Shown here one piece after another: positions 1 to 34,104 of a stretch of DNA of 34,104 nucleotides (position 1 is its first letter; every line of letters starts with the position of its first letter). Source of the stretch: an uncultured Senegalimassilia sp. (GTDB lineage: Bacteria > Actinomycetota > Coriobacteriia > Coriobacteriales > Eggerthellaceae); NCBI GenBank assembly GCA_934630815.1, contig CAKTWI010000025.1:1-34104 (forward strand). Direction: 5' to 3'. The position numbers were made by a program, and so were the translations under genes. The notes beneath the pieces are model-generated. The model was not told where the DNA came from and did no database searches. It saw only the letters and a list, made by a program, of their open reading frames with translations.

Positions 1-76
1 GCGGACATGGCTCAGCTGGTAGAGCATCACCTTGCCAAGGTGAGGGTCGCGGGTTCGAATCCCGTTGTCCGCTCCA
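1..76 (+). tRNA. tRNA-Gly (anticodon GCC)
   Basis: A complete cloverleaf can be drawn. The seven-base acceptor stem GCGGACA pairs with TGTCCGC. The anticodon stem TCACC/GGTGA is perfect around the loop TTGCCAA, with anticodon GCC at 34-36, which reads glycine GGC/GGU codons. The T arm contains GGTTCGAATCC. The discriminator base is T and CCA is encoded at 74-76. The gene starts at the first base of the window, so other tRNA genes could lie just upstream. Confidence 0.97.
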
Positions 77-86
77 TGAATGTGCA

Positions 87-114
87 GCGACCGAGATTGC
101 TCGGTCGCTTTTTT
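87..114 (+). terminator. Rho-independent terminator of the tRNA-Gly gene
   Basis: A perfect nine-base stem (GCGACCGAG / CTCGGTCGC) closes a four-base loop ATTG and is followed at once by six T residues. It lies 10 bases after the tRNA CCA end, so it ends tRNA transcription and separates it from uvrA. Confidence 0.93.
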
Positions 115-127
115 GTTGCTTCGAATT

Positions 128-156
128 TTGCAGTCACAAACACCTGTTCGTATGAT
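128..156 (+). promoter_or_regulatory. Candidate sigma-70-type promoter of uvrA
   Basis: TTGCAG (128-133) and TATGAT (151-156) are separated by 17 bases, the ideal spacing. The -10 box matches consensus at five of six positions and the -35 at three. It lies between the tRNA terminator and the uvrA start. No obvious actinobacterial or Bacillus-type LexA palindrome was found here, so SOS control is not supported by the sequence. Confidence 0.5.
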
Positions 157-198
157 AGGATACGCGAGACACTAAGCGATTTTCAAAGGCTGGGTAGT

Positions 199-3075
199 AT
201 GGGTCAGGATTCCATTGTCATCAAGGGCGCTCGCGAGCACAATCTGAAAAACGTCGACATCACCATCCCTCGTGACAAGCTGGTTGTGATCACCGGTTTG
301 TCGGGTAGCGGCAAATCAAGCCTGGCGTTCGACACCATGTATGCCGAGGGGCAACGACGTTACGTTGAGAGCTTGTCCAGCTATGCACGCATGTTTTTGG
401 GGCAGATGAGCAAACCTGACCTCGATAGCATCGATGGACTTTCCCCAGCGGTATCGATCGATCAGAAAACCACCTCTCGCAATCCCCGCTCAACGGTGGG
501 CACTACCACTGAGATATATGATTATCTTCGCTTGCTGTACGCTCGCGTCGGCGTTCCCCATTGCCCGGAATGCGGTCGCGTTATCAAGAAACAAACCACC
601 GATCAGGTGACCGATGACATCCTGGCCTTGGATCCTGGCGCGAAGGCCATCATCATGGCGCCAGTGGTTTCTGGTCGTAAGGGAGAATTCACCAAGCTGT
701 TCGCAGACTTGGCCCATGAGGGCTTCAGCCGTGTTCGCATCGATGGCGAGATAGTGAAGCTGGATGGTCAGCCTCGTACGCTCAATAAGAAGATCAAGCA
801 CTTCATTGATGTGGTGGTCGACCGCGTGCAGCTCAAGGAGTCCGCAACCGGTCGAATCGCCGAGGCGGTGGAACTTGCAACGAAGTTGGCGGAAGGTCGC
901 GTCCTTGTGCAGGTGCTCGGTCCCGATAACAAGCCTCAAGGCGAGGCGGGCGGTTCTTCAAGCGGCGCAAAAGGCGGTCTTGGCGAAGGAGAGCATCTAT
1001 TCTCCCTGGCATTGGCGTGTCCTGAGCACGGCCACTCCATGGACGAGCTTCAGCCGCGCGATTTCAGCTTCAATGCGCCATACGGAGCTTGTCCCGACTG
1101 CTCGGGCATCGGCAGCAGGGAAGAGGTTGACGCCAGCTTGGTGGTCCCCGATCCCTCGTTGACGCTTTCGGAAGGCGCCATCGCTCCTTTCAAGAGCGGC
1201 AACTACTACCCTCAGGTCCTCAAAGCCGTTGCGTTGCATATGGGCTGTGATGAGAATACCCCGTGGGAGGACATGCCCAAAAAGGTTCAAAAGGCTTTGC
1301 TCGAAGGTTTGGGCGAGGAGAAGGTCAGGGTCGATTACACCACGGTCGATGGACGCAACACCTACTGGTTCATCGAATGGGAGGGCGCTCTGGCCGCGGT
1401 TATGCGTAAATACCAGGAGGCGCAAAGCGATACGCAGCGTGAGAAGCTGCAAAGCTACTTTGCCGTCGTTCCGTGTCCTACGTGCGGTGGCAAACGCTTG
1501 AAGCCTGAGATCCTTGCGGTTACCGTGGGCGGCAAGTCCATTCACGAGGTATGCGAGATGAGCGCCCTCGACTGTTATCGCTTCTTCAACGACCTGCATT
1601 TCGATGGTCAGCAAGGCGCGATCGCGAACCCTATCGCGAAGGAGATCGTCGCACGCTTGAAGTTCCTAGTGGATGTGGGCTTGGATTACCTTACCTTGGA
1701 GCGTGCTACCGCAACCCTTTCCGGCGGCGAAGCACAGCGTATCCGTCTGGCCACGCAAATCGGCGCGGGTTTGATGGGCGTCCTCTATATCCTTGATGAG
1801 CCCTCCATCGGTTTGCATCAGCGCGACAACGAGCGCCTTATCGGCACGCTTGAGCACCTTCGCGACCTCAGTAACACCGTGATCGTCGTCGAGCACGACG
1901 AGGACACCATCCGCGCTGCCGATTATGTGGTCGACATGGGTCCGGGCGCAGGTGAGCGCGGCGGTATGGTGGTTGCTGCCGGCACGCCCGAGGAGGTTGC
2001 TGCTACGGAAGGTTCGCTTACGGCTGATTATCTTTCGGGCCGCCGCGCAATCGCCGTGCCGCAGCATCGTCGAAAGCCCAAGCGCGGCTGTCTCAAACTT
2101 ACCGGCGCGTCCGAGAACAACCTGAACAACGTGACGCTTTCCGTGCCCTTCGGCACGTTCACCGTCATCACGGGAGTTTCCGGCAGCGGTAAAAGCTCGT
2201 TGATCACCGATACGCTGGCTCCTGCCCTGGCGAATCGCGTTAACCACGCCCATAGGCGCACGGGCGCGTATCGCAAGATCACCGGGGTCGAGAATATCGA
2301 CAAGGTGATCAACATCGACCAAAGCCCTATCGGCAGGACGCCTCGCAGCAATCCGGCCACGTATATCGGTCTCTGGGACGACATCCGAGCATTGTTCGCC
2401 AGCACGCAGGAAAGCAAGGCCCACGGATACGGCCCTGGCCGATTCAGCTTCAATGTCAGCGGAGGTCGTTGCGAAGCTTGCAAGGGCGATGGGCAAATTA
2501 AGATTGAGATGCACTTCCTCCCGGATATCTATGTGCCATGCGAGGTGTGCGAGGGTAAGCGCTACAATCGCGAAACCCTGCAGGTCACATATCGAGGCAA
2601 GAACATCTCCGAGGTGCTCGACATGACGGTCGAGGATGCCTTGCTGTTCTTCGAGAACATTCCCGGAATCAAGCGTAAGCTTCAAACGCTTTTCGATGTG
2701 GGGCTCGGATATATCCGTTTGGGGCAGCCGGCTACAACGCTTTCCGGCGGCGAGGCTCAGCGCGTGAAGCTGGCAAGCGAGCTGCATCGTCGCCAGACCG
2801 GCAAAACGTTCTATATATTGGACGAACCTACCACCGGGTTGCATTTCGAGGATGTGCGGCAGTTGCTCGTGGTTCTTCAGCGCTTGGTGGATGCGGGAAA
2901 CACGGTGCTCGTCATCGAGCACAACCTAGATGTCATCAAAAGCGCCGACCATATCGTCGATCTGGGGCCGGAAGGCGGCGAGCGCGGCGGTACCGTGGTG
3001 GCCGAGGGAACCCCGGAGCACGTAGCTACTGTGAAGGAGAGTTATACGGGCCGATTCCTTGCCCGCATGTTGTAG
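199..3075 (+). CDS. uvrA: Excinuclease ABC subunit UvrA
   Basis: UvrA is the damage-recognising ATPase of nucleotide excision repair. It loads UvrB onto distorted DNA in the cytoplasm. The protein has about 958 residues, against 940 in E. coli. It contains two ABC ATPase modules: Walker A motifs near residues 33-41 (GLSGSGKSS) and 659-667 (GVSGSGKSS), and ABC signatures LSGGEAQR near 507 and 848. A zinc module is formed by C758, C761, C781 and C784. Open frame continues upstream into the tRNA, but the ATG at 199 is the natural start because [19 protein letters not shown] is the family N-terminus and AAAGG sits about nine bases before it. A short Gly/Ser-rich stretch lies near residue 250. The gene stands alone, with a tRNA before it and two hairpins after it. 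Confidence 0.97.
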
Positions 3076-3094
3076 AATAGCCTTGTAACATTGC

Positions 3095-3123
3095 GACGCC
3101 TGCCGATTTCGGTAGGCGTCTTT
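3095..3123 (+). terminator. Hairpin after uvrA, probable terminator
   Basis: The stem GACGCCTGCCG / CGGTAGGCGTC, with one G-U pair, closes the loop ATTT and is followed by only three Ts. It starts 20 bases after the uvrA stop. The weak T-run makes it a less certain terminator than the next hairpin. Confidence 0.6.
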
Positions 3124-3138
3124 GACGCTAAAGAAGCA

Positions 3139-3173
3139 AAACCCGTCTCCGTGCAAGAGGCGGGTTTCTTATT
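3139..3173 (+). terminator. Second terminator after uvrA
   Basis: The 11-base stem AAACCCGTCTC / GAGGCGGGTTT, with one wobble pair, closes a seven-base loop and is followed by CTTATT. A-rich bases before the stem and T-rich bases after it fit an intrinsic terminator. It ends just before the ribosome binding site of the next gene. Confidence 0.75.
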
Positions 3174-3191
3174 CAGGAAGGAGCGGTAGGG

Positions 3192-4745
3192 GTGCATCAA
3201 GGAGCGGCTTTGCGGGGCGGGCATATGATGCGTGGTATCGTCTGCGCATTGGCAGGGTCCGTTTGCTGGGGCTTTTCCGGCACGTGCGCCCAGCTGCTTA
3301 TGGGCGATTACGGCGCGTCGGCCTATTGGATCACGTGCGTGCGCATGCTCATCTCCGCGGTGTTCTTCCTCGGTGTCGTGTTCGTGAAGGATTGGCGCTC
3401 TTTGGGGGCTCTGTTCCGCGATTGGCGTTCCATGGTCAGCATCGCGGCGTTCTCCATTTTTGGAATCGCGCTATGCCAGGTGAGCTATTTCAGCGTTATC
3501 CATCATACGAGCGCTGGCGTGGGCACCACCATCGAGCAGCTTGGTTTGGTGCTCATCATGTTGTGGACGTGCTTGCGCAAGCGCCGTTTTCCCAACCCCC
3601 GCGAGGTGTTGGGGCTCGTGTTCGCCATGGCAGGGCTCGTCCTTATCGCCACGCAGGGCGATCTTTCCCGTTTGGCGTTGTCTCAGCAGGGTTGCTTCTG
3701 GGGCATGGTGTCGGCTGTAGCGTTGGCTTTGTATACCCTTATGCCCGTGAAGGTGCTTGCCAAATGGGGTTCGATGATGGTCACGGGGTTCGCCATGCTG
3801 TTCGGCGGCGTTGTTCTCACACCTGTGGTGCGCCCTTGGGAAGTTCCTGTTCAGCTCACACCCGGGTTCCTGATCATCTTCGCGGCCGTTATCGTGGTGG
3901 GCACCTGCGCTGCATATATGCTGTATCTGCAGGGTATCAATGATTGCGGTCCGGTCAAAGCCGGCCTTTTGTGCGCTGCTGAGCCGGTGTCGGCTATGGT
4001 GCTTTCGGTGATATGGTTGCGCAGTGCGGTCAGCAGTTGGGATGTCGCCGGCTGCGCATGCATTCTCGTGATGATCGTCCTGGTCACCGAGTTCGAGCCG
4101 AAGCGGGAGGGTGCTGAATCCCGGGTCGAGATAGCGGGCGTGGAGGCGTCGCCTCTTCCTCAAGATCCGCCGGTATTCGCGGGTCGGGCCTCGGTGCTCG
4201 GGTATTACAGCAGCCGCCCTGCGACCTTGGCCGATATCGACCGCGTGGAGGCCCTGCTTGATGAAGGGCATCGCGCTTTTACGGAAATGGGCATTGATGA
4301 GGGCAAGTATAAGAAATACCCGTCCACGCGCCGTTTGACCCGCAGTATCAAAAACGGTTCCACATATGTGGTGGAGAATGCTCAAGGCCAGTTGATCGCG
4401 GTGTTCGCCGTCTCCTTCGAGCCGGATAAGAATTACGAGCGCGGCATCAAGGGCGAATGGATCACCGACGCCGGTGCATCTCCGCAGCAGTATGCCGAAT
4501 TGCATTGGGTTGTCGTCGACAAGCCGGTTCGCAGACGCGGCGTCGGGTCGTTCATCATCGATAACGCTTGCCGTATCGCACGCGAAGGCGGCCGCGTAAG
4601 CGTGCGAGCCGATATCTATCCGGAGAACGAGCCGATGCGCTGGTTGCTTGAAACGCGTGGTTTCACGTTTTGCGGGACCATTCAGGTGCGTGATACGTTC
4701 GGGCGGGAGAAGCCTCGTTCCGCGTACGAGCTGCGCTTGAGATAG
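3192..4745 (+). CDS. EamA/DMT-family permease fused to a C-terminal GNAT acetyltransferase
   Basis: This is a 517-residue two-part protein. Residues about 12-300 form ten hydrophobic segments in two repeats, as in EamA drug/metabolite transporters (for example AGSVCWGFSGTCAQLLM at the start of helix 1). Residues about 335-517 form a GNAT acetyltransferase domain, with the acetyl-CoA loop RRRGVGSFIIDNA followed by ENEPMRWLLETRGF. A roughly 35-residue Pro/Glu-rich linker joins them. The GTG at 3192 is preferred because AGGAAGGAG lies eight bases before it; ATGs at 3225 and 3228 are alternatives. No frame break separates the halves. The next gene encodes a related stand-alone GNAT. Substrates are unknown. 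The fusion suggests that a small amine or amino acid is acetylated at the membrane during transport, which is inference only. Confidence 0.85.
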   Translation: MHQGAALRGGHMMRGIVCALAGSVCWGFSGTCAQLLMGDYGASAYWITCVRMLISAVFFLGVVFVKDWRSLGALFRDWRSMVSIAAFSIFGIALCQVSYFSVIHHTSAGVGTTIEQLGLVLIMLWTCLRKRRFPNPREVLGLVFAMAGLVLIATQGDLSRLALSQQGCFWGMVSAVALALYTLMPVKVLAKWGSMMVTGFAMLFGGVVLTPVVRPWEVPVQLTPGFLIIFAAVIVVGTCAAYMLYLQGINDCGPVKAGLLCAAEPVSAMVLSVIWLRSAVSSWDVAGCACILVMIVLVTEFEPKREGAESRVEIAGVEASPLPQDPPVFAGRASVLGYYSSRPATLADIDRVEALLDEGHRAFTEMGIDEGKYKKYPSTRRLTRSIKNGSTYVVENAQGQLIAVFAVSFEPDKNYERGIKGEWITDAGASPQQYAELHWVVVDKPVRRRGVGSFIIDNACRIAREGGRVSVRADIYPENEPMRWLLETRGFTFCGTIQVRDTFGREKPRSAYELRLR

Positions 4746-4790
4746 GGCGGCATGACGGCGCCGAGCGCTATAGCGTAGCCGCTGTTTTGT

Positions 4791-4829
4791 TGGCGACCCA
4801 GATTCCGTTGCGGATTCTGGGTTGCCAAC
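4791..4829. repeat. Long imperfect inverted repeat between the two GNAT genes
   Basis: Arms of 17 bases (4791-4807 and 4813-4829) pair around a five-base loop, with one mismatch and one G-U pair; the core is ACCCAGA / TCTGGGT. No T-run follows on either strand. It could be an RNA-stabilising hairpin or an attenuating terminator. Its role is unknown. Confidence 0.6.
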
Positions 4830-4921
4830 TCCTTGTAGACGTTTACCATTGCTGAGGGCGTTTCGCATCATCTATGCAAGAAAGGGCAGAGCCGTATCGA
4901 CGGCTGGAAGTGAGGATAACC

Positions 4922-5455
4922 ATGACATTGCAGTTTCGCATTGCCGACCATGGCGACTTCGATGGCATTTGGGCCGTGCTCATGGACGGCAAAGCCGCGC
5001 TAGGTCGTCTTGGTATTGATCAATGGCAAGGTGCTTATCCTACGCAGCAAATCGTGCAAGATGATATCGAAGCCGGTCACTCCTATGTGCTTGAGGAGGA
5101 CGGCGAAGTGGTTGCCACCACCGTCATCGGCTTCACCGGCGAACCGGTTTACGATTCCATCGAGGGAGCATGGTTGACTGCGTCCGATTCGCGCAACCCG
5201 CGATATGCCGTTCTGCATCGTGTTGCGGTGGCGCAAGGTCATGGCGGGAAGGGTCTTGGCCGCAATCTGCTGCAATCCGCTGAGCCGGTCGCCCGTCAAC
5301 ACGGATGCGAGAGCCTACGCATCGAAACGCATCCCGGCAACATTCCAATGCTCAAGCTTATTGAACGATGTGGCTTCAGCCGTTGCGGCATCGTGCACAT
5401 CAGCCATGCGGAAGGCGCTTCCACCGACCGTGTCGCGTTCGAGAAATTACTCTAA
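4922..5455 (+). CDS. GNAT-family N-acetyltransferase
   Basis: A cytoplasmic acetyltransferase of 177 residues with a complete GNAT core. The acetyl-CoA loop is GGKGLGRNLL, followed by the helix and strand containing IETHPGNIPMLKLIERCGF. The acceptor is not evident. It aligns along its length with the C-terminal domain of the preceding permease fusion: both have a Gly-Xaa-Trp-(I/L)-Thr segment before the Tyr-Ala-x-Leu-His strand, and both end in a Cys-Gly-x-(I/V) motif. A local duplication is therefore likely. The ATG at 4922 is preferred over the ATG at 4874 because GAGG lies six bases before it. It may be co-transcribed with the permease fusion, although a strong inverted repeat lies between them. 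Confidence 0.87.
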   Translation: MTLQFRIADHGDFDGIWAVLMDGKAALGRLGIDQWQGAYPTQQIVQDDIEAGHSYVLEEDGEVVATTVIGFTGEPVYDSIEGAWLTASDSRNPRYAVLHRVAVAQGHGGKGLGRNLLQSAEPVARQHGCESLRIETHPGNIPMLKLIERCGFSRCGIVHISHAEGASTDRVAFEKLL

Positions 5456-5520
5456 CGCAGGCTTTTCTGTAAACTCTGCGCGTGTGCCGGTGGCGGACGG
5501 GCGGTTTGCGGGGCATTCAC

Positions 5521-5533
5521 TATACTTGAACCT
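5521..5533 (+). promoter_or_regulatory. -10 box placed for a leaderless transcript
   Basis: TATACT (5521-5526) is followed by exactly seven bases and then the ATG at 5534. Transcription would begin at or next to the A of the start codon. No Shine-Dalgarno sequence precedes this ATG, and no convincing -35 box is seen. The same geometry occurs before the genes at 14694 and 30120. Confidence 0.55.
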
Positions 5534-6625
5534 ATGTCTAACGGAACTCGTGAAAAACAAGCGCTTGGCGTATTCCTCATCCTGATCGTGCTTAGCACGT
5601 TCGGGATTGCCTGGTATATGGTTGCAGGGCATTCATGGAACGTCGCCGCATCCTCCATCGACGAAAAAGTGGGCCAGATGGAAGGGTACACCTCCATCGT
5701 GTACGCAGGCACGCTTCCCGTGCAGGCGGATGCGAAGACGCTTGATTCTCAAAACGGCTCCGATGCGCAGCTCGAAGATGGAGTGGACACTGCGGACACG
5801 GGCGAACAGGCCGACGAGGGTGCTTCGGGGTCCCGGAGCGCCTCCGTGTCGTCCACCTCTTCTGATACGGCCGCATCGGCGCCCTCTTCCAGTAGCAGCG
5901 TTGCTTCATCGTTTGCGGACGAGAACGCATCCGTGAGCGGCGGTACCTCGAGTACGGGATCTAGCAACCCTTCGAGTAAATCAAGCTCCTCGAAGGCTGC
6001 TTCGGGGTCTTCTAAGAAGGTCGATAGCACTGCTGGTCAAACGCATACTGATGAGGTATCCGGCTTGACGTCCGATGTCGGCAGCGTTGCGGCGCCTGTT
6101 CCCGATGCCTCCGAACAGGACGATAGCGAATCTGATCGAACTTCGGACGAAGCTACGGTTCTGAAGGCTGCCACCGTCCGTGGCGGAATGGATGTCGCCA
6201 AGAGCCAGCCGGTCGCTCCCGAGGAGGTTCAGGCCAACTATGAGGAGAAGGGCGCCACGGTGCTGGTGCTCGATACAGCCGACCCGTCTCAATACAGCGA
6301 AGGCGTTATCCTCAAGCGCGGCTCGAAGCGCATCGGGGTGTTTTCCGTCGATGTGCCGCTTTCCGAAAAAGCTGCCGAAGCGCGTGTCAAATACTTCCGC
6401 GATTGCAAGGTCGATCTTGTCGTGTGCATCTCCTCGGTTCGCACCTATGTGCGCAACCTCCAGGGCGCCGATATCGTGATCACGCTGCAGGATGAGGAAG
6501 TGTCCACGATGGGCGGCAACTCCAACGGGTCTTTTTTCGTGAACGCGCCTCGTGTGGATAGCGTCGGGGCCATTCTGGTGTCTCCGAGCAATGTCGTGTC
6601 CGCAAAGGTCATCGAAAGCCTGTAG
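5534..6625 (+). CDS. Membrane-anchored Ser-rich protein with a possible degenerate metallophosphatase-like domain
   Basis: The 363-residue protein has one N-terminal membrane segment (about residues 11-33) with no signal peptidase site evident. A very Ser/Ala/Asp-rich, low-complexity stretch follows (about 75-215), and then a folded C-terminal domain (about 225-363). The C-terminal pattern (SEKAAEARVKYFRDCKVDLV, then GADIVITL and a NGSFFVNAPR strand) resembles the second half of 5'-nucleotidase-type calcineurin-like phosphatases. However, the expected GGHSH metal motif is replaced by TLQDE, so activity is doubtful. Family membership is a weak inference. The likely topology is one anchor with the domain outside the membrane on a flexible stalk. 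No ribosome binding site precedes the ATG; the -10 box at 5521 suggests leaderless translation. Confidence 0.72.
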   Translation: MSNGTREKQALGVFLILIVLSTFGIAWYMVAGHSWNVAASSIDEKVGQMEGYTSIVYAGTLPVQADAKTLDSQNGSDAQLEDGVDTADTGEQADEGASGSRSASVSSTSSDTAASAPSSSSSVASSFADENASVSGGTSSTGSSNPSSKSSSSKAASGSSKKVDSTAGQTHTDEVSGLTSDVGSVAAPVPDASEQDDSESDRTSDEATVLKAATVRGGMDVAKSQPVAPEEVQANYEEKGATVLVLDTADPSQYSEGVILKRGSKRIGVFSVDVPLSEKAAEARVKYFRDCKVDLVVCISSVRTYVRNLQGADIVITLQDEEVSTMGGNSNGSFFVNAPRVDSVGAILVSPSNVVSAKVIESL

Positions 6626-7135
6626 CCGGCAGGTTGCTAGCTTCTGCGCCCTATTCATCGTTGGGCGTCGTTCGTATTCTTCTGGGCTCTGTTGCTTGCC
6701 GAGCATCGCTTACATTGCCTCGCCATCATTTGCGGCTATTTCGCCTTGTCGCCAACTGGCTGATCTCGATGCGTACCAGGGGTTCGTCATGTTGCTTCGT
6801 GGCATTGTCTCTAACGTCCCGGCCGGATTATCAGTCTTAGCCTTAGGGGCCCATCGCATCTCATAGCCGCACTGCGTCTGGGTTTTGCGGGGAAGCTCTC
6901 CAGCATTGTTCCGGTGGCTTATCGTGCTGCTGAAGATGTTGTGTCAACTGCGATCACGGAACCGTTTCCGCAAGTTTCGCCCCTACCTCCCATATGCCAT
7001 CAAGCGCATTCTCGACTTAGAATATGCAGTTTCAGAACGCTACGATGCAGGAATTTCGTCCAATAATGATGCGTTTTCGGTCCGATTTCTCTTTGAATCG
7101 CATCGAGAGCGATATGAATGGATTGCCAAATAGGT
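6626..7135. other. Gene-free stretch upstream of the formate dehydrogenase control region
   Basis: I see no credible gene here on either strand. The longest open frames (about 68-104 codons) overlap one another, lack ribosome binding sites and resemble no family I recognise. Base composition becomes more AT-rich to the right. A frame at 6885-7133 ending near the AT-rich segment is the only remotely gene-like one, and it begins with a non-ATG codon. This could be decayed coding sequence, but there is no recognisable remnant. Confidence 0.5.
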
Positions 7136-7263
7136 AAACACATCTCAAAGACTGTCTAATTCTCAATCTTTAACCCGATAACTGCTATAGGAATAGCCAA
7201 GTAATTGCAAGCATTTGAATAGGGGAAAACTAGACAAACCCGCAGAATGGTCCAGTAGTTTGC

Positions 7264-7324
7264 AACCCATTTGGGGTTATTTGTTCCAAATGAGTGTGTT
7301 TGTGCACCATTTGGCGGAATGGTG
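7264..7324. promoter_or_regulatory. Cluster of CATTTGG boxes and small palindromes, operator-like
   Basis: CCATTTGG occurs at 7267-7274 and 7307-7314, exactly 40 bases apart, and its reverse complement CCAAATG occurs at 7286-7292. AACCC/GGGTT forms a five-base-arm palindrome around 7264-7278. CACCATT/AATGGTG forms a seven-base-arm palindrome at 7305-7324. Such iterated sites about 190-240 bases before the formate dehydrogenase start suggest a regulator-binding array. The regulator is unknown; the membrane LuxR proteins in this window are candidates only by proximity. Confidence 0.45.
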
Positions 7325-7362
7325 TCAGTTTCGTATCAAATTATGCATTAGCATGAATTGGC

Positions 7363-7385
7363 ATCCGTATGTGCACAGTACGGAT
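7363..7385. promoter_or_regulatory. Palindromic operator-like site before the formate dehydrogenase operon
   Basis: Perfect seven-base arms ATCCGTA (7363-7369) and TACGGAT (7379-7385) flank a nine-base centre containing the eight-base palindrome TGTGCACA (7370-7377). This nested symmetry is typical of a dimer-binding operator. A weak promoter candidate (TTGGCG 7312-7317, TATCAA 7334-7339, 16-base spacer) lies just upstream, which would put this site in the early transcribed region. Confidence 0.5.
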
Positions 7386-7388
7386 ATG

Positions 7389-7461
7389 CGATGCGCCGCC
7401 CCGGCGCCTTCTCCCCGCAGCCTCCAATCGGCAAGAGGGCACGGTGGGCGGTTTCGCATCG
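7389..7461 (+). promoter_or_regulatory. Structured 5' leader RNA before the formate dehydrogenase operon
   Basis: CGATGCG (7389-7395) pairs with CGCATCG (7455-7461). Directly inside, CCGCCC (7396-7401) pairs with GGGCGG (7446-7451), leaving a TTT bulge. This 13-pair helix encloses a 44-base core containing further GC-rich pairing possibilities. It ends 43 bases before the start codon. A leader of this kind could sense a cofactor or regulate translation. I could not match it confidently to the Moco riboswitch consensus. Confidence 0.45.
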
Positions 7462-7504
7462 GTATTTAGACGAGTGCAAGACGAGTAGGAAAGGAGTGAG
7501 GGGC

Positions 7505-10500
7505 ATGAACCTGTCACGCAGGGGCTTTTTCAAAGCAACCGGCGCTGCGCTGGCAACCACGATGGCGTTCGAGCTTTCCTCGCAGACCCAGGCGTTCGCG
7601 TCTGAGTCCAAGCAAGACTGGAAGCTGGTGAACACCGAAGAGTACACCAACATCTGCTGCTATTGCGCAGGTGGTTGCGGTTCTCTGCTGTCGGTGCGCG
7701 ACGGCGAGCTGGTCAACCTGGAAGGCGACCCCGACCATCCCATCAACGAGGGCGGCCTGTGCCCGAAGGGCGCTACCATGTTCCAGCTGCGCAACGTGGT
7801 GGACCCCGAAACGCGCGAAGTCATCAAGAACCCGAAGCGTGCGACGCGCCCGCTGGTGCGCCGTCCCGGCGCAAGCGACTGGGAGGACATCTCCTGGGAT
7901 GACGCCATCGCCGAGATCGCTCGCAAGGTCAAGGACACGCGCGATGCCTCGTTCATCGAGAAGAACGACAACGGCCTGACGGTGAACTACACCCCGGCCA
8001 TCGCAAGCTTGGGCGGTTCCCAGGAAAACTCCGAGGAGGAATACCTGATCCTCAAGATGATGCGCTCTCTGGGCGTCATCGCCATCGACAATCAGGCTCG
8101 TGTTTGACACGGCCCCACCGTTGCCGGTCTGGCAGCTTCATTCGGTCGTGGCTCCATGACGAGCCATTGGTGCGACTTCCAAAACACCGACGTCATCTTG
8201 AATTGCGGTTCCAACTCCGTTGAGAACCACCCCGTAAGCGCGCTGTGGCTTGAGAAGGCCCACGAGCAGGGCGCTAAGTGGATCGTCGTCGATCCGCGCT
8301 ATACCCGTACGGCCGAGCAGGCCGATATCTGGTGCCCCATCCGTTCCGGCACCGACATCGCGTTCTACGGCGGCATGTACAACTACATCATCGAGCACCT
8401 CATCGAGCCGAACCTGGCCAAGTACCAGGAAACCGGCGACATGAGCGAGTACAACTTCGAGTACCTGCTCAACTACACCAACGCTTCCTACATCCTTGAT
8501 CCCGACTACAAGTTCGATCCCGAAACGGGTCTGTTCAGCGGTTGGAACGAGAAGACCAAGACGTACAACGTCCACAGCTGGCACTATGAGACCGAGTCCA
8601 CCGAGGACTGGGATACCAGCGAGAACGGCGCGTACGCCTGGGTCAACAAGCCCGGCACTCCTGAGTTCACCACGCCGACGCTCACCAACCCCAAGAAGGA
8701 CATGACGCTGCAAGACCCCATGTGCGTCTATCAGCAGTTCAAGAAGCACTATTCCCGTTACACGCTTGACACCGTTTGCGGTATCTGCGGTATGGACAAG
8801 GATGTTCTCGAACTCGTCTACAAAACTTATACCTCTACCGCCAAGCCCGGTAAGGCCGGCACCGTGCTGTACGCGCTCGGCCAGACCCAGCACACCTATG
8901 GCGCCCAGAACACGCGCGCCATGTCCGTGATGCAGCTGCTGCTTGGCAACATCGGCATCCCCGGCGGCGGCGTGAACGCGCTGCGCGGCGAGCCCAACGT
9001 CCAGGGTGCAACGGACATGGGCATGATGGTCAACGAGCATCCCGCTTACCTGAAGTGGGCGAACACCACCGATCGCGCAAGCCTGCGCAAGTGGCTGGAG
9101 TCTCAGACCTACTCCGACGGCTACTACACCAACAAGCCGAAGTTCATCGTCTCCTCCCTGAAGGAGTGGTTCGGCGAGAACGCCACCGTGGACAACGACT
9201 ATGGTTACGATTGGTGGCCGAAGGTCCCGTCCGAGACGGGTGCCGTCGATTACACGCATATCTCCACGTTCGAGCTCATGCAGCAGGGCGTCATCAAGGG
9301 CTACTTCAACTGGGGCATGAACCCCTGCCACTCGGCCCCGAACGCCGGCAACGTGCGCCGTTCCATGGCCAACCTCGACTGGCTGGTCGTCGCCGACCAG
9401 GTCATCACCGAGTCCGCCAGCTTCTGGAACGCCCCGGATATGAACCCGTCCGAGATCGACACCACGGTCTACTACCTGCCGTGCGCGCTGATTTACGAGA
9501 AGCCGGGCATCATCTTGAACTCCGGCCGCTGGATCCAGTACCGCTACCAGGCCGTTGAGCCGTGGGATCAGGCCAAGCCCGACTACGAGATGTGCGACCT
9601 TCTGTGGACCGCTATCTGCGACCTGTATAAGAAAGAGGGCGGCGCCAACCCCGACCCGATCCTCAAGACCAAGTGGGACTACTACGTGGACGGCAAGATC
9701 GACCCGCGCCCCGTGGCGTGGGCGCTCAACGGTTACCGCGTGGCCGGCACCGAGTGCAACACCGATTCCGCCAACCCGAAGACCGACCTGCTCAAGGGCT
9801 ACGCCGAGCTGGGCGCCGACGGTTCCACCGCTTGCGCGATGTGGATCTACTCCGGTATGTGGAACAACAACGATGCTCCGCTCGACCCGGCAGAGCAGCC
9901 GCTGTGCCGCCGCAACACCGAGGACAAGTCCGGCATCGGCTTGAACTCCGAGTGGGCGTTCAGCTGGCCGAGCAATCGCCGCATCCTGTACAACCGCAAC
10001 AGCTGCGACATGCAGGGCAAGCCTTGGAACGAGGATAAGAAGCTCATGGAGTGGAACGGCGAGAAGTGGATCCTGGTTGACCAGGCCGACTTCGTCGCGG
10101 TCAAGGGCGACAAGCCGGTTCCGCCGAACAACAAGACCTTCTTCATGCTGTGGGAGCAGAACGCCCGACTGGAGAGCTATGGCATGGTCGACGGCCCGCT
10201 GCCCGAGCACTTCGAGCCCTTCGAGTCCCCGTGCGACGACAACCCGCTCAACGGCGCGTTCCACAACCCGTGCGCATTCGGCACGCAGTACGCATCCACG
10301 AAGCAGGGTACCAAGGAGCAGTACCCGATCGTGGCAACCACGTATTCCGTCACCGAGCATTGGCAGACCGGCGGCCAGACGCGTCTGTGCCCGGCGCTCG
10401 TGGAGTCCATGCCGTCTCAGTTCGTCGAGATGAGCGAGGAGTTCGCTGCCGAGAAGGGCATTAAGAACGGCGATGACGTGCGCGTGTTCAATAACCGTGG

Positions 10501-10714
10501 CTCCGTCGTCGTGCCTGCGCTGGTCACCAAGCGCCTGCAGCCGATGAACGTCAACGGCAAGGTGCAGCACCAGGTCGGTTTGACCCATCACTTCGGCTGG
10601 GCGGACCTGTACGGCACGGGCGACGTGGTCAACGACCTGACGCCCAACGTCGGCGACCCGAACTCGTTCACGCCCGAATACAAGGCGTTCCTCGTTGATA
10701 TCGAGAAGGCATAA
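7505..10714 (+). CDS. fdnG: Selenocysteine-containing formate dehydrogenase catalytic subunit, Tat-exported
   Basis: This is the molybdopterin subunit that oxidises formate to CO2 outside the membrane. It has about 1069 residues, against about 1015 in E. coli FdnG. A Tat signal (SRRGFFK, residues 4-10) is followed by a hydrophobic stretch. C51, C54, C58 and C86 bind a [4Fe-4S] cluster. At residue 201 an in-frame UGA (8105-8107) sits in the context Arg-Val-Sec-His-Gly-Pro, exactly that of the active-site selenocysteine of this family. Reading continues in the same frame to 10714, and both halves match one protein, so this is readthrough and not a broken gene. A SECIS hairpin follows the UGA. 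The ATG at 7505 has AAAGGAG eight bases before it. It leads an operon with the Fe-S and cytochrome subunits. A standard gene caller would split or truncate it. Confidence 0.96.
8105..8136 (+). promoter_or_regulatory. Selenocysteine UGA codon and bacterial SECIS element
   Basis: After the UGA at 8105-8107 and a 12-base spacer, GTTGCC (8120-8125) pairs with GGCAGC (8131-8136), with one G-U pair, around the loop GGTCT. From family knowledge, E. coli fdhF has the same loop at nearly the same distance, where SelB binds. ACCG (8117-8120) and CGGT (8143-8146) may extend the structure. The selA, selB, selC and selD genes needed for decoding are not in this window. Confidence 0.9.
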
Positions 10715-10725
10715 GGGGGATTGAC

Positions 10726-11667
10726 ATGACTGAAAAGGCTGTATATTTCGATTCCTCCAAGTGCACCGCCTGCAAGGGCTGCCAGGTTGCCTGCAAGATG
10801 TGGAACAACCTGCCGAGCCCTCTGGGCACGAACGAGGCAAAATGGTCCGGCACGCATCAGAACCCGGCCGACCTCAACGGCGACACGCGTCTGATCATCA
10901 CCTTCAACGAGCTTGAGGGCGATAGCAAGATCAAGCCGGTGAAGTGGGCGTTCGGTCGTCGTGCTTGCCAGCATTGCACCGATGCCCCGTGCGCTTCGGT
11001 GTGCCCTGGCGGCGCGCTCGTGCGCAACGAGGAGACCGGCTTCGTGGAGGTCTACCAGGACAAGTGCGTCGGCTGCCAGTACTGCCACAGCGCTTGCCCG
11101 TTCGATGTTCCGCGCTACGAGTCCAACGGGCTTCTCGACAAGACCGTCATCGACAAGTGCACGGGTTGCGCCGATCGCGTGGCCCACGGTATGGCGCCGG
11201 CGTGCGTTTCCGCATGCCAGCCCAACGCCCTGCAGTTCGGCGATCGCGACGAGATGATTGCCAAGGGCAAGGAGAAGGTCGCCTGGCTGCATGAGAACGG
11301 CTATCCCGATGCCTGCCTGTACGGCGAACGCGAGATGGGCGGCTTGCACGTCATCCAGGTGCTCAAGTACGGCATCGATGCTCATGACCAGGTGCAGGAT
11401 CCGAAGGCTCCCGCCACGGCTCAGCTCACCCAGATCATGAAGCCGGTCACCGGTGCCATCTCCGGTCTGACCGTCGCCGGTCTGGCAGCCATGTTCGGCC
11501 TGGCCATCGGCTACAAGCGCGACAAGCTGGCGTACAACCCCGAGACCGAGGATACGGTGTCGGTTATCACCGGCGACGTGGTGCAGCATGGCGACCCGCA
11601 GGACGATAAGACGGTGATGGAGCACATCACCGAGAACCTTCCGATCGGTAAGAAGGGGGACAAATAA
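10726..11667 (+). CDS. fdnH: Formate dehydrogenase iron-sulfur (beta) subunit
   Basis: A 313-residue electron-transfer subunit that carries electrons from the catalytic subunit to the membrane cytochrome b. It has four ferredoxin-like cysteine clusters: CTACKGCQVAC near residues 13-23, CQHCTDAPCASVCPGG, CVGCQYCHSACPFDVP, and CTGCADR paired with a later CVSACQP. A single hydrophobic segment (about residues 249-265, GAISGLTVAGLAAMFGLAIG) near the C-terminus anchors it to the membrane, as in FdnH. It has no signal peptide of its own, which fits co-export with the Tat-bearing catalytic subunit. It starts 11 bases after the catalytic subunit stop with the ribosome binding site GGGGGA, and overlaps the next start by one base. 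Confidence 0.95.
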   Translation: MTEKAVYFDSSKCTACKGCQVACKMWNNLPSPLGTNEAKWSGTHQNPADLNGDTRLIITFNELEGDSKIKPVKWAFGRRACQHCTDAPCASVCPGGALVRNEETGFVEVYQDKCVGCQYCHSACPFDVPRYESNGLLDKTVIDKCTGCADRVAHGMAPACVSACQPNALQFGDRDEMIAKGKEKVAWLHENGYPDACLYGEREMGGLHVIQVLKYGIDAHDQVQDPKAPATAQLTQIMKPVTGAISGLTVAGLAAMFGLAIGYKRDKLAYNPETEDTVSVITGDVVQHGDPQDDKTVMEHITENLPIGKKGDK

Positions 11668-12431
11668 TGAGCCACTCCGTTAACGTTTCCCCGGAAGCCC
11701 GCGCCAAGGACGCGGCGTTCCTCCAGGAGCGCGCGGCATCCGGCAAGGAGAAGTACATCGTCCGTCATTCGAAGCAGGCGCGCCTGACGCATGGCGTCAC
11801 GGTCATCGCGTGCATTCTGCTTGCCGTCTCGGGCTTGTTCGTGTTCGTTCCTCAGCTCGCTCAGGCGGTAGGCGCCGATACGGTGTTCGCCATCCGCATG
11901 TCGCATCGCGTGCTTGGCTTCATCTTCGTGCTGGTGCCCCTTATCAGCGCGATCATGGCTCCGAAGGGCGTTGCCCACATCTTTAAGAACCTGTTCGCGA
12001 AGTGGAACAGCGACGACAAGAAGTGGATGCTGCTGTTCTTCCCGTACCTGTTTATGGCGAAGTGGATCCACATGCCCGACCAGGACGAGGTGAAGTCCGG
12101 CCAGCGTTTCGCCGACGGCATGCTGTGGGTGGCTGGCGCGCTCATGGGTATCACGGGCCTGATCTTGGTGGCCGGTTCGACCATCGTCGACCTGGGCACG
12201 GGCTATGGCGTGGTGCTGTTCCTGCATGACCTGGGCTTTTTGCTCATTGCCGTGTTCGGCTTGGCCCATATCTTCCTGGGCGGCGGCATCTTCCAGCCTT
12301 ATCGCGGTACCTACAAGCTGATGTTCGGCAACGGTTTGGTTTCCGAGGCCGATGCTCTGTACCACTGGGGCCACTGGGCTCGTAAGGAGATCACCTCCGG
12401 CAAGAACGTGGTCGAGAAGGATGCCAAGTAG
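11667..12431 (+). CDS. fdnI: Formate dehydrogenase cytochrome b (gamma) subunit
   Basis: A 254-residue membrane subunit that anchors the complex and passes electrons from the Fe-S subunit to quinone through b hemes. Four hydrophobic segments are visible, beginning near VTVIACILLAVSGLFVFV, RVLGFIFVLVPLI, LMGITGLILVAGSTIV and LHDLGFLLIAVFGLAHIFLG. Histidines in or beside the helices (RLTHG, MSHRVLG, LHDLG, LAHIF) are candidate heme ligands by comparison with FdnI. The start codon overlaps the previous stop (TAATG), so the two genes are translationally coupled; a purine-rich AAGGGGG precedes it. It closes the three-gene operon. Confidence 0.93.
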   Translation: MSHSVNVSPEARAKDAAFLQERAASGKEKYIVRHSKQARLTHGVTVIACILLAVSGLFVFVPQLAQAVGADTVFAIRMSHRVLGFIFVLVPLISAIMAPKGVAHIFKNLFAKWNSDDKKWMLLFFPYLFMAKWIHMPDQDEVKSGQRFADGMLWVAGALMGITGLILVAGSTIVDLGTGYGVVLFLHDLGFLLIAVFGLAHIFLGGGIFQPYRGTYKLMFGNGLVSEADALYHWGHWARKEITSGKNVVEKDAK

Positions 12432-12452
12432 CTCCTGAACGTCTCTGAAGCT

Positions 12453-12549
12453 GATGGGCGGCGTGCGATGCGGCGCCCATCTAGCCGGTAGCCCGGTGCT
12501 TCGCAGACGCTTCCCTTGTGGAGGTGAGCGTCGGGCTACCGTTTATCTT
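12453..12549 (+). terminator. Tandem hairpins after the formate dehydrogenase operon
   Basis: Hairpin one pairs GATGGGC (12453-12459) with GCCCATC (12475-12481). Hairpin two pairs CGGTAGCCCG (12486-12495) with CGGGCTACCG (12532-12541), has an inner stem ACGCT/AGCGT, and is followed by TTTATCTT. The second is a plausible terminator with an unusually long loop. Both lie between the operon and fdhE, so they may tune how much fdhE message is made by readthrough. Confidence 0.6.
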
Positions 12550-12696
12550 GGATGTGCCGTGCTGGTGCGCAGCTGGATGGCATGGCGTGCATGCAGCTGT
12601 TTGCCAACAGGCTTCGATCGCGCCGACGGGTTTGCGTTGGCTTTACACGCCCCGTTCGGCTCGATCGTTTCAATGAGATGAAAGCGGTAATCAACT

Positions 12697-13614
12697 ATGG
12701 ATCTGAACCAAATCGATATGGCCATGAAGGCCTATGCGTCGAAGCTGTCCGAATCCGAGCAGGAACGCTTGCGCTTCTTCCGCACCTTGTGGGGCGTTCA
12801 GGCCGAGGTGCAGAAGGAACATGGCGCCAAGGTCGAGCATGCGGTTCCTGATGCGGACACGCTCAAGCAGTCCTCGAAAGACGAGCAGCCGGTGCTGCGC
12901 GCGTACCCTGCCGACATTCCGGCTGACGTGCTGGCAGATGCTGCGCAGCGATTAGCTGGTGCCATGGCGGTGTTCGAGCAGTTCGACCACGCAACGCGCG
13001 ATGCGCTTGCAGGTGTGCGCTGGGACCGTTTGGTGGCGGCATCGGATATGAAGCTTGCCGGAAGCGACCCTTCCGCATACGTGGAAGCGTTTGCGGGCCT
13101 TTTGCAGGATGATGGGCTTGGCGAGGATGCGGCGCGCATGGGTGCTTCCGTGATTTCGTTGGCGCTCCGTGCGCTGCTGGAGCCCATTGCCCAGGAGGTG
13201 CAGGCAGCGCGCGTTGATGGGAACGCCGATCAGCCGTATCCGGTTCATTGCCCGGTGTGCGGGTGCGAGGCATCTGTGGCGCATGTCGGCCAAGCCGGCA
13301 CGAAAACCAAGGGTCGCGGCCGTGCGTTGTGGTGCGCGCAGTGTGGTTGCGTCTGGGATATCGAGCGTGTGCGTTGCGCTCGCTGCGGCACGCAGAACCA
13401 GGGTCACCTGCATTTCTTCAACGTCGAGGGCGACGACGATCATCGCATCGCGACGTGCGACGAGTGCGGCGGCTACGTGCGTACCGTCTACGAAGAGGAT
13501 GGTCCCTTGGCGCAGCTGTATCCGTTCAGCTACGAGGTGGAGGATGTGGTCATGGCCAAGCTCGACCTGATCGCATACCGTCAGCTTGTGGCGCAGGAGG
13601 CGCAGCAGGACTAG
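12697..13614 (+). CDS. fdhE: Formate dehydrogenase accessory protein FdhE-like
   Basis: The 305-residue cytoplasmic protein has the FdhE layout: a helical N-terminal half and a C-terminal half with four zinc/iron-binding CxxC pairs (C185/C188, C213/C216, C227/C230, C254/C257). FdhE proteins act on Tat-exported formate dehydrogenases before export, binding the catalytic subunit and assisting its maturation. The position just after the formate dehydrogenase operon strongly supports that role. The 265-base gap with two hairpins suggests either readthrough or a separate promoter. No strong ribosome binding site is seen before the ATG. Sequence-level assignment rests on the CxxC pattern and context. 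Confidence 0.88.
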   Translation: MDLNQIDMAMKAYASKLSESEQERLRFFRTLWGVQAEVQKEHGAKVEHAVPDADTLKQSSKDEQPVLRAYPADIPADVLADAAQRLAGAMAVFEQFDHATRDALAGVRWDRLVAASDMKLAGSDPSAYVEAFAGLLQDDGLGEDAARMGASVISLALRALLEPIAQEVQAARVDGNADQPYPVHCPVCGCEASVAHVGQAGTKTKGRGRALWCAQCGCVWDIERVRCARCGTQNQGHLHFFNVEGDDDHRIATCDECGGYVRTVYEEDGPLAQLYPFSYEVEDVVMAKLDLIAYRQLVAQEAQQD

Positions 13615-14155
13615 CTGCCAAGCTGCATATCTTCCGCTATCCGTTTGAAGGCAGGGGTTTCGCCCCTGCCTATTTTGCGCTATGAGGCCAGGATGTTCGT
13701 TGCGCTTTCCGTTTCCGGTTTCAGTTTCGACTTCTGTCTTTATAAAGCCTATTCGGGCCAATCATCAAGGCCGAAGCATCTATGCGGTCAAGGGGACTCG
13801 GCTCTTGCTTGCTGGTTGGGAAAGGCTTTTTGCGTTTTGAAGCTTCTTGTGCACGGCGCTGCATTACAGGGACCCTTTGGTGGGTGTAAGGTGCGGCGAA
13901 TTATGGATATGCTGATAAAATCTGATCTTCACAAGCTTTTGACCTGGTGCAACGCGATTCATACTCAATTTACATGACAGCACTTTTGGTGCCTTTGAGT
14001 ACGAAATCACAGGTTTGCATGATAGACGCGATTCCTCTTTGGCGGCATTATCGCAATCGTTGAAACGAGCTGACGGGCGAAAGCGCCTGTCAAGGTACAA
14101 GCGACACGGGCACCGCCGGTTTCGCTTTGCGACATCCTAAAAGGAGGAGTCATCA
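13615..14155. other. Gene-free region between fdhE and tatA
   Basis: No credible coding sequence was found. It contains the fdhE terminator, then an AT-richer segment. Around 13959-13998 the arms TACTCAA and TTGAGTA enclose a smaller GCAC/GTGC hairpin. TTGACC at 13939-13944 is a possible -35 element for tatA, but no convincing -10 box is paired with it. Confidence 0.5.
13650..13676 (+). terminator. Rho-independent terminator of fdhE
   Basis: The perfect eight-base stem GGCAGGGG / CCCCTGCC has loop TTTCG and is followed by TATTTT. It lies 36 bases after the fdhE stop. Confidence 0.9.
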
Positions 14156-14407
14156 ATGAAGTTTTTGGGCATGGGCGTTCCCGAGTTGCTTATCATCCTG
14201 GTCGTCGTTCTGCTTATCTTCGGCCCGAAGAACCTTCCCAAGCTCGGTAGCGCCATCGGCAAGTCCGTTAAAAGCCTGCGTGAGGGCATGACCTCCGATG
14301 AGGGCAAGCCCGAGATCGACCTCGACGAGGAAGAGGAAGTCGAGGAGGAGTCGAAGAAGAAGGCCGTGAAGGCTGCCAAGAAGGCTCCCGCCGCAAGCGA
14401 GGAATAG
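14156..14407 (+). CDS. tatA: Sec-independent (twin-arginine) translocase subunit TatA
   Basis: The 83-residue protein has the TatA/E design: one short N-terminal membrane helix (about residues 8-22), the FGPKNLPKLG hinge, an amphipathic helix, and a charged tail rich in Glu then Lys/Ala. TatA multimers form the pore through which folded proteins cross the membrane. It carries a strong ribosome binding site (AAGGAGG about eight bases before the ATG). No tatB or tatC is adjacent. Its placement just after fdhE and the Tat-exported formate dehydrogenase suggests it serves that enzyme, though it may serve all Tat substrates. Confidence 0.95.
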   Translation: MKFLGMGVPELLIILVVVLLIFGPKNLPKLGSAIGKSVKSLREGMTSDEGKPEIDLDEEEEVEEESKKKAVKAAKKAPAASEE

Positions 14408-14455
14408 GATTTCCCTGGAGGCGTCAAGCCTCCGTTACCGGAAATACAGCAAACA

Positions 14456-14493
14456 GCGAAACGCCCACGCAAGGTTATGCGCGGGCGTTTCGC
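14456..14493 (+). terminator. Terminator hairpin after tatA
   Basis: GCGAAACGCCC-a-CGCA (14456-14471) pairs with TGCG-c-GGGCGTTTCGC (14478-14493) around AGGTTA, giving 15 pairs and one internal mismatch. The tail TCTATCC is only weakly T-rich. A second hairpin, TCCCGTTCT / AGAACGGGA (14498-14506 and 14519-14527), follows directly. Confidence 0.7.
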
Positions 14494-14677
14494 TCTATCC
14501 CGTTCTGCGGTTTTGACGAGAACGGGATTTGCGTGGTGATGGCGGCATTTGGGTTTGTTCCTGGTGGGTAGAGACGATGGCGATATCCGCTCTGGAGGTG
14601 CCAATGCCTAAGCGGTCGGTTTCGCCCGGGTAATCTTGTGGTCCCTTGTGAGCAGCCGAGGTCTGAACGATGCTTGC

Positions 14678-14693
14678 TGGTACACTTGGGTGT
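14678..14693 (+). promoter_or_regulatory. Extended -10 promoter for a leaderless transcript
   Basis: TGG directly before TACACT (14681-14686) forms an extended -10 element. Exactly seven bases separate the box from the ATG at 14694, so transcription should start at that ATG. No ribosome binding site is present. Confidence 0.55.
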
Positions 14694-16214
14694 ATGCAGA
14701 ATTCTTCAACCCATCATACCGGCGCACCTGAGACGCGCTTCGACCCCACTCTTGTGCGTACGCTGCTCGGGTACGCGTGCCATCAGGCGTTCATGTTCGC
14801 GCTCTTCTACATGGGATGGAACAGCGCGCTCACTGTTGGCGGCTACACTTTTGAACGCATTGATTTGCTGATCACCTTGCTTGCCGCGGCCGTCACCCTC
14901 ATCGTGCTGCGCGCCGTTGCCCTGCGCGTGCGCGATGTGCTGCTGAACCGCTCGCTCATGTGGTGCTATGCAGTGTTGCTGGCCATCGGCTCCTCTGTTT
15001 CCCTTCCCGCCGAATACGGCCTTGCCTCCATGGTTATGGAAGGCGTTTTGGTAGGGGGTCCTTTCGCCTGCATGCTCGCGGCTTGGGGTAGGGCGCTCGG
15101 CGCCCGATCGCATGGGGAAAGCTCTCGCGGCGTGTTGCTTGCAACCGCCGTTGCCGCCGTCTTCACGTTCCTGCTCGCCGTTGTCTGTTCGCAGGCACCG
15201 CTCGCTGCTGCGGTGGCGAACCTGCTTCCCTTCGGCAGCGCATGGGCGCTTGTCGGCATCGAGCCGTTGCTTTCGAGCGAGCGCGTCGAGGAGAACGCAG
15301 ACTCGCAAAAAAAACCTGCTCTCACTATCGCGACGCTGCTCGCCTCAAAACAGCAGCGGGCTGAGACGCATCGCATTTCGCGCAAGGTCGTAGGCGGCTC
15401 CGTTGTGTTCGGCTTGGCGGGTGGCCTTATGGAAACCTACGCGTCTGATCCGGGAAGCGTTGCCACGCCTACCTTTGCGGCTACGTTGCTGTTGTTGGCG
15501 CTGTACTGCGCCGGCTCGTTGCAGGTTGTGGGTGTGACTACTCGTCGCGGCGGGTCCGATGGCGAAGTGAGCAGGCTTTTGGTGGGGGTCTATCGCCTGG
15601 CGTTGCTGCTCATGATGGCCGGATACCTGTTCATGCCCATCCTGGAGCCCTACGGCGTCCCAGGCGATTCCATCGTGCTTGCGGGCTACCTGGGCCTTTC
15701 CGCCGTGCTCGTTTCGCTGTTCGTTTTGATGGCGAAGCTGACCGGCATGGATGCGGCGCTTTCCTTCTCCAGGGGTTTTGCCGCGCTCTACCTTGGCGAA
15801 GCGGGGGGCTTGGCGCTCGGCAACGTTTTGCAGATCGCCTCCCCTTCGGGTGACATCCCCTTCGCCGTTGCCTCTTGCGCGGGTTTTGTCACGTTGTTCG
15901 CGTACCTGTTCCTTTTCACCGAGGGGGACTTCTTGGCGCTGTCCCGCATCGCCAAGCAGGCCGATCGGTTCGAGGATGCGTGCCGTGTTATGGCGTCCAA
16001 GTTCAAGCTTTCCAAGCGCGAATCCGAAATCTTGCCGTTGGCGCTTCGAGGCCGTACGGGCGAGCGTATGGCGTCGGAGCTGTTCATCGCAAAAAGCACC
16101 GTTGATACGCATTTGCGCCGCATTTACGGGAAATGCGGCGTACATAGCCGACAAGAGTTGATCGACCTGGGCGAACGCGAATCCCAGGCATTGTTATCCG
16201 GTAAGGAGTCGTGA
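14694..16214 (+). CDS. Membrane-spanning LuxR-family transcriptional regulator
   Basis: The 506-residue protein has about twelve hydrophobic segments over residues 15-420 and a LuxR-type helix-turn-helix at about 440-495 (LSKRESEILPLALRGRTGER, then STVDTHLRRIYGKCGV). Such one-protein sensor-regulators are numerous in Eggerthellaceae. The ligand sensed by the membrane part is unknown. Open frame exists upstream to 14670, but the ATG at 14694 is preferred because an extended -10 box lies exactly seven bases before it. Its stop lies five bases before the murB start, so the two are probably co-transcribed. It could control the nearby formate dehydrogenase genes or other targets; nothing in the sequence decides this. 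Confidence 0.88.
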   Translation: MQNSSTHHTGAPETRFDPTLVRTLLGYACHQAFMFALFYMGWNSALTVGGYTFERIDLLITLLAAAVTLIVLRAVALRVRDVLLNRSLMWCYAVLLAIGSSVSLPAEYGLASMVMEGVLVGGPFACMLAAWGRALGARSHGESSRGVLLATAVAAVFTFLLAVVCSQAPLAAAVANLLPFGSAWALVGIEPLLSSERVEENADSQKKPALTIATLLASKQQRAETHRISRKVVGGSVVFGLAGGLMETYASDPGSVATPTFAATLLLLALYCAGSLQVVGVTTRRGGSDGEVSRLLVGVYRLALLLMMAGYLFMPILEPYGVPGDSIVLAGYLGLSAVLVSLFVLMAKLTGMDAALSFSRGFAALYLGEAGGLALGNVLQIASPSGDIPFAVASCAGFVTLFAYLFLFTEGDFLALSRIAKQADRFEDACRVMASKFKLSKRESEILPLALRGRTGERMASELFIAKSTVDTHLRRIYGKCGVHSRQELIDLGERESQALLSGKES

Positions 16215-16219
16215 TCCAT

Positions 16220-17143
16220 ATGGTGAACGAGATTTTGTTGGAAACGCTGCGGGAAATCGTCGGGGCTCAGGCGGTGCGCAGGGATGTGCCCATGAGCGGG
16301 CTGACCACGTTTCAGATCGGCGGCCCTGCTGCCGTGGTGGTCGAGCCGGCCAGCGTTCAGGAGGCAGCTGATGTTCTTGCCGCGTGCCATGGCGCTGGCC
16401 AGGCTGTGCGCTTGCTGGGGCTGGGCAGTGACCTGCTTGTGGCCGATGCGGGCTTGCCTGAAGTAGTCGTGCGCTTCGCCGAGCGCTTTTCGGACATCGT
16501 TGTGGAAGGCTCCCGCATGACGGTGCGGGCCGGTGCGTCGAACGCCCAGGTGGCCGAGGCCGCATGCACAGCCGGGTTGGCCGGCTATGAGTTCGCGAGC
16601 GGAATCCCAGGTACCATCGGCGGCGCCGCCATCATGAATGCGGGCGCCTATGGCGGCGAGTTCCGAGACGTGTGCTGCTCGCTGGTGTGCGCCACGCCGC
16701 AGGGGCGCATCGTCGAGCTGTATGCTTGGCAGGCATGCTGGGGATATCGTCATTCCATGATGGGCGATGCTGGCTGGGCGGTGCTCTCGGCAACCTTGCA
16801 GCTGCGTCTCGATTCGCCTGTCGCAATCCGCGAACGCATGGACGACCTGGCCCAGCGCCGCGCCGATAAGCAGCCCTTGGAAATGCCGAGCGCTGGCAGC
16901 ACCTTCAAGCGTCCCGCCGGGTACTTCGCCGGCAAGCTCATCCAGGATGCCGGTTTGCGCGGTTTCCGCGTGGGCGGTGCGCAGGTCTCTGAGAAGCACA
17001 CGGGTTTTGTGGTGAACGCCGGCGGCGCTACGGCGCGCGATGTCCGCGACCTGATCGCCGAGGTGCAACGCCGCGTATACGAGATGGAAGGCGTACGCAT
17101 GCATCCAGAGGTGCGCATGTGGGGCTTCGAGGGTGAAGAATAG
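16220..17143 (+). CDS. murB: UDP-N-acetylenolpyruvoylglucosamine reductase
   Basis: MurB reduces the enolpyruvyl group of UDP-GlcNAc-enolpyruvate to give UDP-MurNAc in peptidoglycan synthesis. The 307-residue protein contains the FAD-binding core (FQIGGPAAVVVEP, LGLGSDLLV, GIPGTIGGAAIMNAGAYG) and the catalytic serine in AGSTFKRP (Ser227), and ends with a HPEVRMWG strand. It matches the shorter type of MurB seen in Gram-positive bacteria. The ATG at 16220 is preferred over the GTG at 16211, because AAGGAG at 16203-16208 is eleven bases from the former but only two from the latter. It is probably co-transcribed with the preceding LuxR gene, an unusual partner for a cell-wall gene. Confidence 0.95.
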   Translation: MVNEILLETLREIVGAQAVRRDVPMSGLTTFQIGGPAAVVVEPASVQEAADVLAACHGAGQAVRLLGLGSDLLVADAGLPEVVVRFAERFSDIVVEGSRMTVRAGASNAQVAEAACTAGLAGYEFASGIPGTIGGAAIMNAGAYGGEFRDVCCSLVCATPQGRIVELYAWQACWGYRHSMMGDAGWAVLSATLQLRLDSPVAIRERMDDLAQRRADKQPLEMPSAGSTFKRPAGYFAGKLIQDAGLRGFRVGGAQVSEKHTGFVVNAGGATARDVRDLIAEVQRRVYEMEGVRMHPEVRMWGFEGEE

Positions 17144-17169
17144 GACCGCGCTCGTTTCGAGGGCGGGCA

Positions 17170-17204
17170 AAAGGCGTGCGTTCGTAAGGCTGATCGACGC
17201 CTTT
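17170..17204. repeat. Inverted repeat between murB and the nucleoid protein gene
   Basis: AAAGGCGT (17170-17177) and ACGCCTTT (17197-17204) form perfect eight-base arms around a 19-base loop. No T-run follows, so a terminator role is uncertain. Confidence 0.5.
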
Positions 17205-17274
17205 GCGCTCGCAAGCTTGAGCGTCGCCAGGGCGTTCCGAGGTGCAAGTTCGAGGTAGGCAGGGGAGAGGCTGG

Positions 17275-18375
17275 ATGTTCAAGATCAACCACGCGGTGCT
17301 GCACGTGTTCGATTTCGTGTCGTGTGTAAACGTGTTTTCCGAAGACGAGTTGGATTTGACGAACAAGAACGTCAAATCGTACGTCATGCGCATTGCCCGG
17401 CATGCGTTGGGAGGCATGGATAATCGTCGCGGTGAGTTCTTCCCTGACAGCGGGTTTGCGGCGGAATTGAGCGCGTATTTCAAGGGCGAGCGTGACTTCG
17501 TGGACCTTTCCGTGCAGGTGGCGCAGTTCATGTCCGAGGAGCTCGGCCGTATGGAGAACCCTTCTTCCTGCGATTTGCTCGTGATTGATTTCGAGGACCA
17601 GGAGAAGCCGCCCGCTATGCCCCCGTTGGCCGATGATGCCACCGAAGAGGAGATCGCCGCGGCGACCGCAGCCGCGGAGGCCGCCGCTTACCATGCGCGT
17701 AGCGAGCATTACTTCGGCTTGCTGCTGCTTGAGAGCAAGCCCGCCTTCATGCATGAGGTCGGGCGCGGCGAAGATGGCGCTACCCGCAACAACATCGAGC
17801 GCCATCACGCCATTTTGCCGAACCCTTCGCAGAAGATCGCATCGTTTGCGTTGGTGAATGCACGCACCATGGCGGTGCAGTTCGTCGATAAGCCTCGTCA
17901 GATCGCCGGCGAGGAGCGCTGGCTCATCCCCGATGGCCTGTTGCAGTGCTCCAACGAGGCTTCCAGCAAGGAGTTGTTCGATACCACTATGGGCTTGGTG
18001 GAGGAAGTTGCCGAGGAGTTCGGGGTGAACTCCGCTGTTGCCATGGGTCGCGCCAAGGCCTACCTGGCTGAGAACGCCGATGACTCTGACGAGGTGCCGT
18101 TCGACGAGTTCGTGGACGAGGTGTTCGACGACGAAGGTCCGCGCCGCCGTTTTGAGCAGGCGGCCGCCGACGAGCAGCTTGGCGATCGCGTGCACATGGA
18201 GCGCGACGTGGCGAAACGCGTGAGCCGCAACCACAAGATCGTCACCGACACGGGCATCGTGCTGACGTTCCCCGCCGAGTACAGCCACAACACCGAGCTC
18301 ATCGAGTTCAAGAGCGCCCCGAACGGCCTCATCCAAATCGAGCTCAAAAACATCGGCAGCATCGAGAACCGCTAG
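17275..18375 (+). CDS. ndpA: Nucleoid-associated protein, NdpA/YejK-like
   Basis: The 366-residue protein matches the 37-kDa nucleoid-associated family (YejK/NdpA, about 335 residues in E. coli). It starts with the typical INHAVLHVFD segment, has a central LLLLESKPAFMHEV strand, and ends in NHKIVTDTGIVLTFPAEY and an IEFKSAPNGLIQIELKNIG tail. The family associates with the nucleoid; its precise role is not established. An Ala/Glu-rich insertion near residues 115-140 (ATEEEIAAATAAAEAAA) lengthens the protein. The ATG at 17275 is chosen because AGGGGAG lies about eight bases before it; open frame extends back to 17242. It follows murB by 131 bases. Confidence 0.85.
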   Translation: MFKINHAVLHVFDFVSCVNVFSEDELDLTNKNVKSYVMRIARHALGGMDNRRGEFFPDSGFAAELSAYFKGERDFVDLSVQVAQFMSEELGRMENPSSCDLLVIDFEDQEKPPAMPPLADDATEEEIAAATAAAEAAAYHARSEHYFGLLLLESKPAFMHEVGRGEDGATRNNIERHHAILPNPSQKIASFALVNARTMAVQFVDKPRQIAGEERWLIPDGLLQCSNEASSKELFDTTMGLVEEVAEEFGVNSAVAMGRAKAYLAENADDSDEVPFDEFVDEVFDDEGPRRRFEQAAADEQLGDRVHMERDVAKRVSRNHKIVTDTGIVLTFPAEYSHNTELIEFKSAPNGLIQIELKNIGSIENR

Positions 18376-18391
18376 CTACCCACATGTTTTC

Positions 18392-18641
18392 TGACACTTA
18401 GGGTGACACTTAGGGGACGTAGCACTATGTGTCCGGTTTGCTCGGTTCCCTTGGGGGTTTGTTCTGGGAAGGAAGCTGACGCACAAGGGGCGTAGCTCCT
18501 TCTCTTCGAGTCGATGGGGCTTTCTGATAGGTTCGTATGGGGCGGTATCGCCGTGTATCCTGCTGATAAGTTGCACGGCGATACCGCCCTTCGCATATCG
18601 CTCAAAGGTCGGACAGATAAGGCTACGTCCTCTAAGTGTCC
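18392..18641. repeat. Intergenic element with inverted 18-mers, tandem 12-mers and a central hairpin
   Basis: TGACACTTAGGG occurs twice in perfect tandem (18392-18403 and 18404-18415). ACACTTAGGGGACGTAGC (18406-18423) reappears inverted at 18622-18639 with one difference. Between them a perfect 16-base-arm hairpin (18540-18555 / 18574-18589, core GCGGTATCGCCG) encloses an 18-base loop. The unit fills the space between two convergent genes and contains no coding sequence. It looks like a small non-autonomous mobile or REP-like element, or a complex bidirectional terminator. Confidence 0.65.
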
Positions 18642-18651
18642 GAGCGGAGCG

Positions 18652-20436
18652 TTACTTCAGGTAGGCGCCGGTTTGGCGGTTCCAGAGGTTGGCGTATTCG
18701 CCGTTGGCTGCTACCAGGTCGGCGTGCGGGCCGTCTTCGACCACCTTGCCCTTGTCAAGGACCACGATCCTGTCAAGGCTTGCCACGGTTGACAGACGAT
18801 GCGCCACGACGATGCAGGTGCGCCCACGCATAAGCGTTGAGAGGGCGTCCTGCACAAGGGCTTCGCTTTCGGAATCAAGGGCGCTCGTGGCCTCGTCGAG
18901 CACGAGCACCGGACAGTCGGCCAGGAGCGCACGCGCGATGGCGACGCGTTGGCGCTGGCCGCCGGAGAGCTTCACGCCTCGCTCGCCCGTGATGGTGTCG
19001 AATCCTTCGGGCAGATTCTCTATGAAGTCCAACGCATTGGCCTGGGCCGCGGCTTGGCGGATCTGCTCCATGGTGGCATCGGGACGCCCATAGGCGATGT
19101 TTTCTGCGATGGTGCGATGGAACAGCAGCGCCTCTTGGGGCACGTAGGCGATGGAGCGGCGAAGGCTTTGCTGCGTGCATTCGGCGATGTTCTGGCCGTC
19201 GATGAGGATGCGGCCGTCTTGGATGTCGGACAAACGCAGCAGCAACTTGGTGAGCGTCGTTTTCCCTGCGCCGCTCAGACCGACTAAACCCACTCGTTGA
19301 CCTGCGGGGATATGCAAGTTGAAATCCTCGAACACCGTGGTTTTCGCATTGCCGTCGGTGTAGTGGAAGCCGATTCCCTCGAAATCGATGGCGCCCTTGC
19401 GCACCTCCATATCCGGCGCGCCGGGCAGGTCGGATACAAGCCGGGGTTCGTCAAGGGTTTGCGTCATGCCGCTGGCATCGCCGAATGCCCGGTTGAAGCG
19501 CTGCAGGCCGTTGTTGATGAAGTTGAACTGGTTCGTAACGGTGTAGGTGTAGGTGAACATCATCACGAGCGTGCCGGCGCTGATGCCGTACCAGGCGTTT
19601 CCGCCCGCAATAAACACGGCCACCACGCTCATGATGACCACAGTGATGCATGCGGTGATGATGCCGCGGGCCAAACTCGCCCACATGCGCTTGCTGTCAC
19701 GTTCCACCACCTGGCGGTTCGCCTGATCGAATAACGCGCGCTCGTAGTCCTCGCGCCCCGAGGTCTTCACCGCAAGGATGTTCGCCACCGAATCGGAAAG
19801 CTCGCCGGACAGCTGGTTTTGCGCGCTTGCCGCCTTCTCGTTCAGCGACAGGATGCGCTTGTACATGTAGTAGGACACGCAAGCGTATACGACCAGCAGG
19901 GCCATGAGGATGGCAACATATATCGGCACGCGCGGCGCCAGGATGGCGCACGTGAATATCACCGAGCAGATGACCGGCAGAAACGGGAAGGTGATGGTTT
20001 CGAGCAGCAGCTGGTAGGCGCTCATGAACTTGCTCGTTTGGCTTACGAGCGTGCCGCCGAACCGGTTTGAATGGAAGCTCATGGACTGGTTGCACAGCGC
20101 ATCGAAGCTCATGGTGGCAAGGTCGTAGGCTGCTGCGATCTCAAGTTTGTACATGGTGTAGTCCTGCAGCTTGCTGGCGGCCTGGCCAAGCACGTTGATG
20201 GCGATGAGCGCCACAATGTAGGGGCCGTAGACCGCAAACACCTGATTGGATTCCACGCTTCCAGCGCTCACGCGATCGACCACCAGGCTCATCACATACG
20301 GGTTGCCGTAGGATAGCAAGGCGACGAACAGAAACGTCGAGGCCATAAGGGCGGCGAACAGGCCGAAGTGCTTGCGGGTGACCAGCCAATAGTAGTGCAG
20401 GGTGCGACGGGTGGTGGTCGGTCGGTTCGTTGCCAT
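18652..20436 (-). CDS. ABC-type exporter, fused membrane and ATPase domains
   Basis: The 594-residue half-transporter (MsbA/LmrA-like) has six membrane segments over about residues 20-315. Its nucleotide-binding domain follows at about 350-590, with Walker A GLSGAGKTT, Q-loop VPQEALLF, signature LSGGQRQRVAIARALL, Walker B VLVLDEATSALD and H-loop AHRLS. It would act as a homodimer exporting a lipid, peptide or drug; the substrate cannot be told. AAGGAG lies four bases before the ATG. It follows the HelD-like gene by 20 bases on the same strand, so the two form an operon. The stop codon lies ten bases from an 18-mer inverted repeat. Confidence 0.93.
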   Translation of the reverse strand: MATNRPTTTRRTLHYYWLVTRKHFGLFAALMASTFLFVALLSYGNPYVMSLVVDRVSAGSVESNQVFAVYGPYIVALIAINVLGQAASKLQDYTMYKLEIAAAYDLATMSFDALCNQSMSFHSNRFGGTLVSQTSKFMSAYQLLLETITFPFLPVICSVIFTCAILAPRVPIYVAILMALLVVYACVSYYMYKRILSLNEKAASAQNQLSGELSDSVANILAVKTSGREDYERALFDQANRQVVERDSKRMWASLARGIITACITVVIMSVVAVFIAGGNAWYGISAGTLVMMFTYTYTVTNQFNFINNGLQRFNRAFGDASGMTQTLDEPRLVSDLPGAPDMEVRKGAIDFEGIGFHYTDGNAKTTVFEDFNLHIPAGQRVGLVGLSGAGKTTLTKLLLRLSDIQDGRILIDGQNIAECTQQSLRRSIAYVPQEALLFHRTIAENIAYGRPDATMEQIRQAAAQANALDFIENLPEGFDTITGERGVKLSGGQRQRVAIARALLADCPVLVLDEATSALDSESEALVQDALSTLMRGRTCIVVAHRLSTVASLDRIVVLDKGKVVEDGPHADLVAANGEYANLWNRQTGAYLK

Positions 20437-20456
20437 GGGGCTCCTTAAAGTGCGTA

Positions 20457-22628
20457 TCAGTCCTGGTTCGCAAAATCCAGCAGCGGGGTGAGCGGTCCGT
20501 TGGACAGGATGGTGATGGTGCGGGTTGCGCGGCTTATCGTGGTGTACAGGCGGTTTTGCGCCACGTGGTCGTTTTCGGGGAACAGGCCGGCGCCGGCGTC
20601 GGGGATGATGACGTGGTCGAATTCCAGTCCCTTCGCTAACGGCAGCGTGAGCGCCAGCACACCGGAGGAAGGCAGGCGCCTATCCTGGCCGATGATCTGC
20701 GGCGTGTCGTCGCCGAGCAGTTTCTGCAAGCGTTTGAGCTGGCTTTTCCACGGTACCACCACGGCGGTCAGCCCATCGTTTCCGGATGCTTCGCGAATCA
20801 CGCGGCGAAGGTTTTGCTCGTAGTCCTCCTCGGTGGGGCAGGCGATCAGCGCCGGCGGCTGATCGGCGCGCTGCACGGCCGAGATCTGCATACGCTCGCT
20901 TTCGGGCAAAAGGCCCGCGAACAGCGCCGTGATCTCGGGCGTGGAGCGATAGCTGGTCAAAAGCTGGCAATCCTCGATGGAGCCGCGCAGGCGCAAGAAC
21001 ACCTCGCGGATCTGCTCGTACGATGCCGTTTCCGGGCGGATGGCCTGATGGGGGTCGCCGAGCAGCATGAAGTGCGCACGGCGGAAGAAGCGCGCCATGA
21101 CGGCAAGCTGGTCGGGAGTGTAGTCCTGCACCTCGTCGATCATGACATAGCGCGCATCGGGGTTGCCCAGGCCGGTGACCGCCATGTTCAGGTACAGCCA
21201 TGCGCTGACGGGCAGGTTCTCCACGCCGAGCAGGCGCATGCCGATGCGGTCGATGCGCAGCCATTCGTCGCGCTCGATGGCCAGCACCGCACCTGAGAAG
21301 CGCTCTTGCAGGTAGGTAAGCGCGCAGTCGCGCGCCTCTTGTTCGGTTTGCGGGTCGTACGGAGCGTTGAACAGGCGAACCTGCTCGTCAAGGGACAGGC
21401 ATAGAAGCTCATCCTGCACCGCTTCGGTGGCTGCCATCTGTTTCAGGCGTGCATCGAGGCGGTTGAACAGTTCCTCGCGCACCAACGTGACCAGGTGCGG
21501 GCCGGCCGGCACGTTGGGGTACTTCTGCATCAGCTGCATGATGGCGCCGGCCGATACCAGGCGAACCCCGTAGAACTTGATGTCGCGCAAATCGGCCAGC
21601 TCGAAGCGAAGGCCCTCGACGGCACGGTCGATCTTCCACAGCAGCTCAAGCGGGCTTTCCTTGTCTTGTGGGTTGCGGCCGGCGGGAAGCAGGCGCGCGC
21701 ACAGGTCGTGGTAGGTGATGGTTTCGGGGTTGCGCTCGCCCAGGTCGGGCAGCACGTTTTCAATGTACTTCGCGAACACGGGGTTGGGGCTGATCAAGAA
21801 GACGTGGCGCGGGTCGAGCGAACCGCGGTTGCGGTAGAACAGGTATGCGATACGCTGCAGCAAAACGCTGGTCTTGCCGCTGCCCGCGATGCCGGCGACC
21901 AGCAATGCCGGCACATCCTCGTGGCGGATGATGAGGTTCTGCTCTTTTTGGATGGTGGCGGTGATGGCCTTCATGTGTTCGGAGCGCTGTGCAGAAAGCG
22001 ATTGCAGCAGCAGCGAATCCTCGATGGCCACGTCGGAGTCGAAATACGCGCGAAGCGTTTCGCCCTCAATGTCGAACTGACGGCGGTTGAGCAGGTTGAC
22101 CTTGATGGTGCGTCCGTTCGCCTCGTAGGAGGTGGCGCCGTTTTCCTGGTTGTAGTACACCTCGGCTACGGGGCTGCGCCAGTCGACCACCATGCGGCGG
22201 TAGTTCTCGTCGGCAACGCCGGCAAGGCCGATATAGATGTCCTTGGCCGGAGCGCCAGGGCGCATCTCCAGGCTGATCTTGGCGAAGTATGGCTGCTCGA
22301 GCAGCTTCGCGGCGGCGGCAAGGCGCTCGCTATCGGCGTCCTGCTCAAGGTTGTAGTCGCGAATGAGGTTGTTGAGCACGGCGTAGTCGACGTAGGTCTC
22401 CTGGGCCTCGCCGTCGCTGGCGAAGTTGTGCTTGACCTCGCCCTGCATGTCGTCTTTATCCTTGGCGGCCTGCCAGCGGCGTCGTTCCATCTTATCCGAC
22501 AGGGTTTTGGCTATTGTTTCCAGCTTGGCGTACGTGTCGGACAGATGGTCCTGCTCTTGCTGGAAAACCGGGTCGTTTGCCTGGTCGGACGCGGTTTCAT
22601 TAAGGTTATCCTGCATGTTGTCGGCCAC
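20457..22628 (-). CDS. helD: HelD-like RNA polymerase-associated UvrD-family ATPase
   Basis: HelD proteins remove stalled RNA polymerase from DNA and recycle it. This one has about 723 residues, against 774 in B. subtilis. It begins with an alpha-helical, coiled-coil-like arm (about residues 20-60 of the chosen protein). Walker A GIAGSGKTS lies near 246-254. Walker B MIDEVQD, TSYRST, LAKGLEFDHVIIPD and YTTISRATR follow in superfamily 1 order. A GTG at 22628, with AAGGGTGG six bases before it, is the best start; ATG 22616 is an alternative. The open frame extends back to 22853, but that part overlaps a hairpin and a -10-like TAAACT. It is co-transcribed with the following exporter. Related HelR proteins protect polymerase from rifamycins; whether this one does is untested. 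Confidence 0.87.
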   Translation of the reverse strand: MADNMQDNLNETASDQANDPVFQQEQDHLSDTYAKLETIAKTLSDKMERRRWQAAKDKDDMQGEVKHNFASDGEAQETYVDYAVLNNLIRDYNLEQDADSERLAAAAKLLEQPYFAKISLEMRPGAPAKDIYIGLAGVADENYRRMVVDWRSPVAEVYYNQENGATSYEANGRTIKVNLLNRRQFDIEGETLRAYFDSDVAIEDSLLLQSLSAQRSEHMKAITATIQKEQNLIIRHEDVPALLVAGIAGSGKTSVLLQRIAYLFYRNRGSLDPRHVFLISPNPVFAKYIENVLPDLGERNPETITYHDLCARLLPAGRNPQDKESPLELLWKIDRAVEGLRFELADLRDIKFYGVRLVSAGAIMQLMQKYPNVPAGPHLVTLVREELFNRLDARLKQMAATEAVQDELLCLSLDEQVRLFNAPYDPQTEQEARDCALTYLQERFSGAVLAIERDEWLRIDRIGMRLLGVENLPVSAWLYLNMAVTGLGNPDARYVMIDEVQDYTPDQLAVMARFFRRAHFMLLGDPHQAIRPETASYEQIREVFLRLRGSIEDCQLLTSYRSTPEITALFAGLLPESERMQISAVQRADQPPALIACPTEEDYEQNLRRVIREASGNDGLTAVVVPWKSQLKRLQKLLGDDTPQIIGQDRRLPSSGVLALTLPLAKGLEFDHVIIPDAGAGLFPENDHVAQNRLYTTISRATRTITILSNGPLTPLLDFANQD

Positions 22629-22677
22629 AGCTGCCCACCCTTCGCTCGAAATTTCGGCATTCCAGTTTAGCGCAAGC

Positions 22678-22713
22678 ATGGAGAGGCCGCTCGATTGCGG
22701 GCGGCCTCTCCAT
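22678..22713. repeat. Perfect inverted repeat upstream of the HelD-like gene
   Basis: Thirteen-base arms ATGGAGAGGCCGC (22678-22690) and GCGGCCTCTCCAT (22701-22713) enclose ten bases. No T-run follows on either strand. It lies between cadA and helD, both leftward, and may act as a transcript boundary. Confidence 0.6.
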
Positions 22714-22839
22714 AAATAGGTAACGCGAAGCGGTGTACGATGCGATCGTCGCTTGTCATGCGCTTGCGAAACTGCGCCTGGTGCGGGGATTCCCGAATGA
22801 GGAGGGCGCCATGTCGCACGGGTTTGCGGGCGGCTTTGC

Positions 22840-22868
22840 AGCTGCCGGTGCACTTGCTTCCGGCAGCT
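22840..22868 (-). terminator. Hairpin at the cadA stop codon
   Basis: AGCTGCCGG (22840-22848) pairs with CCGGCAGCT (22860-22868) around 11 bases. The arm overlaps the stop codon of the leftward cadA gene. No clear T-run follows, so intrinsic termination is uncertain. Confidence 0.4.
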
Positions 22869-24786
22869 ACTTGCGAAGCCCCTTCACGTTCATGCAGCGC
22901 ATGGCATTGAGGATGGCAAGGATCGCCACGCCCACGTCGGCGAACACCGCCAGCCACATGTTCGCGATACCCACTGCGGCCAGCACGAGCACGGCAAGCT
23001 TCACGCCCAGCGCGAACACGATGTTCTGCCAGACGATGCACATGGTGCGCCGTGCCAGGTTGATAGCGCGTGAAATGTTGGAAGGCTTGTCGTCCATGAG
23101 CACCACATCGGCGGCCTCGATAGCGGCGTCCGAGCCCATGGCGCCCATGGCTATACCCACATCGGCGCGGGTGAGTACCGGCGCATCGTTGATGCCGTCG
23201 CCCACGAATGCCAGGTTCGCACCGTCGGCTTCCTCGGACAGCAACCGCTCCACTTGGGCGACCTTGTCGGCGGGCAGTAGCTGGGCGTGGAACTCGTCGA
23301 TGCCGAGCTGCTCGGACACCGCGCGGGCCACTTCGGCGCGGTCGCCGGTAAGCATGACCGTTTTGCGCACGCCTGCAGCATGAAGCCGTTTGATGGCCTC
23401 TGCGGCATCTTCTTTCACCACGTCGGCGATGACGATGTGGCCGACGTAATTTCCGTCGATAGAAACGTGCAGGATCGTGCCCGTAAGCTTGCAATCATGG
23501 TAATCCGTGCCGTTTGCGTTCATGAGTTTGTCGTTGCCGACCAGCACCACGTGCTCGTCGATCACGGCTGCCACGCCGTGGCCTGCTTCCTCGCGCACGT
23601 CATGGATGCGTTCCTGATCGATCTTGCCGGAATAGGCCTCCTTGACCGAAAGCGCGATGGGGTGGTCCGAATAGGATTCCGCATGCGCCGCATAGCTCAG
23701 CAGGTGTTCGGGGTCCACATCTTTTTCGGCATGAACCGCCACCACGTTGAAGGTGCCGTTGGTCAGCGTGCCGGTTTTGTCGAACACCACGGTGTCCACC
23801 TTGGCAAGCGCCTCAAGATAGTTGCTGCCTTTGACGAGCACACCAAGCTTGCTGGCACCGCCGATGCCGCCGAAGAACGACAGCGGCACGCTGATGACCA
23901 GGGCGCACGGGCAGCTGACCACCAGGAACGTGAGGCCGCGTAAAATCCAGTCGCTCCAGGCGCCCATGCCCAAAAGCGGCGGCACGATGGCAAGCAGCAA
24001 GGCAAGCCCTGTGACGGTGGGGGTGTAGTAACGGGCGAAGCGGGTAATGAAGTTCTCTGTGCGGGCCTTCTTTTCGGCGGCGTTTTCCACCAGCTCCAGG
24101 ATGCGGCTGACCGTGGACTCGCCGAAGGGCTTTTCCGTGCGGACGCGCAGCACGCCGGTCATGTTCACGCAGCCGCTGATGACCTCCATGCCGGCTTCCA
24201 CATGGCGGGGAACGGATTCGCCGGTGAGCGCCGCGGTATCAAGCTGGCTTGCGCCTTCGATGATGGTGCCGTCGATGGGCACGCGCTCGCCGGGCTTCAC
24301 CACGATGACGTCGCCGATAGCCACTTCAGCGGGGTCTACCTGCGTAAGCTGGCCGTCGCGTTCGATGTTGGCGTAATCGGGGGCGATATCCATCATGGAT
24401 GCGATGGATTTGCGCGATTTGCCTACGGCGTAGCTTTGGAACAGCTCGCCGACCTGGTAGAACAGCATCACGGCGCAACCTTCCGCCATCGAAGGCTCCG
24501 CGTCGGGGAACGCGATCATGGCGAAAGCGCCTATGGTGGCGATGGCCATGAGCAGGTTCTCGTCGAACACCTGGCCGTTCTTGATGTTGCGGGCTGCTCG
24601 TAGCAGCACATCGTGGCCGGCGATGAGGTATGGCACCAGGTATAACGCGAAAAGCAGGCAGACCGCAGCGGCCTCGCTGCCAAGCATATCGGACAGCGGC
24701 AGCAGGTGCTCGGCGGCGAAGATGACGGCGAACAGCGCCAAAGCCACCAAGATGCGGTTGCGCCACTTTCGTTGCTTTTTATTCAT
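22867..24786 (-). CDS. cadA: Heavy-metal P1B-2-type ATPase (Zn2+/Cd2+/Pb2+ efflux)
   Basis: The 639-residue membrane ATPase pumps divalent soft metals out of the cell. It has the TGES actuator motif, the membrane metal-binding CPC (about 292-294), DKTGT with phosphorylated Asp336, the SDHPIA histidine motif and GDGINDAP. An Asp in the last helix (VFADVGVAIL, about residue 617) together with CPC marks the Zn/Cd/Pb subgroup. The N-terminal metal-binding HMA domain usual in CadA is missing; it is encoded as a separate small gene 38 bases upstream. AAGGAA precedes the ATG by eight bases. It is the last gene of the arsR-HMA-cadA operon, controlled by the SmtB-like repressor. Confidence 0.95.
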   Translation of the reverse strand: MNKKQRKWRNRILVALALFAVIFAAEHLLPLSDMLGSEAAAVCLLFALYLVPYLIAGHDVLLRAARNIKNGQVFDENLLMAIATIGAFAMIAFPDAEPSMAEGCAVMLFYQVGELFQSYAVGKSRKSIASMMDIAPDYANIERDGQLTQVDPAEVAIGDVIVVKPGERVPIDGTIIEGASQLDTAALTGESVPRHVEAGMEVISGCVNMTGVLRVRTEKPFGESTVSRILELVENAAEKKARTENFITRFARYYTPTVTGLALLLAIVPPLLGMGAWSDWILRGLTFLVVSCPCALVISVPLSFFGGIGGASKLGVLVKGSNYLEALAKVDTVVFDKTGTLTNGTFNVVAVHAEKDVDPEHLLSYAAHAESYSDHPIALSVKEAYSGKIDQERIHDVREEAGHGVAAVIDEHVVLVGNDKLMNANGTDYHDCKLTGTILHVSIDGNYVGHIVIADVVKEDAAEAIKRLHAAGVRKTVMLTGDRAEVARAVSEQLGIDEFHAQLLPADKVAQVERLLSEEADGANLAFVGDGINDAPVLTRADVGIAMGAMGSDAAIEAADVVLMDDKPSNISRAINLARRTMCIVWQNIVFALGVKLAVLVLAAVGIANMWLAVFADVGVAILAILNAMRCMNVKGLRK

Positions 24787-24824
24787 GGTCGTGTTCCTTC
24801 TTCGGCAGCTTGCGCCCGGTTTGC

Positions 24825-25043
24825 TTATCGAACGATGTCGCAGTCGGGCTCGAACTTGTGGGCAACCTTTTGCGCCTCGTCGACGACCTGCTCGAAACGG
24901 GCGTCGTCAGCGTCGATCATGAGCTTCTGGGTCATGAAGGTGACCTTGGCGTCGTTCACGCCTTCGATCTGCTTGATTCCCGCTTCGATCTTCGCTCCGC
25001 AGTTGGCGCAGTCGAGCTCGTCGAGTTTGAACGTCTTACGCAT
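24825..25043 (-). CDS. Free-standing heavy-metal-associated (HMA) domain protein
   Basis: A 72-residue protein with the ferredoxin-like HMA fold. The metal-binding motif LDCANCGAKIE contains C12 and C15. The LDCANC form is typical of the N-terminal domain of Zn/Cd ATPases rather than of copper chaperones, which have MTCxxC. It therefore looks like the detached N-terminal domain of the CadA pump encoded directly downstream, acting as a zinc/cadmium metallochaperone or sensor domain. AAAGGAA lies six bases before the ATG. It lies 53 bases after arsR and 38 before cadA in the same operon. Confidence 0.9.
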   Translation of the reverse strand: MRKTFKLDELDCANCGAKIEAGIKQIEGVNDAKVTFMTQKLMIDADDARFEQVVDEAQKVAHKFEPDCDIVR

Positions 25044-25096
25044 GATGGTTCCTTTCGTTTGGTAGATGGTTCGAACGGTTTCGGGCAGGTGCCCGG

Positions 25097-25573
25097 CTAT
25101 TCGCAGATGTGGGTCATGCCTTGTGCCAGCATGGTGTACACGTGGTCGTCGGATAAGGAATAGATGACGGATTTGCCGTCGCGCTGGAACTTCACCAGAT
25201 GGGCTTGCTTGAGCTGGCGTAGCTGATGGGATACCGCCGATTGCGTGGCGCCGATGGTTTCAGCCAGCTCGCCCACGGGCACGGGACGCGCCATCAGCGC
25301 GAACAGGATTTTGATGCGGGTGGTATCGGCGAACACCTTGAACAGGTCGGCCAAATCATAGAGCAGCTCCTCGTCGGGCATGGTGTCGAAGCGTTGCTGG
25401 GTTTCGCTGCGATTACATCCGCAAGGGCAATCGTCGGTTTGCGGGTTTTGGGCCGGTAGGGCGTCAGCGGGGGTGCACTGATGTTCGGTTTCCATGACCG
25501 ATGGCTGGTCGGTTGCTGCTGCGTCGCTCTGCATCGAGTGCAACGTGGACGCGGCCATTTCCTCGTTTGTCAT
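25097..25573 (-). CDS. ArsR/SmtB-family zinc-responsive repressor
   Basis: A 158-residue winged-helix repressor. The recognition region is ATQSAVSHQLRQLKQAHLV. The C-terminal helix carries D142, H144, H155 and E158 with exactly the SmtB alpha-5 zinc-site spacing (D-x-H-x10-H-x2-E), which predicts zinc sensing. The alpha-3 cysteines of CadC are absent. An unusual N-terminal extension of about 60 residues contains C49, C51 and C53 (CPCGC), possibly a second metal site as in ZiaR. GAAAGGA precedes the ATG. An SmtB-type operator overlaps its promoter. It heads the leftward operon with the HMA protein and CadA, and should derepress when zinc or cadmium binds. Confidence 0.93.
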   Translation of the reverse strand: MTNEEMAASTLHSMQSDAAATDQPSVMETEHQCTPADALPAQNPQTDDCPCGCNRSETQQRFDTMPDEELLYDLADLFKVFADTTRIKILFALMARPVPVGELAETIGATQSAVSHQLRQLKQAHLVKFQRDGKSVIYSLSDDHVYTMLAQGMTHICE

Positions 25574-25604
25574 GGTTGCAATCCTTTCAGCAAACTACTA
25601 AACA

Positions 25605-25650
25605 TATGAGCAACTGTTCATAAGTATAGTCTGCAGCGCATGCTTGTCAA
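25605..25650 (-). promoter_or_regulatory. arsR-cadA promoter with SmtB-type operator
   Basis: On the minus strand, consensus TTGACA (25645-25650) and TATACT (25623-25628) are separated by 16 bases. Directly downstream, 25605-25622 forms an 8-2-8 imperfect palindrome, TATGAGCA-ac-TGTTCATA on the plus strand, with one mismatch between arms. It would cover the transcription start. This is the classical ArsR/SmtB operator form. Confidence 0.88.
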
Positions 25651-25722
25651 CTGGTTTTGCGATTTCGCGAAACCGACCTGCGTTCGCGTTGCGTATTCAG
25701 TTTCATTGCGTAAACCTTTTGC

Positions 25723-25783
25723 TTGACTATACCCCTCGGGGGCATATACTCAGCATGATATACATGCCCTATGGGGGTATATG
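25723..25783 (+). promoter_or_regulatory. csoR-copA promoter with two CsoR operators
   Basis: TTGACT (25723-25728) and TATACT (25745-25750) are 16 bases apart. Between them lies TATACCCCTCGGGGGCATA (25728-25746), which has the G-tract palindrome of CsoR sites. A second copy, TGCCCTATGGGGGTA (25765-25779), lies just downstream of the expected start. Binding at either would block transcription until Cu(I) releases CsoR. Confidence 0.88.
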
Positions 25784-25831
25784 CGAATCACTGCATGCCC
25801 CCTTAGTGCGCTCCGATTGGAAGGATGCTCC

Positions 25832-26164
25832 ATGAGCGAAGATTCGCCCGCTAGCCAGGGTACTCAAAAGGCTTGCTGCTGCCATCACAAGGCCACGCCG
25901 CGTAGTCAGCAGATGCAAGATGACCTGCAAAAGCGGCTGAACCGCGTGATAGGCCAGCTCAATGGCGTGAAAACGATGATTGACGACAACCGCTATTGTG
26001 GCGATGTGCTCGTGCAGCTTTCCGCTGCCGAAAGCGCCGTGCATAGCATCTCCGCCATCTTGTTGCAAAACCACCTGGAAACCTGCGTGGTCGAGCAGAT
26101 CGAGCAAGGCAACACGCAGATCATCGATGAAGCCATGCAGCTCATCAAGAAATTCGCGCGGTAA
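25832..26164 (+). CDS. csoR: CsoR-family copper-sensing repressor
   Basis: A 110-residue all-helical repressor. C56, H81 and C85 have exactly the 25- and 4-residue spacing of the Cu(I) site in M. tuberculosis CsoR (Cys36, His61, Cys65), so copper sensing is predicted. An N-terminal extension of about 28 residues contains CCCHH (15-19), an extra potential metal site not typical of the family. The ATG at 25832 is preferred over the ATG at 25781 because GGAAGGA lies just before it and the earlier codon lies inside the operator region. It is followed after 20 bases by copA, and two CsoR boxes flank its promoter -10, so it autoregulates. Confidence 0.94.
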   Translation: MSEDSPASQGTQKACCCHHKATPRSQQMQDDLQKRLNRVIGQLNGVKTMIDDNRYCGDVLVQLSAAESAVHSISAILLQNHLETCVVEQIEQGNTQIIDEAMQLIKKFAR

Positions 26165-26184
26165 GCGCTGAAAGAAGGATAGGA

Positions 26185-28800
26185 ATGAAACGTACATTCG
26201 ACGTGACGGGCATGACGTGCGCCGCGTGCTCGGCGCGTGTCGAGAAAACCGCTTCGAACGTGCCGGGCGTCGCCGCGGTATCGGTCAACCTGCTGAAGAA
26301 CAGCATGGAAGCGGATTTCGATGGTGAAGTCACCACTCTCGCCGCAATCTCGGCAGCGGTCGAGAAAGCGGGCTATGGGGCATATCCGCGGCCTGAGGCG
26401 GGGTCCGCGGCAAACAACGTGCAGCAGCCTGTGCGCCCGGTGAACGATTCCGCCGCCGAGGCAAAACGAGTGCGCATGCGCCTCATCGTAAGCTTCTGCT
26501 TCACCATCCCATTGTTCTATCTGTCGATGGGGCATATGTTCGGCTGGCCCTTGCCCGGGGTGTTCCTGGGCCACGAAAACATGCTCACGTTCGCGTTCAC
26601 CCAGTTCCTTCTGCTGCTGCCTGTCATCTTCGTAAACTTCAAGTTCTTCCGCGTGGGCTTTAAAGCGCTTGCTCATGGCGCGCCGAACATGGATTCGCTC
26701 ATCGCGCTCGGTTCCGCCGCATCTACGATATATGGCATCGCCGCCATCTACCGCATCGGCTGGGGTATGGGCCATGGGGATATCGATTTCGCGCACGCGG
26801 CGGCTATGGACCTGTACTTCGAATCCGCAGCCATGATCTTGACGCTCATCACGCTCGGCAAGTACTTCGAGGCGCGGGCGAAGGGCAAGACTACCGACGC
26901 CATCACCAAGCTCATGGACCTGACCCCGAAGGAAGCTGCGCGCCGCACACCGGGTGGCGGCGTTGAACAGGTGCCGGTCGAGCAGGTCCGCGTTGGCGAC
27001 ATGCTCGTGGTCAAGGCCGGTCAGAGCGTGCCCGTCGACGGTGTGGTCATCGAAGGCGACGGTGTGGTGGACGAGTCGGTCATCACCGGCGAAAGCGTGC
27101 CGGTTGGCAAGCATGCTGGCGACGCCGTCACGGGTGCCACGTTGAACAAGTCCGGGTGGTTCGTCATGCGGGCGGATCGCGTCGGCGGCGACACCACGCT
27201 TGCGGGCATCATCCGCCTTGTCGACGAAGCGACTTCCACCAAGGCTCCTATCGAGAAAATCGCTGACAAGATCGCAGGCGTGTTCGTCCCCGTCGTCATC
27301 GTCATAGCGGTTGCGACGTTCCTCGTGTGGATGGTGCTCTCCGCTGATGTGTCCACGGCGCTCACGCATGCCATCTCCGTGCTCGTAATCAGCTGCCCCT
27401 GCGCGCTCGGCCTTGCCACGCCAACTGCCATTATGGTGGGAACGGGCCGCGGAGCTTCCAGCGGCATCTTGGTGAAGTCTGCCGAGGCGCTTGAGGTCGC
27501 CCATGATGTCAAAACGGTCGTGTTCGACAAGACGGGAACCATCACAACGGGTAAACCCGTGGTCACCGACGTCGTGCGTGCCAGTGGTGTGGACGAACGG
27601 AGCTTTGCAAGCCTCGCGCTTTCCATCGAGCAGCGAAGCGAGCATCCGCTCGCCCTGGCCGTTGCGGCTTGGGCCGAGGCCGCCGGTGCGCAGGTTCAAC
27701 CGGTTGATGCGTTCGAGCAGGTTGCCGGCGGTGGGGTGCGCGCAAACGTCGGCGGGGCGTGCGCGCTGGCGGGCAATGCCAGGTTGATGGAGCAAGCGAG
27801 CGTGGACGCTTCCGAGTTCGAGCCGCGTGCCCGCGAGCTTGCCGACGAAGGCAAAACGCCCTTGTTCTTCGCCTGTGGTGGCAAGGTATGCGGTCTTGTC
27901 GCCGTAGCCGACACCGTCAAGCCCTCAAGCGCCGCCGCGCTCGAGGAGTTGCGTGCTATGGGCTTGCGCACCGTCATGCTCACGGGCGACAACGAACGCA
28001 CGGCGCAGGCGATCCAGCGCCTGGTCGGCGCTGATGAGGTGATAGCCGGCGTGTTCCCCCAGGATAAGGAGCGCGAGATCCGCCGCCTCTCCGAGCAAGG
28101 GCGCGTGGCCATGGTCGGCGATGGCATCAACGACGCCCCTGCGCTTGCCCGCGCCGACGTGGGCATCGCCATCGGAGCTGGTACCGACATCGCCATCGAG
28201 AGCGCCGATGTCGTGCTTATGCGCTCCGATGTGCTGGACGTGCCTGCTGCCATACAGCTATCACGTTCAACGCTGCGCAACATCAAGCAGAACCTGTTCT
28301 GGGCGTTGATTTACAATGCGGTGTGCATCCCGGTGGCCGCCGGCGTGTTCTCGTTCGCGGGCTTCACGCTCAACCCCATGATCGCCGCTGCGGCTATGAG
28401 CTGCTCAAGCGTCTGCGTCGTTTCCAATGCGCTGCGACTGCGCACGTGGAAGCCGCGCTTCGTCTCGACTGGGGCGCAGCAACTCGCCGGCAGGCAAGGC
28501 GAACCCAACGAAGAAGCTACGGATGCAACCGCATCCGAGCAGGATATCCAGGCAATCGATGCGGGTGCGCCCGCGGATAAGGAGATCATCATGGAAAAGA
28601 AGCTCACCGTCGAGGGTATGATGTGCCCGAAGTGCGTCGCTCATGTGAAGAAGGCGCTCGAGGACCTGGAGGGCGTGTCTGAGGCCGTTGTCGACCTTGA
28701 TGCCGGCACCGCGGTTGCAAAGCTTGCCGATGCGGTGGACGATACCGTGCTCGTGAACGCCGTCGTCGAAGCCGGCTACGAAGTGAAGGGCATCGAGTAG
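26185..28800 (+). CDS. copA: Copper-exporting P1B-1 ATPase with N- and C-terminal HMA domains
   Basis: The 871-residue Cu(I) efflux pump is larger than the usual 720-830. It has an N-terminal HMA domain (GMTCAAC, C12/C15), eight membrane helices, TGES, CPC at 404-406, DKTGT with Asp448, HPLALAV and GDGINDAP. The last helices carry YN and MSCSSVCVVSN, the copper-subgroup signature. A linker of about 55 residues after the last helix leads to a second HMA domain (residues 803-871, GMMCPKC), a position unusual for this family. That domain is preceded in frame by AAGGAG, six bases and an ATG, so it may also be made as a separate protein. The gene is co-transcribed with csoR and begins behind AAGGATAGG. 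Confidence 0.95.
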   Translation: MKRTFDVTGMTCAACSARVEKTASNVPGVAAVSVNLLKNSMEADFDGEVTTLAAISAAVEKAGYGAYPRPEAGSAANNVQQPVRPVNDSAAEAKRVRMRLIVSFCFTIPLFYLSMGHMFGWPLPGVFLGHENMLTFAFTQFLLLLPVIFVNFKFFRVGFKALAHGAPNMDSLIALGSAASTIYGIAAIYRIGWGMGHGDIDFAHAAAMDLYFESAAMILTLITLGKYFEARAKGKTTDAITKLMDLTPKEAARRTPGGGVEQVPVEQVRVGDMLVVKAGQSVPVDGVVIEGDGVVDESVITGESVPVGKHAGDAVTGATLNKSGWFVMRADRVGGDTTLAGIIRLVDEATSTKAPIEKIADKIAGVFVPVVIVIAVATFLVWMVLSADVSTALTHAISVLVISCPCALGLATPTAIMVGTGRGASSGILVKSAEALEVAHDVKTVVFDKTGTITTGKPVVTDVVRASGVDERSFASLALSIEQRSEHPLALAVAAWAEAAGAQVQPVDAFEQVAGGGVRANVGGACALAGNARLMEQASVDASEFEPRARELADEGKTPLFFACGGKVCGLVAVADTVKPSSAAALEELRAMGLRTVMLTGDNERTAQAIQRLVGADEVIAGVFPQDKEREIRRLSEQGRVAMVGDGINDAPALARADVGIAIGAGTDIAIESADVVLMRSDVLDVPAAIQLSRSTLRNIKQNLFWALIYNAVCIPVAAGVFSFAGFTLNPMIAAAAMSCSSVCVVSNALRLRTWKPRFVSTGAQQLAGRQGEPNEEATDATASEQDIQAIDAGAPADKEIIMEKKLTVEGMMCPKCVAHVKKALEDLEGVSEAVVDLDAGTAVAKLADAVDDTVLVNAVVEAGYEVKGIE
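28591..28800 (+). CDS. Possible internally initiated CopZ-like copper chaperone within copA
   Basis: Within copA and in the same frame, AAGGAG (28579-28584) stands six bases before an ATG at 28591. Translation from there gives a 69-residue protein, the normal size of CopZ, with the copper-binding motif GMMCPKC (C12/C15) and a complete HMA fold ending at the copA stop. Both the size and the well-placed ribosome binding site suggest a free chaperone made in addition to the full-length pump. The site could be a relic of an ancestral separate copZ gene that became fused by loss of the copA stop. Only protein-level data can show whether it is used. Confidence 0.5.
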   Translation: MEKKLTVEGMMCPKCVAHVKKALEDLEGVSEAVVDLDAGTAVAKLADAVDDTVLVNAVVEAGYEVKGIE

Positions 28801-28837
28801 CTCGGCCTTCACGCTTTTCGTGAATCTCGGCGTCGTT

Positions 28838-28867
28838 ATCGCATGGGACCTCAGGGCCCGGTGCGAT
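28838..28867. terminator. Hairpin between convergent copA and the aminotransferase-fold gene
   Basis: ATCGCA (28838-28843) pairs with TGCGAT (28862-28867), with further GGG/CCC pairing inside. A smaller hairpin, TTCACG-cttt(t)-CGTGAA (28808-28824), precedes it. Position between convergent genes suggests a shared terminator, but no T-run is present. Confidence 0.35.
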
Positions 28868-28892
28868 GGCGGCGCCGTTTTCGTTGGCCGGA

Positions 28893-30020
28893 TCAGCTTC
28901 CGGCGACGATCTGCCGCAAAACGGCGATAAACCGCTCGTTGTCCGACCTTGTGCGCACGCTCACGCAAAAATGGCTGCCGGGCGAGACCCCGGGCGTGCG
29001 ATCGAGCGTGCGAACCGGGAACCCTCGCTTCTGTAGCTTGCGTACAAGGTCAGGCGCATCTGCGGCTCCCAAGTGCATGGAGCGTCCCGGGGCGAACGAG
29101 CACATCACGTAATTCGCCTCAGCAGGGTAGATGCTGATTCCGGGGACCAGGCTGAGCATGCACTGCATCCAGGGGATCTCCGTTTCAAGCACTTCGCGCG
29201 CCCGTTCCAGGTGAGGATCGGGCGTGGCCAGCTTCAGCAGGCGCGCGCTGAGGGCGGCGGAGGCCGGGCGTTTGGCTATCTGGGAGATGTGGCTGGCGAC
29301 GGCGGGGTGCGCCAATGCACACGACAAGGGCATGCCGGGCAGCGAGAACGTGTCGGTGAGCGACCGGATGACGATGAGGTTCGAGTGCTCGGTAAGCATA
29401 TTCGCTGTGGATTCGCCGCCGAGCGTCAGGTCGATCCCTCGCTCGTCCACGATCACCCAAGCGCAGGCTTGCAGGTAATCGAGCAGCGTCTGCCGCGCTA
29501 GCAGCCGGCTGGTGGGGAAGGCGGGGTTGGCGAGCATGGCCGCATCGAAGGATAACCCCATGCGGCGAACGGCCTGCGGGTCGGGAACCACGAATCCATC
29601 GGGGCCGGGAACCTCTACGATGCGATGGCCGGCGGTTCCCAGGCATCGCTCATAGGCTGCGCGCGAGGGTACGGGCACCGCCACGGATCGTGACTCGAAC
29701 GAGTTAGCCACGGCAGCCAGCACATCGGTCGCCGATGCGCCGACGGCAACGCATTCGGGGTGTACGTCGTAGCGATGCGCCAACAGCCTGGGAATCTGGG
29801 CTTGCGCCGTGCGTTCCTCTTCAGGCGTGATGGGGTTTCGCGTCAGCATGTTCAACGCCGGGCTGAAGGCATCGGGCATGCCGAGCGGGTTGAGCGTCTG
29901 CGAGAAGTCGAGCCAGTCGATGATAGAGATCTCGGAATCGGGCAACATGTCGGGAGCCGCCTGCGCGGGAGTGATGGCACCCCATCCGGTGGTGTGAAGG
30001 CGTCCGTTCAATCCATCCAC
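28893..30020 (-). CDS. CobD/HisC-like fold-type I aminotransferase homologue lacking the PLP lysine
   Basis: The 375-residue protein resembles L-threonine-O-3-phosphate decarboxylase (CobD) and histidinol-phosphate aminotransferase. It has DFSQTLNPLG near residues 38-47, NPAFPTS at 165-171 in place of NPxNPTG, VDERGIDLT at 191-199, and a C-terminal VSVRTRSDNERF. The cofactor-binding lysine belongs in the SLTK motif, but here the sequence is SLTDTFSLPG with Asp223 (codon GAC) and no lysine nearby. It therefore cannot form the usual Schiff base. It may be a pseudoenzyme with a binding or regulatory role, or a decaying gene, though the frame is intact. A GTG start at 30020 is supported by AAGGAGGG six bases upstream. 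It is divergent from dinB; no cobalamin genes are adjacent. Confidence 0.8.
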   Translation of the reverse strand: MDGLNGRLHTTGWGAITPAQAAPDMLPDSEISIIDWLDFSQTLNPLGMPDAFSPALNMLTRNPITPEEERTAQAQIPRLLAHRYDVHPECVAVGASATDVLAAVANSFESRSVAVPVPSRAAYERCLGTAGHRIVEVPGPDGFVVPDPQAVRRMGLSFDAAMLANPAFPTSRLLARQTLLDYLQACAWVIVDERGIDLTLGGESTANMLTEHSNLIVIRSLTDTFSLPGMPLSCALAHPAVASHISQIAKRPASAALSARLLKLATPDPHLERAREVLETEIPWMQCMLSLVPGISIYPAEANYVMCSFAPGRSMHLGAADAPDLVRKLQKRGFPVRTLDRTPGVSPGSHFCVSVRTRSDNERFIAVLRQIVAGS

Positions 30021-30103
30021 AGAGCCCTCCTTCCCGTTAGTGCCCGATATCGCGATAAAGCCGAACGCTTATAGTAGCACAGCGTTTCGCGCTCCGCGCC
30101 CCG

Positions 30104-30119
30104 TGGTAAACTGGAACGC
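30104..30119 (+). promoter_or_regulatory. Extended -10 promoter for leaderless dinB
   Basis: TGG directly before TAAACT (30107-30112) is followed by exactly seven bases and the dinB ATG. No ribosome binding site precedes this ATG. The arrangement matches that before the LuxR gene at 14694. No LexA-like palindrome is visible. Confidence 0.55.
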
Positions 30120-31418
30120 ATGATCGATTCGAGCGAACATGAGGGCATGCTGCCTTTGGAACCCTGGGATGGGCCGGCAATCCTGCTGGTCGACCTTGAC
30201 GCGTTCTTTGCCTCCGTCGAGCAGCTTGACCATCCCGGTTGGCGCGGCAAACCCGTCATCGTCGGGGGAAACGCCGACAAGCACGGCGTGGTGTCTACGG
30301 CGTCCTATGAAGCGCGCGTGTTCGGCGTTCGCTCCGCCATGCCCGCGGTAACGGCTCGCAAACTTTGTCCGCAGGCCATCTGGGCCGCTGGCAGGTTCGA
30401 TCGGTATAAGCAGGTCAGCAACCAGGTTATGTCCATTCTTAACGATGAGACGCCGCTTGTGCAGCAGGTCAGCATCGATGAGGCCTTCCTCGACGTCACC
30501 CCTACGCGCACCAACAGGGAGCATCCCGTTGCCGTTGCGCGGCGTATCCAGCAGCGAGTGGAAGAGCTCGGCGTCACGTGCTCGGTAGGAGTGGGCACTT
30601 CCAAGACGGTTGCGAAGATCGCCTCCGACATGGACAAGCCCCGCGGCCTTACCGTCGTCTATCCGGGAACCGAGCGCGCGTTTCTCGATCCGCTTCCCGT
30701 GCGCAGCATGAGCGGCATCGGCGCGGCCGCCGAGCAACGCCTGAAAAGCCATGGGGTGCAAACGCTCGGGCAGCTGGTGTGCGAGGGTCCGGCGCGCCTT
30801 GAGCGCCTGTTTGGGAAGAACGGACGCGTCATGTACATGCGGGCCTGCGGCCTTGATGATTCGCCTATCCAGCAACATGCGCCGGTGAAATCGGTGTCGA
30901 ACGAGGTCACGTTCGCGAACGATCTTCGCACGCGCGAGGACATCGAGGCGGCAATCAGTACCCAGGCGGCCAAAGTGGGCCGGCGGTTGCGCGGCAAGGG
31001 CTTGCGCGGCTCCACCATCGGCCTGCGCCTTCGATACCCCGATAGGTCGAGCCGCTCGGTCCAGCGCAGGCTTGCCCGGCCGACCGACGACGAGCTGCTG
31101 TTCGCTCCTGAGCTTTGCGGCATGCTCGACGAGCTTTGGGAACCCGGCACCGCAGTGCGCCTCATCGGCGTGTCCGTCTCCGGGTTCTCCGAGTCGGAAG
31201 GCGAGCAGGGCAGCCTGTTCGATGTGAAGCAGGTCGCCCCGCTTGAGGGCGATGCGAAGCCGCGCATCCAAGACGAGTCGAAGCGACGCGGCTTGCTTGC
31301 AGCAACCGACTTGGTGAAAGATCGCTTCGGGGAAGGGGCGGTGCGATTCGGCCACGAGCTGCGCAACGATGGCAATACCACCGGTACCGCTGCCAAGAAT
31401 CCCGCAGATTACAAGTAA
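30120..31418 (+). CDS. dinB: DNA polymerase IV (Y-family translesion polymerase)
   Basis: DinB copies past damaged bases with low fidelity. The 432-residue protein has the catalytic metal ligands in LLVDLDAFFASVE (D25) and VSIDEAFLD (D120, E121), the TASYEAR and GVGTSKTVAKIASDMDKP motifs, a helix-hairpin-helix (MSGIGAAAEQRL) and the little-finger domain. QGSLFD at 363-368 is a sliding-clamp-binding motif. A C-terminal tail of about 65 residues follows it, which is longer than in E. coli. The ATG at 30120 appears leaderless. It is divergent from the aminotransferase-like gene and not in an operon. Confidence 0.95.
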   Translation: MIDSSEHEGMLPLEPWDGPAILLVDLDAFFASVEQLDHPGWRGKPVIVGGNADKHGVVSTASYEARVFGVRSAMPAVTARKLCPQAIWAAGRFDRYKQVSNQVMSILNDETPLVQQVSIDEAFLDVTPTRTNREHPVAVARRIQQRVEELGVTCSVGVGTSKTVAKIASDMDKPRGLTVVYPGTERAFLDPLPVRSMSGIGAAAEQRLKSHGVQTLGQLVCEGPARLERLFGKNGRVMYMRACGLDDSPIQQHAPVKSVSNEVTFANDLRTREDIEAAISTQAAKVGRRLRGKGLRGSTIGLRLRYPDRSSRSVQRRLARPTDDELLFAPELCGMLDELWEPGTAVRLIGVSVSGFSESEGEQGSLFDVKQVAPLEGDAKPRIQDESKRRGLLAATDLVKDRFGEGAVRFGHELRNDGNTTGTAAKNPADYK

Positions 31419-31429
31419 CTGCATGTATT

Positions 31430-31464
31430 GAGCGCCTGCGTCCATGATGGCGACGCAGGCGCTC
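31430..31464 (+). terminator. Hairpin after dinB
   Basis: Thirteen-base perfect arms GAGCGCCTGCGTC (31430-31442) and GACGCAGGCGCTC (31452-31464) enclose nine bases, 11 bases after the dinB stop. The following bases are not T-rich, so efficient intrinsic termination is uncertain. It lies between convergent genes and could serve both strands. Confidence 0.55.
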
Positions 31465-31595
31465 CATGTATCGGCTGGTTCTCGGGCTTGGCGGCAGTTC
31501 GCTTCGCCGCATGGGCGTGCAAGCTTGATGGCGAGCCGCCCGCTGGAACTCCTATGTGCACGGCCGATCGGTATGCATAGGGCGCGGATGAGCGG

Positions 31596-32585
31596 CTAGT
31601 AGTCCCAGTAATCCTGGATCAGTTCCTGCCTGTTCGCTTTCTGCGATTTCTTCAGGATATTGTGCACATGCACCTTCACGGTTCCCGGCGCAAGCGATAG
31701 CTCGGCTGCGATGTTCTGGTTGTCCTTGCCGAGCAACACCAGTCGCAAGATCTCGGTTTCGCGGGGCGTGAGTTTGTGGGATGCAGCGTACGGCACCAGG
31801 TTGTGATCGATATAGGTTTCCACCTGTTCCCCTCCTTGCGTGGGAGGCTCGCTGTGGCGCACGGAAAGATACGTCAACGAAGAGCGCAGCGCAACGAATT
31901 CGCAGACCAAGGCAAGTAGGTTCTCGGCGAAGTTGCGTTCCGGGAAGAAGCCCAGGGGGATATCCACGTGCCCCTGGCCGATTACCAGCAAGACGAAGCC
32001 GTTCTCGGCGACCACTGCTAGCAGCAGCACCCATAGCAGCACGTAGAACTTCGGGAAGCGGCTTAATCGCAGCCGTAGCCGTTCGTCCTCGGTAGTGATG
32101 TACTTATATGCCGCGAAGAACAACATCCAGGCGATGAACACCTCGCGCAGTGAATAGAACACGAACATGTGCACATACCCTTGCGGAAGGAACAGCGTTA
32201 CGGCAAGGCTTGCGCCGACGAATAGATACGCTGGGCCTAGTTTTATGATGAGGGAGTCTTCCTCCATATAGGTGCATATCATCAGCCAAAACGACATGAG
32301 CGTAGCGCAACCGAAGACGATGGAGAAGGCCGGGTCCCCGATGAAGAACGCCTCGTGCGATACCGTCGACTCCGATGCCATCACGTAATCGTCGCGGAAT
32401 ACGAGCATGCAGTCGGCGTAGTACATGAGAAAGCCCACGAAACAGTACAGCTGCACTTTGTTGCGCGAAACCAGATAGGACGCCAGGCAACATGCCGAGG
32501 TCAGGATTGCGCACACCTGCATGGCGATCGAGTAGTAAAACAGGAACATGCTTGAATCCACAGCACATCGCTTTCGTTTGGTCAT
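31596..32585 (-). CDS. Membrane-spanning LuxR-family transcriptional regulator
   Basis: The 329-residue protein has about seven hydrophobic segments over residues 12-215, followed by a LuxR-type helix-turn-helix at about 267-325 (LTPRETEILRLVLLGKDNQN, then LAPGTVKVHVHNILKK). It belongs to the same broad class as the regulator at 14694 but is shorter, with a different membrane part. The ATG at 32585 is chosen; a TTG at 32594 is in frame. It is divergent from the YfcC-type carrier, so that carrier is its likeliest target. A -10-like TATACT lies at 32608-32613 on its strand. The sensed signal is unknown, possibly the transported substrate. Confidence 0.88.
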   Translation of the reverse strand: MTKRKRCAVDSSMFLFYYSIAMQVCAILTSACCLASYLVSRNKVQLYCFVGFLMYYADCMLVFRDDYVMASESTVSHEAFFIGDPAFSIVFGCATLMSFWLMICTYMEEDSLIIKLGPAYLFVGASLAVTLFLPQGYVHMFVFYSLREVFIAWMLFFAAYKYITTEDERLRLRLSRFPKFYVLLWVLLLAVVAENGFVLLVIGQGHVDIPLGFFPERNFAENLLALVCEFVALRSSLTYLSVRHSEPPTQGGEQVETYIDHNLVPYAASHKLTPRETEILRLVLLGKDNQNIAAELSLAPGTVKVHVHNILKKSQKANRQELIQDYWDY

Positions 32586-32607
32586 GGGTCCCAATCAGAA
32601 CGGGTAC

Positions 32608-32613
32608 AGTATA
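32608..32613 (-). promoter_or_regulatory. -10 box of the second LuxR gene
   Basis: On the minus strand TATACT matches the -10 consensus at five of six positions. Transcription would start about seven bases on, giving a leader of about 15 bases before the ATG at 32585. No good -35 box is evident. Confidence 0.4.
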
Positions 32614-32655
32614 CGCTACATATTCCAAACAAAGAAACGCCTGATGAAAGGCACC

Positions 32656-32687
32656 TATACCCGGTTTATACCTGGGTATATACCCAG
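32656..32687. promoter_or_regulatory. Phased TATACC boxes and palindrome between luxR and the carrier gene
   Basis: TATACC starts at 32656, 32667 and 32679, that is every 11-12 bases, about one helical turn. The last box is half of the perfect 16-base palindrome CTGGGTATATACCCAG (32672-32687). It lies in the divergent region, where a LuxR dimer might bind. The match of sites to this regulator is inference. Confidence 0.5.
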
Positions 32688-32812
32688 CTTTCCTCTGGCG
32701 ATATACGGCTAAACCTGGCAATCATGGGGTCAGCCCGAACAAGACGGGCGCAAGTCGCTCGCAGCCAAGCGAACTGAGCCAAGCAGGACGCGGAAGTTGC
32801 GACAACGCTATA

Positions 32813-32828
32813 CCGGATGAGAATCCGG
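32813..32828 (+). promoter_or_regulatory. Small hairpin in the leader of the carrier gene
   Basis: CCGGAT (32813-32818) pairs perfectly with ATCCGG (32823-32828) around GAGA, a stable GNRA tetraloop. It ends nine bases before the AAAGGGGGG ribosome binding site, so it may stabilise the 5' end of the message. Confidence 0.4.
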
Positions 32829-32851
32829 AACTCCATGAAAGGGGGGTGCAT

Positions 32852-34104
32852 ATGTCTACCGAGGCCGCTGCCGTCGACTCCGCAGGCGGGCCCGTGGTGA
32901 AGGAGAAGAAGAGGAAGAAGAAGCTTAGTTTCCCAACAGCGTTCACCATCCTGTTCGTCTTGACCATCATCGCGGTTATCGCAACGTGGTTCGTGCCGGC
33001 AGGACAGTACGCCAAGCTTCAGTACGTGGCCGACTCCAATGTGCTCACGGTCACGAGCCCGCAAGGCGAGCTGAGCGAGGTTCCCGCTACGCAAGACGAA
33101 CTCGATCAGCTCGGCGTGCAGATCGACATCGAGCAGTTCACCGGCGGGTCCATCACGAAGGCCATTTCGATCCCCGGCACCTACGAGCAGCTTCAGGCTC
33201 AGCCCAAGGGCATCGCCGATGTCACGCAGGCAATGGTATCCGGCACGATCGACGGCGTCGACATCATGGTGTTCATCCTGGTGCTCGGCGGCCTGATCGG
33301 CGTGGTCAACGCAACCGGCGCGTTCGAGTCCGGTCTGATGGCCTTGACGAAAAAGACGAAGGGTCATGAGTTCTTGCTCGTGTTCATGGTCGCCCTGCTT
33401 ATGGTGCTCGGCGGCACGTCCTGCGGCCTTGAAGAGGAGGCAGTGGCGTTCTACCCGATCCTGGTACCGGTATTCTTAGCGCTCGGCTACGACTCCATCG
33501 TATGCGTCGGCGCTATCTTCCTGGCCGGTTCCATGGGCACCACGTTCTCCACGATTAACCCGTTCAGCGTCGTTATCGCCTCGAACGCAGCGGGCATCAA
33601 CTTCATGGAGGGCTTCGAGTGGCGCGTCGGCGGCTGCATCGTGGGTGCCATCGTGGTTATCAGCTACCTGTACTGGTATTGCAAGAAGATCAAAGCGAAC
33701 CCCGAGGCTTCCTATACCTACGAGGATCGCGAGCACTTCGCTCAGCTGTTCAGCGTTGAACGCGGCGAGACCGCCGCTGCCCATGCAGAGGGCTTCAGCC
33801 TGCGCAAGAAGGCCATCCTGGTGCTGTTCATCTCCGCCTTCGTCCTCATGGTCTACGGCGTCATGAACCTGCACTGGTGGTTCCCGCAGATGGCCGCCAT
33901 GTTCTTGGCCATTTCAATCATCATCATGTTCATCTCGGGTACCGACGAGAAGACCGTGGTGAACGCGTTCATCAACGGCGCATCCTCGCTGGTCGGCGTT
34001 TCCCTGATCATCGGCCTGGCTCGTGGCATCAACCTGATCATGGAAGAGGGCCTGATCTCCGACACGCTCCTGTTCTGGTCCTCCAACGCGGTTCAGGGTA
34101 TGGC
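32852..34104 (+). CDS. YfcC-family (DcuC-like) membrane carrier, truncated by the window end
   Basis: The open frame runs off the window after 417 codons; family members are usually about 500 residues. After a Lys/Arg-rich N-terminus, a first helix begins near FPTAFTILFVLTIIAVIATW. Then come a soluble loop of about 80 residues, VMVFILVLGGLIGVVNATGAF-type helices (paraphrased boundary), the signature SCGLEEEAVAFYPILVP, and GSMGTTFSTINPF. These match the YfcC/C4-dicarboxylate anaerobic carrier superfamily, whose members move basic amino acids or dicarboxylates. The substrate here is unknown. The ATG at 32852 has AAAGGGGGG five bases before it. The divergent LuxR regulator and the TATACC boxes are probable control elements. 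Confidence 0.88.
   Translation, partial: MSTEAAAVDSAGGPVVKEKKRKKKLSFPTAFTILFVLTIIAVIATWFVPAGQYAKLQYVADSNVLTVTSPQGELSEVPATQDELDQLGVQIDIEQFTGGSITKAISIPGTYEQLQAQPKGIADVTQAMVSGTIDGVDIMVFILVLGGLIGVVNATGAFESGLMALTKKTKGHEFLLVFMVALLMVLGGTSCGLEEEAVAFYPILVPVFLALGYDSIVCVGAIFLAGSMGTTFSTINPFSVVIASNAAGINFMEGFEWRVGGCIVGAIVVISYLYWYCKKIKANPEASYTYEDREHFAQLFSVERGETAAAHAEGFSLRKKAILVLFISAFVLMVYGVMNLHWWFPQMAAMFLAISIIIMFISGTDEKTVVNAFINGASSLVGVSLIIGLARGINLIMEEGLISDTLLFWSSNAVQGM

Follow-up and report, generated by a model that had tools for sequence, protein, structure and literature searches.

Meydan et al. 2017 and Drees et al. 2017 reportedly found that the copA gene of Escherichia coli also produces CopZ, by means of a programmed ribosomal frameshift. 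The product of this frameshift is the N-terminal HMA of CopA. Three sources (PMC7558416, PMC10187127 and PMC12589874) likewise describe a CopZ obtained from E. coli copA by programmed frameshifting, and according to one of them (PMC10187127) copZ is usually a gene of its own that shares an operon with copA. Cas11, which arises by internal in-frame translation of cas8/cas10 according to PMC11899642, is also a small C-terminal product of internal in-frame initiation in a large gene, though the proteins and their function are unrelated to those considered here. The CopA of Archaeoglobus fulgidus also has a C-terminal metal-binding domain. Internal initiation in copA was not named among the literature matches listed; most subscription journals were outside reach, so such a paper may exist.

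The window analysed here is a stretch of 34,104 nucleotides from an uncultured Senegalimassilia sp. (contig CAKTWI010000025.1), and all of the features described belong to the forward strand unless stated otherwise. Its copA gene (26185–28800) resembles that of E. coli in that one copper-pump gene would yield the pump together with a free chaperone of the CopZ type. However, E. coli uses a frameshift and the N-terminal HMA, whereas the Senegalimassilia gene would use an internal start and release the C-terminal HMA. Codons 45–130 of the window copA contain no slippery heptamer of the form X_XXY_YYZ, and a frameshift of the E. coli kind was rejected on this basis.

The translation of copA is 871 aa long and has the features of a P1B-1-type copper-exporting ATPase, namely Pfam E1-E2_ATPase and Hydrolase (HAD) domains, a membrane CPC motif (in CPCALGLATP) and two stretches matching the Pfam HMA domain, one at each end. 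The N-terminal HMA (PF00403, residues 4–64, 26194–26376) contains GMTCAAC. Residues 790–871 are 99 % identical to a protein from Senegalimassilia anaerobia (NCBI name), which points to this species, or one near it, as the probable origin of the window. Between the end of the NALRL motif and the C-terminal HMA lies a linker (28441–28590), which in relatives ranges from 15 to 134 aa (124 genes) and, as judged by per-position entropy in 129 genes, is poorly conserved except for the codons that carry the Shine-Dalgarno (SD) sequence. The first-pass annotation had pointed to an in-frame AAGGAG, six bases and an ATG ahead of this HMA, followed by a 69-residue product with GMMCPKC, and this is exact: AAGGAG is at 28579–28584, the spacer ATCATC at 28585–28590 and the ATG at 28591–28593, and the stop codon ends at 28800. 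The predicted nested copZ (28591–28800) would thus encode a single HMA with GMxCxxC of about 70 aa, as is typical of CopZ/Atx1-type chaperones. On their own, the 69 aa score 54.3 bits against the Pfam HMA model (cut-off 24.8) and match the solved CopZ chains 1k0v, 2qif, 1cpz and 6ff2.

Directly 5′ of copA is a gene for a CsoR-family repressor (25781–26164, taken as the longest ATG ORF, so that the real start may differ; PF02583, 92.4 bits), a neighbour that fits the predicted role of CopA in copper transport. A weak promoter-like sequence (25723–25750) precedes csoR-copA and is the sole forward-strand match in the stretch scanned. The consensus scan of 25560–28900 that identified it returned two matches over both strands, compared to 1.1 expected by chance, and found no promoter-like site on the forward strand within copA. 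This weak evidence led us to set aside an internal promoter driving a separate copZ transcript.

Relatives were collected in several overlapping sets. The first scan used the best 80 of a larger number of loci, and a pattern search identified a C-terminal HMA in 64 of these and in the window gene. Further surveys were each centred on the genome behind one locus from the analysis, with class names inferred, and a match (E ≤ 1e-120 in the first survey, of Coriobacteriia, and 1e-150 in the remainder) was found in 252 of 296 Coriobacteriia, 212 of 245 Clostridia, 63 of 121 Bifidobacteriaceae, 120 of 198 Bacilli and 111 of 120 Negativicutes genomes. Only high-scoring loci were read, 90 from Coriobacteriia and 30 from each other group, with 20 more from Bifidobacteriaceae added later. 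Removal of near-duplicates, detected by shared 6-mers, reduced the genes ending in an HMA to a non-redundant set of 140. The first-pass annotation had called such a terminal domain uncommon, which does not hold for the groups sampled here: in Coriobacteriia, 75 of the 90 loci read (high-scoring and not a random sample) have one.

The window gene is uninformative when taken alone. Among 400 synonymous resamples of the codons upstream of its internal start, 51 % bind the anti-SD sequence as strongly as the real one, significance from this gene alone was rejected, and the claim rests on the relatives. There, a start codon is found 11 to 6 codons before GMxC in 133 of the 140 non-redundant genes, and in 129 it is accompanied by an SD sequence (anti-SD dG ≤ -5). 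Start and SD were present together in 57 of 64 fused genes in the first scan and, by group, in 75/75 fused genes from Coriobacteriia, despite variable linkers, in 22/24 from Clostridia, in 23/28 from Negativicutes and, with few genes available, in 3/4 from Bifidobacteriaceae and 2/2 from Bacilli. The second N-terminal HMAs of pumps with two such domains, which also lie inside coding sequence, served as a control and none of 25 had this combination. In the first 80 loci and the window, a dG of -8 or lower was found at 49 of the 63 HMA-proximal starts (from 65 fused genes), compared to 28 of 1126 other internal ATGs in the same genes.

The spacing between SD and start codon is 5–8 nt in 105 of 129 genes. 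The mean SD strength at nested starts, -8.7 for sites selected at ≤ -5, is like that of the starts of copA itself (-8.4, n=119, unselected) and of separate copZ genes (-8.7, n=38, unselected). Initiation sites usually lie in unstructured regions; here, 128 of 129 genes have less structure around the internal start than in their other windows, and on average less than in synonymous versions (mean z +0.79).

Eleven of the 140 genes lack a start codon with SD in the defined interval. In five of these (L078, L080, L245, L257 and L323), a wider look revealed an SD and ATG further upstream. Two (L049 and L316) retain the ATG with a weak SD, and L041 ends at a contig edge. An internal SD and start were absent from L003, L053 and L062, even on the wider look. 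The CopA encoded by L080 (Erysipelotrichaceae) has a tandem pair of C-terminal HMAs, the last of which follows GGAGG and an ATG.

An SD-like sequence could instead cause a translation pause that allows the membrane domain to be inserted and folded before the last domain is made, with no initiation. The position of the site, between the last membrane segment and a soluble domain, would suit such a role. However, pausing would not depend on a start codon a set distance away, and here one is present in 133 of 140 genes, with the ATG replaced by GTG in L063 and TTG in L067, both with a good SD. As the start and SD combination is also missing from second N-terminal HMAs and the start region is unusually unstructured, we consider a pause extremely unlikely.

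Selection for the initiation site at the nucleotide level is well demonstrated by codon choice in the relatives. When the codons of 133 genes were resampled synonymously, the observed mean of -8.48 compared to an expected -6.51 (z = -9.9, a value that treats genes as independent when related genes are not), and none of 2000 resampled sets was equally strong. In 220 control windows taken from the same genes and matched for amino-acid potential, z was +0.5 on the same assumption. Glycine following K, E or Q is encoded by GGA in 47 of 52 cases, compared to the 10.2 that codon usage in the individual genes would predict, and lysine preceding glutamate by AAG in 59 of 68, compared to 40.7. Among the homologues read, the in-frame start and its SD are conserved to a degree that codon needs do not explain, and the controls show no such signal. 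A lack of this conservation was one of the two outcomes that the first-pass annotation had named as counting against its two-protein reading of copA; the comparison gave the opposite result, and the reading is supported.

The motif is not tied to one peptide. The SD core lies in two main codon frames, in 69 and 51 genes, with eight in the third frame and one unassigned, and depending on which of the two main frames applies, the motif encodes either K-E or one of K-G, E-G and G-G. On a FastTree phylogeny of 207 sequences, its codon frame has changed at least 35 times. A requirement of the pump for a conserved K-E or K-G-x-x-M linker peptide, with the DNA motif simply following, would account for the frequency of K, E and G at positions -5 to -3 from the internal start, but leaves unexplained why different peptides, read in separate frames, share one DNA motif and why synonymous codons are chosen to suit it, and the probability we attach to it is next to negligible. 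The amino acids themselves seem to be shaped by the motif, and the synonymous null is in that respect conservative.

Nested and separate copZ genes replace one another. The first-pass annotation had suggested comparing fused and separate genes in related genomes, and over all sets no separate copZ was found within 700 bases downstream of the 198 copA genes scored as fused (188 of which have that much sequence), compared to 53 of the 93 scored as unfused, a group that includes two fused genes missed by the HMA pattern, L328 (GIMC, start at -23) and L134 (EMMC). No separate copZ was found beside the other 40, 17 of which are pumps with a YHS tail. In the first scan, a copZ ORF lay just downstream of 12 of 16 unfused copA genes, or 13 with a wider motif. 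L134 is fused with no ATG before its C-terminal HMA, and a stand-alone copZ begins 14 bases past its stop codon. Among the genes lacking an internal start, L003 lies in one cluster with a stand-alone copZ-like ORF, some 2 kb upstream of it, and the genome of L053 encodes a stand-alone GMKCPRC protein elsewhere, while the only extra HMAs seen in the genome of L062 are CadA-type or membrane-anchored.

The exchange is not strict. A rule by which a nested start means that there is no other CopZ anywhere was rejected, as Eggerthella sinensis (L220) has a nested start and another soluble stand-alone CopZ-like gene. Furthermore, in a search of 32 nested-start Coriobacteriia genomes (PF00403, E ≤ 1e-6; the sequences read exclude L359, from the genome of the closest relative), a second soluble stand-alone HMA with GMxCxxC was among the matches read in four (G214, G221, G167 and G018). 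The nested copZ is thus not always the sole source. The other extra HMAs read in these genomes either are membrane-anchored or belong to the CadA or a related type, with motifs such as DCANC and ETLACPTC. For Bifidobacterium phasiani (G014), no HMAs were found beyond the two in CopA. Several of the genomes read also encode short proteins (L213, L217, L218 and L351–L353) that combine what looks like a membrane helix at the N terminus with a Cys/Gly-rich stretch and an HMA at the C terminus.

Separate copZ genes belong to the same chaperone family as the nested one and have SD sequences of similar strength, and their start is often a few dozen bases from the copA stop codon. The nested copZ of the window, by contrast, is part of the copA reading frame, which gives a tethered domain and would give a free one as well. 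The distance from the copA stop to the copZ start in unfused relatives ranges from -4 to 212 nt (38 genes), with both in the same frame in 15 of the 38, and the tree shows a minimum of 18 changes between the fused and unfused states, indicating that fusion or fission is easy. The internal site could be a relic, an old ribosome-binding site left as an unused fossil when loss of its stop codon joined copA to a downstream copZ. The closeness, similar SD and frequent shared frame of separate copZ genes agree with such an origin. However, a fossil would decay, whereas the SD has been kept in all 75 fused Coriobacteriia genes while their linkers vary, the codon bias is absent from control windows and the motif has persisted through repeated changes of codon frame. 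We regard an unused relic as very unlikely. Proteolysis of the linker could also free the C-terminal HMA, and linkers as long and variable as these are cleavable in principle. As cleavage leaves the SD, the start codon and the codon bias unexplained, this route appears exceedingly unlikely.

The conservation of start and SD, the codon bias, the unstructured site and the exchange of nested for separate copZ together make it most likely that copA produces a pump and a free CopZ from one reading frame by internal initiation, and we consider this highly probable. Ribosomes starting at 26185 would make the 871-residue copper pump with its tethered C-terminal HMA, and ribosomes binding the internal SD at 28579–28584 would initiate at the ATG at 28591 to give a free 69-residue chaperone of the Atx1/CopZ type, both probably from one csoR-copA mRNA. 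The free product is predicted to bind and buffer Cu(I) in the cytosol and to deliver it to the pump and possibly also CsoR. An independent start would also supply extra chaperone for each pump. If this is correct, the coupling of pump and chaperone in one gene has evolved by different mechanisms, a frameshift in E. coli and internal initiation here, and the nested copZ offers a simple, testable case in which to study what sets the ratio of tethered to free metal-binding domain. In-frame nested starts normally go unannotated, so genomes with this arrangement may look as if they had no copper chaperone when they would produce one.

A YHS-like C-terminal tail is present in 36 of the 50 CopA-like loci read from Bifidobacteriaceae (among L264–L280 and L361–L380). 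The sole tail tested, that of L270, scores 59 bits against Pfam YHS (cut-off 30.3). In 29 of 30 non-redundant linkers preceding these tails, [KEQR]G is followed by a Met within five residues, mostly with AAAGGA or GAAGGA, and the Gly codon is GGA in 27 of 29 cases, compared to 5.1 expected, in species that are related. A test of the best SD over the whole linker was not significant for the YHS tails (z = -1.0; 173 of 1000 sets as low). The motif before these tails may mark another type of nested start, but, as the general test is not significant and the species are related, it provides only a lead. More broadly, it may be that several bacterial classes routinely store the chaperone in the pump gene and release it through its own start, convergently with the E. 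coli frameshift, and that the principle extends to other C-terminal metal-binding domains, such as the Bifidobacteriaceae YHS tails that follow AAAGGA or GAAGGA and an ATG. We hold this generalization tentatively, and judge it slightly less probable than its opposite.

The window also includes a pair of ORFs on the reverse strand with the opposite arrangement to copA, in that the metal-binding domain is detached from the pump. A stand-alone HMA-like ORF of 72 aa and the DCANC type (24825–25043) precedes an ORF for a 639-aa P-type ATPase, apparently of the Zn/Cd type (22867–24786), which starts without an HMA.
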